The position numbers were made by a program, and so were the translations under genes. The notes beneath the pieces were generated by a model. That model saw only the letters and a list, made by a program, of their open reading frames with translations. It was not told the DNA's origin and searched no databases. Below, piece by piece: positions 1-64,000 of a stretch of 64,000 bases of DNA. Position 1 is the stretch's first letter, and every line of letters starts with the position of its first letter. Where the stretch lies: contig JAGWNF010000013.1 of NCBI GenBank assembly GCA_028871455.1, forward strand, positions 1 through 64,000, read 5' to 3'. The DNA is from Alphaproteobacteria bacterium. Lineage in GTDB: Bacteria; Pseudomonadota; Alphaproteobacteria; ATCC43930; CGMCC-115725.

Positions 1-160
1 CGATCGTCCCGCAGCTTGGCCTTCACCCGGCGTTTGGGCGTTTTATTGCGTAATTGCAGGCCGTTCTCGCGGTACAGGCGATAAACACGCTTGGCGTTCA
101 CCGCCCATCCCTCCCGACGCAGCAGCACATGAATGCGCCGATAGCCGTACCTAGACGAAC
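1..160 (-). mobile_element. IS3-family transposase OrfB fragment
   Basis: Read on the minus strand from about 160 down to the window edge, one open frame gives RYGYRRIHVLLRREGW, then KRVYRLYRENG, then RNKTPKRRVKAKLRDD. This is the HTH_21 region just before the DDE integrase core of IS3-family OrfB transposases. The rest of the transposase would lie left of base 1. Upstream of about 160 the frame no longer resembles a transposase but becomes the DUF5131 gene, with no terminal inverted repeat, so the 5' part of the element is missing. The junction lies between about 155 and 175 and is an inferred recombination or deletion scar. IS subgroup not determined. Confidence 0.8.
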
Positions 161-931
161 GATGGTCGACGTCTTGCCAAAAGAGTCGACGATTTGCATA
201 CGCTTCGCGCCGTCACTCGTGTCGGATCGATCGGGACACCATTGCCCCCATTGCTTGAAATGGAACGCGACCTTCGCACGCTGGCACTGATCCCGCAGCG
301 ATCGCACCCACTCCGGATTCATCGGTCGCGCCTTTGATCCGCTCTCGCCGCCAGCAATCACCCAGTTAATGCGGTGCTCGCCTTTTCTAGGAATCATCCA
401 TCGAGACAGATCGAGATGGCCGACGAACGGTTCACATGACACGAACCGCACGACCGCAGGATGTTCCAACAGAATAGGAATACGACGGTTCGCCCAGAGT
501 TGATTTTCGGCCGTCGTTCCGAGCCAGACATTCGGCGGCCAGCAGTTGCCCCAGGGCGCCTTTTCGGCAATCTGTTCAGGACGCTTCGTCAGCAGCAGCC
601 AGTCGAGCGCGGGTGTGTTCTCGATCAGGGTCCAGAGACGCTCACGGACCAGATCAAGATCATTACGTGCCTCGAACACATCCGCCATCGACGCGCAAAA
701 AACGCGGCGCCGAATTCCTGCAACTGCAGCCTCGGCATTCCACCGGATCGGCTCGCGCCAATGCGCATCGCTGAAGAAGCGTCGCTCGCCCCGGGCTCCC
801 CAAATATCCAAGCCAACCCGTCGCGACCACGTCTCTGCGTAGCAATGCTTGCAGCCAGCAGAAACCTTCACGCATCCCCACCACGGGTTAAACGTGTGAT
901 GCGTCCATTCGATCGCGGAGTTCTTGCCCAC
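98..931 (-). pseudogene. DUF5131 (phage Gp37/Gp68) family protein, 3' end replaced by IS sequence
   Basis: The frame starts with GTG at 931, preceded by a GGGGAGGG ribosome site. It encodes the hallmark N-terminus of the phage Gp37/Gp68 family: IEWTHHTFNPWWGC followed by a cysteine cluster GCKHCYAE, later LLTKRPEQ, WLGTT, SCEP and WVIAGGESG, then HFKQWG. Function of the family is unknown; the clustered cysteines suggest a metal or Fe-S site (inference). After about residue 255 (near base 165) family similarity stops. The last residues (TAIGAFMCCCVGRDGR) are the IS3 transposase sequence read in another frame, so the normal C-terminus is lost. The protein may still be made but is a chimera. Together with the terminase gene nearby it points to phage-derived DNA. 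Confidence 0.8.
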
Positions 932-952
932 GGCGTGCCCTCCCCGGCGCGG

Positions 953-968
953 TATGCTTTATAGCATA
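953..968. promoter_or_regulatory. Perfect palindrome upstream of the DUF5131 gene
   Basis: TATGCT-TTAT-AGCATA is a perfect 6-bp inverted repeat lying 22-37 bases upstream of the GTG start of the DUF5131 gene and before the divergent DUF5996 gene. Its AT-rich core could supply a -10 element or an operator. No regulator can be assigned from sequence. Confidence 0.3.
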
Positions 969-1059
969 ATTGCGTACCGGCCAGAACAAAAAGAGAACGC
1001 TGTAATCCGGCTTATTTTCGGCCCGTCTTCATGCAAGCTCCCGCACCAGGAGCACCGCC

Positions 1060-1995
1060 ATGCCCACCGCCGTTTGGCCCGACCTGCCCTATCCCGCGTG
1101 GCGCGACACGGCCGCGACGTTGCAGCTCTGGACGCAGATCGTCGGCAAGGTCCGGCTGGCGCTGACACCGTGGGTCAACCACAGCTGGCAGGTGCCGTTC
1201 TATGTCACGGCGCGCGGGCTCGGCACGACGGCGATTCCGATCGGCAGCGAGATTCTCGAGATCGAGTTCGATTTCATCGGTCATCGCCTCGCCGTCCGCA
1301 CCAGCCGGGGCGAGAACCGCAGCTTGCCGCTCGAGCCACAGACGGTGGCCGAGTTCTATCGCCGGGTTCTCACGCTGCTGAAAGACATCGGCATCGCGGT
1401 CGCGATCAACGAAATGCCGAACGAGATCGCCAACCCGATCCGCTTTTCCGCGGACCGCAGCCACGCCGCCTACGACGCCGACGCGGCGCAGCGCTTCTGG
1501 CGCGCGCTGGTCCAGGCCGACTGCGTCTTCAAGCTGTTTCGCAGCGGCTTCCTCGGCAAGGCGAGTCCGGTGCATTTCTTCTGGGGCAGCTTCGATCTGG
1601 CGGTGACGCGCTTCTCCGGCCGGACGGCGCCGCGCCATCCCGGCGGCGTGCCCGGCCTTCCCGATGCCGTGACGCGCGAAGCCTATTCGCACGAAGTGAG
1701 CAGCGCCGGCTTCTGGCCCGGCAACGACGCGTTTCCGCGGGCGGCGTTCTATTCCTATGCCTATCCCGAGCCGGCGGGCTTTCGCGGCCGGAAGGTGAGC
1801 GCGGGCGCCGCGTTTGACGCGACGCTGGGCGAGTTCATCCTGCCCTATGACGCGGTGCGCCGCGCCGCCGAGCCCGACGATCTGCTGCTCGATTTTCTGG
1901 CGACGACCTATGCCGCCGCGGCCGACGCCGGAAAGTGGGACCGCGCGGCGCTCGAATGTCCGCTCGGCGTGCCGTCGCGGGTGCGGCCGGTTTAG
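1060..1995 (+). CDS. DUF5996 family protein
   Basis: A 311-residue protein that matches the DUF5996 family over its full length. It starts WPDLPYPAWRDTAATL and LWTQIVGKVRLAL, with NHSWQVPFYVTARG, IEFDFIGHRL, SPVHFFWGSFDLAVTRFSGR, TREAYSHEVSSAGFWPG and YSYAYPEP, all family hallmarks. No catalytic function is established. There is no signal peptide or membrane segment, so it should be cytoplasmic. AGGAG lies 8 bases before the ATG, supporting the start. The stop codon overlaps that of the convergent terminase gene by three bases. The family is widespread in chromosomes, so it is not itself evidence of a phage. Confidence 0.85.
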   Translation: MPTAVWPDLPYPAWRDTAATLQLWTQIVGKVRLALTPWVNHSWQVPFYVTARGLGTTAIPIGSEILEIEFDFIGHRLAVRTSRGENRSLPLEPQTVAEFYRRVLTLLKDIGIAVAINEMPNEIANPIRFSADRSHAAYDADAAQRFWRALVQADCVFKLFRSGFLGKASPVHFFWGSFDLAVTRFSGRTAPRHPGGVPGLPDAVTREAYSHEVSSAGFWPGNDAFPRAAFYSYAYPEPAGFRGRKVSAGAAFDATLGEFILPYDAVRRAAEPDDLLLDFLATTYAAAADAGKWDRAALECPLGVPSRVRPV

Positions 1996-2603
1996 CGCTT
2001 CGCGCCGACGATTTCGCGCCACGCCGCCGCGAATTCGCGCGCCAGCGCGAGCAGCTCCTCGTCCTTCGCCTCGAGCGTTTCGCGCAGGATGGCACGGGCT
2101 TCGCGGCCGGCGCGGGCGACCGCGGCGCTATCGTCCATCGGCGCATCCGGCCGCAGGCGGTAGCTCGTGCGGCCATCGGTCACCAGGCCGAGATGCCGCG
2201 CCAGCATTTTGAGCGCGCGGTGCTTGTCGTGCAGACGCAGAAAGGTCAGTGGCGGCCCCTTGCGCCGACCGCGCGCGACGATCCGCACCGCGGCGGCGGA
2301 TTCGGCGTCGAGGCCCGCCGCCGGGCGGAGCTTCATGCCCCACGGTCCCCAATCGTAGTAGTCGCGCGCGTCGGAAAAGGCGATGCGCGCGTATTCCCGA
2401 ATCACGCGATCGGCGGTGATGCCGGTGCGCGCGGCGCGCTCCGCCATCGCCTGGCGCACCGCCGCCTGCACGTCCTGGCGCGCCATCAGCTTGGAGCCGC
2501 GCACCCGCGCGAGGTGCGCCGGATAGCCGACGCGCCGCGCCGCGGCAGCGGCGTTCAGGTCCACGAGATATTCGCGGACGAATTGCTGGATGCGGAGGTG
2601 CAT
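1992..2603 (-). CDS. Phage terminase small subunit
   Basis: A 203-residue protein of the terminase small-subunit type (Terminase_2 family). An N-terminal helix-turn-helix region (RIQQFVREYLVDLNAAAAARRVGY) carries the pattern these proteins use to recognise packaging-site DNA. The segment GITADRVIREYARIAFSDARDYYDW is the characteristic link to the oligomerisation helices. No large terminase, portal or capsid gene follows within the window. It is therefore an orphan, from a decayed prophage or gene-transfer-agent-like element (inference). No good Shine-Dalgarno sequence precedes the ATG, so the start is uncertain by a few residues. A strong terminator sits just upstream on the same strand. Confidence 0.8.
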   Translation of the reverse strand: MHLRIQQFVREYLVDLNAAAAARRVGYPAHLARVRGSKLMARQDVQAAVRQAMAERAARTGITADRVIREYARIAFSDARDYYDWGPWGMKLRPAAGLDAESAAAVRIVARGRRKGPPLTFLRLHDKHRALKMLARHLGLVTDGRTSYRLRPDAPMDDSAAVARAGREARAILRETLEAKDEELLALAREFAAAWREIVGAKR

Positions 2604-2627
2604 GGGGAGACGCGCGGCGCGCGAAAC

Positions 2628-2659
2628 GAAAACGCCCGCGCGGCAGTTGCCGGCGGGCG
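2628..2659 (-). terminator. Rho-independent terminator upstream of the terminase gene
   Basis: On the minus strand CGCCCGC-CGGC, a loop of four, then GCCG-(bulged C)-GCGGGCG forms an 11-bp stem with one bulge, followed directly by TTTTCG. It lies about 25 bases before the terminase start. It would stop minus-strand transcripts entering from the right and insulate the terminase gene, as is common in phage late regions. Confidence 0.65.
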
Positions 2660-2757
2660 CATTTGTAAGTGTCCGGTTTTACTAGCATATTACTCCCTGT
2701 GAGTCAAGGAAAATCCGGCGAAACGCGGCGTGCGCGCACCCGTCCCACGGCCACGCG

Positions 2758-3171
2758 ATGAGTCCGGACCTTTTCGCCGACCTCGCCCTCGCCGTGCTGG
2801 CGGCGCATATCGCGGTGATCGCGTTCAATGTGATCGGCCTCGTCATCGTGCCGATCGGCGGCGCGCTCGGCTGGCGGTTCGTGCGCATTTTCTGGTGGCG
2901 GGCGTTGCACCTGGCGCTGCTCGGCGTGGTCGCGCTCCAGGCGCTGTTCGGCCGCGCGTGCTTTCTCACCTTGTGGCAGGCGGTACTCGAGACGGACGCC
3001 GGCGCGCCGGCGTCGCGCCAGCCACTGATCGCGCGCTGGATCGAGAGCCTGATCTTCTGGAACCTGCCGATCGGGTTCTTCGCCGCGCTCTATGTCGCGG
3101 TGCTGGTCTATGCGGCGGCGCTGTGGCGGCTGGTGCCGCCCGAACGCCGCGCGGCGCGCCCGAAGGCCTGA
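2758..3171 (+). CDS. DUF2784 domain membrane protein
   Basis: A 137-residue integral membrane protein with four predicted hydrophobic segments (about residues 5-35, 46-65, 92-115 and a final YVAVLVYAAALWRL). The pattern of a first long helix, a WRFVRIFWWRALHLALL segment and a central Cys-containing loop (GRACFLTLWQ) matches DUF2784. Family function is unknown; the location would be the inner membrane. The start follows the AT-rich end of the terminase region. It probably stands alone, since the next gene is 124 bases away. Confidence 0.7.
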   Translation: MSPDLFADLALAVLAAHIAVIAFNVIGLVIVPIGGALGWRFVRIFWWRALHLALLGVVALQALFGRACFLTLWQAVLETDAGAPASRQPLIARWIESLIFWNLPIGFFAALYVAVLVYAAALWRLVPPERRAARPKA

Positions 3172-3295
3172 CCGCGCAGGCGATGCCGCCGCGTGCGCCG
3201 GACTCGACGCCGCCGACCGCCTGCGGATAAATTGCCGGTATCGGCGGCCGCGACGGGGGCGCCGCCGATCCAGCGCGCACGCGGGTGGAGGGCGC

Positions 3296-3448
3296 ATGGC
3301 AGAGCACAAGGTGTTGCGCGACCAGTCGCGCGCCTATCTGGAGCGGTCGAAGCGGGAAGCCGATCCGAAGCTGAAGCAGCTCCTGGCGCGGTATGCGGCG
3401 GCGCTCGCCAAGCTCGCCGAGAAGGTCGAGCAGCGCGACGACGACTAG
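3296..3448 (+). CDS. Small conserved helical protein (50 aa)
   Basis: ATG at 3296, preceded by GGTGGAGGG, opens a 50-codon gene too short for most ORF filters. The product is entirely helical and charged: RDQSRAYLERSKREADPKLKQL then LARYAAALAKLAEKVEQ. It resembles the very common alphaproteobacterial small proteins of the type RRLA...DPKLKRxLLxMAxAWxxLAE, for which no function is known. It lies between DUF2784 and a secreted protein. Confidence rests on the ribosome site and the recognisable pattern rather than on length. Confidence 0.6.
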   Translation: MAEHKVLRDQSRAYLERSKREADPKLKQLLARYAAALAKLAEKVEQRDDD

Positions 3449-3453
3449 ACCGC

Positions 3454-3566
3454 TCAGCGGTTGAGCAGCCAGAGAATCAGCGTGAGCACGACGCTGACGA
3501 CGATGCCGGTGGTCAGCGGGAAATAGAACGAGACGTGGGCGCTGGTGCCGCACGGTCGTTCATGTC
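3454..3566 (-). pseudogene. Relic of a DUF2905 gene (C-terminal part)
   Basis: On the minus strand the frame ending with TGA at 3454 reads HVSFYFPLTTGIVVSVV and then LTLILWLLNR. This is the conserved C-terminal membrane helix of DUF2905 proteins (usual form: GFSFYFPLxTxILxSxxLxLILWL). A stop codon interrupts the same frame about 38 codons upstream, and no start codon or first hydrophobic segment is present in frame. A neighbouring frame shows GRLP, the other DUF2905 hallmark. I read this as a frameshifted, partly deleted copy. Confidence 0.5.
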
Positions 3567-3636
3567 ATTTTTGCGGCACGGGAACACCGGCAACCTGCCG
3601 GCCGTTGTCAGGCTAAACGGCGAACGGAGACAGCCC

Positions 3637-3924
3637 ATGCGCAGCATTCGGATCGGCGTGACGATCGCGGCAGCGCTTGCCGTCGCGACGTTCGGGCTCG
3701 GCGCCGCGCCGGCGGCGGCGCAGTACTACTACGCCTGTCCGCCGGGCTATTACTACGCGCCGGGCTACGGCTGCGTCGCCAATCCGCCGCCGCCGGTCTA
3801 TTACTACGCGCCGCCGCCGCCGCCACCGGTGGTCTATCCGGCGCCCTTCTTCGGCTTCGGCTTCACCTTCGGCGGCCACGAGCACGAGCACGATCACGAC
3901 TGGCACGGCGGTTGGCACCACTGA
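3637..3924 (+). CDS. Secreted Tyr/Pro-rich protein with His-rich tail
   Basis: ATG at 3637 after ACGGAGAC. Residues 1-28 are a clear Sec signal peptide (RIGVTIAAALAVATFGLGAAPAAAQ, probable cleavage after AAA-Q). The mature part has three layers: tyrosine/proline repeats around two cysteines (YYYACPPGYYYAPGYGC), a run of prolines broken by YYYAP, and a Phe/Gly stretch. The His/Asp/Glu-rich end, HEHEHDHDWHGGWHH, could bind Zn, Ni or Cu (inference). Similar short YYYAPPG proteins are common in Rhizobiales and Rhodospirillales without known function. 95 residues. The region overlaps long spurious frames on both strands because of its GC bias. Confidence 0.65.
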   Translation: MRSIRIGVTIAAALAVATFGLGAAPAAAQYYYACPPGYYYAPGYGCVANPPPPVYYYAPPPPPPVVYPAPFFGFGFTFGGHEHEHDHDWHGGWHH

Positions 3925-3986
3925 CGGCAAGGCACCGCCGGCGCGAATGCCCGGACCGGGTCCGGGCCTGACGATCATTTCACCGG

Positions 3987-5933
3987 TTACGGACTGTTGC
4001 CCGAGAGCGGCGCGGCCTGGATCGATTGCGGCGCGCCGGTCGCTTCGGACGGCGGCGCGTTGCCCGACGGTTGCGTGCCGACCGACGGCGCGTGCGAAAT
4101 CACCACCTCGCGCGGCGGTCCATTGGCGACCGGAGCGCCCGCGCCGCTGCTCGCCGACGGTGGCGCGGCCGGCGCGGTAACGGGCGTCGACGGCGCGCGC
4201 GAGATCACGACCTCGCGCGGCGACGACGCGGGTGCGGTGGCGACCGGTCCATTCGACGCCAGCGCCGGAGTTGGCGCCGTTGCAGGTGCCGGCGCAGGTG
4301 TGGGCGCGGATGCCGGCGCCGACGTGCCGAGAGTGCCGAGCGAATGCGGCTGCTCGCCGTTCACGTAGCTCACGCCGTTCACCGTGACAGTGCCGCCCGG
4401 CGGCGCCAACGAGCCGGCAGAAGGCGCGGCTGAGGCCGCGGTCGGCGGCGCAGCAGCCGGCTGCGGCGCCGACGGCGGCACGGACGCCGTCGAAGGCGCC
4501 GGCGGCGCGGCTTGCGGATGAAGCACGGCTTCGATCGCCGGCGGCAGCGCGTCTTCGCCGGGCGCCTTGGGCGCCGGCGCCGGCTTGACCGCGGCGGTGC
4601 GGGCTGGCTTGGCGGCCGGCGCGGCGGCGGTCCGTGTCGGCGTCAGCTTCACCGCCGGCAAATCCGGCGGCAGCGGCGGCGGCACCGCAGCGATTTTCGG
4701 CTGGAGCATGGCCCGCGGCAGATCCGCCGCGGTCGCATGCGGCGCGGGTGGCGGTGCGGCGGCGGCGTGAACCGGTGGCGGCGCGGGCGGCGGCGACGGC
4801 GCGGTCGCCGCCGGCGTCGGTGCGCTCGGCGTCGGCATCGCGGTCGGCGTCTGCGGCGGTGTCGGCAATGCAGTGCCGGTCGCGGCGGTTTGGACCGGCG
4901 ACGGGCCGGCGCGATACCAGGCGGCGATGGCGCCGACCGCGAGCAGCAGCACGCCGGCCGCGGCGGCGTAAGGCCAGTGCCGGCGGCGACGCGGCCGCCA
5001 ATCGGTCAAGCCGGAATCCGGCCGCAAGGCGCCGGTGCGCAGGCTCGGCTCGTGGCGACGGCCGGCGCCGGTCGGACGCAGCGGAATCACCGGCTCACCG
5101 GCTTCGAGCGAGAATTGCGGCTCGGCGCGGCCGGCAAAATGCGGCTCGGCACGTGCAGGCTCGGCCGACGCGCGACGCGGCTCGTCCCCCTTGTCGTCGA
5201 ACCGCAGCGTCGCCTCATCGGGCGGCGCCATCGACGGCGACGGCGGTGTCGGCGCGACGCGGCGCGGCACCAGACGGACATCCTCGTCGGACGGCTCGGC
5301 CGGCAGCTGGCGCGGCACCAGCCGCGGCAACTCGGGCTGGGCGGCACGCGGCGGCGCAGCCTTGGGCGCTTGCGACGGCCGCTGCGGCGGCGGCTCGGCG
5401 CGGACCTTCGGTTCGGACGACGGGCGCGACGGTGGACGCGCGGGCGCCGGCTCGGCGGTAATCGGGTGACGCTCGGCCGAAGGCGCGCGGCGAAGCTGCA
5501 CCAGCATCAGATCGGGCGCGGCGAGCAACAGCTCGACCACCGCCTCGCACCAGTTGGGATTGCCGATCGTCCCCTGCACGGGCGCGAGCGCGGCGGCCAG
5601 CAGATCGCCGACGACGCCGATCTCGCCGGCGCCGACGGCGACCGGCACGATCGGCAGCGCGCCGGCGCGCAGCGCCGGAAAGCCGGTGCGCGCCAGGAAA
5701 TCCTCGAGCGGCGCCACCGCCGCTTCGGGCGAACCGGTATCGACCAGCGCGATGCCCTGGTCGGGATGGAGCGCGAGGAAGCGCACCCAGGGCGGGCCGT
5801 CAGCACCCGACGGGCGGCGATTGGCCAGCACCACCCAGGGCGCCGGCAGGGCCGCCAGCGCCTCGCGCAGGCGCAGCGCGACGCGCCGTTCGGCCAGCGG
5901 CGCCACGCGTCGACCGGTAATTCCGTTAAACAT
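3987..5933 (-). CDS. Ala/Pro-rich single-span membrane protein with NERD-like N-terminus
   Basis: A 648-residue protein. Residues about 1-150 form a compact domain (AERRVALRLREALAALP, WVVLANRR, VRFLALHPDQGIALVDT). The helix/strand order is reminiscent of nuclease-related NERD domains, but no active-site set is convincing. Residues 150-320 are disordered and Pro/Arg-rich, with LVPRQ/LVPRR repeats. One transmembrane helix follows (HWPYAAAAGVLLLAVGAIAAW, about 317-338). The rest is a long Ala/Pro-rich segment with a twice-repeated REVVIS(R/H)APS motif near the end, plus GTVTVNGVSYVNG. I do not recognise a function. It stands alone; the nearest minus-strand neighbour begins 236 bases away. Confidence 0.6.
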   Translation of the reverse strand: MFNGITGRRVAPLAERRVALRLREALAALPAPWVVLANRRPSGADGPPWVRFLALHPDQGIALVDTGSPEAAVAPLEDFLARTGFPALRAGALPIVPVAVGAGEIGVVGDLLAAALAPVQGTIGNPNWCEAVVELLLAAPDLMLVQLRRAPSAERHPITAEPAPARPPSRPSSEPKVRAEPPPQRPSQAPKAAPPRAAQPELPRLVPRQLPAEPSDEDVRLVPRRVAPTPPSPSMAPPDEATLRFDDKGDEPRRASAEPARAEPHFAGRAEPQFSLEAGEPVIPLRPTGAGRRHEPSLRTGALRPDSGLTDWRPRRRRHWPYAAAAGVLLLAVGAIAAWYRAGPSPVQTAATGTALPTPPQTPTAMPTPSAPTPAATAPSPPPAPPPVHAAAAPPPAPHATAADLPRAMLQPKIAAVPPPLPPDLPAVKLTPTRTAAAPAAKPARTAAVKPAPAPKAPGEDALPPAIEAVLHPQAAPPAPSTASVPPSAPQPAAAPPTAASAAPSAGSLAPPGGTVTVNGVSYVNGEQPHSLGTLGTSAPASAPTPAPAPATAPTPALASNGPVATAPASSPREVVISRAPSTPVTAPAAPPSASSGAGAPVANGPPREVVISHAPSVGTQPSGNAPPSEATGAPQSIQAAPLSGNSP

Positions 5934-6169
5934 GACCCGTCCCCTTTAACCCGCGCGGCCGCACCCGGCACCGCGCACCATTCCCATCCTGCGCGCCCAT
6001 TGCGGACTGACAAGGGCGCGCGCGTGTCAAAATCATGGCGAAACCTGGGCGCCGCCAGCGGTCCGCGCCGCCGCCGCGCCCCGCGGGAGCGACGTTATGC
6101 CCGATTCGGGCCGCCAACGCACGCCACGATGTCGCAAGCCGGCGGCAGCCCGCCGCCGCGCCGGTGGTC

Positions 6170-6484
6170 TCACGTCTTGTCGAGAACGTCGCCGATCCAG
6201 CTCAAGGCCGCAACCGAGCGCGGCAGGCCGAGGGTCGGAATCGCCAGCACCGCGACCTGGCGGATTTCCGCGGCGGTGCAGCGATCGGCGAGTGCGCGCC
6301 GCGTGTGGGAATGAACCGCGCCTTCCGATCCGAGACCGATCGCCAGCGCGAGCTTGATCAGCCGCCGGCTCTTGGCGTCGAGCGGGCCGGCCTTGGCACA
6401 TGACTCGCCCAATTTCTCGTAAGCGGCCCAGACCTCGGGACAAGTGGACTGCAAATTCTCGAGCGGCTTGGGGATCTTCGGCAT
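6170..6484 (-). CDS. Carboxymuconolactone decarboxylase (AhpD-like) family protein
   Basis: ATG at 6484 is preceded by GGAGCG and gives a 104-residue protein. The longer upstream frame has no ribosome site and odd composition. The core SRRLIKLALAIGLGSEGAVHSHTRRALADRC...EIRQVAVLAIPTLG is the CMD fold (all-helical, usually hexameric or trimeric). AhpD-type members carry a CxxC redox pair before the His. Here that motif reads EGAVHSH, so the Cys pair is absent and peroxidase-reductant chemistry is unlikely. It is divergent from the cytochrome c gene, and the FNR box at 6589-6602 lies between them, so it may share the oxygen control. Confidence 0.75.
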   Translation of the reverse strand: MPKIPKPLENLQSTCPEVWAAYEKLGESCAKAGPLDAKSRRLIKLALAIGLGSEGAVHSHTRRALADRCTAAEIRQVAVLAIPTLGLPRSVAALSWIGDVLDKT

Positions 6485-6588
6485 CGTTTCGCTCCATCGG
6501 CAGGACATACATGCGCGCCGGAGAGATCGCCGGCGTGCGGCGAATAAAATAAAAAGGCACCGTATCGCAGGCGTGCGCACGGCGGCAA

Positions 6589-6602
6589 TTGATCCATATC
6601 AA
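6589..6602. promoter_or_regulatory. Perfect FNR/FixK-type operator (TTGATCCATATCAA)
   Basis: TTGAT-CCAT-ATCAA matches the FNR/ANR/FixK consensus TTGAT-N4-ATCAA at every position. It sits in the divergent interval between the CMD gene and the cytochrome c gene. An activator site at -41.5 would put the rightward transcription start near 6637, favouring translation from the in-frame ATG at 6641 or 6653 rather than 6629. Confidence 0.8.
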
Positions 6603-6628
6603 CGCCGGCGGCATCGGCGTGCGATTTC

Positions 6629-7345
6629 ATGCGCGGCCGTATGACGACGAAAATGTCCACCCCACGCGGCGGTCGGCCGCGCCGCTCTTCTGTTGCCGCC
6701 GGATTTCGTCTGCTGGCTGCGCTCGGCGCCGGCACGCTGGCCGCGACGCTGGCGCCGTCGGCGGCCATGGCGCAATCGTCCGGCACGACGGAATTCGCCG
6801 CCGGCTCGGCGCCGCTGCTGGCCGATCCGCAGGGCACCCCGCTCGGCACCGTGACGCCGGGCACGCCGCTGACGGTAATCAAGCAAACCGGCCGTCTCGC
6901 CGAGGTGCGCATCGACGGCTGGTCGATGGCCGGCGCGGAAACCGTCGTCTTCGCCGCCAAGGGATTGCGCATCGTGCTGGCAGAGCTCTCGGCGGACCGT
7001 CCGGCCAACCGCACGGTCGGTGCGCGCAGCGAGGACCAATACGGCGGCGTTTGGGAGCAGGTGACGGTCACCGGCTGGGTATCGGCGAGCGACCTCGTCG
7101 CCGCCGTCGAGCCGGTCTGGCAAAAAGCTCACGTCTTGTTCGCGCAGCGGTGCACAAAATGTCATGCGCTGCACCAGCCGACCGAATTCACCGCCAATCA
7201 GTGGCCGCACATCCTTCAGATCATGACCAAGCGCGCCGTGCTGACCGCGGATCAAACCGCCTTGGTGACGAAGTATCTGCAAATCCACGCGCGGCAGCCG
7301 GGCACGCCGGCTACCGGTCCGAAGGGGCCCGGACCGCGCCGATGA
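6629..7345 (+). CDS. Exported monohaem cytochrome c with SH3-like domain, TorC-tail type
   Basis: A 238-residue protein (start at 6629; 6641 or 6653 are good alternatives). A signal peptide ends near MAQ (residue 49). The next domain, APLLADPQGTPLGTVTPGT and VIKQTGRLAEVRIDGW, has the look of a bacterial SH3 domain. The C-terminal domain binds one c-type haem at CTKCH (residues 175-179). It is followed by TANQWPHILQIM, a pattern like the C-terminal monohaem domain of the TorC/DorC pentahaem quinol dehydrogenases, with Met near 205 as likely sixth ligand. The four-haem NapC-like part of TorC is absent. Directly upstream of the molybdoenzyme gene and between two FNR boxes, it is probably the periplasmic electron shuttle to that enzyme (inference). 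Confidence 0.75.
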   Translation: MRGRMTTKMSTPRGGRPRRSSVAAGFRLLAALGAGTLAATLAPSAAMAQSSGTTEFAAGSAPLLADPQGTPLGTVTPGTPLTVIKQTGRLAEVRIDGWSMAGAETVVFAAKGLRIVLAELSADRPANRTVGARSEDQYGGVWEQVTVTGWVSASDLVAAVEPVWQKAHVLFAQRCTKCHALHQPTEFTANQWPHILQIMTKRAVLTADQTALVTKYLQIHARQPGTPATGPKGPGPRR

Positions 7346-7382
7346 GATTGCTGCGACTGATTCGCATTAAAATCCTGCAATA

Positions 7383-7396
7383 TTGATCCAGATCAA
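7383..7396. promoter_or_regulatory. Perfect FNR/FixK-type operator (TTGATCCAGATCAA)
   Basis: TTGAT-CCAG-ATCAA is a second perfect consensus site, 78 bases upstream of the molybdoenzyme start. An activator at -41.5 would give a transcription start near 7431 and a leader of about 43 bases, which is a normal arrangement for an FNR-activated gene. Confidence 0.82.
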
Positions 7397-7473
7397 GCCC
7401 GCGCTGCGCCGCGTCCTGGAAAATTGATTGCCAGTCGCACCCGCGACGGCGCGCTTCAGGGAGAAACCAGGCC

Positions 7474-9903
7474 ATGGACAAGATTTCGCGGCGGGAACTG
7501 ATCCAGCTTTCGGGCACTGCCCTCGCCTCGACGATGATTCCCGGCGCCGCCGCCGCGGCCGTCGAGGAAAAGACCGTCCTAACCGCCACGCACTGGGGCA
7601 TCGTCGAGGCGGTCACGCATGGCGGCCGCCTGGTGAAGACGGTGCCGTTCGCCAAGGACCCGGCGCCCACGCCCATGATCACGGCGTTTCCGGACCGCGT
7701 CCATGCGCGCACACGGGTCCGCTATCCCATGGTCCGCGGGGGATTCCTGAAGCACGGCGCCGGCGGCGACACGGCGCTACGCGGCGCCGACGAATTTGTG
7801 CGAGTGAGCTGGAACGAGGCGCTCGACCTCGTCGCCAACGAGCTGAAGCGCGTCAAGGCCAAATACGGCAACGCCGCGTTCTGTCCCGGCACCGTCGACT
7901 GGCAATCGGCCGGCCTGCTGCATAACGCCGCGACGCTGACCCGGCGCATGCTCGGCCTGCACGGTGGCTTCACCGACGCCACCGGCGATCCCAGCATCGC
8001 GGCCGCGATGGTGATCCTGCCGCACGTCGTCGGCGATCTCGAAGTCTACGACCAGCAGACCGCCTGGCCGACGATCATCGAGAATTCCAATACCGTGGTT
8101 CTCTGGGGATGCTGCCTGCTCAAGAACGACCAGATCGGAACGCATCCGGCCGACCATTACGCCTATGTTGCGCTGAAGCAGCTGCGCGAGAAGGCGGCGG
8201 CGGGCAAGGTCGACATCATCTCGATCGATCCGCGCATCACCGACACCGCGCAGTATCTCGACGCGCACTGGCTCGCGCCGCGTCCGAACACCGACACTGC
8301 GCTGATGCTGGCGCTCATGCACACGCTCTATACCGCGAAGAAGTACGACGCCGACTTCATCAAGAAATACACCTACGGTTTCGACGAATTCCTGCCCTAC
8401 CTGCTCGGCAAGTCGGACGGCACGCCGAAAACGCCGGAGTGGGCGGCGGGCATCACCGGGCTCAAGGCCGAGGATATCGTCGAGCTGGCGCATCGGCTGG
8501 CGCGCGGCCGGACCATGCTGATCTCGGGCTTTGCGATCCAGCGCGCCGATCACGGCGAGCAGCCTTACTGGGCGCTGGTGACGCTGGCCGCGATGCTCGG
8601 CCAGATCGGCCTGCCCGGCGGCGGATTCGGCACCAGCTACCATTACGACAACGGCGGCTCGCTGACCGCCAAGGCGCCCGGCATCGCCGGCATCTCGGCC
8701 GGCGACAATGCAATCAAGACCGCGCTGCCCTTCGAGCGCGTCCACGAGATGCTGCTGCAGCCGAACCAGCCGTACGACTACAACGGCCAGAAGATGACCT
8801 ATGCCGACATCAAGATGATCTATTGGGCGGGCGGCAACCCGATGACGCATCTCTGGCAGACCAGCAAGGTGATCGAGGCGTGGCGGCGCCCCGAGACCGT
8901 CGTCGTGGCCGATCCGTTCTGGACGCCGACGGCACGGTTCGCCGACATTGTCCTGCCTGCGACGACGACCTTCGAGCGCAACGACATCGAGTTTTCGGGC
9001 GCCTATTCGCAGAAATACATCGTCGCCATGCACAAGGCGGTCGAGCCGGTTGGCGAATCGCGCAATGACTACGACATCATGCTCGGTCTCGCACACCGGC
9101 TCGGCTTCGCCGACAAATTCACCGAGAAAAAGAGCGAGATGGACTGGCTGCGCTCGTTCTACGAGCAGGCGCAGAAGGCGGCGAAGCCGCTCGGCGTCGC
9201 CATGCCGGAATTCAACGAATTCTGGAACGGCCCGGGATATATCGAGTTCCCGATCCCGCCGGACGCGAAGGACTACGTCAAGCACGCCGATTTCCGCGCC
9301 GATCCGGCGAAGAATCCGCTCGGCACGCCGTCGGGCAAGATCGAGATCTATTCGAAGACCATCGCCGCGTTCAAGTACGACGATTGTCCGCCGCACCCGA
9401 CCTGGATCGAGCCGGCGGAATGGCTCGGCGGCGCCGGTGCTCAAAAGCATCCGCTGCACATCGTCTCGCCGCATCCGAAGCATCGCCTGCATTCGCAGCT
9501 CGACAACACGGTGCTCCGCCATAGCTACGAGATCGGCGCGCGCGAGCCGATATGGCTCAACTCCGATGACGCGAAGGCGCGCGGCATCGCCCAGGGCGAC
9601 ATCGTGCGCGTCTTCAACGACCGCGGCTCGATACTCGCCGGCGCCTTCGTCACGCCGCGCATGCGCCCCGGCGTCGTCTGCCTCCACGAAGGCGCCTGGT
9701 ACGACCCGGACAAGCCGGGCAAGCTCGACGCGACGTGCAAGCACGGTCTGATCAACGTGCTGACGATCAACAAGGGCACGTCGAAGCTGGCGCAGGGCAA
9801 CATCGCCAATACGGCGCTGGTCCAGGTCGAACGCTACCGTGAGGCACCGCCGAAGATCACCGTGTTCACGCCACCGCGGGTGGTTCGGCAACGGCGGGGT
9901 TGA
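7474..9903 (+). CDS. Periplasmic molybdopterin oxidoreductase of the TMAO/DMSO reductase (TorA/DorA) type
   Basis: An 809-residue bis-MGD enzyme. The N-terminus is a Tat signal (SRRELIQLSG, residues 5-14). There is no N-terminal CxxCxxxC cluster, so it belongs to the TorA/DorA/BisC group without an FS0 Fe-S centre. By spacing to Rhodobacter DMSO reductase (Trp116, Ser147, 31 apart), Trp143 and Ser174 (in TGDPSIAAA) are the equivalents, Ser174 being the probable Mo ligand. The Tyr114 equivalent is Val141, as is broadly the case in TMAO rather than DMSO reductases. Other family motifs: PHVVGDLEVYDQQTAWP, NTDTALMLALMHTLY, MLGQIGLPGGGFG, GGNPMTHLWQT. AGGGAGAAACC precedes the ATG. No TorD chaperone is nearby. 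Substrate cannot be fixed from sequence; TMAO, DMSO or another S-/N-oxide are candidates. Confidence 0.88.
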   Translation: MDKISRRELIQLSGTALASTMIPGAAAAAVEEKTVLTATHWGIVEAVTHGGRLVKTVPFAKDPAPTPMITAFPDRVHARTRVRYPMVRGGFLKHGAGGDTALRGADEFVRVSWNEALDLVANELKRVKAKYGNAAFCPGTVDWQSAGLLHNAATLTRRMLGLHGGFTDATGDPSIAAAMVILPHVVGDLEVYDQQTAWPTIIENSNTVVLWGCCLLKNDQIGTHPADHYAYVALKQLREKAAAGKVDIISIDPRITDTAQYLDAHWLAPRPNTDTALMLALMHTLYTAKKYDADFIKKYTYGFDEFLPYLLGKSDGTPKTPEWAAGITGLKAEDIVELAHRLARGRTMLISGFAIQRADHGEQPYWALVTLAAMLGQIGLPGGGFGTSYHYDNGGSLTAKAPGIAGISAGDNAIKTALPFERVHEMLLQPNQPYDYNGQKMTYADIKMIYWAGGNPMTHLWQTSKVIEAWRRPETVVVADPFWTPTARFADIVLPATTTFERNDIEFSGAYSQKYIVAMHKAVEPVGESRNDYDIMLGLAHRLGFADKFTEKKSEMDWLRSFYEQAQKAAKPLGVAMPEFNEFWNGPGYIEFPIPPDAKDYVKHADFRADPAKNPLGTPSGKIEIYSKTIAAFKYDDCPPHPTWIEPAEWLGGAGAQKHPLHIVSPHPKHRLHSQLDNTVLRHSYEIGAREPIWLNSDDAKARGIAQGDIVRVFNDRGSILAGAFVTPRMRPGVVCLHEGAWYDPDKPGKLDATCKHGLINVLTINKGTSKLAQGNIANTALVQVERYREAPPKITVFTPPRVVRQRRG

Positions 9904-9995
9904 CCGGCTGTCTCCGGGTGTTCGACCATCGGCGGAGCGTGCGTTGAGCGGCGAGAGCGGTTTCCGCCCGATGCGTATCGAAGCGAAACGCGCCG

Positions 9996-10514
9996 ATGAA
10001 CACTGACAACGCGAACGGCAACGACGGCGGCCGGCGCAGCTTCCTCGCCTGGGCGGTTGGCGGCATCTCGGCCGCGCTCGGCGCGATCCTTGCTTGGCCG
10101 ATGGTCAGCTTCCTCGTCGGGCCGATCTATCGCCGGACCGCCATGCGCTTCACCGCAGTCGGCAAGCTCGACCAGGTCGGCACCGATCCGGTGAAGCTGA
10201 CATTTCCACTGCTTGAGGAAGACGCCTTCCTGCGCGAAAGCCGCCAGCATGCAGTGTGGGTCGTCAAGGACGGCGGCAAGCTTCTCGTCTTTTCGCCGAT
10301 CTGTCCGCACCTGAGCTGCTACTACGACTGGAATGCGGCGGGCGGAAATTTCGTCTGCCCGTGCCACAACAGCGTTTTCTCCGCGACCGGCACCGTGCTC
10401 AGCGGCCCGGCGCCGCGGCCGCTCGATACGCTGCAGTACAAGGTCGTTGACGGCCGGCTGATGGTCGCCTGGGAACGCTTCCGGGCGGGCATCGCCGAGA
10501 AGATCCCGATCTAG
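9996..10514 (+). CDS. Rieske 2Fe-2S protein of a cytochrome bc/b6f-type complex
   Basis: A 172-residue protein with a twin-arginine N-terminus (GRRSFLAWAVGG) and one membrane anchor (about residues 14-42). The cluster-binding boxes are CPHLSC (starting near residue 103) and CPCHNS (near 125), with a Pro-rich loop GPAPRPLDTLQY after them. This arrangement is that of quinol-oxidising Rieske proteins rather than dioxygenase ferredoxins. It starts 92 bases after the molybdoenzyme and ends 4 bases before the cytochrome b gene, so it is co-transcribed at least with the latter. The loop CYYDWNAAGGNF between the boxes is short, closer to b6f/Gram-positive forms than to proteobacterial bc1 (inference from visual comparison). 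Confidence 0.88.
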   Translation: MNTDNANGNDGGRRSFLAWAVGGISAALGAILAWPMVSFLVGPIYRRTAMRFTAVGKLDQVGTDPVKLTFPLLEEDAFLRESRQHAVWVVKDGGKLLVFSPICPHLSCYYDWNAAGGNFVCPCHNSVFSATGTVLSGPAPRPLDTLQYKVVDGRLMVAWERFRAGIAEKIPI

Positions 10515-10518
10515 CGCC

Positions 10519-12414
10519 ATGGCATCCGCTCCAGACTGGCTGCGCCGCGCCGGCCGCTGGATCGACGACCGGCTGCCGATGGCGGTCCTCGGCGAGCTGA
10601 TGCGCGAGCCGATCCCCGGCGGCGCGCGATTCAGCTACGTGCTCGGTAGCGCAACGCTCTACCTGTGCGTCCTCCAGGTGGTCACCGGAATCTGGCAGAT
10701 GTTCTATTACGCGCCGACGGTCGACCACGCCTATGCCAGCGTCAGCTACCTCAGGCTGCAGGTGCCGTTCGGCTGGCTGATGCACGGCCTGCATTACTGG
10801 GGCGCGCAGGCGTTCATCGTCGTCATGGGCCTGCACGTCGTCCGCGTCTTCGTCTGGGGCGCGTACAAAGCGCCGCGCGAGCTGACCTGGATCATCGGCG
10901 TGTTGCTGCTGGTTGTTGGCGCCACGCTCGTCTTCACCGGCGCCCTGCTGCCGTGGGATATGCTCGGCTATTGGGCCGCCGACGTCGGTACCAGCATGGC
11001 CGGCACGGTTCCCTGGGTCGGCGAATTCGCGCGCGCCATGCTGCGCGGCGGCGCCGACATGGGCCAGCTCACCCTGTCGCGCTTCTTCACGCTACACGTG
11101 ATAATCCTGCCGGCGGCGCTGGCGCTGCTGATCGCGCTCCATCTCGTCGCCTTCCGCCGGCAGGGCAGTGCTGGGCCGTGGAACCCGGCGCGGGGCGCGA
11201 CCACCGGACCCTTCTGGCCCGATCAGGTATTCAAGGACCTGCTGGTCATCGCCGGCCTAACCATCATCCTGGTCGGCCTCGCCGCCTTTCTTCCGGCGCC
11301 ATTCTCCGGCGAGGCCGACCCGCTCAACAGTAGCCACATCCCCAAGCCGGAATGGAACTTCCTGTTTCTGTACGAGGCGGTGAAGGCGTTCAAGGGCGCC
11401 TGGGAACCGGTCGGCACCGTCGGCGTGCCCACGGTTCTGCTGCTCCTGCTGCTGTCGCTGCCGTTCGTCGACCGTCGGCCCGAGCGCACGCCGTGGAAGC
11501 GACCGGTCGCGATGATCGGCGGGTTCGTCTATCTCGGCGGCGTCATTGTGCTGACGGTGCTGGGGGATCAAGGACCGGTCAACGTCGCACCGGGCGGCAC
11601 GGCGACGGTCGCCAGTGCGCCCGTCAGCGCGTCAGCCACCGCGCCGGATGCGCGGGTTGCGCTTGGCAAGACGCTCTTCGCCAGTGCCGGCTGCGTCGCC
11701 TGTCACGCGATCAACGGCCAAGGCGGGACGATCGGTCCCGATCTTGCCGGCGAGGCGCAAAAAGGCCGCACCTCGGCATGGCTCGAAACCCAACTGGTCT
11801 CGCCCAAGGCGCATCTGGCGAGCGGCATCATGCCCGCCACGACGCTCGCCCCGCCCGAGCGTGCGGCCGTGATCGCGTATCTACTGAGTCTGACGCCCAT
11901 GACCGCCGCGGCGGCATCAGCGGCGGTACCGACGCTGCCCGCCGCCGGCCAGCAGGGACCGCCGGGCCCAGCGAGCCGGATGATCGGCGATGCCGCCAAC
12001 GGCCGCGTGCTGTTCGACGGCGGCTGCGCGTCCTGCCACGGCCAAGCCGCGCATGGCGCTCCCACGCCGCCGGCAGCTGCCGCCGGCGCGGTCAATCTCG
12101 CCGAGCTCGGCGCCGGCCTCTTCGATGCCGACGCGCAGCATTTCGCCGACAATATCGACCGCTACATTCAACACGGCTCGCGTGGCACCGGCGCCGACGC
12201 GTCGGTCTATATGCCGGCCTTCGGGGATACCGACAGCCTGACCCAGCCGGAGATCGCCAACCTCGAGGCCTATATCCTCGCCGCCAACGGCGTGGACCGC
12301 GCAGCGATCGTCGACCCCGGCATCGAGCCAACGATATTCTTCGTTGTCACCGCCGTGGTTTTGGGCGGTGCCATCCTGATCGGCTTCGCGGGTACGGCGC
12401 TCCGCCGCCGATGA
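10519..12414 (+). CDS. Cytochrome b (b6-type) fused to two c-type haem domains
   Basis: A 631-residue fusion. Residues 1-220 are a cytochrome b6-like core: LQVVTGIWQMFYYAPT, haem-b histidines H92/H106 in helix B and H193/H208 in helix D, PWDMLGYWA, and RRQGSAGPW. The helix D histidines have 14 residues between them, as in b6f, not 13 as in proteobacterial bc1. The b6 haem-ci Cys is not present (YVLGS). A subunit IV-like half follows with the Qo motif PEWN (277-280) where PEWY is usual. The C-terminus carries two cytochrome c domains, CVACH (392-396) and CASCH (503-507), with Met ligands likely in GIMPAT and YMPAFGD, then a final membrane helix. It oxidises quinol and passes electrons to c haems, replacing a separate cytochrome c1 (inference). 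Confidence 0.88.
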   Translation: MASAPDWLRRAGRWIDDRLPMAVLGELMREPIPGGARFSYVLGSATLYLCVLQVVTGIWQMFYYAPTVDHAYASVSYLRLQVPFGWLMHGLHYWGAQAFIVVMGLHVVRVFVWGAYKAPRELTWIIGVLLLVVGATLVFTGALLPWDMLGYWAADVGTSMAGTVPWVGEFARAMLRGGADMGQLTLSRFFTLHVIILPAALALLIALHLVAFRRQGSAGPWNPARGATTGPFWPDQVFKDLLVIAGLTIILVGLAAFLPAPFSGEADPLNSSHIPKPEWNFLFLYEAVKAFKGAWEPVGTVGVPTVLLLLLLSLPFVDRRPERTPWKRPVAMIGGFVYLGGVIVLTVLGDQGPVNVAPGGTATVASAPVSASATAPDARVALGKTLFASAGCVACHAINGQGGTIGPDLAGEAQKGRTSAWLETQLVSPKAHLASGIMPATTLAPPERAAVIAYLLSLTPMTAAAASAAVPTLPAAGQQGPPGPASRMIGDAANGRVLFDGGCASCHGQAAHGAPTPPAAAAGAVNLAELGAGLFDADAQHFADNIDRYIQHGSRGTGADASVYMPAFGDTDSLTQPEIANLEAYILAANGVDRAAIVDPGIEPTIFFVVTAVVLGGAILIGFAGTALRRR

Positions 12415-12520
12415 CCGGTGCGGTCGGGAGTTGCGGTGCCAGTCGTCGCGCGGGTCGCCGGCGTTCTGGTATCTGATCTCAGTCGCAGGAAGTGACATAG
12501 GGAAGTCTCGGAGACCAGCG

Positions 12521-13441
12521 ATGCCTTCGGCCAAGGAAGCGACCGCCGCCCGTCTTGCCGCAGGGCCGCGTCTCACATCCTGGATCATGGCGGCCCGTCC
12601 GCGGACGCTGGGTCTTTCGATGACGCCGGTCGCCGTCGGAACGGCACTGGCCTGGGCGACCGACCGAAAGGTCCATGGGCTGGTGGTTCTTGCGGCATTG
12701 ATCGGCAGCGTGTTGATCCAGGTCGGGACCAATCTGCACAACGACGCGCTCGATTCCGAGCGCGGCGGTGACCGGTCCGACCGACTGGGGCCACCGCGGG
12801 TCACCGCCTCCGGACTGCTGAGTGCGACTGCGGTCAAGCGTGGTGCCATAATGTGTTTTGCCGGCGCCGCGCTCGTCGGTCTCTATCTTGTGTCGGTCGG
12901 CGGCTGGCCCATTCTCGTTCTGGGCCTGCTCTCGATCGCGGCCGGCCTGGCTTATACCGGTGGTCCCCTGCCGATCGCCTATACGCCTCTCGGCGAGGTC
13001 TTCGTCGTGGCGTTTTTCGGAGTCGGCGCCGTCTGCGGGACATACTGGCTCAACACCGGACATCTCGGCGTGGCCGCGATCGGTGCGAGCTTTTTGGTAG
13101 GACTGCCGGCGGGCGCGGTCCTCATGGTCAACAACCATCGCGACGCCGAAGCCGACACGCGTATCGGACGACGGACGCTCGCCGTCCTGGTCGGTCCGCG
13201 GATCACGATCTGGATTTACGCCAGTCTGATGTTGCTGCCGTTCGCGTTCCTGCCGCTGCTCAACTTCGCCCTTCCGCACGGGCGCGTCTGGCCCGCATTG
13301 CTCGCGCTGCCACCGGCACTGCTGCTGGTGTGGCGGTGCGCCCGCGAGCCGCGCGGCCGCGGCCTCAACCGGATTCTGGCCTACACCGTTCAAACGCAGG
13401 TGCTGTTCAGCCTGCTGCTATGCGCGGGACTGTTGTCATGA
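12521..13441 (+). CDS. menA: 1,4-dihydroxy-2-naphthoate polyprenyltransferase (menaquinone biosynthesis)
   Basis: ATG at 12521 is preceded by CGGAGACC; the longer frame upstream has no ribosome site. The 306-residue membrane protein is a UbiA-superfamily prenyltransferase of the MenA type. It has the first Asp-rich motif NLHNDALD (71-78), then DRLGPPRVTASG, and the second motif NNHRDAEADTRIGRRTLAV typical of MenA, with eight to nine hydrophobic helices. MenA attaches the polyprenyl tail to DHNA to give demethylmenaquinone. Most Alphaproteobacteria make only ubiquinone, so this gene just behind the Rieske/cytochrome b genes hints at a menaquinone pool feeding that complex. No other men or mqn genes are in the window. 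It overlaps the convergent next gene by 6 bases. Confidence 0.85.
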   Translation: MPSAKEATAARLAAGPRLTSWIMAARPRTLGLSMTPVAVGTALAWATDRKVHGLVVLAALIGSVLIQVGTNLHNDALDSERGGDRSDRLGPPRVTASGLLSATAVKRGAIMCFAGAALVGLYLVSVGGWPILVLGLLSIAAGLAYTGGPLPIAYTPLGEVFVVAFFGVGAVCGTYWLNTGHLGVAAIGASFLVGLPAGAVLMVNNHRDAEADTRIGRRTLAVLVGPRITIWIYASLMLLPFAFLPLLNFALPHGRVWPALLALPPALLLVWRCAREPRGRGLNRILAYTVQTQVLFSLLLCAGLLS

Positions 13442-13921
13442 GGGTCGATCGCCCGATGGCCGGGCGATGTCGCTATCGCGCCTCGCGCCATAGAGCGTCT
13501 CCGCCCGCCGCAGGAAGGCATCGACCATGACCCGGGCGAAGTGCGGCTGATCGAACAGCAACCGCATCGCGTGCCGAACGATGCGCGAGCGCGGCTCGAG
13601 CGCACTGCTGTATTCGACGATCGTGTGACCGGCACCGGCCGGGACGAAGGTCCAATGCTGGTGGAACCGCTTGAACTGCGGATCGCGGGAGGTGACGTCG
13701 ATACCGCGCGGCGGGTCGAATACGGCGCGGGTGGCAAACTGCGTCCGTAGGCCTTTGAACGCCACCACCTGGTCGACTTCGAGCACGTTGCCGTCGCGCC
13801 GACGGATCCGCACGGCGACGAACCACTCGAGAAACTCCGGATATCTCTCGATATCGGCAACAACGTCGAACAGCTGGCGTGGCGTAAACGCCAGCCGGCG
13901 GCTCTCAAAGTAACTCGCCAT
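13436..13921 (-). CDS. Coq10/RatA-like START-domain protein (type II toxin-antitoxin RatA family)
   Basis: A 161-residue SRPBCC protein. FTPRQLFDVVADIERYPEFLEWFVAVRI is the start of the Coq10/RatA helix-grip fold, and YSSALEPRSRIVRHAMRLLFDQ its end. In mitochondria and bacteria Coq10-type proteins bind ubiquinone and support respiration; E. coli RatA was reported to block 70S assembly, but most alphaproteobacterial copies are probably quinone-binding. It is the last gene of the long minus-strand run, after tusA. The final 6 bases overlap menA on the other strand. Confidence 0.82.
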   Translation of the reverse strand: MASYFESRRLAFTPRQLFDVVADIERYPEFLEWFVAVRIRRRDGNVLEVDQVVAFKGLRTQFATRAVFDPPRGIDVTSRDPQFKRFHQHWTFVPAGAGHTIVEYSSALEPRSRIVRHAMRLLFDQPHFARVMVDAFLRRAETLYGARRDSDIARPSGDRPS

Positions 13922-13966
13922 GAAACCCAGAATACAGGAAACGGCAATCGGGCCGCACGCGGCGGC

Positions 13967-14206
13967 TTAGGGCTTCTGCAGCGTGAAGATCAGGACGCCA
14001 TCGGGTTCCTCGCGGCAATCGAGGAGATGCGCGCCGGTGGTCTTGCAGAAATGCTCGAAGTCCTTCACCGCGCCGGGATCGGTCGCCTCGACTCGCAGGA
14101 CGCCGCCGGGCTTCAGGTCCTTCATCGCCTTGCGCGCCTTCAGCACCGGCAGCGGGCATTTGAGGCCCTTGGCGTCGAGAGTGAAATCGGGCGCGGGCGC
14201 GGTCAT
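13967..14206 (-). CDS. tusA: TusA/SirA-family sulfur carrier protein
   Basis: A 79-residue protein with the TusA signature at residues 10-20: LDAKGLKCPLPVLKARKAM, where the Cys of CPxP carries the persulfide. The two-layer alpha/beta pattern follows (RVEATDPGAVKDFEHFCKTTGAHLL). TusA-type proteins relay sulfur to tRNA thiolation, molybdenum cofactor maturation or sulfur oxidation. The gene starts 3 bases after the parC stop, so it is in the same transcript. A role in supplying sulfur for the molybdoenzyme cofactor is possible but not shown. Confidence 0.88.
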   Translation of the reverse strand: MTAPAPDFTLDAKGLKCPLPVLKARKAMKDLKPGGVLRVEATDPGAVKDFEHFCKTTGAHLLDCREEPDGVLIFTLQKP

Positions 14207-14209
14207 GGC

Positions 14210-16435
14210 CTAACCGAACTTGTTGTCGGCGTTGAAGCCGCGGGCGATGCGGCCGGCGGCGGCGCGCGCGCCGAGCCAGGCGCGGAGATCGGTCTCGGTG
14301 CGGACGCGGTCGCCCGATTTCCAGCTTAGGCCTTCCGCGCGCTTGAAAGTCTTGGCGTCCGACAGGCCGCCGTCGTGATAGCGCTGCAGGATCACGCCGC
14401 GGCCGGCGTTGAGCTCGGGCACTTCGGCGAGCGGGAAGATCAGCAGCTTGCGGTTCTCGCCGATGACGGCGACGTGATCGCCCGCGACCGGCACGGCGAC
14501 GCGCGCGACCGCATCCTTGCCCGGCCGCATCACCTGCTTGCCGTTGCGCGTCTGCGCCAAGGCCTCGTCCGCCGGCGCGACGAAGCCGCGGCCGTCGCTC
14601 GCGGCGAGCAAGAGCTTCTCACCCGGCTTGTGGACCAAAACGGAGGCGACGTCGTACTCGTTCGGCAGGTCGACCATCATGCGCACCGGCTCGCCGTTGC
14701 CGCGGCCGCCGGGCAGCTTGTCGATCGCCAGGGTGTAGAAGCGGCCGTTGGTGGCGAAGACCAGCAATTTGTCCGTCGTGAGCGCCTCAAGCGCAAAGCG
14801 CGGGCCGTCGCCTTCCTTGTAGCTGAAGCTGTCGAGCTTAAGGCCGTGGCCCTTGGCGGCGCGCACCCAGCCCTTGGCCGAGACCAGCACGGTCACCGGC
14901 TCGCGCTCGACCAGCGCCTCGAGCGGCACCTCGACCACGGTCGGGGCGGCGGCGAGCGTCGTGCGGCGCTTGCCGAGCATCGTCGTCGGGCCGAACTCCT
15001 TCCTGAGCGCGACCAGCTCCTCGCCGATGCGTTTCCACTGCCTCTTCTCGTCGGCCAGCAGGCCGGCGAGCTCCTTGTCCTCGGCGGCGATATCTTTCAG
15101 CTCGGTGCGGATGGCGATCTCCTCGACCTTGCGCAACGCGCGCAGGCGCATGTCGAGGATGGCGTCGGCCTGGAGTGAGGTCAGGTGCCAGCGCTTCATC
15201 ATCCGCTCTTTCGCGTCGTCGTGGTTGCGGATGATGCGGATGACTTCGTCGATGTGCAGATAGACGATCATCAGGCCCTTGAGGACCTGGCTGCGGTGCG
15301 CGATCGCCTCGCGGCGGAAGCGCGAGCGGCGCTGTAGCACCTCGCGGCGATGATCGAGGAAGGCCTGCAGCGCCTCCTTCAGATTCATCACCCGCGGCAC
15401 GCCGTCCCTGTCGAGGACGTTGAGATTGAGGCCGATGCGGGTCTCGAGCTCGGTGGCGCGGAACAGCGATTCCATCAGCACCGCGGGCTCGACGTTGCGG
15501 CTCTTGGGCTCGAGCACCAGGCGAACGACGTCGGTCGATTCATCGCGCACGTCGGCGAGGAGCGGCAGCTTGCGCTCTTCCATGAGCTGGGCAATGCGCT
15601 CGATCAGGCGCGACTTCTGCACCTGATACGGGATCTCGGCGACCACGACCTGGTAGGTGCCCTGGCCGAGCTTCTCGACGCTCCAGCGCGCGCGCAGACG
15701 GAAGCTGCCGCGGCCGGTGGCGTAGGCCTGCTTGATGCTCGCCGCATCCTCGACCAGCACGCCACCGGTCGGGAAATCCGGGCCTGGCATCAGCTCGACG
15801 AGATCGCCGACCCCGGCGCGCTTGTGCTTCACCAGGTGGATGAGCGCGTCGCACAGCTCGACGATATTGTGCGGCGGAATGCTCGTCGCCATGCCGACGG
15901 CGATGCCCGAGGCGCCGTTCGCCAGCAGGTTCGGGAACCGCGCCGGCAGCACCAGCGGTTCGTCGTTCTCGCCGTCGTAGGTCGGCCGGAAGTCGACCGT
16001 GTTTTCGTCGATGCCGGCGAGCAGCGCCTCGGCGACATCGGTCAGTCGGCTCTCGGTGTAGCGCATCGCCGCCGGATTATCGCCGTCGATGTTGCCGAAG
16101 TTGCCCTGCCCGTCGACCAGCGGATAGCGCTGTGCGAAATCCTGCGCCAATCGCACCAGCGCGTCGTAAACCGCGACGTCGCCGTGCGGATGAAACTTGC
16201 CGATGACGTCGCCGACGACGCGTGCGCATTTCTTGTAGCCCGATTTGGGATCGAGCCTGAGCTGGCGCATCGCATAGAGCAGCCGCCGGTGCACCGGCTT
16301 GAGGCCGTCGCGCACGTCCGGCAGCGACCGCGCCATGATGGTCGACAGCGCGTAGGAGAGATATCGCTCGCTCAGCGCATCGGCGAACGGAACGTCGCGA
16401 ATTTCGCCAAGAACTGTGGCGCCTGATTTCTTCAT
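14210..16435 (-). CDS. parC: DNA topoisomerase IV subunit A
   Basis: A 741-residue type IIA topoisomerase A subunit. The catalytic tyrosine is Y126 in AAMRYTESR. The winged-helix region has the FHPHGD motif, and a coiled tower follows. The C-terminal pinwheel is short and lacks the QRRGGKG GyrA box, so this is ParC not GyrA. It decatenates daughter chromosomes with ParE. At the quinolone-contact position equivalent to Ser80 of E. coli ParC it has Val87, and Asp91 at the Glu84 position. The start overlaps the recO stop by 4 bases (ATGA), indicating translational coupling. Confidence 0.93.
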
Positions 16436-17187
16436 GCCGACTCGACTCGTTGCGCCGCTAGAGTAGCGGTTCGGCGCAGCAGGTCAACGAAGCGCGTACG
16501 TGCCGCCGGCACCTTCCGGCTGTGTGCGTGGAAGACGCGGCGATCCAGAAAGAACCCGGTGAGCTTCAACCCATCGACGATCTCCGCATACGTCGGCACC
16601 ACGGCGTCATCCAACAGGAACTGCGGCAGTAGCAGGAGTCGTTCGCGGTAAGGTTCGGCAGCACTCGCGGAGACTGCCTGTCCGGACCGCGGCGATACAT
16701 GCGTAAGTTCGTCGCGTTTGCCTGTCGCCGCACAGCACGACAGGTCGAGGCCGTAACCGAGCTCGGCCAGCAGGCCGAGTTCCAGTCGCGCATACCGCGT
16801 GGCGTAATCGGCGTCGCGATCGAGCGCATCGAGCAGTGCCATCATGCCGTCATAGACTCGCGGATGTGGCTCGCGCTCCGGCAGACTGGCCGCAATCATG
16901 GCCGTCGCGGCAGCCAGACAGCCGAGGCGGACGCGGTCATCGATGAAACGTGCGGCATGGCCGGCCAGCAACTCGCCGGTGAACGTGCCGAGATGATCGA
17001 TCAATCGCGCTGACCACGTGAGCGCGACCTGATTGCCGATCTGGTAGAGCGCCCGAAGCCTGGGCCCCTGCCCGCCGCGCACCAAGCCGGCATGCCGGCC
17101 GTGCTCAACAGTCAGCATGTCCGCGATCAGCGCGCGCTCGCCATGGCGGCGTATTGCCAGCACAATGCCTTCGTCAGTCCAGCGCAT
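16432..17187 (-). CDS. recO: DNA repair protein RecO
   Basis: A 251-residue protein. The N-terminal OB fold begins [30 protein letters not shown], followed by [24 protein letters not shown], the alphaproteobacterial RecO pattern. A helical domain includes the region [22 protein letters not shown]; the four-Cys zinc finger of some RecO proteins is reduced to one Cys pair. RecO loads RecA on SSB-coated DNA with RecF/RecR. It begins one base after the era stop and overlaps parC at its end, in the lepB-rnc-era-recO-parC operon. Confidence 0.9.
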
Positions 17188-17188
17188 G

Positions 17189-18103
17189 CTAGTCGTCGAA
17201 ATCGAGCCGCATGGCAGCGTAACGTTCGCGATCTTCGGTCCAATTCTCGGTCACGCGCACCTGGAGGAAAAGATGGACGCGCCGATCGAACATCTTCTCG
17301 AGCTCGACGCGCGCGGCAGCACCGATGCTTTTGATCTGCCGACCACCTTGACCAAGGACGATCGCCTTCTGGCCCTCGCGTATGACATGGATGACCTGGT
17401 CGATGCGCACGCTGCCGTCGGGACGATCCTCCCATTTTTCCGTCTCGACCGTCACCGCGTACGGCAGCTCTTGATGGAGCTGACGGAAAATTTGTTCGCG
17501 GGTTGCCTCCGCGGCAAGCAGCCGCAAGGGCGCGTCGGTGATCTCATCCTCGGGATAGAGCCACGGTCCCCTGGGCAGCGCATTGGCGACATAGACCTTG
17601 AGGTCCTCGACTCCGTCGCCGGTCAGCGCCGAAACCATGAACACGCGATCGAAAACACCCTCGCGATCGAGAGCCTGCGCAAGCGGCAAAAGATCGGCGC
17701 GCTTCACCTTATCGATCTTATTGAGCGCCAGCACGGCGCGACGGTTCGCCGCGCGCAATCCGTCGATGATCCGCGCCGTGTCATCGTCGAGGCCGTGCGT
17801 GGCATCGACCAGGACGACGATAATCTCCGCATCCTCCGCCCCCGCCCAGGCTGCCCTGATCATCGCGCGATCGAGCCGTCGCTTCGGCGCGAAGATGCCC
17901 GGCGTGTCGACGAAGATGATCTGCGCGCTGCCGTCGATGACTATGCCCAGCATGCGCGACCGCGTCGTCTGCACTTTCGGCGTAACGATGGCTAACTTCG
18001 ATCCTACCAGCCGATTGAGCAACGTCGACTTGCCGGCGTTGGGCGCACCGATCAAAGCGACATGACCGCACCGCGTCGTGCCTTCGGCGGCTGATTCAGT
18101 CAC
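17189..18103 (-). CDS. era: GTPase Era
   Basis: A 304-residue protein with all Ras-like G motifs near the N-terminus: GAPNAGKSTLLN (P-loop), the G2 threonine region KVQTTRSR, DTPG (G3), and NKIDK (G4). The C-terminal KH domain contains VIREGQKAIVLGQGGRQIKSIG, which binds the 3' end of 16S rRNA. Era assists 30S assembly at the membrane. Its ATG overlaps the rnc stop (ATGA), so the two RNA-processing genes are translationally coupled, as in many Proteobacteria. Confidence 0.95.
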   Translation of the reverse strand: MTESAAEGTTRCGHVALIGAPNAGKSTLLNRLVGSKLAIVTPKVQTTRSRMLGIVIDGSAQIIFVDTPGIFAPKRRLDRAMIRAAWAGAEDAEIIVVLVDATHGLDDDTARIIDGLRAANRRAVLALNKIDKVKRADLLPLAQALDREGVFDRVFMVSALTGDGVEDLKVYVANALPRGPWLYPEDEITDAPLRLLAAEATREQIFRQLHQELPYAVTVETEKWEDRPDGSVRIDQVIHVIREGQKAIVLGQGGRQIKSIGAAARVELEKMFDRRVHLFLQVRVTENWTEDRERYAAMRLDFDD

Positions 18104-18798
18104 GCGATCTGACCTAGCGCCGCGAGCAGCGCCGCCGCCGCCAGGGTCTCCGCTTCGCGCTTGGAAGCGCCAGAGGCCGTCTCCGCCTCAGCGCCAGCGA
18201 CCTCGACAGCGACAGTGAAGCGGCGGCGATGCGGCGGTCCGCTGGTGTCAACGACCGTATAGGTCGGCAACGCGAAGCCGCGCGCCTGTGCCCACTCCTG
18301 CAACGCCGTCTTTGGATCGCGCGGCGGCCGCGGCGCTGCGAAGTACGGCGCCCAATAGCGCTCGATAAACCGTCGTGCCGCCGCCAGCCCACCATCGAGA
18401 TACAACGCCGCGATCACCGCTTCGCACACATCGGCCAGAACACTCGCGTTGGCGCGAACACCTGCCATCTCCTCGCCGCTCGAGACGACCAGAAAATCAC
18501 CGAGACAAACTTGCCGCGCGACCGCTGCCAGCGTCTCGCGGCGGACGAGCGCGACATGACGTCGGGTCAGCGCACCTTCATCATCCTTCGGAAAACGCTG
18601 CCAGAGCAGCTCTGCGACCACCAGGCCGAGCACGCGGTCACCGAGGAATTCCAGCCGCTCATATCCACGACGTGCCGCTGGATCGCGAGGCGCGGCGCTC
18701 GGATGGGTGAGCGCTTCGTCCAGCAACACCGGCTTGTTGAAGCGATGGCCAACGATCGCCACAAGCCGATCGGCGCCGGCACGCCGTCCGATTTTCAT
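18100..18798 (-). CDS. rnc: Ribonuclease III
   Basis: The start is set at ATG 18798, 34 bases after lepB; an upstream extension would run into lepB and has no family similarity. The 232-residue protein has the RNase III signature ERLEFLGDRVLGLVVAELL, with the acidic metal-binding residues, then a second helical half (ANASVLADVCEAVIAALYLDGG). The C-terminal double-stranded RNA-binding domain is DPKTALQEWAQARG...FTVAVEVAG...SKREAETLAAAALL. It cleaves rRNA precursors and structured mRNAs. Confidence 0.94.
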   Translation of the reverse strand: MKIGRRAGADRLVAIVGHRFNKPVLLDEALTHPSAAPRDPAARRGYERLEFLGDRVLGLVVAELLWQRFPKDDEGALTRRHVALVRRETLAAVARQVCLGDFLVVSSGEEMAGVRANASVLADVCEAVIAALYLDGGLAAARRFIERYWAPYFAAPRPPRDPKTALQEWAQARGFALPTYTVVDTSGPPHRRRFTVAVEVAGAEAETASGASKREAETLAAAALLAALGQIA

Positions 18799-18832
18799 GG
18801 CGACACGCCACCAGCCGCGAGACGGCCGCAGC

Positions 18833-19636
18833 TCAATGAATCGACGTGAAGAGGCGAACGTAGCGAACCGTAAACGGCCAGTCCCAGAACTCCCACCAAT
18901 GCGCGTAACCGTTGGTCGAGAAGAATAGGAAGACAGCGTGGCCAACAAGATTTTCCGCGGGAACGTAGCCGACACCGCTCGACGGATCGCGGCTGTCTGA
19001 TGAATTGTCGCGATTGTCGCCCATCATGAAATAGTGACCAGCCGGAACGATATAAGGACACGTATTGTCGGGATCGAAGGTGGCGGGATCGAAGGCCTTC
19101 GACGGATCGTCGCACACCTTGGGTGGCGTCGTGTACTCGCGCGGCAGCATCAGGATCGGATGCGTAATACCGTTCGGCAGCGTTTCCATGTATTCCGTAT
19201 AGGTGGCGCCACTCGCGGGGTCTTGATAAACGCCGACGCGCTCGCGCTTGACGGGCTTGTCGTTGATGTAGAGTACGCCTTCTTTCATCTGAATGCGGTC
19301 GCCAGGCAGGCCGATAACGCGCTTGATGAAGTCGATCGACGGATTCTTCGGTAGCTTGAAGACCACCACGTCGCCGCGATGCGGCGGCGAGAAGAACATC
19401 CGCCCCGAGAACAGCGGCAGACCGAGCGGAAGCGAATACCGGCTGTAGCCGTAGGAGAATTTCGAAACGAACAGATAATCGCCCACCAACAGCGTCGGGA
19501 TCATCGATCCCGACGGGATGCTGAACGGTTCGTAAAAAAACGTGCGAATGACGAGCGCAATGACGATCGCATACACAATCGTCTTGGCGGTCTCGGCGAG
19601 CCCGCTCGAGCCCCGGGCCGAAGTTCTGCTGCTCAT
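18833..19636 (-). CDS. lepB: Signal peptidase I
   Basis: A 267-residue membrane protease. One N-terminal membrane helix (about residues 15-35) precedes box B FSIPSGSMIPTL with catalytic Ser44, box C DYLFVSKFSYG, box D RGDVVVFKLP...DFIKRVIGLPGD with the catalytic Lys, and box E GHYFMMGDNRDNSSDSR. It removes signal peptides from exported proteins at the outer face of the inner membrane. A Cys pair in the extra loop (KVCDD...NTC) may form a disulfide. It precedes rnc in the operon. Confidence 0.95.
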   Translation of the reverse strand: MSSRTSARGSSGLAETAKTIVYAIVIALVIRTFFYEPFSIPSGSMIPTLLVGDYLFVSKFSYGYSRYSLPLGLPLFSGRMFFSPPHRGDVVVFKLPKNPSIDFIKRVIGLPGDRIQMKEGVLYINDKPVKRERVGVYQDPASGATYTEYMETLPNGITHPILMLPREYTTPPKVCDDPSKAFDPATFDPDNTCPYIVPAGHYFMMGDNRDNSSDSRDPSSGVGYVPAENLVGHAVFLFFSTNGYAHWWEFWDWPFTVRYVRLFTSIH

Positions 19637-19727
19637 CCCGGATTTCCACTAACACATTGACGCAACCGGCCTCAGGAGCCTGCCGGCGACGCGGCCGCGA
19701 CGATGAAGCCCCGTCAGGTTTCGGAAG

Positions 19728-20147
19728 TCAAGTCTCGCGCTCCACGATTTCACTTGATTCGGCCGTGATCACCACGAGCGCCTGCGCCAGCGGCGGCTCG
19801 TCGGTCAACGTGACGTCGATGCGCGGCTTCATTCCACACGGCGTCATCGCTCTGAGACGGACGAGCGCACCCCCCGTTAAAACGAGAGTCGGTCGGCCGC
19901 CGGGCAGATTGACGACTCCGATATCGCGCCAGTAGACCCCATTCCGGAACCCTGTGCCTAACGCCTTGGAGCACGCCTCCTTGGCCGCAAAACGCTTCGC
20001 GTAGCTCGCCGCGCGATTGCTGCGCCGTTCGGAGCGCTGACGTTCCATCGGCGTGAAGACGCGCTCAAGGAAGCGATCGCCAAAGCGCGCAATCGCACGC
20101 TCAATCCGACGGATGTCGATCAGGTCGCTGCCGACACCGAGGATCAC
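19728..20147 (-). CDS. acpS: Holo-[acyl-carrier-protein] synthase
   Basis: The start is the GTG at 20147, whose first base is the last base of the pdxJ stop TAG (TAGTG), a tight reinitiation overlap. Longer upstream frames lie inside pdxJ. The 139-residue protein has the AcpS motifs [15 protein letters not shown] (Mg-binding Asp) and [15 protein letters not shown] (catalytic Glu), then GRPTLVLTG. It transfers 4'-phosphopantetheine from CoA to apo-ACP. The pdxJ-acpS-lepB order is the usual one in this class. Confidence 0.92.
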
Positions 20148-20896
20148 TACGCGCTCTTTTGATGGCGGGCTTGGTCCATCAGCGCCCGCATGCGCCGAAT
20201 CGCGCTGTCCAAGCCGCCGAAAATCCCCTCGCCGACCAGGAAATGACCGATGTTGAGCTCCACGATACTGGGTATCGCGGCGATCGCACCGACCGTCTCG
20301 AAACTGAGGCCGTGCCCAGCATGGCACTCGAGACCAAGTTCGCCCGCAAGGCTTGCTGCCCGGCGAAGGCGCTCCAGTTCGCTGATACGCGCGGTGCCGG
20401 TCGCGTCACAATAAGTGCCGGTATGAAGCTCGACCACCGGTGCGCCAACCGACCTCGCGGCGCGCACCTGCTTTTCGTCCGGATCGATGAACAATGACGT
20501 CCGGACGCCGGCGCGTCCCAACTCAGCTACGAAGCGACTCAACCGATCGCGTGTGGCAGCGACATCGAGCCCCCCTTCAGTGGTCAATTCCTGCCGTCGC
20601 TCCGGCACCAGACACGCGGCATGCGGCCTGAAGCGAAGCGCAATCGCGAGCATCGCATCGGCGGTAGCCATCTCGAGATTGAGCGGCAAGTCGATCTCCC
20701 TTGCAAGCCGCGCGATGTCGTCGTCGGAGATATGACGCCGGTCTTCGCGCAGATGCGCGGTGATGCCATCGGCGCCGGCGCCGGCGGCCATCTTCGCCGC
20801 TCGCACCGGGTCGGGATGCATACCGCCCCGCGCGTTCCGGATGGTGGCGACGTGATCGATGTTCACGCCGAGGCGCAGCGGCCGGATCTTGGTCAT
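20147..20896 (-). CDS. pdxJ: Pyridoxine 5'-phosphate synthase
   Basis: A 249-residue TIM-barrel enzyme. It begins [21 protein letters not shown], the PdxJ signature, with the catalytic Glu/His set in [16 protein letters not shown] and LNLEMA, then a glycine-rich phosphate site (ECHAGHGLS) and [12 protein letters not shown]. It condenses 3-amino-1-hydroxyacetone phosphate with deoxyxylulose 5-phosphate to make PNP. It begins 7 bases after the RSH gene and its stop overlaps acpS. Confidence 0.95.
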
Positions 20897-20903
20897 AGCT
20901 CAA

Positions 20904-23045
20904 TCAGCCTCGCGCGCGTTCCACCGAATTGATCACCGGGGTCGCCCGCAGCGCCGCGATGATGTTGGTGAGATGGCGCACGTTCTGCACTTCGATGTCG
21001 ACGAGGATCTCAAAGAAATCCTGCGATCGGTTCGTGATCTTGAGATTGGTGATGTTGCCGCCGCTCTTGCCGATGACGGTCGTCAGGCTGCCAAGACTAC
21101 CGGGCTCGTTGCCGATCGTGACGTTGATGCGGCCGACATGGACTCGTCCCGCATCGCCGTCGTCGCTCCAGGCGACATCGAGCCAGCGCTCAGGCGTCTC
21201 AGCAAAGGTATCGAGTGTTTCGCAGTCTATGGTGTGTATCGTCACGCCCTTGCCCGTCGTCACGATGCCGACGATACGATCGCCGGGCAGCGGATGGCAG
21301 CAGCCTGCAAAATGAACTGCCATACCCGGGATCATGCCGCGGATGGGAACCGCGTTCTCGGATGCTTTCTTGGTCTTACCGCGCGGCGTCAGCGGCACAA
21401 CCTTCGAGGAGCGGGAGTCCGTCTTTGGCGGGAAGATCGCGTGCACGATCTCGCGACCGGTATGGAGGCCTTCGCCGACCGCGACGTAAAGGTCTTCGCG
21501 CGTCTTGCACTCGAAACGCTGCAGAACCTCGTCGAGCGCCTTCTCGGCAAAGTCGTGACTTTCCTGGCGGAAGGCTTTCTGGAGGATCGCCTTACCGAGA
21601 TCGAGATACTGCTGCCGCTGCTGCGTCCGGATGAACCGGCGGATACGGGCGCGCGCTTTGCCGGTAACGACAAACCGCTCCCAGGTCGGTGATGGCGTCT
21701 GAGCCTTCGAGGTAACGATATCGACCTGATCGCCGTTGGCGAGCGCGGTCCGCAGCGGCACCAATCGGCCGTTGATCTTGGCGCCGACACAAGTATCGCC
21801 GATCTGCGAGTGAACGGCGTAGGCGAAGTCTACGGCCGTGGCGCCGCGCGGCAACTCGATCAGATCACCCTTCGGCGTGAAGCAGAACACCTGATCCTGG
21901 AACATCTCGAGCTTGGTGTGCTCCAAGAACTCCTGCGGATCTGGTGCGTGCTCGATGATATCGAGAAGTTCGCGCAGCCAGCGATATTGCCGCCCTTCGG
22001 TCTTCGGCGCCCCCTGCTTGTAGACCCAATGCGCGGCAACGCCGAGTTCAGCCACTTCGTGCATTTCGAGGGTGCGAATCTGGATTTCGATGCGCTGCCG
22101 ATGCGGTCCGATCACGCCAGTGTGGAGCGAGCGATAATTGTTGGGCTTGGGCGTCGAGACGTAGTCTTTGAAGCGGCCCGGTACGACCGGGTACTTGCTG
22201 TGGATAACGCCGAGCGCGTGATAACACTGCTCCACGTCATTCACGACGACGCGGAACGCCATGATGTCGGAGAGCTGCTCGAAGCCGATGTTCTTCTTCT
22301 GCATCTTCTTCCAGACCGAATAGGACGTCTTCTCCCGGCCCGAGACCTGCGCCTCGACGCCACCATCCTTCAGCGTCTGCTGCAGCTCGTCGATGATGCT
22401 GCTGACTAGATCACCGCCCTTCTCGCGTAGGAAGTTGAGCCGGGTCTTTATGCTGTCACGCGCCTCGGGGTTGAGTTCAGCGAAAGCCAGATCCTCGAGC
22501 TCGTCCTTCATCGCATTCATGCCGATGCGCTCGGCCAGCGGCGCATAGATCTCCATCGTCTCGCGCGCGATGCGCTTGCGCTTGTCGGCGTCCTTGATGA
22601 AATGAAGCGTGCGCATGTTGTGCAGCCGGTCGGCCAGCTTTACCAGGAGGACGCGAATGTCCTCCGACATCGCCAACACCAGCTTGCGGAAATTCTCGGC
22701 CTGCTTCGTCTGGTCCGATTGCAACTCGATCCGCGACAGCTTGGTCACGCCATCCACCAGTCGCGCGATATCCGGGCCGAATAGCTTCTCAACGTCTTCG
22801 AGCGTCGCGACCGTATCCTCGACCGTGTCGTGCAACAGGGCAGTGATGATCGAAGCCGCGTCGAGCTTCATCTTTGCCAAGATGCCGGCGACCTCGACGG
22901 TATGTGAAAAATAGGGATCGCCCGACGCACGCTTCTGCGAGCCATGCGCCTTCATCGAGAAGACGTAAGCGCGGTTAATCGCGTCTTCATCAGCCGACGG
23001 ATCGTATGCCTTGACGCGCTCGACGAGCTCGAATTGACGCATCAT
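20904..23045 (-). CDS. Bifunctional (p)ppGpp synthetase/hydrolase (RelA/SpoT homologue)
   Basis: The start is placed at ATG 23045 (MMRQFELVERV, matching family N-termini); the frame extends 21 bases further to a TTG. About 713 residues. The HD hydrolase domain is intact: YFSHTVEVAG and LLHDTVEDT. The synthetase domain has FRVVV...YHALGVIHSKY and GRFKDYVSTPKPNNYRSLHT. TGS (FTPKGDLIELPRGATAVDFAYAVHS), zinc-finger (FAGCCHPLPGD) and ACT (VTIGNEPGSLGSLTTVIGKSGG) regulatory domains follow. It is the single long RSH enzyme typical of Alphaproteobacteria. It follows rpoZ, whose product binds ppGpp with RNA polymerase. Confidence 0.94.
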   Translation of the reverse strand: MMRQFELVERVKAYDPSADEDAINRAYVFSMKAHGSQKRASGDPYFSHTVEVAGILAKMKLDAASIITALLHDTVEDTVATLEDVEKLFGPDIARLVDGVTKLSRIELQSDQTKQAENFRKLVLAMSEDIRVLLVKLADRLHNMRTLHFIKDADKRKRIARETMEIYAPLAERIGMNAMKDELEDLAFAELNPEARDSIKTRLNFLREKGGDLVSSIIDELQQTLKDGGVEAQVSGREKTSYSVWKKMQKKNIGFEQLSDIMAFRVVVNDVEQCYHALGVIHSKYPVVPGRFKDYVSTPKPNNYRSLHTGVIGPHRQRIEIQIRTLEMHEVAELGVAAHWVYKQGAPKTEGRQYRWLRELLDIIEHAPDPQEFLEHTKLEMFQDQVFCFTPKGDLIELPRGATAVDFAYAVHSQIGDTCVGAKINGRLVPLRTALANGDQVDIVTSKAQTPSPTWERFVVTGKARARIRRFIRTQQRQQYLDLGKAILQKAFRQESHDFAEKALDEVLQRFECKTREDLYVAVGEGLHTGREIVHAIFPPKTDSRSSKVVPLTPRGKTKKASENAVPIRGMIPGMAVHFAGCCHPLPGDRIVGIVTTGKGVTIHTIDCETLDTFAETPERWLDVAWSDDGDAGRVHVGRINVTIGNEPGSLGSLTTVIGKSGGNITNLKITNRSQDFFEILVDIEVQNVRHLTNIIAALRATPVINSVERARG

Positions 23046-23127
23046 GCCGAGATTCTCGGCCGGCAATTACCGGCGACGTTCGGATAGACCGAGAGCGGCG
23101 CGACGAAACAGCCGCCGCCCCCTCCGA

Positions 23128-23607
23128 TCAAGGTTGGCCGTCTTCCGTCGACCCGTCGCCCTCGCCTTCGGCGATGTCCGGAAGCGCCTCGTCGTTCAGC
23201 CCGACCGCCTCATCATCGGCGGCTTCGAGCACATCTTTCTCCAGTTCCTCGTCCACAGCCTCATCGGCCTCTACTTCAGCCACGGCCGCGCCTTCTGTGC
23301 CCGGCACCTGCGTGATGTCCGAGCCGAGACCGAGCTGCGTTCCGAGTTCGATTTCCTGATCTTCCACCGGCTCGTCGATCTCGACGTGCTTTTGGAGACC
23401 CTTGACCAGATTTTCCTCAAGCGTCTTGAGCGGAATCGTCTCATCCGCAATCTCGCGCAGGGCGACGACTGGATTCTTGTCGTTGTCGCGGTCGACCGAG
23501 AGCGGCGCGCCGCCAGCGATGTCACGGGCACGTTGGGCCGAAAGCAGAACGAGCTCGAACCGATTGGGAACCTTGAGGATGCAGTCTTCGACCGTAACCC
23601 GCGCCAT
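23128..23607 (-). CDS. rpoZ: RNA polymerase omega subunit
   Basis: A 159-residue protein starting [20 protein letters not shown], then [12 protein letters not shown], the omega signature, and [18 protein letters not shown]. Omega helps assemble RNA polymerase and forms part of one ppGpp site. The family core is about 70-90 residues. The C-terminal 70 residues here are an unusually acidic Glu/Asp/Ala tail, as in some other Alphaproteobacteria. It is followed 61 bases later by the RSH gene. Confidence 0.93.
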
Positions 23608-23694
23608 GAACTTCGATCTCCGGAATTCGCGTTGATCTTACAATATATGGTAGGGCCTGCTGCACCGCAACAGGCGCCTCAGGGCGGAACCGGT

Positions 23695-24972
23695 TCAGCC
23701 GGCGAGTGCCAGGGGTGTAGCAGCCGGCTCGGCTGCGCCAGCCGCATTCTCGGCAACCCGCCGGCAGATATCCTCGAAAGCCGCAGCCACACGTCGGGTC
23801 GAATACCGTTTAAGAATAAAATCGTAGGCGTTTTCGGCCATTTCGGCGGCCTCGACCGGTGCTGCCAGAAGGCGAAGAACCTCGCGCGCAAGCGTATCCG
23901 GATTGTCGGCACGACGGTAATGGTTGCCGGCTTCGATCGGCAGGCCTTCGACGCCGATCGACGTGGAAACGACCGGGCGACGCATCGCAATCGCCTCGTA
24001 GATCTTGATCCGCGTGCCACCGCCGACCCGCAACGGCACGATGTACAGGTCAGCGTCGCGAATAAAGGGGCGGACGTCGTCAACGAAGCCAGTGAACCGC
24101 CAGTTGAAGCCGCGCGTTCGTGCCTTTTCGATAAGGCTTTTCGGCGGATCGCGGCCCACCACTGTGAGCCGCACGTCGGGTCGTTCGGCCGCGATCAGCG
24201 GCCAGATCTCGTTCATACAATACTGGACCGCGTCGACATTCGCCGGCCAATCCATCGAGCCGGTAAAAACCAGTTCACCGCCGCGCGCCGAAATCGTCGC
24301 CGGCGGTGGTGACGCAATCGCGCCGAAATAATCGAAGTCGACGCCGGTAGGAATGGTCTCGGCGCCGCGCACGCCGTAGTTTTCCAGAAAGAAACCGAGA
24401 TCACGCTCCGAAACCGCGATGACCTTCTCGAAGTCCGGCAGATGGCGCGCCTCGAATTCCACCATCTTGCGGCGCTGGGCGCTCCAGATCAGTCGTGCCG
24501 CAAGATTGTCCGCGTTGCGGGCATGGCGGGCGAAGATTTCCGCCTCGACATTGTGGGTAAAGACCACCGAGCGCCGCTGCGGCACTTGATCGAAAAGAAT
24601 AGCCGCATGAACGAAATCGGCGACGATCACGTCGGGCTGTGTGGCCAGCATGTCCGCAACCAGCGCCCGGGCCTCGCGCGACCGATCAAGTGCCACCGAA
24701 GCCGGCAGCCGCGAGGCGAGCGCGGTTGCACGTCGAGCGGCGCCGACGAACTTTCCATGGCGCGGTGTCGGCCAGAACAAAAATCGGTCGCAGACTTCGG
24801 CCAACTCGCGCGCAAAACGCCGCGGCTCATCCTCTGCCGCCGGCGAGAGTAATGTGATCTCGAAATGGCCGCCTTTCATGCCGCGCAAGATTCCGCCGGT
24901 GCGAATCTTGCCGCCGGCATCGGCCGGGAACAGGAATTGCGGTGAGACGAATAGGAGCCGCGGACGGGCCAT
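23695..24972 (-). CDS. GT4-type glycosyltransferase (PEP-CTERM/EPS sugar transferase-like)
   Basis: A 425-residue GT-B enzyme. The N-terminal half starts RLLFVSPQFLFPADAGGKIRT, then VVFTHNVEAEIFARHARN. The C-terminal nucleotide-sugar half has LVFTGSMDWPANVDAVQYC, FTGFVDDVRPFIRDADLYIVPLRVGGGTRIKI and EAIAMRRPVVSTSIGVEGL, with the EX7E-type acidic helix. It resembles the transferases linked to EpsH/PEP-CTERM exopolysaccharide systems. No exosortase or other EPS genes are adjacent. It follows a GDP-mannose dehydrogenase by 8 bases, so both probably act on the same surface polysaccharide. Confidence 0.8.
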   Translation of the reverse strand: MARPRLLFVSPQFLFPADAGGKIRTGGILRGMKGGHFEITLLSPAAEDEPRRFARELAEVCDRFLFWPTPRHGKFVGAARRATALASRLPASVALDRSREARALVADMLATQPDVIVADFVHAAILFDQVPQRRSVVFTHNVEAEIFARHARNADNLAARLIWSAQRRKMVEFEARHLPDFEKVIAVSERDLGFFLENYGVRGAETIPTGVDFDYFGAIASPPPATISARGGELVFTGSMDWPANVDAVQYCMNEIWPLIAAERPDVRLTVVGRDPPKSLIEKARTRGFNWRFTGFVDDVRPFIRDADLYIVPLRVGGGTRIKIYEAIAMRRPVVSTSIGVEGLPIEAGNHYRRADNPDTLAREVLRLLAAPVEAAEMAENAYDFILKRYSTRRVAAAFEDICRRVAENAAGAAEPAATPLALAG

Positions 24973-24980
24973 CGCCGGCC

Positions 24981-26294
24981 TCAGCAGAGCGAGCGATATC
25001 GCACGCCAGGCAACTGTGCCAGCTGCGGCACGCCCTGAAGGTCGAGGATGGGCCGGCCATTGTGATCGGCCTCCAGAACCGCAAGATCCTCGCCTGACGC
25101 GTGGCCGAGGACGATGATGCCGGCACTGTCGAGCGCGCGGCGCAGATCGGCGATCAGCAACCGGTCGAAATGGGGAATTTCGCGCTCGATGAACTCGCGG
25201 TTCTTACCGAGCAACCTGCTGGCGTGAACGTTGCGGTCGAAGATCGCCAGCTCGTAGCCCTTGCCGATGAGCCGCTCAACTAGATAGACGAACGGCGAGT
25301 GCCGCAGGTCGTCGGTTCCCGGCTTAAAGGCAAGGCCGAGCAGTGCAACCTTGCGACGGCCTTCGTCGAGAATGGCCTGAAGCGCGCGGTCGATATGGGC
25401 GTCGTTCGCCCGCATCACGCTCGACAGGAACGGCAGATCGATGTGGCCGGCTTTCGCCAGCGCAACCAACGCCGAGACGTCCTTCGGCAGGCACGAACCG
25501 CCGAAGGCGAACCCCGGTCGGAGATAGGCCGGCGAGATATTGAGCTGGTGATCCGCACAGAAAACCCGCATCGCCTCCTGTGCGTCGACGCCCAGACTTT
25601 TGAGCAGCACGCCGGCTTCGTTGGCGAAGGCGATCTTCACCGCATGAAAGGCGTTGGACAGACACTTGACCGACTCTGCCACGCCTGTCGAGGTCCGGAT
25701 GAAGGGTGCATCGATACCGCGATAGAGCGCCTCAACTGCATTGTATCCCGCAGTGGTGGGAGCGCCTGCGATCGTGAAGGGCGGATGGCGGAAATCCTTC
25801 ACCGAGCACCCTTCGCGCAGGAATTCCGGGTTGAAGGCGACAGCCAGTCCGTTGTCGCCGTCGCGTCCCGATTTTGTCGCGAGCGCCGGCAGCATGCGGC
25901 CCTCGGTTGTGCCCGGCGGCACGGTCGAGCGCAAAACCACGGCGTGCCCGCCGTTCTTGTCGCGCAACGCGGCACCGATGTCGTCGACGACAGCATCGAG
26001 GGCGTCGAGCATCGGCGCGCCGGTGCGGCTCATCGGGGTGCCGACCGAGATCAACGAGATGTCGCTCTGCAAGACCGCGGTTTGCGTGTCGGCAACCGCG
26101 CGCAGACGACCCGACTTGACGGCAGCCGCCACCACCTCGTCGAGACCGTCCTCGACGACGGGCGACAAGCCGCGATTGATCATGTCGATCTTGCCGGAAC
26201 TGACGTCGACGCCGATGACGGTATGGCCGAGCTCCGCGAAACAGGCGGCCGAAACCGTGCCGACATAGCCCATGCCGAATACGGAAATACGCAT
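24981..26294 (-). CDS. Nucleotide-sugar dehydrogenase, GDP-mannose 6-dehydrogenase (AlgD) type
   Basis: ATG at 26294 is the family start (MRISVFGMGYVGTVSAACFAELGH, the NAD Rossmann fold); a longer frame upstream is not supported. 437 residues. It has SVGTPMSRTGAPMLDALDAV, STVPPGTTEGRMLP, FNPEFLREGCSVKDFRHPP, and the catalytic Cys in GGSCLPKDVSAL, then LLGLAFKPGTDDLRHSP. Residue patterns fit AlgD rather than UDP-glucose dehydrogenase. It would make GDP-mannuronate, and manC in this window (47366) makes the GDP-mannose precursor. It forms a pair with the downstream glycosyltransferase. Confidence 0.85.
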   Translation of the reverse strand: MRISVFGMGYVGTVSAACFAELGHTVIGVDVSSGKIDMINRGLSPVVEDGLDEVVAAAVKSGRLRAVADTQTAVLQSDISLISVGTPMSRTGAPMLDALDAVVDDIGAALRDKNGGHAVVLRSTVPPGTTEGRMLPALATKSGRDGDNGLAVAFNPEFLREGCSVKDFRHPPFTIAGAPTTAGYNAVEALYRGIDAPFIRTSTGVAESVKCLSNAFHAVKIAFANEAGVLLKSLGVDAQEAMRVFCADHQLNISPAYLRPGFAFGGSCLPKDVSALVALAKAGHIDLPFLSSVMRANDAHIDRALQAILDEGRRKVALLGLAFKPGTDDLRHSPFVYLVERLIGKGYELAIFDRNVHASRLLGKNREFIEREIPHFDRLLIADLRRALDSAGIIVLGHASGEDLAVLEADHNGRPILDLQGVPQLAQLPGVRYRSLC

Positions 26295-26396
26295 AAGAAA
26301 TCGCCTCGCTTGCCCGACCAAGCGCCGGGCCAGCGGCACTTAACGCCGATTTTCTTAATTTCGCGTGAGGGCGCCACGCTTATGGTTAAAGAAGCG

Positions 26397-27098
26397 CTAA
26401 GCGGTCGGCAACTCCGACGCGCCACCGTGAGCGGCCGACCACGTCACCGGATCATTCAGGAACCGTTCGACCTCGCGCATCGTCGGTGCGTCGAAGCGGC
26501 CCTCGGATTTCGCGACCTTGAGTACGTCCCACCAATTGGCAAGCGAATGCAACTTCACACCAATCTCGGTCATGAGCTGTTCGCTTTGCGGAAAGATGCC
26601 GTAATGGAAAATGACGAACGTATGCTCGACTATCGCGCCGGCCTGGCGCAGCGCCTTGCAGAAATTTACCTTGCTGCGACCATCGGTGGTGAGATCCTCA
26701 ACCAGCAGCGTACGCGCATTCTCACGGGTGTCGCCTTCGATCTGCGCGTTGCGGCCGAAACCTTTCGGCTTCTTGCGCACGTATTGCATCGGCAGCATCA
26801 GGCGGTCGGCGATCCATGCGGCGAACGGAATGCCGGCGGTCTCGCCGCCGGCGATGACGTCGATCGCCTCGAAGCCAATCTCGCGCAAGATCGTGGAGGT
26901 CGCGAATTCGCACAGCGTCTCGCGCACGCGGGGATAGAAGATCAGGCGGCGGCAATCGATATAGACCGGGCTTGCCCAGCCTGAGGTGAAGATGAACGGC
27001 GTGTTTGAATTGAAATTGACCGCACCGACCTCCAGCAGGATTCGAGAGGTGATCTGCTGGATAATGTCACGATCGGGAAATGTAGCGCCGAAGTTCAT
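26397..27098 (-). CDS. pyrE: Orotate phosphoribosyltransferase
   Basis: ATG at 27098 overlaps the end of the upstream regulator gene by 4 bases (ATGA). The 233-residue protein has the PRPP-binding site [14 protein letters not shown] (usual VEDVITTGGS), the catalytic loop [31 protein letters not shown], and an OPRT N-terminus ([14 protein letters not shown]). It makes OMP from orotate and PRPP. The C-terminal extension ([14 protein letters not shown]) is like other Rhodospirillales forms. pyrB and the dihydroorotase-like gene lie 27 kb away on the other strand. Confidence 0.92.
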
Positions 27099-28142
27099 GG
27101 CTCGCGAGCGTCCCGCTGATGGCGCGACTTTCTGCGGCGCGCGGTGTCGCGAGTCAAGCTTCTTTCGGCTGCCCCAGCGAACCCGGCGCGGGCGATCACC
27201 TCGGAAAGCCGAACGGCCGCCTTGGATCCTTTGAGCGCGCGGCTCCATAGCTCGGCTGCGAGATTTTCATAAAGTGCAACCGCCTCCGGCGCCGCGGTGA
27301 CCGTTGCAACGCCGTAACGGATATTCGGCATTTCACTGATGCGGAACGGACTCACCGCGAGCACCGTCTCCTTTTTTGACCGAAACAGCTGGAACGCAAT
27401 GTTGGGCAGAATTTCATCGATCAAGCCGATTTCGATTCCCGACCGCGGCTCGGCGAGGAGGTGCCTAGTGTTCTCGATTTCGCGCCGCGCCGCGATACGT
27501 CGGCGCGCCCATTCCTCGGCAGGCAAATCGAACCGCCCGATCACACCCAGTTGGAGGAAACGCTCGACCTCCGGCACCGATATCAAGGCGATGACCCGAT
27601 GCGGTCTCGGCTCCGTCTTGCGGGCTGCGAGAATCGCCATGATGGTATCGATTTCAGCGATAGCGCTCGGCTTCGAGTTACCGGGCGGCACGGCCTCGAC
27701 CAACATCTGGCGCAGATGCCTGGTGTATCCTGCGGTAGTCAGCAAGAACGAAATCGGCATGAAACGGGCGATGACCTGTTCAGCCCCCACCTCGAGTTGG
27801 CGCATGCGCTCGAAGTAGGCACCGGCCTTCGAATAGTATTCGACGCCGGACACCGAGCAGCGAAGCGAGCGAGGTATTGAGCACGCGTGCCAACGCCTCG
27901 ATCGTCTCGATTTTGACGATCTCGCCCTCCTCCATACGATAGAGTGCAGAGCGAGAGATGTTCAGGCGATTGGCAATCTCTTCGGCCTTCAGGCCGCTGC
28001 CCCGGCGATAGGCCTTGAGCCGCCGGCCAATCTCCTTACGGCGCGCGTCCACGCTCCCCTCTTCGTTCGCGCTCCCCACGCGCGGATCGCGCCTCACCAT
28101 AACGGGGAATGGTTCTTGTGTTTTGTCCCAGTTTTGGGACAT
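27095..28142 (-). pseudogene. XRE-family transcriptional regulator split by a one-base frameshift
   Basis: Two minus-strand frames together make one regulator. The first (from ATG 28142) has an XRE helix-turn-helix: RRKEIGRRLKAYRRGSGLKAEEIANRLNISRSALYRMEEGEIVKIETIEALARVLNTSLASLLGV. In-frame reading after GV becomes unrelated. The second frame gives GVEYYSKAGAYFERMRQLEVGAEQ and the rest of the ligand-like domain. Intact homologues continue LLGV-GVEY, so a single extra C in the CC at 27848-27849 explains the break. The second part could also start from GTG 27853. It precedes and overlaps pyrE and follows folK. A true mutation or a base-calling error are both possible. Confidence 0.75.
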
Positions 28143-28155
28143 GCCCGACTCGAAG

Positions 28156-28662
28156 TCAATCCGTCATCGCTGGCCGCGTTTCGGCGCGGAGAGCCGCGGG
28201 CAGCGCGTCGATGAGCGCATTGATGCCGAGACCAAGACGCGGGTGCCGCCAGTGCGGGGCGATCTCTGCCATCGGCAAGAGCACGAAGGCGCGCTGATGC
28301 ATCCGTGGATGCGGCAGGATCGGGGGCACGTCGCGGACCATGTCGTCGTCGGCAATCAGATCAAGATCGAGCGTGCGCGCCGCGTTGGGCTCCCGTCGCA
28401 CGCGACCGAAGCGTTTCTCGATGCGAAGGAGTACGTCGAGCAATGCGACCGGATCGAGCGCGCTCTTCAAAGCGACGACGGCGTTGAGATATTCTGGCTG
28501 ATCTGACTTCGGCACCGGTGCGCTGCGATAGATACGGGAGCGCGCCACAATGTCGCCGCCTTCCTGTGCAAGAGAATGGACTGCCGCATCGAGGGTCGTA
28601 CGGGGCGGTCCAATCGTGCTTGGCAAGTTCGCGCCTAGGGCGACGAAGATCATGGCGGGCAC
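28156..28662 (-). CDS. folK: 2-amino-4-hydroxy-6-hydroxymethyldihydropteridine pyrophosphokinase
   Basis: A 168-residue HPPK. MIFVALGANLPS (usual LGSNLG) begins the fold at residue 4. RSAPVPKSDQPEYLNAVVAL follows, then IEKRFGRVRREPNAARTLDLDLIADDD with the Mg-binding aspartates, and ILPHPRMHQRAFVLLPMAEIAP. It transfers pyrophosphate from ATP to the pterin in folate synthesis. folB and folP are elsewhere in the window (45 kb). It is the first gene of the long minus-strand run, divergent from the NYN-domain gene. Confidence 0.93.
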   Translation of the reverse strand: MPAMIFVALGANLPSTIGPPRTTLDAAVHSLAQEGGDIVARSRIYRSAPVPKSDQPEYLNAVVALKSALDPVALLDVLLRIEKRFGRVRREPNAARTLDLDLIADDDMVRDVPPILPHPRMHQRAFVLLPMAEIAPHWRHPRLGLGINALIDALPAALRAETRPAMTD

Positions 28663-28751
28663 CGTCCCGTTTCCGGCCGCGGCTTGACGTCCGCCGTCGG
28701 GCAGCAGTCAAATGCGCGATATAGTTTGCTCGTCATTGCGTGGAGTTACAC

Positions 28752-29339
28752 ATGACGTTTTATCCCGAAGAGAGAATTGCATTGTTTATCGATGGCGCCA
28801 ATCTTCACGCCGCCGCCCGCGCCCTCGGCTTCGATATCGATTACAAGCGATTACTGCAACTTTTTGGCGAGAAGGGCCGGCTCATCCGGGCCTTCTATTA
28901 CACGGCCCTGATCGAGGATCAGGAATACTCGCCATTACGTCCACTCGTCGACTGGCTCGACTACAACGGCTACACCATGGTCACGAAGCCGACCAAGGAG
29001 TACACCGATGCGATGGGGCGGCGGAAAGTCAAAGGCAACATGGATATCGAGCTCGCGATCGACGTGATGGAGATGGCACAGTATCTCGATCACATCGTGT
29101 TGTTCTCGGGCGACGGCGACTTCCGTCGGCTGGTCGATGCCGTTCAGAAGAAAGGCGTCCGCGTCACGGTTGTCTCGACGATCCGTTCAACCCCACCGAT
29201 GGTGGCCGACGAACTCCGCCGTCAAGCCGACATGTTTCTTGAGCTCCAAGATCTCGCGCCGCAGATCATGCGCCACCGCGAGGATGCTTCACAGCGTCAA
29301 AATCAGGCTTTCAACCAGATGAGTGACAGCGACGCGTGA
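28752..29339 (+). CDS. NYN domain (LabA/DUF88-like) protein
   Basis: The start is set at ATG 28752, with GGAG seven bases before it; the frame extends 12 bases upstream to a GTG without better support. The 195-residue protein is a PIN-like NYN domain: RIALFIDGANLHAAAR (first Asp), VKGNMDIELAIDVMEMA, IVLFSGDGDFRRLVDAVQKKGVRVTVVS with the acidic residues that bind metal in PIN nucleases. Relatives such as LabA and limkain act on RNA or in clock output; the exact role is unknown. It is translationally coupled to the next gene (GTGA overlap). Confidence 0.87.
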   Translation: MTFYPEERIALFIDGANLHAAARALGFDIDYKRLLQLFGEKGRLIRAFYYTALIEDQEYSPLRPLVDWLDYNGYTMVTKPTKEYTDAMGRRKVKGNMDIELAIDVMEMAQYLDHIVLFSGDGDFRRLVDAVQKKGVRVTVVSTIRSTPPMVADELRRQADMFLELQDLAPQIMRHREDASQRQNQAFNQMSDSDA

Positions 29340-29989
29340 GCGCGCTGCCCGACCCGGCGACGCCCAGGCATGACTGCGCCCTATGCCCGCGTCTCGCTGC
29401 ATTCCGGATGGCGCAACGCGTTGCACAGCCCGCTTGGCACAACGCGCCGGTTCCCTCATTCGGCGAACTCGATGCGCGGTTGCTCATCGTCGGATTAGCC
29501 CCTGGCCTGAAGGGCGCCAATCGCACGGGGCGGCCATTCACCGGCGATTATGCCGGCCTTCTGCTATATGGCACGCTGATCAAATTTGGCTTCGCGCGCG
29601 GCGAATATGGCCAGCGCGCGAACGATGGGTTGACGCTAATCGACTGCCGTATCACGAACGCCGTGCGTTGTGTGCCGCCGGCGAACAAGCCCGAAACGAG
29701 TGAAATCCGGACCTGCGGCCGCTTTCTCGCCGCCGAGATCGCCGCGATGCCCCGACTTGCTGCCATTCTCGCGCTTGGCCAGATCGCTCATCAGGCGGTG
29801 CTGGCCGCAAACAACCACAAGCGCACGCAATTCCGCTTTGGGCACGGCGCGATTCACGAATTGTCGCGCGGCCTGATCCTAGCCGACAGCTATCACTGTT
29901 CCCGCTATAACACCAATACCGGCCAGCTGACGCCGGCCATGTTCGAAGCCGTCTTTAGCGAACTGAAGCGCTACCTCGGCCTGTCATAA
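29336..29989 (+). CDS. Family 5 uracil-DNA glycosylase (UDGb type)
   Basis: The GTG start overlaps the stop of the NYN gene (GTGA). 217 residues. CALCPRLAAFR at the start provides Cys ligands of the 4Fe-4S cluster. Motif A is LIVGLAPGLKGANRTGRPFTGDYAG, diagnostic of family 5, and the other substrate-binding motif is YHCSRYNTNTGQLTP (usual HPSxxNTxTGxLT). The enzyme removes uracil and other deaminated bases from DNA. Its Cys set (CALCP, VRCVPP, IRTCGRFL) fits cluster binding. The start of the protein is supported by the overlap. Confidence 0.87.
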   Translation: MSALPDPATPRHDCALCPRLAAFRMAQRVAQPAWHNAPVPSFGELDARLLIVGLAPGLKGANRTGRPFTGDYAGLLLYGTLIKFGFARGEYGQRANDGLTLIDCRITNAVRCVPPANKPETSEIRTCGRFLAAEIAAMPRLAAILALGQIAHQAVLAANNHKRTQFRFGHGAIHELSRGLILADSYHCSRYNTNTGQLTPAMFEAVFSELKRYLGLS

Positions 29990-30143
29990 TTTTGGGATGC
30001 GCAAGACCCTGGTCAGTACGTGCCTCTTGGGCAAACTTCCGACCAAGGCTAGACGGCCGCCGCGTTGCTGCGCGCCAACGGCCTTAAAGTTTTCAGCGAG
30101 GATCAGCCGTGAATTCGCGACCGACACCGCCCAGATCGGCCCG

Positions 30144-30608
30144 CTATCCGCGCTCGCGCAACAGCCGGGCACGCGATCGCTGCCAGTCGCGTTCCTTCTC
30201 GGCCTCGCGCTTGTCCGCTTTGCGCTTGCCCTTGGCGACACCGAGCGCAAGCTTCGCCCGGCCACGCTCGTTGAAATAGATCGACAGCGGCACCAGCGTG
30301 ATCCCTTCCCGCTTCACCGCGCCGAGCAGCCGGGCAATCTCGCGCTTGCGCAGCAACAGCATACGCGGACGTCGCGGCTCGTGGTTGACCCGCGCAGCCG
30401 GATAAGCCGGGAAGTGCGCGTTCAGAAGATAAATTCCGCCATCCTTTTCGGCCGCATAGGCCTCGGCGATGCTGGCGAGGCCGGCGCGCAGCACCTTCAC
30501 CTCGGTGCCAGTCAGCATCAGGCCGGCCTCGAGCGTTTCCTGAATGGTGTAGTCGTGACGGGCACGCCGATTTTGCGCGACGTACTTCTCGTCGCCCCGC
30601 AACGCCAT
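30144..30608 (-). CDS. smpB: SsrA-binding protein
   Basis: A 154-residue protein with the SmpB OB-fold signature: [34 protein letters not shown], then [11 protein letters not shown], and [19 protein letters not shown]. It ends in a basic tail ([28 protein letters not shown]) that reaches the decoding centre in trans-translation. It delivers tmRNA to stalled ribosomes. It starts 8 bases after dapA, in the same transcript. No tmRNA gene was recognised in this window. Confidence 0.94.
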
Positions 30609-30616
30609 ATAGCGAA

Positions 30617-31492
30617 TCAGTTCAGCAAACCGGCGGAACGCATCGCATCCTTCACGCGCGCCTGTGCGTTGGGCGAGGCGGGTATGAGCGGCAGTCGTAC
30701 CTCGGGTGACGATTTGCCGAGCAGCGACGCGGCATACTTCACCGGCGCTGGGCTGGTCTCGACGAAGAGTGCATCATGCAGGTCGGCAAGGCGCATGTTG
30801 ATCTTCACCGCTCCTGCCGCATCGCCTTTCTCCCACGCCTCGTGCATCTCAGCGCAGGCGCGAGGCGCAACATTGGCGGCAACCGAGATGCAGCCGTCGC
30901 CGCCGTTGGCGCGATAGGATAGCGCCGTCGCATCCTCGCCCGACAGCATGCAGAATTCGTCGCCGCAGGTCGCGCGCGTCTTGAGCGGACGCGCCAGATC
31001 GTTCGTGGCATCCTTAACACCGACGATGTTGGCCAGCTTGGCCAGCCGCGCCATCGTCGCGACGCTCATATCGACGACGCAGCGGCCGGGAATGTTGTAG
31101 ATCAGTAGCGGCAGATCGACGGCGTCGTTGATCGCTTTATAATGCTGATAGAGACCTTCTTGCATCGGCTTGTTGTAGTAGGGCGTCACGACGAGCGCGG
31201 CGTCGGCGCCGGCACGCTTGGCGTGCTGCGTCAGCTCTATCGCCTCGGCGGTCGAGTTGGACCCCGTTCCAGCGATCACCGGCACACGGCCGCCAGCCGC
31301 ATCGACGCACAGCTCGATCACCCGTTTGTGTTCGGCATGCGACAGCGTCGGCGATTCGCCAGTTGTGCCGCAAGGCACGACACCGTGCGTGCCCTGCTGG
31401 ATTTGCCAGTCGACAAATCCCTGGAACGCCTTCTCGTCGACCGCGCCGTTGCGGAATGGCGTGATGAGCGCGACCAGCGACCCTTTGAACAT
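30617..31492 (-). CDS. dapA: 4-hydroxy-tetrahydrodipicolinate synthase
   Basis: A 291-residue TIM-barrel aldolase. AGGAGG lies 6 bases before the ATG, one of the best ribosome sites in the window. [17 protein letters not shown] begins the barrel, [13 protein letters not shown] binds pyruvate, [14 protein letters not shown] supplies the catalytic Tyr, and the Schiff-base Lys lies in [12 protein letters not shown]. It condenses pyruvate with aspartate semialdehyde in lysine and diaminopimelate synthesis. It is divergent from the lytic transglycosylase gene. Confidence 0.94.
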
Positions 31493-31644
31493 CCCAACCT
31501 CCTGGAAAGGCCCCGGCGAGCCAAGTTGTTAACCAAAATAGCGCCCGATCATACCGGCGGGCAATCATTGGACCGATCCGCCGCGTATCTTCACCTGACA
31601 GCCGTCGCGCCGGCGGCTAATATTCTACAGGGAGATTCACGCAG

Positions 31645-33612
31645 TTGGATCGCGGGACGAAGGGCGGTATACGCGTCTGCCTAGCCGCTGTCTTGGCGGG
31701 CGCGTTGTTGGCCGCGATCTTCGTCCCGGCCGATGCTATGTCCACGGCGGACGCAAGACTCTATCACGCCGCTTTCGCCGCCGCCCAGAAGAACGATTGG
31801 AAAGCAGCGGCCCGCGATTCCGCTCAGGCCCGCGATCCCCTGCCCCGCGAGGCGCTGCACTGGCTGGCCATCACCCGCGGAGCGAACGGCGCTAGTTTCG
31901 GCGAGATCACGCATTTCATCGTCATCCACCCGGATTGGCCGGGACAAATTGCGCTTGAACAGGCCGTCGAAAACGCAATGGACGGCGTGCCCGACAAGAC
32001 AGTCGCGGCGTGGTTCGCGCAACATCCTCCGGTCACGCCCGCCGGCAAACTGCGCCAAGCCGATATCTGGATGGCAGAAGGCCGCATTGACGAGGCGCGC
32101 GCACGCATTCGTGCCGTTTGGATTAACAGCGACCTCTCGGCATTCGATGAGCATTCCATCTATCAGCGCTACCATGACGTGCTCCGCGTGCAAGATACGG
32201 AGAAGCGCCTCGATCGATTGTTGTGGGACGATCAGATCGCGGCCGCGCGCCGGCTCTTGGCGGCGGTACCGCCGGGCTCACGCGCCGTCGCCGAGGCGCG
32301 TCTCGCCCTGATGACATTCGCGGGTGACGTCGACAGCGTAGTCGCCCAAGTGCCATCAGGCTATCGGGACGATCCCGGGCTGCTCTACGACCGCATACGC
32401 TGGCGCCGGCGCAAGAATGTTGACGATGGTGCACTCGACCTGCTGGTTGTGGCGCCACCCGATCCCGCCCACGCCGCGCAGTGGGCAAATGAGCGACAGA
32501 TTATGGCGCGCCGTGCGCTCGCAATGGGACGCCCCGACTTGGCATTCCGCGTCGCGGAGCAGCATAGCGCCACGAGCGGGGCCAACTTCGCCGAACTTGA
32601 GTTCCTGTCGGGTTGGATCGCGCTTCGCTTTCTCAAGGAGCCGACGGTTGCCTATGCGCATTTCGTGCGCCTCTATGACGTCGGCACTCTACCCATCACG
32701 ATCGCGCGTGGCGCCTACTGGGCGGGACGGGCCGCCAAGGCCTTGGGCTATCGCGAATTGGCCATCTCGTGGTTCGACACGGCCGCGCAGCGCTTCACTA
32801 CCTATTACGGCCAGCTTGCAGCGGCGACGGACGGCGTGACGCCCGCCCGTTTCATGCATGAGCCGCAGCCGTCGGAAGCCGAGAGCCGCGCCTTCGATCG
32901 TCGTGAATTGGTACGGTTGACGCGCGATCTCGCGGAATCAGGTGTCGACGATGTCGTCACGCCCTTCTTCCGGCGCATTTATGAAACCGCATCGACGCCC
33001 GATCAATTCATGCTGACGGCGCGACTCGCGCGCGAGATCGACCGCCCGGACCTCGAGGTCGAGGCGGCAAGGCGTGCAAGTTACGCTGGCGTCAACCTGA
33101 TTGCCGAGGGATACCCAATTCCGAAGTTGCCGAAAGGCGGCAGCGTCGAGACGCCGCTGCTGCTGGCGATGACGCGACAGGAAAGTGCGTTTTCCAACCA
33201 GGCGGTAAGTCGCGCCGGCGCGCGCGGACTGATGCAGTTGATGCCATACACCGCGGACCGGATCGCGAAAGCGTTGCATCTGCGATTTTCGCGGCGGCGG
33301 TTGACGACCGACCGCCGTTATAACATGACGCTCGGCCGCGCGTACCTCAACGACCTGCTGGCAGACTTCTCGGGCTCGTACGTCTTGGCGGTCGCTGCTT
33401 ACAACGCCGGCCCGGCGCGGGTGAAGAACTGGATGAGCCTTTACGGCGACCCGCGCAGCGCCAGCATCAATGTGATCGACTGGATCGAATCAATTCCCTA
33501 CGCCGAGACGCGGAACTACGTGCAGCGCGTGCTCGAGAACCTGCAGATCTATCGGATGCGTCTCGGCAAAGCGGGCTTCACGTTCACCCTCGCCAGCGAT
33601 CTCAAACGCTGA
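31645..33612 (+). CDS. Soluble lytic murein transglycosylase (Slt70-like)
   Basis: A TTG start at 31645, with AGGGAGAT upstream, gives 655 residues. A signal sequence (residues 8-32, ending PADAM) is followed by a long helical superhelix of TPR-like repeats (HYWLAITRG..., ARGAYWAGRAAKALG). The C-terminal SLT domain has the catalytic Glu in TRQESAFSNQAVSRAGARGLMQLMP, then AAYNAGPARVKNW and IPYAETRNYVQRVLEN. It cleaves peptidoglycan to 1,6-anhydro ends in the periplasm. The next gene starts one base after its stop. Confidence 0.92.
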   Translation: MDRGTKGGIRVCLAAVLAGALLAAIFVPADAMSTADARLYHAAFAAAQKNDWKAAARDSAQARDPLPREALHWLAITRGANGASFGEITHFIVIHPDWPGQIALEQAVENAMDGVPDKTVAAWFAQHPPVTPAGKLRQADIWMAEGRIDEARARIRAVWINSDLSAFDEHSIYQRYHDVLRVQDTEKRLDRLLWDDQIAAARRLLAAVPPGSRAVAEARLALMTFAGDVDSVVAQVPSGYRDDPGLLYDRIRWRRRKNVDDGALDLLVVAPPDPAHAAQWANERQIMARRALAMGRPDLAFRVAEQHSATSGANFAELEFLSGWIALRFLKEPTVAYAHFVRLYDVGTLPITIARGAYWAGRAAKALGYRELAISWFDTAAQRFTTYYGQLAAATDGVTPARFMHEPQPSEAESRAFDRRELVRLTRDLAESGVDDVVTPFFRRIYETASTPDQFMLTARLAREIDRPDLEVEAARRASYAGVNLIAEGYPIPKLPKGGSVETPLLLAMTRQESAFSNQAVSRAGARGLMQLMPYTADRIAKALHLRFSRRRLTTDRRYNMTLGRAYLNDLLADFSGSYVLAVAAYNAGPARVKNWMSLYGDPRSASINVIDWIESIPYAETRNYVQRVLENLQIYRMRLGKAGFTFTLASDLKR

Positions 33613-33613
33613 G

Positions 33614-34300
33614 ATGACACCGCAGGCTATCGCCGCAATCGAGGCCTGCGTGTTCGATGCCTACGGCACGCTGTTCGATGTCGCATCGGCGGCGCATAAC
33701 TGCATCGATGTCCTGGGCAACAAGGCGGACATGCTCGCGACACAATGGCGGACCGCGCAGCTCCAGTACACTTGGCTCCGTAGCCTGATGGGCGTACATG
33801 CCGATTTCTGGCAAGTCACCGGCGAGGCGCTGGATTATGCAATGGATGTCGTGGGTATTTCGGACGACGCGCTTCGGACGCGATTGATGGATCTTTATCT
33901 GGTACTTGCCACCTATCCGGATGCGAAAATCGCGCTCAAAACCATTCGCCGCAGCGAGCGGCCAACGGCGATCTTGTCCAACGGATCGCCGAAGATGCTG
34001 GCCGCCGCTGTTCAATCGGCCGACCTGGGCGCCCTTCTCGACCATGTGCTGTCGGTCGAGGAGGTGGGCATCTACAAACCGCATCCCCGTGTCTATCAGC
34101 TGGCGGTCGATCGGCTACACGTGACCGCAGAGCATATTTGCTTCGTGTCTTCGAACGGGTGGGACGTCGCGGGTGCAAGCGCGTTCGGCATGAAAGCGGT
34201 ATGGGTCAACCGGTCGAATTCTAAGCGGGAACGCTTACCCGCAGGGCCGACCGCCGAGATCAGCCGTCTCGACGAGTTGCCGGCTCTGCTCGGCGCCTGA
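33614..34300 (+). CDS. HAD-superfamily haloacid dehalogenase type II
   Basis: A 228-residue HAD enzyme. Nucleophile Asp15 lies in ACVFDAYGTLFD, motif II is ILSNGSPKML, motif III Lys is in GIYKPHPRVYQL, and motif IV is SSNGWDVAGASAFG. The Asn in motif IV and the overall length match L-2-haloacid dehalogenases. True substrate may be a halogenated or other small acid; some members act as phosphatases. It starts 1 base after the transglycosylase stop. Confidence 0.88.
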   Translation: MTPQAIAAIEACVFDAYGTLFDVASAAHNCIDVLGNKADMLATQWRTAQLQYTWLRSLMGVHADFWQVTGEALDYAMDVVGISDDALRTRLMDLYLVLATYPDAKIALKTIRRSERPTAILSNGSPKMLAAAVQSADLGALLDHVLSVEEVGIYKPHPRVYQLAVDRLHVTAEHICFVSSNGWDVAGASAFGMKAVWVNRSNSKRERLPAGPTAEISRLDELPALLGA

Positions 34301-34302
34301 CG

Positions 34303-34506
34303 ATGGCCGACGACGCGATCCGCGACGCCATGGCAGTCGCCTTCACCGACCTCAAACTGGTGCTCGAGCCGGGCGGCGCCGCCGCTCTCGCCGCAGTGTT
34401 GTCGGGCGCCCTCGCCGTCACCGGCAAGACCATTGCCGTCGTCGCGTCCGGCGGCAACGTCGACCGGGGAATGTTTGTGACCGCACTCAAGAGCGGTCGC
34501 GATTAG
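34303..34506 (+). pseudogene. C-terminal remnant of a PLP-dependent threonine/serine dehydratase
   Basis: A 67-codon frame reads DDAIRDAMAVAFTDLKLV then LEPGGAAALAAVLSG and KTIAVVASGGNVD. This is the last 65 or so residues of the threonine ammonia-lyase/serine racemase family (usual VEPGGAxALAAxL...VxVxSGGNxD). The catalytic PLP-Lys domain is entirely missing, because the haloacid dehalogenase gene occupies the DNA immediately upstream. It may be translated from ATG 34303, 2 bases after that gene, but cannot be an active enzyme. It reads as a deletion scar. Confidence 0.7.
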
Positions 34507-34986
34507 CTAGTCCGCGGTGCCGGCGACTTCGCCATGCGGTGCGCGCAGGCGTTCGATCTGCTGCCGCAACGGTGGCGACAGCTGTATTTGGTCGGCGGCG
34601 AACGTGTCGATGGTCTCCACGCGGCGGCTATAGCCCTCATAGGACGCGCCCGGCTCAACACGCATTTGCACGTAGACGATATCGGCTGTGACCGCCGCCG
34701 CGCGCCCGAGAACGACGGCGTGCGCCGATACGCGGCCGGAAAGAGTACCGTTGATCACGACGTTCTCCGCCTCGATCGTGCCCGTCACGGTACCACCTTC
34801 ACCGATCGTGACTTTGCGCGCGATAATGTTACCGGCATGATGACCAAGGACGTGAACCTCGCCGTCGCTGACGATATCGCCCTCGAGCTTGAGCCCGGCG
34901 CTAAGAATCGACGGCACGCCGCGGCGGCCATCGCTTATCGATAATGACGTACCGACAGGCCTAGTGTGCGCTCGCCTGAACCACAT
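34507..34986 (-). CDS. Bactofilin family cytoskeletal protein
   Basis: The bactofilin core (SILSAGLKLEGDIVSDGEVHVLGHHAGNIIARKVTIGEGGTVTGTIEAENVVINGTLSGRV...) is a right-handed beta-helix with regular turns, covering residues 20-115 or so. The start is uncertain: the nearest usable ATG is 34986, inside the end of the M23 gene. Bactofilins polymerise without nucleotide and often scaffold peptidoglycan enzymes; the adjacent M23 peptidase gene is the classic partner. The stop abuts that of the dehydratase remnant. Confidence 0.85.
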   Translation of the reverse strand: MWFRRAHTRPVGTSLSISDGRRGVPSILSAGLKLEGDIVSDGEVHVLGHHAGNIIARKVTIGEGGTVTGTIEAENVVINGTLSGRVSAHAVVLGRAAAVTADIVYVQMRVEPGASYEGYSRRVETIDTFAADQIQLSPPLRQQIERLRAPHGEVAGTAD

Positions 34987-36361
34987 GCTTGCCGGCCTCC
35001 AGGAATTTCTCGGGATTGACGGGCCGGCCGTCGAGCCGGATCTCGTAATGCAAGTGCGGACCGGTGCTGCGGCCCGTGCTTCCGAGCTGCGCGATCTCGA
35101 CATGCGCAGCGACGTGCTGGCTGCGCGCCACCAGGATGCGATGAAGATGCGCATAAAGCGTCACGATGCCGTGGCCGTGGTCGATTTCGACCGTGCGGCC
35201 ATAGCCTTCCTGCCAGCCGGTAAAGATGACGACGCCGGGCGCCGTGCTATACACCGGCGTGCGGTAGGGCGCGCCGAGATCGATGCCGGGATGGAACGCC
35301 GCACGATGATTGAACGGGTCGCGCCGCGGACCGAACGGGCTGTCGATCCTGTAATGAATGGCAAGCGGTGATCGCAATGGCAGCAGTTTCGCGATCTTGA
35401 GTAGTGCAGCAATCCGGCGGTGCTCGATCGCATTACTGCGCATGCTATCGAGAGCAATAAATGGACCACCCACATCAGGTTCGGATTGCGGGCTGATGCG
35501 GCGGATCATCTTGGTGATGTCGACACCGGTCGAAGCAAGAATCTGTTCAAGCTTGGTCGTTTGATGATGCGTGCCGTTTGCGCCGCCCAGCTGTGTGGAC
35601 GGCACGGTTGTGTCGGAATTGTCGGCCAACGGTTCGGATTTGAGCGCGCTGTGCTTTTGGGGATTAGTCGTCACGGGGATCGCTGCCGGCGATGGCACCT
35701 GGCCGACTTGCTCGTTTGGGTTGGTAACCAAGGCGCGAAGACGCGCCAGCTGCTCATCCTTACTGTTGACAATGGCCTTTAGGAGATTGGCACGGGCCGT
35801 GAGCGTATGCATTTCGGCCTCGAGCTCGTGCGCATGCGCGGACTCGGCGCTGCGCGCCTGCTCTGACCGTTTCAGGCTCGCGCGTAATTCGTCGATGGAC
35901 TTCTTGAGCTGCGCGACATCGCCGTTGTTGGTGGATAGCTGCTGCTCGGCCTGCTTGAGCTTTTGCTGCAAATCCTCCTGCGCTTGATCGGTCGCCACGG
36001 TATTGGTCGACTGGTTTGCGACCATCGCGTCGTAGCGTTGCTTAAGCGCAGCGTATTGGTCATTGACGCCGGCGAGTTGCTGATTGAGCGTGGCGACGGC
36101 GCTGGCCTCCGCATTCGCGTCCTGCCGCGCTGTGATGCGCGCCGCACGCGATGACATACCAGCGCGGTCGAGCTCCCGATGCATCGCGAAATAGCCGACG
36201 GCCAAATAGCTCATGCCGCCAATGGTGGCGACACAAGCGAAAATGATCATCGCCTGCAGCCAGCTCGGCAGCAAAACGGACCGGACGTGTTCCGTGGAGC
36301 GCAAAAGAATCTGACGCTCGGGAAACAGACGTCCCCCTAAATCTTGTAAACCGCCGACCAA
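34961..36361 (-). CDS. M23 (LytM) peptidoglycan endopeptidase with coiled coil
   Basis: A 466-residue inner-membrane protein. One TM helix (about residues 32-55) is followed by a long periplasmic coiled coil (roughly 70-215, LNQQLAGVNDQYAALKQRYDAM...). The C-terminal LytM domain has intact zinc ligands: HPGIDLGAPYRTPV (HxxxD), VEIDHGHGIVTLYAHL and HLHYEI (HxH). It would be an active D,D-endopeptidase, unlike EnvC-type activators. Its 3' end overlaps the bactofilin start, a pairing known to direct localised wall cutting. Confidence 0.9.
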   Translation of the reverse strand: MVGGLQDLGGRLFPERQILLRSTEHVRSVLLPSWLQAMIIFACVATIGGMSYLAVGYFAMHRELDRAGMSSRAARITARQDANAEASAVATLNQQLAGVNDQYAALKQRYDAMVANQSTNTVATDQAQEDLQQKLKQAEQQLSTNNGDVAQLKKSIDELRASLKRSEQARSAESAHAHELEAEMHTLTARANLLKAIVNSKDEQLARLRALVTNPNEQVGQVPSPAAIPVTTNPQKHSALKSEPLADNSDTTVPSTQLGGANGTHHQTTKLEQILASTGVDITKMIRRISPQSEPDVGGPFIALDSMRSNAIEHRRIAALLKIAKLLPLRSPLAIHYRIDSPFGPRRDPFNHRAAFHPGIDLGAPYRTPVYSTAPGVVIFTGWQEGYGRTVEIDHGHGIVTLYAHLHRILVARSQHVAAHVEIAQLGSTGRSTGPHLHYEIRLDGRPVNPEKFLEAGKHVVQASAH

Positions 36362-36674
36362 TGGCCCCCCTTAGACCGACTGGACTGACCCCGTGGTGCC
36401 GCCCCTTTCGCGAGATTGCACCTTGAACGCGCCGGCGTTGTTCGCGCGCGCGCCAGAGAATGGAGGTGCGGCTTTGCCGTTCCCCTGTCTGCCGGTCTAA
36501 ACGCCAGCATGACACAAGCGGGCTGTGGTGTAGCCCGCAGCCATTCACCGCAAAAACCGTACCGGATTCACGGCCAACAGCGCAAGTCTATTCGGCCCAG
36601 CAGGCCGATTTTGAAAGATTTCTGTCCGGAACCTTTACAACCGTAAAGTGTAATGCTTGGCAATCTAGGGGGCG
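36362..36674. other. Intergenic region of 313 bases with a hairpin
   Basis: This gap between two minus-strand genes holds no convincing reading frame. A perfect 7-bp hairpin (GCGGGCT, loop GTGGTGT, AGCCCGC) lies at 36518-36538; neither strand has a U-run after it, so it is only a possible attenuator or protein site. The stretch 36610-36660 is AT-richer and could follow the end of the LapG-like gene. The M23 promoter should lie in the left half. Confidence 0.4.
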
Positions 36675-37415
36675 CTAACGACTGGCGACCTCTCGGCTCA
36701 ACATATTGGGCATCAACGGATTGGGCAGATGTAGCCACCAGCCGCTTTCGTTAATCGAGTAATAGGCGTAGTAGTTGGGATTGGCGCTTGCGGAGACGAC
36801 GGCGGGCGCAAGGTTGTCGAGCATCAGCTCGCGGCCCGATACATCGACCACGAGAACCGCGTGATCGACCTGGCGATGGATATCGCGCAACACGACCAGG
36901 CGCATCGCACGATCGGGAACGCCAAGCTCGCGCAGAAGCAGAAACTTGGTGATGGCGTAGTCCTGGCACTGGCCATCGTGGCGGAAGAACTCAAACGGCG
37001 TTTCCCAGTGAGACGGGTCGCCCCAGTTGGTAAGTGCGGAGACATAAGGGTGAGCGTTGATCGCCGCATTTATCCCGTTGAGCTGTTCACGAAGGGGACG
37101 TCCGCGAAAGCGTGTGATCAGTTCCGTCCATTCGCGCGGCGGACATGGTGGCGCAACGCTTCGCGATGACACGCACGACTCAGCGGCATCCTCGCGTTCG
37201 TGCTGCCAGCGAACGAGCAGCGCGCGCCAGCGCGCAAACGGCGTTAAGCCGAAATAGTGGATTTCGCGAGTGCCGAACATCGGGATCGCCGGCGCAGGTG
37301 CCGTTGGCTGTTGCGGCGACAGCGCCGCAAGCTGCTGTGCCGGAACGTGATCCGTTGGACCGATACTGAGTGCCGCGCTGAGTAGCACCCCTGCCGCTAT
37401 CGCGCGAACGCGCAT
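36675..37415 (-). CDS. Transglutaminase-like cysteine peptidase (BTLCP, LapG-like)
   Basis: A 246-residue exported protein with a signal peptide (residues 1-27, AAGVLLSAALSIGP). The Cys-His-Asp triad is visible as C150 (HDGQCQDYAITK), H185 (RQVDHAVLVV) and D200 (ELMLDNLAP), with WETPFEFF before the Cys. This is the BTLCP family, whose best-studied member LapG clips the N-terminus of type I-secreted biofilm adhesins in the periplasm. A Lap-type secretion system follows 2 kb further on, so a LapG role is plausible. No LapD-like receptor was seen. Confidence 0.87.
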   Translation of the reverse strand: MRVRAIAAGVLLSAALSIGPTDHVPAQQLAALSPQQPTAPAPAIPMFGTREIHYFGLTPFARWRALLVRWQHEREDAAESCVSSRSVAPPCPPREWTELITRFRGRPLREQLNGINAAINAHPYVSALTNWGDPSHWETPFEFFRHDGQCQDYAITKFLLLRELGVPDRAMRLVVLRDIHRQVDHAVLVVDVSGRELMLDNLAPAVVSASANPNYYAYYSINESGWWLHLPNPLMPNMLSREVASR

Positions 37416-37520
37416 TTCGCACCTTGGTTGCTCGATCCAAGGGCCACGCTAGGACTCGGCGCTTAACGCCGCGCTAAAGCCATATTGGAGTTGCGCAACA
37501 GATCGCTAAAATTTGCGCCG

Positions 37521-38126
37521 CTATTTCGTGATCCAGATGACGCAGAGGGAACGGGCGCGCGCGGACCTGATCGGAATCAGGCGAATATTCGCAGTCAGCA
37601 CACGTCCGGGTGCGATGTGGATCATCCGCGCGGCTTCCACAGCCGCCGCTCGGTCACGCATTTGCCACAGCGCCGCGATATCGAAGCCGACACGGCCGTG
37701 AATACGAAAATGGCGCAATAGCGGCGTGCCGAGCAACGTGTCCGAAGCCGCGCCGACCCAGTCGAGTAGTGGTGCATTGGCGACGACGATAAGACCCGAT
37801 GCATCCACGGCGAGAGCCGGCACCGGTACGGTTTCGACCAACGTTACGATGCTCGTGCGTTCGGCGGGTGTCTCGAGCCGCAGCACTGCGCGTTCGGTTT
37901 CCTCGAGGCAGAACGCCCGCACGGACGACGCCAAGCTGGCGCCGTCAACGCGACCGGCGATGTCCGCCACCAAGCGGTTGAGCCGAACGCCCTGCCGGGC
38001 CGCAATGTTCACCAGCGCATCCCAATAGCAATGCTCCAGCCGCAGCGAATAACGCTTGCCGCGGGATTGAAGAATCCGCTGCTGCATTCGGCCGCGCGAT
38101 GATTTTGCTGCGATGCCGCCGTCCAT
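37521..38126 (-). CDS. Ribbon-helix-helix (RHH_4) and PAS domain protein
   Basis: A 201-residue protein. Residues 18-75 match RHH_4: GKRYSLRLEHCYWDALVNIAARQGVRLNRLVADI, followed by LASSVRAFCLEE. Residues 90-200 look like a PAS-type sensor (VPVPALAVDASGLIVVANAPLLDWVG, then a C-terminal beta segment ANIRLIPI...LCVIWITK). RHH_4 proteins are short presumed DNA-binding proteins of Alphaproteobacteria; a PAS fusion suggests signal-dependent regulation. The domain boundary is my reading of the sequence. It is divergent from the next, unrecognised gene. Confidence 0.75.
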   Translation of the reverse strand: MDGGIAAKSSRGRMQQRILQSRGKRYSLRLEHCYWDALVNIAARQGVRLNRLVADIAGRVDGASLASSVRAFCLEETERAVLRLETPAERTSIVTLVETVPVPALAVDASGLIVVANAPLLDWVGAASDTLLGTPLLRHFRIHGRVGFDIAALWQMRDRAAAVEAARMIHIAPGRVLTANIRLIPIRSARARSLCVIWITK

Positions 38127-38205
38127 CCTTTGCCACTCGAAATCACACCAGGCTGTATAGGATTGCGCGGATTTCCTTTTGTACGGTTAATTTCTCCGTG
38201 CCAGC

Positions 38206-38598
38206 ATGCCGGCATTAACCATCACGGGAGCGCGGTTGCGGATGAGCGCCGGTATTCGTGCCACGGGGATCACCGTCGGTGACGTACCGATAAGCCTGAA
38301 CGGGCTCGACCGGATTTCTCCGTCGGTCGATCCGGCGAATACATTGTCGGCCGACACGTTGACTCTCGCGCTCGGCGATCTCATTCCGGATGCGCGCAAC
38401 GAGGTCGTCATACTCGACGGGAGCGCCCAAGACATTGCGCTGGTGACGCATGACGCAATTGCCGTGCACGGCGTCGCGGAGGCGCACGTGACGGTAACCG
38501 GTCTTGACGTCTCGGGCTTTGCCTACTGCACCTTCGAAGGCGGTGTTACCGTCTTCTATCCGGCGACGCATCGCCTGATCGTGACGGCAGACAGTTGA
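38206..38598 (+). CDS. Hypothetical protein, beta-rich, unrecognised
   Basis: A 130-residue frame (ATG 38206; 38242 is an alternative). I do not recognise the family. It is rich in alternating hydrophobic strands (ITVGDVPISLNGLD, EVVILDGSAQDIALVTHD, AHVTVTGLDVSGFAYCTF, GVTVFYPATHRLIVT). It has no signal peptide, no membrane helix and one Cys. It sits between the divergent RHH-PAS gene and the convergent cpaA gene. It is shadowed by a minus-strand frame of similar length, but the plus-strand protein has more normal composition. Confidence 0.45.
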   Translation: MPALTITGARLRMSAGIRATGITVGDVPISLNGLDRISPSVDPANTLSADTLTLALGDLIPDARNEVVILDGSAQDIALVTHDAIAVHGVAEAHVTVTGLDVSGFAYCTFEGGVTVFYPATHRLIVTADS

Positions 38599-38605
38599 AC
38601 CGTCG

Positions 38606-39130
38606 TCAACCGAAAATCGGCAGAGTTGGCGCGATCAGGAGCCCAGCGACAGCGATCGGAATGCCGTAAGGGATCGGCAGATTCTTCTGCGCGAAGACCG
38701 GTAAACGGCGGAGCGTCGCCAGGATGGTCGTCTGCACCAGCGGATGGCGGAGCAACACGCAACTGATCGCGAAAATACCACCGACCAGCGCCACCAGCAC
38801 GAGAAATGGGAGCAACTGAGGCAGACCGACCCACAGGGCCGTGGCGGCCAACAGTTTGACATCGCCGCCGCCCATGAGGCGCATCGCGAACAGCGTCGCG
38901 CCGACGGTGAAGACGGCAAATCCGGCGGCGACGTGCGACAGCCAGTCAATGGGCTGTCCAGCCGCAAGCGCGCCGAGCGGAAACGCCAGCGCAAGAGTGC
39001 CGGTGAGCCAATTCGGTATCCGGAGGGTGCGGAAGTCGGACACGCCCGCCATCACGAGCGACACGACATAGACCGCGAGCGCGGCATCGCCGCCGAGACC
39101 GAGATGCACGAGCGACCAGGGATGATCCAT
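38606..39130 (-). CDS. cpaA: Prepilin peptidase, CpaA/TadV type (A24)
   Basis: A 174-residue inner-membrane aspartic protease of the short A24 family. The two catalytic Asp motifs are SDFRTLRIPNWLTG and the GxGD variant MGGGDVKLLAATALW. It has six hydrophobic segments and no N-methyltransferase domain, so it is the TadV/CpaA form that processes Flp pilins. The other tad/cpa genes are not in the window. It lies upstream of the type I secretion genes in the same direction and 8 bases from the convergent hypothetical gene. Confidence 0.88.
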   Translation of the reverse strand: MDHPWSLVHLGLGGDAALAVYVVSLVMAGVSDFRTLRIPNWLTGTLALAFPLGALAAGQPIDWLSHVAAGFAVFTVGATLFAMRLMGGGDVKLLAATALWVGLPQLLPFLVLVALVGGIFAISCVLLRHPLVQTTILATLRRLPVFAQKNLPIPYGIPIAVAGLLIAPTLPIFG

Positions 39131-39178
39131 GGACGGATCATCGGCAGACTTGGTTAGCGAAGCGTTAAGCCGCGTAGG

Positions 39179-40510
39179 TTAGCGCTCAGTCAGTGCACGA
39201 TTCTTGGCATCGAGGATCGGTTTCAGCAGATAGCCGAGCACCGTGCGATGGCCGGTCATGATTTCCACCTCTGCGGTCATGCCGGGCATGATGGGCAGCG
39301 GATGTTCCGTTGCGCCGAGGTGGTTCTTGTTCGTACGCAACATGACGCGGAAGAACCGCTGCGAGCGGCCGCTTTCCTGCTCGCTGATGGTGTCCGCGCT
39401 GATGCGCTCGACCTTAGCTTTGAGACCGCCGTAAACGGCAAAATCGTAGGCCGTGATTTTGACCATCGCGTCCTGCCCTGGGTGCAGAAACGCGACGTCC
39501 GACGGCCGGATTTTCGCCTCGACCAGCAGCATGTCATCGAGCGGCACGATCTCGACTAGGTCCTGGCCAGGCTGGATCGCGCCGCCGATAGTGTTCACCT
39601 TGATGTCCTTGATGACGCCGCGCACGGGTGACCGAACCTCGGTGCGCTGCACGCGATCCTGTTCGGCAAATGCCTTTTGCGTCAGCGCCTGAAATTCGGC
39701 CTGATGCTGGTTGAGTGCAGCGCGCATGTCGGAACGGAATCCGTCGATCTTCTCTTGGATCCGGCGCTGGGCCTCGTCGCGCGCTGCCTGCGCTTGCGGC
39801 AACGCGGCCTGCGCTTGCGCGATCTGTCCTTCAAGATCATTCACCTGCTGGTCAATCTTGACCAAGTCGAGTTGCGCGGCGGCCCCCTTGGCGACAAGCG
39901 GCGCCGTGATGTCGCGTTGCTTCTTCGCGAGCACCAGCGAACGCGACAGCGACGTCAGACGACTTTTGATTTCGGTGATGTCCTGCTGCTTCTGCGTGAG
40001 TTGGTCGTTGAGTATACCAATCGAAGTCTTGAGCTGGGCAGTTTGGGTCTGGTAAAGCGCGCGTTCGCTGGCGACAATCGTCGGCGCCTCTTTTTCAAGC
40101 TCCGCCGGAAAGGCCAGCGCCGTCCCGTCGCTTTCCGCCGTCAGCCGCGCAATCATCGCCTGAAGAGTGAGCGCCTGGATATGGCTATCGCGATACGCAG
40201 CCTCGGCCGTCGTGTTTGCGATTCGCAACAGTATTTGGCCTTTGTGGACGATTTCGCCGTCGTGCACGAGCATTTCCGAAAGAATGCCGCCTTCGAGGTT
40301 CTGGATGACCTGGACGTGCTGCGACGGAACTACATGCGCGTCGCCGCGCGTTACCTCGTCGAGCGTCGCGAAGCTCGCCCAGATGATAAACAGGGCAAAG
40401 AACGCGATGACGCTGATCGTCAGAAGGTAGGCGAAGCGATTGACTTCGCCGCGGAACGCGCGCTCCGCATCCGGTAGGAAATTGCCGTCGATCTTGTGCG
40501 TTAGGCTCAT
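39179..40510 (-). CDS. HlyD-family type I secretion membrane fusion protein
   Basis: A 443-residue adaptor. Short cytoplasmic N-terminus, one TM helix (residues 27-48), then a biotinyl/lipoyl half (HVQVIQNLEGGILSEMLVHDGEIVHKGQILLRI), a long coiled coil (about 100-280) and the second lipoyl half (VRSPVRGVIKDIKVNTIGGAIQPGQDLVEIVP). It resembles LapC. It links the inner-membrane ABC transporter to the TolC-type channel. It overlaps the ABC gene by 4 bases (ATGA). Confidence 0.92.
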   Translation of the reverse strand: MSLTHKIDGNFLPDAERAFRGEVNRFAYLLTISVIAFFALFIIWASFATLDEVTRGDAHVVPSQHVQVIQNLEGGILSEMLVHDGEIVHKGQILLRIANTTAEAAYRDSHIQALTLQAMIARLTAESDGTALAFPAELEKEAPTIVASERALYQTQTAQLKTSIGILNDQLTQKQQDITEIKSRLTSLSRSLVLAKKQRDITAPLVAKGAAAQLDLVKIDQQVNDLEGQIAQAQAALPQAQAARDEAQRRIQEKIDGFRSDMRAALNQHQAEFQALTQKAFAEQDRVQRTEVRSPVRGVIKDIKVNTIGGAIQPGQDLVEIVPLDDMLLVEAKIRPSDVAFLHPGQDAMVKITAYDFAVYGGLKAKVERISADTISEQESGRSQRFFRVMLRTNKNHLGATEHPLPIMPGMTAEVEIMTGHRTVLGYLLKPILDAKNRALTER

Positions 40511-42702
40511 GCGGCGCCTCCCGCGGCAACCCGTAGCCCACCTTCGGCGAGCCGCTGCAAGACCTTGTCCTTCGCCCCGTCGGCGACGATCCGACCGCCG
40601 TCGATGACGATAAGGCGATCGACGAGCGAGAGCATCGAAGTGCGGTGAGTGACGAGGAGAACCGTCTTGCGCGCAAGCACCGGCAGCAGACGAGCGCGAA
40701 GCCTGTTCTCGGCCGTGTTGTCCATGGCACCGGTCGGCTCGTCCATCACCAAGATCGGCGGATCGAACAGCAGCGCGCGCGCGATCGTGACAGCCTCGCG
40801 CTGGCCACCCGAGAGATAGCGGCCATGCTCCCCGACCGGCATATCGAAGCCTTCGGGATGACGTTTTACAAAATCGTCAACGCCCGCGATCGTCGCGGCT
40901 TCGAGAATCGCGCGATGGTCGGCATGCGGCGCCGCGAGCGCGATGTTGTCCTTAACGGAGCCGAAGAACAGGAACGCGTCCTGTGGCACATAGCCAAGAT
41001 TCCGGCGCAGATCGGCCGGATCGATCTGTCGCAGATCGATGCCGTCGAGCAGGATCGCACCGCCGCTCGGCTGGTAGAGGCCGGCGAGCAACCGCGCGAG
41101 CGTGCTCTTGCCCGAACCGATGCGGCCGACAATACCGACTTTCTCGCCAGGTTCGATCCGGAACGAGACACCATGAAGAGCGGCGTGACCGTGACCGGGA
41201 TACGCAAAGTTGACACCGCGAAATTCGATGGCGCCATCGAGCCGTGGCCGATGGAGGAACATCTTGCCCGCCGGCCGCTCCGCCGGAAGGCTCATCACCT
41301 TGTTGAGCGCGCCGAGCGACATCGTCGAGTGATGGATTTTAACCAGCAGCGCGGCGATCTGCGACAACGGCGACATCGCACGGGAAGCGAGCAGCGAGGC
41401 AGCAACCAGCGCACCGACGGTAAGCTCGCCCCTGGCGATCTCGAACACGCCGATCACCACGACCAACACGCTCACGACGTTCTGGACCAGGATGGCGGCA
41501 TTGACGCCGATGGTCGACAAAAAGCGCGCTTTCATCGAAGTCCGCGCGGTTGCGCCGACGAAGCGCTCCCACAGGCGCTGAGCGCGGCCTTCGGCGCCGG
41601 TAATTTTGATGGTATCGAGTCCCTCGAGGGATTCGACGAGGATCGCATGTTTCTGGAAGCCCTCGCGCATCGTCTGGCTGATCACGCCGCGCAGTGAGGC
41701 TTGCAGCAGGAACCCGATGCCGAGCAGAACCGGCACGGCGAGCAACGGCACCAGCGCCACCATCGGTCCCGCAACCAATGCGATGATCAAGATAAACAGG
41801 GCAGCAAACGGCAAATCCGCGATCGCCATCAGAGTCGACGACGTCACCAGCTCGCGCAAGGTCTCGAATTCGCGTAGATTGGCGGCCAACGCGCCGACCG
41901 AGGCCGGTCGCGCGTCGTATCGCATGCCGAGCACATGCGAGAAGATCCGGCTCGCCAAAACGACATCCGCATTCTTGCCCGCACTATCGACGAAATAGCT
42001 GCGCGCGGTCCGCAGAATGAAGTCGAAGATGAAGACGACCAGCACGCCGCTGGCCAGAACCCAGAGCGTGGCGACCGCATTGTTCGGCACGACGCGGTCG
42101 TAGACGTTCATCACAAAAAGCGGGCTTGCGATCGTCAGCAGATTGATGACGATCGAAGCGACCGCCGCGTGCGCGTAGACTTTCCAGAACTGCTTCAGCG
42201 TGCCCCAGAACCAGGACTCCGTCGAAGGCGGCACGACGTCCTCGGTTCGGGCATCGAAGCGGAACTCGGCGTGTGCGAAAAGCGCATAACCGCCGTAAAG
42301 ATCCTCGATCTCATAGAGCGGCAGCCGGACTGGCTCACCCGACGTGCCCGGCAGGATGATCGTCGCCTGCTCGCCACTAAGTGAGGCAAGGACGCAGCCG
42401 CCACCTCCTTGCAACAACAGCACGCACGGCAGGTTCGCCGGCGCGATCTCGTGCAGGGCGCGCTGCCGCCAAGCGGCGGTAATGCCGGCGCGGTGCGCGG
42501 CACGGACGATCATCTCGGGCGCGAGCCGCTCGTCGAGCACAGGCAGCCCCGCGCGTAGCGCCTCGGCTGAAATGGGCCGCTCAAGCAGACCCGCAAGGAT
42601 CGACAGTGACTGCAGCAGCGGATCGTGCGGCGCGGCGGGGGCCACGACCGGACGCGGTACGCTGCGTTGAGCGGGCCTGACGTCCTCGACGTTAATGGTC
42701 AT
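40507..42702 (-). CDS. Type I secretion ABC transporter, LapB/LssB type
   Basis: A 731-residue ATPase. Residues 25-150 form a C39-like domain without the catalytic Cys (LSILAGLLERPISAEAL), as in adhesin exporters. The ABC membrane domain spans about 165-440. The nucleotide-binding domain has Walker A GRIGSGKSTLARLL, signature LSGGQREAVTIARALL and Walker B PILVMDEPTGAMD. Such systems export large RTX adhesins in one step from cytoplasm to exterior. No adhesin gene is present in the window. It is 53 bases after the TolC gene. Confidence 0.93.
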   Translation of the reverse strand: MTINVEDVRPAQRSVPRPVVAPAAPHDPLLQSLSILAGLLERPISAEALRAGLPVLDERLAPEMIVRAAHRAGITAAWRQRALHEIAPANLPCVLLLQGGGGCVLASLSGEQATIILPGTSGEPVRLPLYEIEDLYGGYALFAHAEFRFDARTEDVVPPSTESWFWGTLKQFWKVYAHAAVASIVINLLTIASPLFVMNVYDRVVPNNAVATLWVLASGVLVVFIFDFILRTARSYFVDSAGKNADVVLASRIFSHVLGMRYDARPASVGALAANLREFETLRELVTSSTLMAIADLPFAALFILIIALVAGPMVALVPLLAVPVLLGIGFLLQASLRGVISQTMREGFQKHAILVESLEGLDTIKITGAEGRAQRLWERFVGATARTSMKARFLSTIGVNAAILVQNVVSVLVVVIGVFEIARGELTVGALVAASLLASRAMSPLSQIAALLVKIHHSTMSLGALNKVMSLPAERPAGKMFLHRPRLDGAIEFRGVNFAYPGHGHAALHGVSFRIEPGEKVGIVGRIGSGKSTLARLLAGLYQPSGGAILLDGIDLRQIDPADLRRNLGYVPQDAFLFFGSVKDNIALAAPHADHRAILEAATIAGVDDFVKRHPEGFDMPVGEHGRYLSGGQREAVTIARALLFDPPILVMDEPTGAMDNTAENRLRARLLPVLARKTVLLVTHRTSMLSLVDRLIVIDGGRIVADGAKDKVLQRLAEGGLRVAAGGAA

Positions 42703-42755
42703 TTGGTAAACGCCTTTTCAGCCGGTGTCGTAAGCGGCGTGCGACGCGCAGTCGC

Positions 42756-44135
42756 TCAGGTGCCCTCGGGTCGGACGGGGCGCGGAGTCGGGGTATTTGG
42801 GTTGGCCTGCGCCGGCAGCGGCACGTTCAGCGCCTGGAGCAGGTTGCCTTGAATGGCGAGAATCTTGTAGGCGTCATACACCGCTTGGCTCTGCGTATTC
42901 TCGGCGTTGATTTCCGCCTGGAAGTAGTCGTTCTGCGCATCGAGCAGGTCCAGCAGACTACGCTGACTGAGCTGGTATTGCTGATCATAGGCGGTCCGCA
43001 CTTCGCTGTTGTGTTGCGCCGCGCTGCTCAGCAGCGGAACCCGGTGCTGAGCGGCCTCGTAGGCGGCCCACGTCTTCCGCAGATCCTGCTCGGATTTGCG
43101 AAGAGCCTCGAGCCGCTCGGTGCGCACTTGCTCGACCCGTGCGTACGCGGCCTCGCGGTTATGGATATCGGCGCCGCCGGCATAGAGATTCCATCGCAGC
43201 ACGACCAGGGCGCGCGCCTCGTTATCGCGGCCCGGAACGCCGCCGACATTATGATTGTGATCGCCGCCGACCTCGAGATCGATCTTGGGATCGAAACGCG
43301 AATCCGAGAGCTCGACGCCCGCCTTGGCAGACTCGATGTCGGCCTCGCGCGCCTTCACCGTCGGATTCGAATTGCGCATGATGCGGATGCTGGCGTCGAG
43401 ATCCGTCGGCAGCATTCCAATCGGTACCGGCGGATCCTCAAGGGTTCCCGGTGCTTGGCCGACGATGGTGAGGTAACGCCCTTCGGCATCGGCGAGATCG
43501 CCGCGAATTTGGTCGCGTTCTGCCTGTGCGTTCTCGTAGCGCGCCAGCGCTTGCGCGAGGCTTGCCGCGCTGCCGGCGCCACCGGAGCTGCGAGCCTGGA
43601 CACGCTGCACGATTTCGGCGTGAGCCTGCACGTTCTTATCGGCGATATCGAGAATGTGGCGGAGGCGGACGACATCGAGGTGCGCCTGCACTGCATCCAA
43701 ACCGACATACTGCGCATTTTCATCCACGCGATAGGCTGCTGACCGGGAACGACCCAACTGATGGTCGACCTCCGCCGTCCGTGCGCCGCCGTCGTAGATG
43801 TTCTGGGTTAGCACCGCCGACAGCTCCTGGCGGATGTGCTCGCCGTTGCTACCAGATGGCGTGAAAACGTTTTCGGTGTATTCGGGACCGAGGGACGCGC
43901 GCATGTCGACTTGCGGCAGGTAGAGGCTGCGCGCCCGTCGCAGCTCGGAATCAACGGCCGTGCGGTTATCTTCCTGCGACAGAATCTTTGGGTTGGTCTG
44001 AACGGTCATGCGCACCGTGTCGCTCAGGCTTTGCGCCTGCGCACCCCCGGCGAGCAGAATCGCAGCCAGCGCCGCACTGACGCCCAGCATCCAACGCCGC
44101 TTCGTTGCTGTTTCTCGAACCATAGTCTCGGCCAT
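42756..44135 (-). CDS. TolC-family outer membrane channel protein
   Basis: A 459-residue protein with a signal peptide (residues 15-35, LAAILLAGGAQAQ) and two OEP repeats. It has the TolC-type long helices, including VILTQNIYDGGARTAEVDHQ, LVVLRWNLYAGGADIHNREAA and a STQAVYDAY-like end (ENTQSQAVYDAYKILAIQGNLLQAL). It matches the channel of Lap-type T1SS. It is first in the tolC-ABC-hlyD operon, and its promoter should lie in the AT-rich interval to the right. ATG 44135 is followed by an alternative ATG at 44123. Confidence 0.9.
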   Translation of the reverse strand: MAETMVRETATKRRWMLGVSAALAAILLAGGAQAQSLSDTVRMTVQTNPKILSQEDNRTAVDSELRRARSLYLPQVDMRASLGPEYTENVFTPSGSNGEHIRQELSAVLTQNIYDGGARTAEVDHQLGRSRSAAYRVDENAQYVGLDAVQAHLDVVRLRHILDIADKNVQAHAEIVQRVQARSSGGAGSAASLAQALARYENAQAERDQIRGDLADAEGRYLTIVGQAPGTLEDPPVPIGMLPTDLDASIRIMRNSNPTVKAREADIESAKAGVELSDSRFDPKIDLEVGGDHNHNVGGVPGRDNEARALVVLRWNLYAGGADIHNREAAYARVEQVRTERLEALRKSEQDLRKTWAAYEAAQHRVPLLSSAAQHNSEVRTAYDQQYQLSQRSLLDLLDAQNDYFQAEINAENTQSQAVYDAYKILAIQGNLLQALNVPLPAQANPNTPTPRPVRPEGT

Positions 44136-44500
44136 CTTTCCCTTCGCCCGGCTTTCTCAATCCACCGGAGCGTTTCGATGGAGTATTAACCAAGTTGTAA
44201 AAAACTCAGACAAACATGTCGGAAGTAATTACAAGTCATAGTTAACAAGAACATCGGTACGGTTTGGAATATATTCTATAAAAATTAGCGCGTCTACCCA
44301 ATATATGCTTAACAAATGCGGTTTTTTCGCCTTAGAGAGGCTATTTTTATTAAGAGAGATTAATGACGGGGCCGCGTAAGACGCGAAAAGGCTGGAAGCA
44401 CAAAAAAATTGAGCCGCGGTGATGCGGCCCAAATTCAGGGAGGGGACACCGATCAAAGGCGTCCTGATGCGATATATATGAAGCAAGCCAAAGCGGAACA
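44136..44500. other. AT-rich intergenic region between tolC and folP
   Basis: 365 bases without a supported gene. The part 44170-44360 is much more AT-rich than anything else in the window (for example GTTGTAAAAAACTC, AATATATTC, TATTTTTATTAAGAG). It probably carries the promoter and operator sites of the type I secretion operon. A 95-codon minus-strand frame (44229-44516) crosses it but has no ribosome site or family pattern. A likely terminator is at 44402-44430. Confidence 0.5.
44402..44430 (-). terminator. Possible Rho-independent terminator in the tolC-folP interval
   Basis: On the minus strand GCCGC, loop ATCACC, GCGGC is followed by TCAATTTTTTT. The stem is only five GC pairs but the U-run of seven is the best in the window. 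No known minus-strand gene lies upstream, so it may end a small RNA or antisense transcript from the folP start. Confidence 0.45.
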
Positions 44501-45655
44501 ATGTCGCGACCAGCATCCGATACCGTACCGACCGCGCGGCCCACAGCGTGTCGGTCGATTGTCACCGTCGGCCCGCTCGACTTCCTGAGCCGAACGCGGC
44601 ATAGCGAGCCACGGCTGCGGCCAACCGACATCGTCGGCGGCACGCTGGCGGCACAGGCGATCGAGCGTGGCACCGCGCGCCCGCTCGCAGGCTCGGCGCT
44701 GGCGTTCAGCGCCGTGGAACTGCTGGCGCGTACCCCGGATGGCGTGATCCGCACCGTGGCGGCGTTGACCACCCTGCTGAGTGCGCTTGAGGATCAGTCA
44801 GACCGACGCGGCGCCATCGAAGCGGTCCTGCAGCGCATTTCGGCGCCTCGACCGGCTTGGGCCGGCTTCGTGCTCGATCGACCCCTGATCATGGGAATCC
44901 TGAACGTTACACCGGACAGCTTCTCCGACGGCGGGCATTTCTTCGATCGGGCGCGCGCCGTCGCGCATGGTCGAGCTTTGCTCGCCGGCGGCGCCGATAT
45001 CATCGACGTCGGCGGCGAGTCCACGCGGCCCGGCGCGATGCCGGTAACGCTCGAAGAGGAAGGCGCCCGCATCGAACCAGTAATCCGCGAGCTTGCCGAT
45101 GCCGGTGCCACGATCTCGGTCGACACACGTCACCCCATTGTCATGGCACGCGCGCTCGCTGCCGGCGCACGAATCATTAACGACATCTCAGCCCTTGCCG
45201 ATCCTGCCGGTCTCGCATTAGCAACAAAGGCCCGCGCGCCGGTAGTGCTTATGCATATGCAGGGCGAACCGAGAACAATGCAGCATGCACCGGCCTATGA
45301 ACTTGCTCCACTAGACGTTCTCGAATTTCTCGAGACGCGCATCACCGCGTGCACCGGCGCCGGCTTGGCGCGTGCCAACATTGTTGTCGACCCGGGAATC
45401 GGATTCGGCAAAACCAAGGCGCATAACTTCGAAATCCTCGCGCGGATCGCGTTGTTCCATAGTCTGGGTACTGGCGTTCTCCTTGGTGCCTCGCGGAAAT
45501 CATTTCTCGGCGGCGGCGTCGAATCACGTTTGGCCGGCTCGCTCGCCACGGCCGTGCATGCCGTGGAGCACGGCGTACAGGTCTTGCGCGTCCACGACGT
45601 CGCTGAGACCCGTGCCGCGATCGACGTGATCGCAGCTTTGACGAGCGCCTGCTGA
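44501..45655 (+). CDS. folP: Dihydropteroate synthase with N-terminal extension
   Basis: A 384-residue protein. The DHPS TIM barrel starts near residue 130 with LIMGILNVTPDSFSDGG, then ADIIDVGGESTRPGA, INDISAL, VLMHMQGEPRTMQ, IVVDPGIGFGKTKAHN and GASRKSFLGG. It joins p-aminobenzoate to the pterin pyrophosphate made by FolK. The first 125 residues (PLAGSALAFSAVELLARTPDGV ending RPAWAGFVLDRP) are an extra domain also found in Rhodospirillales FolP. The exact start within that extension is uncertain. It converges with folB, 1 base apart. Confidence 0.92.
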   Translation: MSRPASDTVPTARPTACRSIVTVGPLDFLSRTRHSEPRLRPTDIVGGTLAAQAIERGTARPLAGSALAFSAVELLARTPDGVIRTVAALTTLLSALEDQSDRRGAIEAVLQRISAPRPAWAGFVLDRPLIMGILNVTPDSFSDGGHFFDRARAVAHGRALLAGGADIIDVGGESTRPGAMPVTLEEEGARIEPVIRELADAGATISVDTRHPIVMARALAAGARIINDISALADPAGLALATKARAPVVLMHMQGEPRTMQHAPAYELAPLDVLEFLETRITACTGAGLARANIVVDPGIGFGKTKAHNFEILARIALFHSLGTGVLLGASRKSFLGGGVESRLAGSLATAVHAVEHGVQVLRVHDVAETRAAIDVIAALTSAC

Positions 45656-45656
45656 T

Positions 45657-46025
45657 CTATTCTTGACGACGCCGTTCGAGTGTCACGCCGACGCTCTCGG
45701 CGTCCGGATAGACATCAAGCTTTTCGACGCTGACATGTGCCGCGACGACCCGGCGGTTGGTTAGACACAGCTGTGCCACCGCATCGGCAAAGGTTTCGAC
45801 CAGATTGATATGGCGCGCGACTGCAAGTGCCCGGATATCGGCGACGATGCGCTCATAATCAAGGGTATCGACTAGCTCGTCGCGTTGCGGCAGATCGCTG
45901 GCCATGTCGAGCTCGACGGTAACGCGCAGGCGCGGTGGCCGCACCCTCTCGTGCGGATGCACGCCAATCTTCGCGGCTAGCACGAGATTACGCACGAATA
46001 ACTTGTAACGCGCGGTCTCCGACAT
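45657..46025 (-). CDS. folB: Dihydroneopterin aldolase
   Basis: ATG at 46025 is the family start; a longer frame upstream has no similarity. The 122-residue protein contains KLFVRNLVLAAKIGVHPHERVRPPRLRVTVELD, DTLDYERIVADIRALA, NLVETFADAVAQLCL with the catalytic Glu, and VSVEKLDVYPDAESVGVTLER. It cleaves dihydroneopterin to the FolK substrate. With folP convergent and folK at 28 kb, three folate genes occur in this window. Confidence 0.92.
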   Translation of the reverse strand: MSETARYKLFVRNLVLAAKIGVHPHERVRPPRLRVTVELDMASDLPQRDELVDTLDYERIVADIRALAVARHINLVETFADAVAQLCLTNRRVVAAHVSVEKLDVYPDAESVGVTLERRRQE

Positions 46026-46319
46026 GGGCGCCGAGGTCTGGTCCTTGTGGTTCGCGGTGGCTCGAAGAATGTCGCGATTGTGCAGCATCGCCAGTCTAGC
46101 GTCCCGCCCGCCGCCTCGACAATCGGCGTCGCTGTTGCCAGTCTCTCGCCTTGGCGGACGACGCTGCGGTTGAACCGCAAGCGTCGGCTTGGGTCTACAC
46201 TGGTCCACCGGAAAAGCCTGCGTGCCCGCCGCGATCATCCAGACCATCGAGCCGCCGCCGCAATCAGCGGCCCGCATCTCATGAATCGCGTGCCACCCAA
46301 GCGCGCAGCTCCCTAGCGG
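46026..46319. other. Intergenic region without recognisable genes
   Basis: About 290 bases right of folB with no supported reading frame or RNA. It contains the folB promoter and, to its right, the integrase remnant next to tRNA-Ser. Composition is normal for the chromosome. Confidence 0.5.
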
Positions 46320-46600
46320 CCGCGGATTTCGCACCGCACGATCTCTGCGTCGTCGGCGAGCGCCGCGAGCTTGCCGAAGGTAACGCTACTCGCGCTGCGG
46401 CACACTCACGTCAATCACCTGATCGCTTCGAGCCTCGATGTCGTCATCGGTCAGCCGACACATCGGGCACGGCAATCCCACAGTGGTGCTAGGTGTCTAC
46501 GCTCACCTCTTCGACAACAGCCGACGAGCGGGCCGCAGCAGCGCTCGAGAGCGCGCTCTTGATCGCGCTCACGGACTAGGAACGCTTCCAGCACGCTCTT
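46320..46600 (+). pseudogene. Tyrosine recombinase (integrase) C-terminal remnant
   Basis: Two plus-strand frames together give the catalytic end of a phage-type integrase. The first reads SLPKVTLLALRHTHVNHLI and ASSLDVV (the HxxR box region). After a shift near 46440-46452 the second reads SRHIGHGNPTVVLGVY, with the second His, then AHLFDNSRRA. Box II His/Arg and the Tyr (GVYAHLF) are visible. No N-terminal or core-binding domain is present and no frame is open throughout, so the gene is dead. It lies directly off the 3' end of tRNA-Ser, the usual attachment site layout. Confidence 0.72.
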
Positions 46601-46682
46601 CGGTAGCAATCGAGTGGCATTCAACCACCACCGCAGCGCCGACGCCCCCGGCGCTCACGGTTAAGCGATTGAAACTAAAGAA

Positions 46683-46775
46683 TGGCGGAGGGGATGGGAT
46701 TCGAACCCACGATACGGCTTTTGACCGTATAACGGTTTAGCAAACCGCCGCCTTCAGCCACTCGGCCACCCCTCC
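46683..46775 (-). tRNA. tRNA-Ser (GCU anticodon)
   Basis: On the minus strand GGAGGGGTGGCCGAGTGGCT begins a 93-base type II tRNA. The anticodon loop is TTGCTAA, so anticodon GCU, read by AGC/AGU codons. A long variable arm (TTATACGG...CCGTAT) marks serine. The T-loop is GGTTCGAATCC, the acceptor stem GGAGGGG pairs with CCCCTCC, the discriminator is G and CCA is encoded. The 3' end points at the integrase remnant. Confidence 0.95.
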
Positions 46776-46993
46776 GCAAGAGTGGTGTCGTTCACGGCGT
46801 ATGCGCCCGCCGTTCTAAAGGCCGCGCCAGGGGGTGTCAAACGGTGCCGGCCATGGTTGATACAAATTAACCTCAAGTAATCGAGCCGATTTTCTCTGCA
46901 TTCGATTCACCGCATTTTAACGAATAAAGCTCGATCATCGACGCATCTTCTAGGGAGTCGAGCTTTTCGACTTCGGCAAATAAGGAGGGAAAA

Positions 46994-47209
46994 ATGGTCC
47001 TGTCAAAGCGTTCGATCGAAATGCTGCTCGACCTCGTCGAGATCAAGTTGAGCTACATGGACATCTCCGACCGCGAAGACGCGCGCGACATGCAAGTGCT
47101 CGAGCGCGCCAAGGAAGAACTGTCGTGCCTTGAGCGCGGCGTCGACAACGTCGCCTCGTTTGCGCGCGTGTTGCGGCGTCCGGGTCGCCCGCGCACCGTT
47201 CTCGCCTGA
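46994..47209 (+). CDS. Small conserved protein (71 aa)
   Basis: ATG preceded by AAGGAGGG at seven bases, the strongest ribosome site in the region, followed by a terminator after the stop. The product reads KRSIEMLLDLVEIKLSYMDI, DREDARDMQVLERAKEEL, then SCLERG. It appears similar in pattern to uncharacterised Rhodospirillales small proteins (VLSKRxxExxxDLVEIKxxxMxxxDREDARE). It has no membrane segment or signal. It has its own AT-rich upstream stretch and so seems to be a single-gene unit. Confidence 0.78.
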   Translation: MVLSKRSIEMLLDLVEIKLSYMDISDREDARDMQVLERAKEELSCLERGVDNVASFARVLRRPGRPRTVLA

Positions 47210-47241
47210 GCCTTTCCGGCTCGATCCAGACTCGACCGGCG

Positions 47242-47274
47242 CCGGGCGTCCCTCCCGGCCAGCGCCCGGTTTTC
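47242..47274 (+). terminator. Rho-independent terminator of the 71-aa gene
   Basis: CCGGGCG, a 14-base loop, CGCCCGG then TTTTCCC, 33 bases after the stop codon of the small gene. A seven-GC stem with a U-run of four. Confidence 0.7.
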
Positions 47275-47298
47275 CCGTCGTCCCCGATTAGTCACAAG

Positions 47299-47321
47299 GC
47301 GCGCCGCTTTTGGCGCGCTTT
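47299..47321 (+). terminator. Second hairpin before manC (possible terminator)
   Basis: GCGCGCC, loop GCTTTT, GGCGCGC then TTTCC. A perfect 7-bp GC stem 25 bases downstream of the first terminator and 47 bases before manC. It may act in tandem or as a leader structure. Confidence 0.5.
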
Positions 47322-47365
47322 CCGCTATGATACCCACGATAGAATGATCGACGCAGGATCAGGAC

Positions 47366-48817
47366 ATGCCGGCAGCTCATAAGGCAGAGAACGGCGCGAT
47401 CCATCCGGTGATCCTCTCGGGCGGCTCCGGCACCCGCCTGTGGCCGTTGTCGCGCGCGCTTTATCCCAAACAGTTGCTGCCTCTCGTATCCGAGCAATCG
47501 CTGCTACAGGAGGCGGTGATGCGCGTCGCCGACCGTGCGCGTTTTGCGCGGCCGCTGATCGTGTCGAACGACGAGCATCGATTCATCGTCGCCGAGCAGC
47601 TGCGCCTCGCGGGTGTCGAGCCCGAAGCGATTCTGCTCGAGCCGATCGGCCGCAACACCGCGCCGGCCGTCGCCGTCGCGGCGCTGACGCTGGCGTCGGA
47701 TGCCTCCGACGCGCTACTGCTGGTGATGCCGTCGGATCACGTGATCGCCGACCGCGAAGCGTTTCTCGCCGCGGTCGAACGGGCCGCCGAGGCTGCCCGC
47801 CTCGGCCGCCTCGTCACCTTCGGTATCAAGGCGACGTCGCCGGAAACCGGCTACGGTTACATCCGGCGCGGCGGTGCGCTTGACGGCATCGCCGGTGCCT
47901 TCGAGGTGGCCGGCTTCGTAGAGAAGCCAGACGCGGCGCGTGCGAAATCCTATGTCGCCGCCGACGATTACTCGTGGAACAGCGGCATCTTCCTGCTGCC
48001 GGCCGCGCTCTATCTGCGCGAGCTCGAGCGCCTCAAGCCCGAGCTGCTCGAAGCCTGCCGCGCCGCCGCGGCCAAGGCGAAGCGCGATCTTGATTTCATC
48101 CGGCTCGACAGGGACGAATTCGCCAAGGCCGAAAACATTTCGATCGATTATGCGGTGATGGAGCACACGCCGCTGGCGGCGGTCGTGCCGAGCGAGATGG
48201 GCTGGAGCGACGTTGGTACGTGGGACGCACTCTGGCAGATCGGCCGCAAGGACAACGCCGGCAACCTGGCCACCGGCGATGTGGTTATCGAGGATTCGCA
48301 CAACAACCTGCTGCGCGCCGACAGCGGCATGCTGGCTGTGCTCGGCGTCGAGGATCTCGTCGTGGTGGTCACCTCGGACGTCGTCATGGTGGCGAAACGC
48401 GACCGCGCCCAGGACATCAAGCAGCTGGTCGCCCGGCTCGAACACGCGGGCCGCGCCGAGCTCAAGACCCATCCGCTGGTGCATCGCCCTTGGGGCACCT
48501 ATCGGTCGATCCATGCGGGCGATCGCGTCCAGGTGAAGCACATCATGGTCAAGCCTGGTGCGAAGCTGAGCCTGCAAAAGCATCACCATCGCGCCGAGCA
48601 TTGGGTGATCGTGGCTGGCACCGCAAAGGTGACGCGCGACAACGAAGAGACGATCCTCTACGAGGATCAGTCGACCTATATCCCGATGGGCACGGTCCAC
48701 CGTCTCGAGAATCCGGGCAAGATTCCCCTGCACCTGATCGAGGTGCAGTCGGGCGGCTATCTCGGCGAGGACGATATCGTCCGCATCGAGGACACCTACG
48801 GCCGCATCGAGAAATAG
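47366..48817 (+). CDS. manC: Mannose-1-phosphate guanylyltransferase/mannose-6-phosphate isomerase
   Basis: A 483-residue bifunctional type II enzyme. The nucleotidyltransferase half has ILSGGSGTRLWPLSRALYPKQ, PSDHVIAD, FGIKATSPETGYGYI and EKPDAARAKSY. The C-terminal cupin isomerase has RVQVKHIMVKPGAKLSLQ and HHHRAEHWVIVAGTAKV, with the zinc histidines. It makes GDP-mannose from mannose 1-phosphate and GTP, which the GDP-mannose dehydrogenase at 25 kb could use. ATG at 47366 is preceded by CAGGATCAGGAC. It converges with gatB. Confidence 0.92.
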   Translation: MPAAHKAENGAIHPVILSGGSGTRLWPLSRALYPKQLLPLVSEQSLLQEAVMRVADRARFARPLIVSNDEHRFIVAEQLRLAGVEPEAILLEPIGRNTAPAVAVAALTLASDASDALLLVMPSDHVIADREAFLAAVERAAEAARLGRLVTFGIKATSPETGYGYIRRGGALDGIAGAFEVAGFVEKPDAARAKSYVAADDYSWNSGIFLLPAALYLRELERLKPELLEACRAAAAKAKRDLDFIRLDRDEFAKAENISIDYAVMEHTPLAAVVPSEMGWSDVGTWDALWQIGRKDNAGNLATGDVVIEDSHNNLLRADSGMLAVLGVEDLVVVVTSDVVMVAKRDRAQDIKQLVARLEHAGRAELKTHPLVHRPWGTYRSIHAGDRVQVKHIMVKPGAKLSLQKHHHRAEHWVIVAGTAKVTRDNEETILYEDQSTYIPMGTVHRLENPGKIPLHLIEVQSGGYLGEDDIVRIEDTYGRIEK

Positions 48818-48822
48818 CGGCC

Positions 48823-50277
48823 CTAGCCCGCCAGTTTTTTCTTCAAAAGTTCATTGACCAGGGCCGGATTGGCCTTGCCCTGCGTCGCCTTCATCACCTG
48901 GCCGACGAAAAAGGCCAGCAGCTTCTCCTTGCCAGCGCGGTACTCGGCGACCTTGGCCGGCTCCTTCGCCAAGACCATGTCGATCGCCGCTTCGATCGCG
49001 CCGGTATCGGTCACCTGCCGTAGGCCTTTCTCATCGACGATCACGCGCGCGCGCTTGCCGCTCGTGATCATTTCGGCGAAGACATCCTTGGCGAGCCGGC
49101 CAGAAAGCGTACTGTCGGCGATTAAGTCGATGAGCTCACCGAGGTTCTTGGGATCGATGGGCGAGTCGGCAATCCCCTTGCCCAGCTTGTTAAGCGCGCC
49201 GAACAACTCGACCGTTACCCAATTCGACGCGAGTTTCGGGTCCCTGCCCTTCGCCACCGCCTCGAAATATTCGGCGTTCTCGCGCTCGGCGACGAGTAGG
49301 CCCGCGTCATAGGCCGAAAGCTTGTAGTCGCGCATGAAGCGCGCCTTCTTGACGTCCGGTAGTTCCGGCAGGCTCGTCTTGAGTCCTTCGACCCAATCAG
49401 CATCGAATGTCAGCGGTAAAAGGTCGGGATCGGGAAAATAGCGGTAGTCGTGCGACTCCTCCTTCGTGCGCATGGAGCGCGTGACGCCTTTGCCGCTGTC
49501 GAAGAGTCGGGTCTCCTGCTTCACCGCGCCACCGTCTTCGATCACCTCAATCTGCCGGCGCGCCTCATGCTCGATCGCCTGCATGACGAACCGCACCGAG
49601 TTGACGTTCTTGATCTCGCAGCGCGTGCCCAGCTTGCCGCCCGGTTTACGGACCGAGACGTTGCAGTCACAGCGCAGGTTGCCTTCTTCCATGTTGGCGT
49701 CGCAGGTGCCGAGATAACGCAGGATCGCGCGTAGCTTGCGCAGATACGCACCGGCTTCCTTGGCGGTCCGTAGATCGGGCTCCGAGACGATCTCCATCAG
49801 CGCCACGCCGGCGCGGTTCAAATCGACATAGGTCTTGGTCGGATGCTGGTCGTGCAGGCTCTTGCCCGCATCCTGCTCCAGATGAACCCGCGTGATGCCG
49901 ATCTCGCGGGTCGTGCCGTCTGAAAGGTCGAGCACGATCTTGCCCTTGCCGACGACCGGCCGCGAGAACTGCGAGATCTGATAGCCGGCCGGCAGATCGG
50001 CATAGAAATAGTTCTTTCGGTCGAAGACCGAACTGAGATGAATCTCGGCGTCGAGGCCGAGCCCGGTCTTCACCGCCTGCTCGACGCAGAAACGATTGAT
50101 CACCGGCAGCATGCCGGGAAACGCCGCGTCCACGAATGATACCTGCGTATTCGGCTCGGCGCCAAAATCGGTCGCCGCCCCGGAAAAGAGCTTGGCCCTG
50201 GAGATGACCTGGGCGTGCACCTCAAGGCCGATGACGACCTCCCACTCGCCGGTGCGGCCTTTGATCAGCCCGCTCAT
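48823..50277 (-). CDS. gatB: Asp-tRNA(Asn)/Glu-tRNA(Gln) amidotransferase subunit B
   Basis: A 484-residue protein. It begins [23 protein letters not shown], the GatB signature, with [37 protein letters not shown], [15 protein letters not shown], and the C-terminal YqeY-like tail ([16 protein letters not shown]). It makes the amide on misacylated tRNA together with GatA and GatC. It overlaps gatA by 4 bases. Confidence 0.95.
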
Positions 50278-51752
50278 GCCAATCCCGTCGCAAGAGCCGG
50301 CGTCGCGTCGAATTTCGCCGCATCCTCGAGCACGGCCGCAACCCGGAGCACGGTTTCCTCGTCAAAAGCCTTGCCGATCACCTGGAGTCCGAGCGGCAGA
50401 CCGTCCTGCGACAGTCCCGCCGGAACCGAGATGCCCGGCAGACCTGCGAGGTTTACGGGCACGGTGAAGACATCATTCAGATACATGGCGATCGGATCGT
50501 CCATCTTCTCGCCGATGGCGAAGGCCGCCGAGGGCGCGGTCGGCGTCAAAATGGCGTCGCAGTTCCTGTACGCTTCGGCGAAGTCGCGCGCGATCAGCGT
50601 CCGTATCTTCTGCGCCTTGAGGTAATAGGCGTCGTAATAGCCTGCCGACAGCACGTAAGTCCCGATGAGGACGCGGCGGCGCACCTCGGCGCCGAAGCCC
50701 TGGCCGCGCGTGTTCTCGTACATCGCGTCGAGCGTCTCGCCCGGCACCCGCAGGCCGAAACGCACGCCGTCGTAGCGCGCGAGATTCGACGAGGCTTCGG
50801 CCGGTGCGATGATGTAGTAAGTCGCGAGCGCGTATCTGGTCAGCTTGAGGCTAATTTCCACCGGTGTGGCGCCAGCCGCCTTGATCCAGTCGATGCCGCG
50901 CTGCCAAAGCACCTCGATCTCCTTCGGCATACCGTCGAGGCGATACTCCTTCGGAATGCCGATCCGGAGGCCCTTGATCGACTGGCCGACGGCTTTCTCG
51001 AAATCCGGCACGGGTACCGGCGCCGAGGTTGAATCCCTGGGATCGTGTCCCGCCATCGCTTGAAGCATGATCGCGGCATCGCGGACATCGCGCGTCATCG
51101 GACCGGCCTGATCGAGCGACGACGCGAATGCGATGATGCCCCAGCGCGAGCAACGGCCGTAGGTCGGCTTCAGTCCGACGATGCCGCAGAAGCTCGCCGG
51201 TTGGCGGATCGAGCCGCCGGTATCGGTGCCGGTCGCGGCGAGCGCCGCACGCGCCGCCACCGCCGCCGCCGAGCCGCCCGACGAGCCGCCTGGCACCAGC
51301 GGCCGGTTGTCGCCACGCCGGCGCCAGGGATTCTCGGTCGGACCGCGGGCACCCGTGATCGTTGCCGAGCCCATGGCGAATTCATCGAGATTGGTTTTGC
51401 CGAGCATCAGGGCGCCGTTGCGCCAGAGATTGGCCGTCACAGTCGATTCATAGGGCGGCACGAAGCCGCCAAGTATCTTGGACGCGGCGGTGGTTTCGAC
51501 GCCTTCGGTGCAGAACAGATCCTTCACCGCCACCGGCACGCCATCGAGGGGCAGCGCCTCGCCTTTTTGCAGTCGTGCATCGGTTTGCGCGGCCGCCTCT
51601 AGCGCACGGTCCGGCGTCTCCACCAGATAGGCATTCAACGGTCGCGCCGCGGCCATCGCCTTGATGTAGGCCTCGGCGAGCTCGCGCGCCTTGAACGCCT
51701 TGCGCCGCAACCCGTCTCGCGCCCGGCCGATGGTCAGGGACGTGAGGTTCAC
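50274..51752 (-). CDS. gatA: Asp-tRNA(Asn)/Glu-tRNA(Gln) amidotransferase subunit A
   Basis: A 492-residue amidase-signature enzyme. The Ser-cisSer-Lys triad lies in [11 protein letters not shown] (Lys), [13 protein letters not shown] and [41 protein letters not shown] and DPRDSTS are also family marks. It hydrolyses glutamine to supply ammonia to GatB. It overlaps gatC by 4 bases and gatB by 4 bases, so the three are made in fixed ratio. Confidence 0.95.
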
Positions 51753-52036
51753 TCGACCACCTTGGGAACGACGAAGAATCCGTTGGTCGTCTCGGGCGCG
51801 TTGGCCAGAATCTTGTCGCGGATACCGCCGTCGGTGACCCCGTCCGCGCGCAGCGGCGGCCGCGCATGTGCAACGGCCGTCATCGGCTCGACACCGGTCA
51901 CGTCGATTTCATTCAGTTGCTCGACCCAGGTCAGGATCTTCGATAGCTCGCCCGCCAGCGCATCGAGCTCCGCTTCGGGCACCTTGATGCGCGCCAGCGC
52001 GGCAATCCGCGCGACGGTGGCTTTGTCCAATGCCAT
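51749..52036 (-). CDS. gatC: Asp-tRNA(Asn)/Glu-tRNA(Gln) amidotransferase subunit C
   Basis: A 95-residue protein: [46 protein letters not shown] and [10 protein letters not shown], the GatC pattern. It wraps GatA and stabilises the complex. It is first in the gatCAB operon, divergent from ruvX 48 bases away. Confidence 0.93.
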
Positions 52037-52084
52037 GGAGTAGATGTCTCCTCGGCCTCGCGAGAGCCGGTACTACCATCCGAC

Positions 52085-52549
52085 ATGGCGATCTGCAACC
52101 CGACCGACCTGAAGGCGCTGCTCAAGCCGGGCGCGCGGCTTTTGGGTCTGGATGTCGGCACCAAGACGATCGGTCTGGCGCTGAGCGATACGCGGCTGAT
52201 CATCGCATCGCCGCTTGGCACGATCCGCCGCACCCGCTTTCGCGACGACGCCAGGCGCATCGTCCACGAGATCGAGAAGCACGGCGTCGGCGGCCTCGTG
52301 ATCGGCCTGCCGCTCGGACTCGATGGCCGGCCGACGCCGCGCGTCCAAGGTGTGCGGCAGTTCGTGGCAAATCTACTCGCCGTGATCGACCGGCCGCTCG
52401 CCTTCTGGGACGAGCGGATGTCGACCGCGGCGGTCGAGCGCGGTATGATCGAGGGCGACTTGTCGCGCCGCCGGCGCCGCGAGATCATCGATCGGGCCGC
52501 TGCCGCCTATATCCTGCAAGGGCTGCTCGACCGAATCGGACAGGTTTGA
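52085..52549 (+). CDS. ruvX: Holliday junction resolvase-like / pre-16S rRNA nuclease RuvX (YqgF)
   Basis: A 154-residue RNase H-fold protein: RLLGLDVGTKTIGLALSDTRLIIASPLGTI with the catalytic Asp, GGLVIGLPLGLDGRPTPRVQGVRQFV, and FWDERMSTAAVERGM with the Glu. YqgF is essential in E. coli for 16S rRNA 5' maturation. It is co-directional with pyrB. Confidence 0.92.
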   Translation: MAICNPTDLKALLKPGARLLGLDVGTKTIGLALSDTRLIIASPLGTIRRTRFRDDARRIVHEIEKHGVGGLVIGLPLGLDGRPTPRVQGVRQFVANLLAVIDRPLAFWDERMSTAAVERGMIEGDLSRRRRREIIDRAAAAYILQGLLDRIGQV

Positions 52550-52642
52550 GCCACACAGGGTACGATTCCTCGGGCCGCTTTTCCCGGCGGTGAAAGCCGT
52601 GCCTTGCCGCCTCCGGCCGCACCACCTATAGTCCCCGCTTTG

Positions 52643-53599
52643 ATGGACTCTGGCGCGGCCAACGACCCATTTCCCCATCGTCATCTCTTGGGGATCGAAG
52701 GGCTTTCCCGCCGCGAAATCCTTTATCTCCTCGATCATGCCGGCGCTTACGCCGATCAGACGCGCGGCCAGACGGAACCGCGGCTGCGCGGCCGCACCGT
52801 AATCAACCTGTTTTTCGAGAATTCGACGCGTACCCGCACGTCGTTCGAGCTGGCTGCCAAGCGCCTGGGCGGCGACGTGATCAACATGCAGGCCCAAACC
52901 AGCTCGATCAAGAAGGGCGAGACCCTGATCGATACCGCGATGACGCTGAATGCGATGCGGCCGGACGTGCTTGTCGTCCGTCATCCGGAGTCCGGCGCGG
53001 TTCAACTGCTGTCGGAAAAAGTTGACTGCGCGGTCATCAATGCCGGCGACGGCAGCCACGAGCATCCAACCCAAGCTTTGGTCGATGCCCTCACCATCCG
53101 GCGCCGTAAAGGCCGGCTTGAGGGCCTGGTTGTCGCAATCTGCGGTGACATCTCGCACAGCCGGGTCGCGCGCTCGAACATCTATCTGCTCAACACGATG
53201 GGCGCACAGGTTCGGGTAGTCGCGCCGCGCACGCTGGTACCGGCGGCCATGGAGCGGTTCGGCGTCGAGGTGTTCTATGATATGAAGCGCGGTCTTGCCG
53301 GTGCCGATATCGTGATGATGCTGCGCCTCCAGACCGAGCGCATGCATGGCAGCTTCGTGCCATCGATCCGCGAATATTTCCACTTCTTCGGCCTCGATTA
53401 CGCCAAGCTTTCCGTGGCCAAGGACGATGCGCTGATCATGCACCCGGGACCGATGAACCGCGGTGTCGAGATCGACACCGAGGTCGCCGATGACATCGAC
53501 CGCAGCGTCATCCGCCAGCAAGTCGAGATGGGTGTCGCAGTCCGCATGGCTTGCCTCGAGGCGTTGAACAGGGACGCGCGCGCGTCGGCGGCGACATGA
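52643..53599 (+). CDS. pyrB: Aspartate carbamoyltransferase catalytic subunit
   Basis: The start is placed at ATG 52643 ([22 protein letters not shown]); a TTG 39 bases earlier also keeps frame. 318 residues. The carbamoyl-phosphate site is [21 protein letters not shown], followed by [28 protein letters not shown], and [23 protein letters not shown]. No pyrI is present; Class A enzymes pair with a dihydroorotase-like subunit, which is the next gene. Its stop overlaps that gene (ATGA). Confidence 0.93.
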
Positions 53600-54891
53600 C
53601 TGAGCGCATTCTGTTCACCAACGCGCGGCTGCTTGATCCCACCAGCAACCTCGACCGATCCGGCGAGTTGTTGGCCGAGAACGGCGTCATCGCCGCGTTC
53701 GGTCCCAATCTGGCACGCGATGGCTTGGGCGACGACGTGCATGTCGTCGATTGCGCGGGCTGCTGCCTTGCGCCTGGCCTCGTCGATATGCGCGTGCAGC
53801 TTCGCGAGCCGGGCGATGAACATCAGGAAACGCTAGCGACCGGCGCCGAGTCAGCCGTGGCAGGCGGCATCACCACAATGGCGATGCTGCCGAATACCGC
53901 GCCGCCGATCGATGACTACGCTCTCGTGGAGTTCGTCAGTCGCCGGTCGCGCGAGATCGGTCGCGCCGCCATACGCACGTACGCGGCGGCGACCAAGGGT
54001 CTGAAGGGCCGCGAGTTGACCGAGTACGGCCTGCTCGCCGAGGCGGGTGCAGTTGCCTTCACGGATGGCGTGCGAGCGGTGGCGGACGCCCTGGTGATGC
54101 GCCGGGCCCTTTCCTACGCCAGCACATTCGACTTGCTGCTCGTTCAACACCCCGAAGAGCCGAGTCTCAGCGCGGGCGGCGCGATGAACGCCGGCGAGAT
54201 TGCAACGCGGTTGGGTCTCGCCGGCATTACGGCGGCGGCCGAGACCATCATGGTCGAACGCGACATCCGGCTGGTTGAAATCACCGGCGGCCGCTATCAC
54301 GCTGCGCACCTGTCGACGGCGGGCGCCATTGACGCGGTCCGCCGCGCCAAGGCGCGCGGTCTGCCCGTCACCTGCGATACCGCGCCGCATTACTTCGCGC
54401 TCAACGAAACGGCGGTTGGCGACTACCGAACCTTCGCCAAGGTATCGCCACCGTTGCGCGATGAAGAGGATCGACGCGCCGTGATCGAGGGGCTGAAGGA
54501 TGGCACGATCGACGCCATCGCCAGCGACCACACGCCGCAGGACCAGGAATCGAAGCGCCTGCCGTTCGCGTCAGCCGAACCCGGGATCGTCGGCCTCGAG
54601 ACGCTGCTGCCGCTGGCGCTGGAACTTTATCACAATGGCAGCCTGAACCTGCTTCAGGTGGTGCGCGCGTTGTCGCAGCGGCCCGCGGAGATTCTGCGGT
54701 TGCCAGGCGGCCACCTCAAGCCGGGAGCGCCGGCCGATTTCACAATCTTCGATCTCGACCGCCCCTGGCGCATCGATGTCGGCGCCTTGCGCTCCAAATG
54801 CAAGAACGCGCCCTACGACGGTCGGCCGGTGCAGGGCCTGGTCACGCGCACCGTTGTCAGCGGTCGCACGGTTTTCGGCCTCGAAGCCTGA
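53596..54891 (+). CDS. Dihydroorotase-like protein, probably non-catalytic (PyrX type)
   Basis: ATG at 53596 overlaps the pyrB stop. The 431-residue protein has the amidohydrolase fold, but the DxHxHxREPG zinc motif reads [13 protein letters not shown], so both metal histidines are replaced (R66 and Q68). Other family parts remain: [45 protein letters not shown], and the C-terminal [14 protein letters not shown]. Such pyrB-linked copies in Pseudomonas and many Alphaproteobacteria are inactive and serve to assemble aspartate carbamoyltransferase. A functional dihydroorotase should be elsewhere. Confidence 0.85.
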
Positions 54892-54910
54892 GGCGGCGCG
54901 AGCCACCGCC

Positions 54911-55537
54911 ATGCCGTCATCGCTCGACGCCCTCAGCCTATCCTGGGCAACCCTCGCTTGTGCGGTGTTGGCGTATCTGGTGGGCTCGATTCCGTTCGGT
55001 TTGATTTTGACGCGTATCGCTGGCCTGGGCGATGTGCGGCAGATCGGTTCCGGCAACATCGGCGCCACCAACGTATTGCGCACCGGCCGCAAGGGCTTGG
55101 CTGCCGCAACACTGATCCTCGACGCCGGTAAAGGTGCGATTGCGGTCGTGATAGCCGGCCGCTTTGGGCCGGAGTTTGCCGCGGTCGCCGCGTTGGCCGC
55201 GGTGTTGGGCCACCTCTTTCCAGTGTGGCTTCGATTCAAGGGCGGCAAGGGCGTCGCGACATCGGCTGGCGTCTTGCTCGCCTACAACCCGCCGGTGGCG
55301 TTGGCGGCGATCGCAACATGGCTGATCGTCGCAACCGTCTTTCGTTATTCGTCTCTCGCTGCGCTTGCCGCCGCCTTTCTGGCGCCGTGCTGGGCGTGGC
55401 TCGTGGGACCGCGCGATGCGCTTCCGATCGCGGTCGTCGCCATCATCGCGCTGCTCGTCGTGCTGTGTCATGTGGACAATGTGCGCCGGCTGGCGCGCGG
55501 CGCCGAGACTAAGATCCGGCTCGGCGGCAAAGGATGA
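54911..55537 (+). CDS. plsY: Glycerol-3-phosphate acyltransferase PlsY
   Basis: ATG at 54911. A 208-residue membrane enzyme with five hydrophobic helices and the three PlsY motifs: [27 protein letters not shown], and [21 protein letters not shown]. It acylates G3P from acyl-phosphate at the start of phospholipid synthesis. The gene overlaps dprA by 4 bases. Confidence 0.94.
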
Positions 55538-56646
55538 CAGGCGTCTTGTCGCCGGCCGAGCGGCTCGCGTGGTTGCGATTGACCCGCAGCGAGAATGTCG
55601 GACCCGTCACGTTCCACCAGCTTATCGCGCGCTTCGGTACCGCCACTGCGGCACTCGACGCCCTGCCCGAGATTGCGCGGCGTGGTGGCCGTGCCAGGCC
55701 GCTGGGCGTCTTCGCCGAATCCGAAGCCGAACGGGAAACCGAATCCGTGGCGCGGTTCGGCGCCCGCCTGGTCGCCCGCGGCGAGCCGGATTATCCACCG
55801 GCGCTTGCGGCAATCGAGGACGCACCGCCGCTGTTGGCCATGAAGGGACGCGTGGACCTCACGATGCGCCGCGGCGTCGCCGTGGTCGGTGCACGCAACG
55901 CCTCCGCCAACGGTCGACGCTTTGCCCGCGATGTCGCTGCCGGCCTCGGTGAGGCCGGTCTGGTCGTTATTTCGGGACTGGCGCGCGGCATCGATGCCGC
56001 AGCCCACCAGGGCGCGCTCGACACCGGCACGGTCGCGGTGCTCGCCGGCGGTATCGACACGGTTTATCCCGAAGAAAACCGCAGTCTGCACGAGACAATC
56101 ACCGAACGTGGCCTGCTCGTTGCCGAAATGCCGCTCGGCACGGTGCCACAGGCGCGGCACTTTCCGCGCCGCAATCGGATCATTTCAGGCATTGCCCTCG
56201 GCGTGCTGGTGGTTGAAGCGGCCGAGCGCTCGGGCTCGTTGATCACCGCGCGCTTCGCGTTGGAACAAGGCCGCGAGGTGTTTGCGGTTCCGGGATCGCC
56301 GCTTGATCCACGCGCCAAGGGCACGAATCGTCTGCTACGCGACGGTGCGACGCTCGTCGAAAGCGCCGACGATATTCTGCGGGAACTCGCGCCGCAGCTT
56401 GGTGCACCGCTCGCCGAGCACAAAACCTCCGCATTTTCCGCCGCGCCCGCGACCGAAACCGGCCCGAAAGACCTCGCCGCGGCGCGCGAAATCGTGCTCG
56501 GCTTGCTCTCGCCCGCCCCCTTGCCGGTTGACGAATTGCTCCGGCAGTGCCAAATGTCGCCCGCCGTCGTCCTCACGATCGTGCTGGAACTTGAGCTTGC
56601 AGGCCGAGTCGCGCGTCAGCCGGGGAACGCCTTAACCTTGCTTTAA
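55534..56646 (+). CDS. dprA: DNA-processing protein DprA
   Basis: A 370-residue protein. A SAM-like N-terminus precedes the Rossmann domain: [85 protein letters not shown], and a C-terminal winged helix ([26 protein letters not shown]). DprA loads RecA on incoming DNA in transformation. It is part of a topA-rnr region typical of the class. Confidence 0.93.
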
Positions 56647-56696
56647 CCATAAATCACCCTATTTCACAGGTCTCGATCCCCACTCTTGGCGGAAAT

Positions 56697-59351
56697 ATGA
56701 ACGTCGTCATCGTTGAATCGCCGGCTAAGGCGAAAACCATCAACAAGTATCTCGGCAAGGATTTCAAAGTCCTCGCCAGCTACGGACACGTCCGCGACCT
56801 GCCGGCGAAGGACGGCTCGGTACGTCCGGACGAAGATTTCGCGATGTCGTGGGCGATCGACCAGCGCGCCGACAAGCGGCTCAAGGAAATCGCAACCGCA
56901 GTCAAAGGCGCCCAGCATCTCTATCTCGCAACCGATCCGGATCGCGAAGGCGAAGCGATCTCGTGGCACGTGCAGGAGATTTTGCGTCAGCGCAAGGCGC
57001 TCCAGGGTGTCGACGTCAAACGCGTGGTGTTCAACGAGGTCACCAAAGCCGCGGTGCAGGAAGCGTTCCGACATCCCCGCGAATTGGATCGCGAGTTGAT
57101 CGACGCCTACATGGCGCGCCGCGCCCTCGACTATCTTGTCGGATTCACGCTCTCGCCGGTGCTCTGGCGCAAGCTCCCGGGCAGCCGTTCGGCCGGTCGC
57201 GTACAGTCGGTGGCGTTGCGGCTGATCTGCGAGCGCGAAGCCGAAGTCGAGGCCTTCAAGCCGCGCGAATACTGGTCGATCGAGGTCGATTTCCTCACTC
57301 GATCGGGCGACCGGTTCACGGCTCGCCTGACCCATCTGAACGGCCAAAAGCTCGACAAATTCGACCTCGCCACCGAGCAGCAGGCGCGCGAAGCGGCCGA
57401 TGCCATTCTGAAACATCTCGACTACGCCGTGGCAACCGTCGAGAAGAAGCAGATCCGTCGCAATCCGCCGCCGCCCTTCACAACATCGACTCTTCAGCAG
57501 GAAGCGTCTCGTAAGCTTGGCCTCGGCGCATCGCGCACCATGCGCACCGCACAGCGGCTCTACGAGGGCATTGATATCGGCGGCGAGACGGTTGGCCTCA
57601 TCACATACATGCGAACCGACGGCGTCTCGCTGTCGAACGAGGCGATCGCTGCGGCGCGCGAGATGATCGCCACCCAATACGGTCCACAATACCGGCCCGA
57701 CGAGCCGCGCATCTACCGCAACGCCGCCAAGAACGCGCAGGAAGCGCACGAGGCGATTCGTCCAACCGACATGCATCGCCGTCCCGAGAGCCTGCCGGGT
57801 CATCTCGATTCGGACGAGCGCCGGCTCTATGAGTTAGTATGGAAGCGCGCGGTCGCGAGTCAGATGTCGTCCGCAGCGATCGATCAGGTCGCGATCGATA
57901 TCATGCCGGCCGACGGCACCGTCACGTTGCGCGCTACCGGTTCGACCGTCGTGTTCGACGGCTTCCTAACGCTCTACACGGAAGATGCGGACGATCCCGA
58001 AGGCGACGAGGAAACCCGCCGCCTGCCAACGCTCAACGAGCGCGACGCGCTGACGCGCGACAAGGTCGACCCGCAGCAGCATTTCACGCAACCGCCGCCA
58101 CGCTACACCGAGGCGAGTTTGGTCAAGAAACTCGAGGAGCTCGGCATCGGCCGGCCGTCGACTTACGCCTCGACGATGCAAGTACTGCAAGATCGGAAAT
58201 ACGTGCGTCTCGACAAGAAGCGGTTGATCCCCGAAGACCGCGGCCGCCTCGTCACGGCGTTCCTGATGGAATTCTTCAAACGCTACGTCGAATACGACTT
58301 CACCGCCGATCTCGAGAACAAGCTCGACGACATTTCCGGCGGTCGCGTCGACTGGAAGCGGGTGCTGGAGGAATTCTGGCGTGACTTCTCTGCCGCGGTC
58401 GCGGGCACCAAGGACCTCAATATCACCCAGGTCATCGACACGCTCGACGAAGAACTGGGGCGTCATTTCTTTCCCGAGCGCGCTGACGGCAGCGATGCCC
58501 GTCTCTGCCCGATTTGCGGTCAAGGACGCCTGGGTCTGAAGCTCGGTCGCTTCGGCGCCTTCATCGGCTGCTCGCGTTATCCGGAATGCCGATATACCCG
58601 TGCCCTCGGCGTTCACTCGGACGCTGATGCGGCCGCGGCTGAGCCACGCGAACTCGGCACCGATCCCAAGACCGGTTTGCCGGTGACGCTGAAAAAAGGC
58701 CCCTACGGACCCTACGTGCAATTGGGTGAAACGCCGCCCAAGCCGCCGCGCGAAAAAGGTAAGCGCGCGAAGAAATCCGAGACGCCAGCCGCCGAAAAGC
58801 CGAAACGCGCCTCCCTACCCAAAGGCGTGTCACCGGCCGACATCGATCTCGAGAAAGCCCTCAAACTGCTGGCCTTGCCGCGCGAGGTCGGACCGCATCC
58901 ACAGGACGGCGAGATAATTGTTGCCGGTGTCGGCCGCTTCGGCCCGTATATCCGGCACGGCAAGGTCTACAAGTCGCTGGCGGCGGACGACGACGTGCTG
59001 ACCATCGGTCTCAACCGCGCCGTTAGTTTGTTGGCGGAGCCGCGCAAGTTCCGGCGCGGCGCGCCCGAGCCGATCAAGGAGCTCGGCGAGCATCCGGCCA
59101 ACGGCGGACCGGTGCGGATCTACAACGGCAAGTACGGCGCCTATGTCAGCCACGACAGCATTAACGCGACGCTCCCCGGCGGCATGGCACCCGAGGAGCT
59201 AACGATGGATCGCGCCGTCGAGCTCTTGGCGGAGCGCGCGGCCCGAGCCGGCGGCCGTCGCAGCGGACGCGGCCGCGGCCGCACAACGAAAGCCCAAAGT
59301 GAAGCGAAGAAACCCGCAAAGAAGAAACAGGCCGCGACCGCGGCGGAATGA
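56697..59351 (+). CDS. topA: DNA topoisomerase I
   Basis: An 884-residue type IA topoisomerase. The TOPRIM domain starts MNVVIVESPAKAKTINKYLG, with ATDPDREGEAISWHV. The catalytic Tyr is Y304 in GLITYMRTDG. Later come IGRPSTYASTMQVLQDRKYV, a zinc-ribbon CPICGQGRLGLKLGRFGAFIGCSRYPEC, and three further TopA C-terminal repeats (GPYGPYVQLGE, GRFGPYIRHG, GKYGAYVSHD). The Lys/Arg-rich tail is usual. The tail end overlaps the apparent rnr start by 53 bases. Confidence 0.95.
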   Translation: MNVVIVESPAKAKTINKYLGKDFKVLASYGHVRDLPAKDGSVRPDEDFAMSWAIDQRADKRLKEIATAVKGAQHLYLATDPDREGEAISWHVQEILRQRKALQGVDVKRVVFNEVTKAAVQEAFRHPRELDRELIDAYMARRALDYLVGFTLSPVLWRKLPGSRSAGRVQSVALRLICEREAEVEAFKPREYWSIEVDFLTRSGDRFTARLTHLNGQKLDKFDLATEQQAREAADAILKHLDYAVATVEKKQIRRNPPPPFTTSTLQQEASRKLGLGASRTMRTAQRLYEGIDIGGETVGLITYMRTDGVSLSNEAIAAAREMIATQYGPQYRPDEPRIYRNAAKNAQEAHEAIRPTDMHRRPESLPGHLDSDERRLYELVWKRAVASQMSSAAIDQVAIDIMPADGTVTLRATGSTVVFDGFLTLYTEDADDPEGDEETRRLPTLNERDALTRDKVDPQQHFTQPPPRYTEASLVKKLEELGIGRPSTYASTMQVLQDRKYVRLDKKRLIPEDRGRLVTAFLMEFFKRYVEYDFTADLENKLDDISGGRVDWKRVLEEFWRDFSAAVAGTKDLNITQVIDTLDEELGRHFFPERADGSDARLCPICGQGRLGLKLGRFGAFIGCSRYPECRYTRALGVHSDADAAAAEPRELGTDPKTGLPVTLKKGPYGPYVQLGETPPKPPREKGKRAKKSETPAAEKPKRASLPKGVSPADIDLEKALKLLALPREVGPHPQDGEIIVAGVGRFGPYIRHGKVYKSLAADDDVLTIGLNRAVSLLAEPRKFRRGAPEPIKELGEHPANGGPVRIYNGKYGAYVSHDSINATLPGGMAPEELTMDRAVELLAERAARAGGRRSGRGRGRTTKAQSEAKKPAKKKQAATAAE

Positions 59352-61350
59352 CCACCGTCCGCGCAGCGGCGAGCACGAGCTGCGCGGCGTATTGCCGGAA
59401 ATCGGCATTGTCGAAATAACCGGCGTCGACCTCGACGGCGAAATGCAGGGCCGTCCCGTCGGCGTACCCGGCCCTGCACCGAACATCGTCGTCGTCGCGG
59501 AGCGTGGCGCACCGGCCCTCGGCGTCGGCGAGCGCGCCGTCGCTCGTTTCAGCCGGACCGGTCACAATCTCTATGAAGCCCGCATCTTGCGAGCGGTCGG
59601 CGGCGCGCCTGACCGGGTCGTTGGCATCTATCGCGTCACGCCCGAGGGTGGCCGTATCGAACCTACCGACCGTAAGGTCCGCAGTGAGTTCCGCGTCGCC
59701 GCTGGCGACACCAAAGGTGCCGCCTCCGGTGAAATCGTCCTAGCCGAGGTGGCCGGCCAAGCGCGGATGGGATTGCCGGCGGCGCGCATCGTCGAGCGCA
59801 TTGGCGACAGCGCCAATCCGCGCGCGTTCAGCGTCATCGCCATCCACAGTCACGGCATTCCGGTCCCCTTCCCCAAAGCGGCGACCGATCTCGCGACCGC
59901 GGCCAAGCCGGTCCCGCTCGGTGACCGGGCCGACTTGCGCGAAGTACCGCTAGTCACGATCGACGGGGCCGACGCGCGGGACTTCGATGATGCCGTCTGG
60001 GCCACGCCCGATTCCGAACGCGACGGCGGTTGGCATGCGATCGTCGCGATTGCCGATGTCGCGCACTATGTCCGAACGGGTAACGCGCTCGATGCTGCAG
60101 CGCGCGAGCGCGGCAACTCTGTTTATTTCCCCGACCGGGTCGTGCCCATGCTGCCTGAAGCGCTTTCGAACGAACTTTGCTCGTTGAAGCCGGGCGTCGA
60201 TCGCGCGTGCATGGCGGTCGATCTGTGGATCGATCCCGAGGGTCACCTCATCCGACACCGCTTCCGCCGCGGCCTGATGCGTTCGGCAGCGCGACTGACC
60301 TACGACGAGGTGCAAGATGCCATCGACGGCCGGCCAAACGAAAAGACGGCTTCACTCCTCGATCGTGCGCTCAAACCGCTTTACGGCGTCTATCGCGCGC
60401 TTGAGCGGGCGCGTACGGCACGCGGTACGCTCGACATCGACGTCGCCGAGCGGCGGATCCTGCTGGATCCAAGCGGCCGGATCGCGCGGATCGAACCCCG
60501 CGAGCGGCTCGAAAGCCACAAGCTCATCGAAGAACTGATGATCGCCGCGAACGTAGCCGCTGCCGAGACGCTTGAGCGGCTCGAGCAGCCATGCATGTAC
60601 CGTGTGCACGATTCACCCGACCCAGAAAAACTCGCATCGCTTGCACGTTTTCTCGATGGCATCGGCATTCGCGGCTTGACGCTCGCGAAGGGACAGGTGA
60701 TTCAGCCACGCCAATTCAACGCGATCCTGCACCGCGCGAAAGGCACGCCCTACGAACGCCTAGTCAACGCACTGGTCCTACGGAGCCAAGCCCAGGCCGA
60801 ATACAGCTCCGAGAACATTGGCCATTTCGGCTTGTCGCTACGGCGTTACGCCCACTTCACGTCGCCGATCCGGCGCTATGCCGACTTGCTGGTACACCGC
60901 GCGCTGATCTCCGGACAGCGTTTCGGCGGCGATGGACTGCCGCGCGCGCAAGAAGACTTCAAGGCGATCGGCGCTCATATCTCGATGACCGAACGGCGCG
61001 CCGCAGCCGCCGAGCGCAGCGCCACCGATCGCTATACCGCGGCTTATCTGGCCGAACGCGTCGGCGCGGAATTCACAAGCCGGATCAATGGCGTAACCCG
61101 CGCCGGCCTGTTCGTGACGCTGGACGAGACCGGCGCTGATGGCCTGATCCCCATCCGGACACTGCCGGGTGACTACTACGTCCACGATGAGAAAAGCCAC
61201 AGTCTCACGGGGCGGCGCTCGAGGCGGCGCTACGTTCTCGGCGACCGCGTCCGCGTCCGTCTCGATGAAGCCAATACGGTGACCGGTAGTTTGGTCTTCG
61301 CCATCATCGATGATGCATCGCGTCGCGAGCTAAAACAGCGACTTCGTTAA
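59299..61350 (+). CDS. rnr: Ribonuclease R lacking the N-terminal helix-turn-helix
   Basis: 683 residues from a GTG at 59299 inside topA (53-base overlap), or shorter from TTG 59392. Recognisable RNase R starts at about LRGVLPEIGIVEITGVD (cold-shock domain). The RNB nuclease domain has TIDGADARDFDDAV, DVAHYVRTGNALDAAARERGNSVYFPDRVVPML and ALSNELCSLKPG, with YAHFTSPIRRYADL, then S1 (ISRINGVTRAGLFVTLD). The usual N-terminal winged-helix of about 80 residues is missing because topA lies there. It looks like a deletion, though the catalytic core is intact. Confidence 0.85.
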   Translation: MKRRNPQRRNRPRPRRNDHRPRSGEHELRGVLPEIGIVEITGVDLDGEMQGRPVGVPGPAPNIVVVAERGAPALGVGERAVARFSRTGHNLYEARILRAVGGAPDRVVGIYRVTPEGGRIEPTDRKVRSEFRVAAGDTKGAASGEIVLAEVAGQARMGLPAARIVERIGDSANPRAFSVIAIHSHGIPVPFPKAATDLATAAKPVPLGDRADLREVPLVTIDGADARDFDDAVWATPDSERDGGWHAIVAIADVAHYVRTGNALDAAARERGNSVYFPDRVVPMLPEALSNELCSLKPGVDRACMAVDLWIDPEGHLIRHRFRRGLMRSAARLTYDEVQDAIDGRPNEKTASLLDRALKPLYGVYRALERARTARGTLDIDVAERRILLDPSGRIARIEPRERLESHKLIEELMIAANVAAAETLERLEQPCMYRVHDSPDPEKLASLARFLDGIGIRGLTLAKGQVIQPRQFNAILHRAKGTPYERLVNALVLRSQAQAEYSSENIGHFGLSLRRYAHFTSPIRRYADLLVHRALISGQRFGGDGLPRAQEDFKAIGAHISMTERRAAAAERSATDRYTAAYLAERVGAEFTSRINGVTRAGLFVTLDETGADGLIPIRTLPGDYYVHDEKSHSLTGRRSRRRYVLGDRVRVRLDEANTVTGSLVFAIIDDASRRELKQRLR

Positions 61351-61481
61351 CCATCGCTTGCCGCACATAAAGCACGTTTGCCGGCGATCCGAACCGCGCC
61401 GTTAACGCTATATGTTCTTGCAACCCGCGATGCATGAAGGCAACAATGGTTGCGGTGGAGAAACATTAATTTCAGCCAACC

Positions 61482-63074
61482 ATGATGGTCGCGGGGGAAG
61501 GTCGTCCAAGTCTCCGATTTGTGCCCGGAGTCCTAGCCAAAGCGGCGGTTTTCTCGGTTCTTGCACTCTGCGCGTGCGCCGCACAATCCGCCAAAGGCGG
61601 CGGCATTCAAGCGATGCCGCAAGCCAATAGCGACGAATCCCAGCTGTTCAGCGAGACCTACCAGAGCGTCATCGAATATCACATCGATCCGACTCGCGCT
61701 GACACGCTGTCCATGGCGGCGCTTGGCGACCTCTCGAATCTCGATTTCGATCTCACGATTACCCGCGATGCGGGCGACGTGGCGTTGCGTGACGGCGACC
61801 GCATCTGGCGCGTTCACGCACCGGCGCCATTCGACACCGCCGACTGGGGTACGCTGACAGCGACCTTGGTGGCCGCGGCGCGGGACGCGTCACCTAAGGT
61901 CGCCGCCATTGCGCCCGACAAGCTCGAGCAAGCACTGATCGACCATATGTTGGCAACCCTCGATAGGTTCTCGCATTATGCCCGGCCAGCGTTGGCGCGC
62001 GAATGGCGGGCGGCTCGTGATGGCTACGGCGGTATTGGCATCGTGCTTGGCAACGAGCCGAGCACGCGGATCACCGCCATCATGGCGAACTCGCCCGCTG
62101 CGAAAGCCGGCGTCCACATCGACGATCGCATCGTCATGCTCAACGGCGTTTCGTCCAAGGTGTTGACGCCAGAGGAATTGCGTGACCGGTTGCGCGGTCC
62201 CGCCATGACCACCCTGGTCCTCGGCATCCAACGTGCCGGCCTGGAAAGGCCTTTGAAGCTGACCCTCCAACGCGCGCATCTCGTGCCCCCGAGCGTCACC
62301 TTGCGGGAGCGGGGCGATATCGCCGTAATCCGGATCACCAGCTTCAACCAGCAGACCGGCGATAGCGTGGTCGATGTCCTCGCCCGTGCCCATCGGGAAA
62401 TGGGCGACCGCCTGAAGGGGCTGGTGCTCGATCTGCGCGGAAATCCGGGGGGACTCCTCGACCAGGCGGTTGCCGTGGCGAGTCAGTTCCTCGACGGCGG
62501 GACCATTGCCACGACGATCGGCCGCAATCCTGAAAGCTTTCAGTATTTCGCGGCGCCGACCGACTACCATGCTGAGACTCTTCCGCTGGTGGTGCTGGTC
62601 AATGGTGGCTCGGCGTCGGCGTCGGAAATTGTTGCATCGGCACTCCAGGATGCCGGCCGCGCCATCGTCGTCGGTACCTCGTCCTTCGGCAAGGGCACGG
62701 TGCAGACGGTGCTACGGACGTCCAATGACGGCGAACTGACCGTGACCTGGGCGCGTTTGATCACGCCCAAGGGTTATTTCCTGCATCACCATGGTGTTGT
62801 CCCGACCGTCTGCACCTCGAACGTGCCACCAAGCATCGACGCTGGGGTCGTCCTGGCGAGCAGCCCGGCACCGGCGCTGATGAAGCCGCGCGACACCCTT
62901 GACGACGCCGGCTGGGTCGCACTTCGTGCGGCCTGCCCTGCCGAACTGGAGCATGCCGCGCTGGACCTCCGGATCGCCAGCCGTCTGCTCAACGAGCCGA
63001 CGGTCTACGCGCGGATGCTCGGAAACAGCCCGGTCCGGCTTGCACACAACTTCCACTCGGCCTCGACGCACTGA
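61482..63074 (+). CDS. S41 family C-terminal processing peptidase, exported
   Basis: 530 residues, with an N-terminal signal and a lipoprotein-like box (VLALCACAA). A PDZ domain (GGIGIVLG...ITAIMANSPAAKAGVHIDDRIVMLNG) precedes the protease. Motifs are GLVLDLRGNPGGLLDQA, VLVNGGSASASEIVASAL with the catalytic Ser, and SSFGKGTVQTVL with the catalytic Lys. It would cleave C-terminal regions in the periplasm or outer membrane. The start may be ATG 61482 or 61485; no good ribosome site is visible. Confidence 0.9.
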   Translation: MMVAGEGRPSLRFVPGVLAKAAVFSVLALCACAAQSAKGGGIQAMPQANSDESQLFSETYQSVIEYHIDPTRADTLSMAALGDLSNLDFDLTITRDAGDVALRDGDRIWRVHAPAPFDTADWGTLTATLVAAARDASPKVAAIAPDKLEQALIDHMLATLDRFSHYARPALAREWRAARDGYGGIGIVLGNEPSTRITAIMANSPAAKAGVHIDDRIVMLNGVSSKVLTPEELRDRLRGPAMTTLVLGIQRAGLERPLKLTLQRAHLVPPSVTLRERGDIAVIRITSFNQQTGDSVVDVLARAHREMGDRLKGLVLDLRGNPGGLLDQAVAVASQFLDGGTIATTIGRNPESFQYFAAPTDYHAETLPLVVLVNGGSASASEIVASALQDAGRAIVVGTSSFGKGTVQTVLRTSNDGELTVTWARLITPKGYFLHHHGVVPTVCTSNVPPSIDAGVVLASSPAPALMKPRDTLDDAGWVALRAACPAELEHAALDLRIASRLLNEPTVYARMLGNSPVRLAHNFHSASTH

Positions 63075-63092
63075 GTCCGCCGGCCGGCTGAT

Positions 63093-63545
63093 TTACGTCC
63101 TGCCTGCGCTGCAGAATCGCCAGACGTGACCGTGGCGGGCGTAGAGGAGCAGGTAATGATGTTCGTCGGCATCGGCGATCAGGACGACGAGTCGATCGCC
63201 GAGGCAGCTGTGGTCGGGCTGAACCGGTGCACTGAGCCGCTTCGCCCGAGCACAAGCCGCGACGATCGACGGCAACGGACCCCGGACGGCAGCGAGTAGC
63301 GCGCCGTCGAGCGAGACGTGATAGCGCCAAGCAGTACCGTTCTTGACCGAGGCGCGCACTTCGATCCGGCCCAGCCGCGACTTATAATAGCCGGCCTCAT
63401 GTTCGCCATCGGCCCGTCCGGGCCCGATCGGATGAAAGGCAATAGCGGCGCAGATTCGCGACGACAGTCGCTCCGCCGCTCGTCCAGGCAGTCCGACTCC
63501 GACAACGGCCAGCACGGCGGTCAGCACGAAAGCGAAGCGCAGCAT
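63093..63545 (-). CDS. Secreted hypothetical protein
   Basis: 150 residues with a signal peptide (residues 1-24, AFVLTAVLAVVGVGLPGRAAE). The mature part has four Cys (RICAAI, VAACARAKRL, HSCLGD, RFCSAG), enough for two disulfides, and beta-rich segments (RIEVRASVKNGTAWRYHVSLDG, HYLLLYARHGHVWRFC). I do not recognise the family. It is divergent from the DUF1194 gene and convergent with the S41 peptidase. Confidence 0.55.
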   Translation of the reverse strand: MLRFAFVLTAVLAVVGVGLPGRAAERLSSRICAAIAFHPIGPGRADGEHEAGYYKSRLGRIEVRASVKNGTAWRYHVSLDGALLAAVRGPLPSIVAACARAKRLSAPVQPDHSCLGDRLVVLIADADEHHYLLLYARHGHVWRFCSAGRT

Positions 63546-63623
63546 TGGGCGGGATTATGTTGGGCTGCCGCCGACGCTGCAAGCATGCTCGCCAAAGGCG
63601 AGCGTTTGTTGTTTGCTGCGGCA

Positions 63624-64000
63624 AATGAAGCTCCTGATCGGGATTGGGGTGCTCCTCGTGCTGCTCACTGGGACGGCACGAGCCGCGGATACTGACCTCG
63701 CGCTCGTCATGGCTATCGACGTTTCAGGCAGCATCGATCCGGCTGAATACCGGCTCCAGCACGAAGGCATCGCCCGTGCCTTCGAAAATCCGGCGGTCCT
63801 ATCGGCTATCGCCGGCGGCACGCACGGTGCGATCGACGTCACGGTGATGGAGTGGTCGGACCGCAACAAGCAGGTCATCATTGTGCCGTGGACGCGCGTT
63901 TCGGATCAGTCCTCGGCGGCGGCCTTCGCCGATCACGTCCGGGCTGCACATCGGACATCGGCCGGCCTGACTGCGATCGGCGACGCGATGCTCGCCGCCG
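63624..64000 (+). CDS. DUF1194 (von Willebrand factor A-like) protein, partial
   Basis: ATG at 63624 opens a frame that runs off the window. A signal peptide (KLLIGIGVLLVLLTGTARA) precedes TDLALVMAIDVSGSIDPAEYRLQHEGIARAF, where DVSGSI is the MIDAS metal site of VWA domains, then VTVMEWSDRNKQVIIVPWTRV and GLTAIGDAMLAA. DUF1194 proteins are exported, and their function is not established. About 125 codons are visible. Confidence 0.85.

Follow-up and report, generated by a model that had tools for sequence, protein, structure and literature searches.

We found that a 64-kb stretch of an alphaproteobacterial genome (the window) carries an acquired island in which a b6-type cytochrome b fused to two haem-c domains (cytochrome b-cc) lies in an apparent operon with genes for a TorB-like cytochrome, a TorA-type reductase, a Rieske protein and a MenA-type prenyltransferase. 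We give a probability of roughly two in three to the reading that the imported Rieske/cytochrome b-cc complex is the dedicated donor of a respiratory chain to an S/N-oxide, most likely TMAO, which would be electrogenic, under FNR control and probably fed by menaquinol. The first-pass annotation missed the operon (torB, torA, the Rieske gene, menA and the FNR boxes), and it is this context that gives the function. The host genome is a multi-contig draft of 3.0 Mb that is 96% complete.

The fused cytochrome b and its operon

The cytochrome b-cc gene is the fourth of five on the forward strand, in the order torB-torA-Rieske-cytb/cc-menA, and the gaps of 4 to about 130 bp between the five suggest a single operon. 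The features are as follows.

6139-13946, no strand: acquired island, about 7.8 kb, delimited by flank alignment to same-genus genomes
6170-6580, minus strand: carboxymuconolactone decarboxylase/AhpD-like gene (PF02627, 55 bits), divergent from the operon
6589-6602, plus strand: perfect FNR box TTGATCCATATCAA, an exact match, upstream of torB
6629-7345, plus strand: TorB-like monohaem cytochrome (TIGR02162, torC, positions 199-380 of 387, 113.5 bits)
7383-7396, plus strand: perfect FNR box TTGATCCAGATCAA, an exact match, upstream of torA
7474-9903, plus strand: TorA/DorA-type molybdopterin S/N-oxide reductase (TIGR00509, 1074 bits vs. a cut-off of 1018)
9996-10514, plus strand: Rieske [2Fe-2S] protein (PF00355)
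10302-10379: Rieske cluster motifs CPHLSC and CPCHNSVF, with Ser kept and Tyr replaced by Phe
10519-12414, plus strand: cytochrome b fused to two haem-c domains, 631 aa, from Pfam domains and motifs; the Pfam scan places Cytochrome_B (PF00033) at residues 31-216, Cytochrom_B_C (PF00032) at 266-355 and the haem-c domains at 380-458 and about 491-586
11095-11142, plus strand: helix D haem-b histidines His193 and His208, with 14 residues between them
11347-11358, plus strand: Qo motif PEWN, residues 277-280
11692-11706, plus strand: first haem-c site CVACH, residue 392
12025-12039, plus strand: second haem-c site CASCH, residue 503
12431-13441, plus strand: MenA-type prenyltransferase (TIGR00751 menA, 161.6 bits vs. 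a cut-off of 102), likely start near 12521
13436-13921, minus strand: COQ10/RatA-like START-domain protein (PF03364, 86 bits), convergent with menA and within the island

The identity of the product of 10519-12414 as a b6-type cytochrome b with two fused haem-c domains is confirmed. Three features named in the first-pass annotation were borne out: the helix D spacing of 14 residues rather than the 13 of proteobacterial bc1, the missing haem-ci cysteine, and the C-terminal fusion to two cytochrome c domains, each with its CxxCH site. His193 and His208 are invariant among the aligned family members. The alphaproteobacterial bc1 cytochromes b that we fetched, including the host's own second copy, show 13 residues and PEWY wherever these motifs are readable. 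Val occupies the position of the b6 haem-ci cysteine, and none of the ten aligned family members has Cys there. The chain has four haem-b histidines, a Qo motif and two CxxCH, and the adjoining Rieske gene completes the set of elements that defines a Rieske/cytochrome b complex with fused dihaem c. The protein is not an alphaproteobacterial bc1 cytochrome b, given its spacing, its fused haems c and a tree that rejects the grouping, nor a b6f protein, given that PF00033, PF00032 and two haem-c domains share a single chain that lacks the haem-ci cysteine. Its best PDB match is to b6 (188 bits) over bc1 (163 bits). An AlphaFold model of the fusion built from ten sequences was set aside (mean pLDDT 49), and a C-terminal membrane helix at residues 604-630 is predicted in this low-confidence model only.

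The PEWN motif proposed earlier is present, but its suggested importance for quinol oxidation is weakened by the comparison with relatives, among which 8/10 aligned family members have PEWN and two Syntrophaceae members have PEWY. PEWN is not a universal variant of ubiquinone-using relatives, an outcome for which the first-pass annotation had left room; our survey found it only in relatives from phyla generally known to use menaquinone. In yeast, PEWY is P271-E272-W273-Y274 (PMC9162462), so the Asn of PEWN replaces the less studied Tyr274 and not Tyr279, the tyrosine best known from work on the Qo site and the equivalent of R. capsulatus Y302 that was used in a QM model (PMC10583091). The counterpart of Tyr279, five residues past the fourth PEWY position, is Tyr285 in the window protein, and every aligned family member keeps both this tyrosine and the Glu of the Qo motif. 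PEWN can therefore not be read as a missing key tyrosine at the Qo site. It is a clade marker and hints faintly at a functional change.

The TorB-like protein has one CxxCH and lacks the tetrahaem part, whereas clear TorC matches of other alphaproteobacteria mostly have five haems; it is a separate monohaem homologue of the TorC C-terminal domain, as TorB is defined in C. jejuni. TorA belongs to the TorA/DorA/BisC family, scoring above the TIGR00509 cut-off and that of PRK15102 TorA (928 vs. 909), with the DMSO reductase 1eu1 as its best PDB match (886 bits), and it keeps the Mo-ligand Ser147 and Trp116 of R. sphaeroides DMSO reductase as Ser174 and Trp143. DMSO reductase Tyr114 is replaced by Val141, a change that would favour TMAO over DMSO. 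By homology, the substrate would be an S/N-oxide, most likely TMAO. MenA scores above its curated cut-off and has both aspartate motifs (NDALDSERGGD and NNHRDAEAD). The COQ10/RatA-like gene that converges with menA is a possible quinone-handling partner.

In the Rieske protein, the first cluster motif has Ser where nearly all others examined show Gly, and the second has Asn, as in verrucomicrobial relatives, where bc1 proteins have Gly. The Tyr-to-Phe exchange was dropped as a sign of menaquinone, because Phe also occurs in several other Pseudomonadota bc1 Rieske proteins and the Kuenenia Rieske protein Kustd1480, which has Phe, lies at +335 mV (PMC12954380).

The sequence TTGAT-N4-ATCAA occurs exactly twice in the 64-kb window, compared to an average of 0.02 in shuffles, which never gave two. 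These consensus matches point to FNR-type anaerobic control of torB and torA, and the position of the first box suggests a true torB start at 6641 or 6653.

Horizontal origin of the island

We assessed the relationships of the cytochrome b core using a tree of 45 sequences. In a scan of named genomes, full-length relatives (45-51% identity) turned up in MAGs labelled Syntrophaceae, Geobacteraceae, Deltaproteobacteria, Nitrospirae and Bacteroidetes, and the features of the fusion are kept across this family at such identities, which argues that they are not due to chance. The window protein falls in a clade of these fused b-cc proteins (support 100/97) from Thermodesulfobacteriota, Nitrospirota, Myxococcota and Bacteroidota, which sits beside planctomycete/verrucomicrobial fusions and b6, while the host's own bc1 falls within the alphaproteobacterial clade (100/100). 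Grouping the window protein with alphaproteobacterial bc1 was rejected (AU test, p = 7e-10), and a constraint with all sampled Pseudomonadota bc1 gave p = 0.02. The phyla in which the fused relatives occur are generally known as menaquinone users. TorA, TorB or MenA was found within 10 kb of none of the close cytochrome b homologues, so the pairing of complex and TorAB is known from this genome only. In one Syntrophaceae MAG (L033:9998-12454) the cytochrome b-cc is continuous with a Rieske domain in a single reading frame of 818 aa, apparently placing the whole complex, with cytochrome b, two haems c and Rieske, on a single polypeptide.

The flanks of the island match same-genus genomes up to about 5910-6138 and again from about 13947-13968. 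In one of these genomes (G001) the flanks lie about 240 bp apart (L139 6197/6440) and the site is empty, in a second (G003) they are separated by restriction-modification-like and other genes, and in a third (G002) potassium-transport-like genes adjoin ParC, the genes in both cases being named by reading. The segment 6139-13946 is therefore an island, inserted at a place that differs among these genomes. The place beside parC (window 5910-13968) is an insertion hotspot in the genus.

A search of 61 genomes taken as relatives gave no other copy of the fused cytochrome b-cc. When 398 genomes of the phylum were scanned with a family profile, only two others (G497 and G546, from one family outside the class) exceeded 470 bits and the rest reached at most 220, in a scan that scored few candidates per genome and could miss a weaker second copy; TorA was not found near either of the two proteins above 470 bits. 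Two genomes of one family outside the class (L142 and L143) encode a further b6-type cytochrome b-c, along with extra c-type cytochromes and a Rieske protein whose N-terminal extension is long (about 298 aa). Neither GC content (67% in the island vs. 63% to its right and 70% to its left) nor codon usage was informative, and no match in plasmid records covered 80% of the fused cytochrome b or of TorB. The horizontal acquisition put forward in the first-pass annotation is supported by the tree and AU test, the empty same-genus site and the lack of a further copy in the 61 genomes.

Proposed electron route and source of quinol

TorC-type donors contain a tetrahaem NapC-like domain, and TMAO or DMSO respiration via such donors is usually considered to conserve no energy at the reductase. 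A search of the host genome for NapC/NrfH/TorC-type quinol dehydrogenases (PF03264) gave no match, with a positive E. coli control, and the only TorC-related sequence is the one-haem TorB, so that the Rieske/cytochrome b complex is the likely donor to TorB and TorA. The C-terminal haem domain of E. coli TorC has been proposed as the feeder of TorA (PMC11727998), a free TorB homologous to this domain occurs in C. jejuni, and a C. jejuni qcrABC mutant neither grows on nor reduces TMAO (both PMC6195509).

In the proposed chain, quinol, most likely menaquinol, would be oxidised at the Qo site of cytochrome b-cc, with the first electron passing from the Rieske cluster through the two fused haems c to TorB and on to TorA, which would reduce the oxide in the periplasm. 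The second electron would cross the membrane via the two b haems to the Qi site and, being recycled in a Q cycle, would make the chain electrogenic, at the 2 H+/2e− put forward for C. jejuni. In the absence of oxygen, FNR-type control would switch the chain on. MenA would supply a low-potential naphthoquinone, a role that we propose because ubiquinol has too little driving force for TMAO reduction against the proton-motive force; the C. jejuni authors argued that menaquinol, unlike ubiquinol, can drive it (PMC6195509).

The assumption in the first-pass annotation of a quinone other than ubiquinone is made likely by the adjoining MenA and by these energetics, which also make menaquinol the most likely donor, but it is tempered by the quinone genes of the host. 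The genome encodes an ordinary bc1 (petABC) as a second complex and UbiG (267 bits), while matches to MenB (best 139 vs. a cut-off of 343) and MenD (63 vs. 244) stayed below cut-off and MqnA/MqnD (PF02621) had no match, which leaves MenA an orphan as far as searched and menaquinol not assured. A MenA homologue with 67% identity in another genus of the family (G027) adjoins hydrogenase-maturation-like genes; at L101:3582-4925 this MenA follows a small protein with CMTWH where a haem-c motif CMTCH would be expected, possibly a decayed cytochrome. Lactiplantibacillus plantarum has menA and menG without the rest of the menaquinone pathway (PMC8303990), and its use of external DHNA is reported elsewhere (PMC10746273, PMC9888254). 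A bolder version, tentative and on balance doubtful, is that the island is a mobile, self-contained proton-pumping cassette for S/N-oxide respiration, with its own Rieske/cytochrome b complex and with menA as a quinone-switch gene, and that the ubiquinone bacterium receiving it would make menaquinone from its neighbours' DHNA only during anaerobic respiration.

It is possible, if unlikely, that the complex oxidises ubiquinol as a second bc1 for TorA, with MenA an unrelated passenger and with either a low proton-motive force or a substrate of higher potential. UbiG alongside the undetected MenB, MenD and MqnA/D would fit this, as would the orphan-looking MenA of the other genus, which lies away from any such complex, and the Glu at the second Qo-motif residue, which is that of PEWY complexes at a position linked to quinone type (PMC9162462). 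However, menA of the window lies in the same island directly 3' of the cytochrome b gene, the relatives in the cytochrome b clade belong to menaquinone phyla, and a step from ubiquinol at +90 mV to TMAO at +130 mV is too small to power a Q cycle against the usual proton-motive force (PMC6195509).

We consider it improbable that the complex is instead a general alternative complex III serving an oxidase (e.g. cbb3) at low oxygen, with TorA and TorB merely operon-mates: some close cytochrome b relatives do lie near oxidase-like genes (L034 and L041, from the ORFs as read) and none beside TorA, but the order of the genes and the FNR boxes link torB and torA to the complex, and a TorB without its usual tetrahaem partner, in a genome with no PF03264, leaves the complex as the obvious donor. 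That the operon belongs to another organism through an error of assembly or binning is very improbable; although the genome is a multi-contig draft and same-genus relatives lack the operon, the latter lies inside a 64-kb stretch of a single contig whose right flank (ParC, RecO, Era) shares 75-95% identity with proteins of the same genus and whose left flank matches too, and different insertions occupy this place in neighbouring genomes, which fits an insertion hotspot.

Comparison with known systems

If this reading is true, TMAO or sulfoxide respiration, thought to conserve little energy here, would pump protons, and the island would show how an electrogenic TMAO route may spread horizontally, a route made directly testable by transfer of a single operon. 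It also raises the question of whether gaining menA alone is enough for a bacterium to import a low-potential pool of quinone.

The closest parallel is QcrABC-dependent TMAO respiration in C. jejuni (Garg, Taylor, Kelly 2018, PMC6195509), which likewise has a soluble monohaem TorB, TorA, a Rieske/cytochrome b complex with dihaem c and no TorC for TorA. There, genetics showed that a bc complex can feed TorA, whereas here the predicted pieces sit together, in one apparent operon with menA and with the c haems fused to cytochrome b. Qcr is a general complex III in C. jejuni, which makes menaquinones and not ubiquinone, while the host here is an alphaproteobacterium with an ordinary bc1 and UbiG. 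Kuenenia Kuste3096-3097 (PMC12954380) similarly combines a b-type core and dihaem c on one chain with an adjoining Rieske gene, but the protein of the window falls in a different clade (100/97), in which PEWN predominates, and its gene lies with those for TorAB and MenA.

Cytochrome b6f shares the helix D spacing of 14 and the LPWDxxGYWA- and RRQGxxGP-like segments, whereas the window protein has PEWN and lacks the b6/subunit IV split, the haem-ci cysteine and cytochrome f. The TorCAD/DorCA systems share the TorA/DorA catalytic subunit and the fifth-haem domain, with a Rieske/cytochrome b complex here in place of the tetrahaem quinol dehydrogenase part of TorC. Lactiplantibacillus plantarum, a Gram-positive lactic acid bacterium, also has menA without the upstream men genes (PMC8303990), in contrast to a host with UbiG and an ordinary bc1. 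All components belong to families already described, and C. jejuni provides a precedent for the principle; a linked and imported set that includes menA in a UbiG-bearing alphaproteobacterium was not found in the literature searched.
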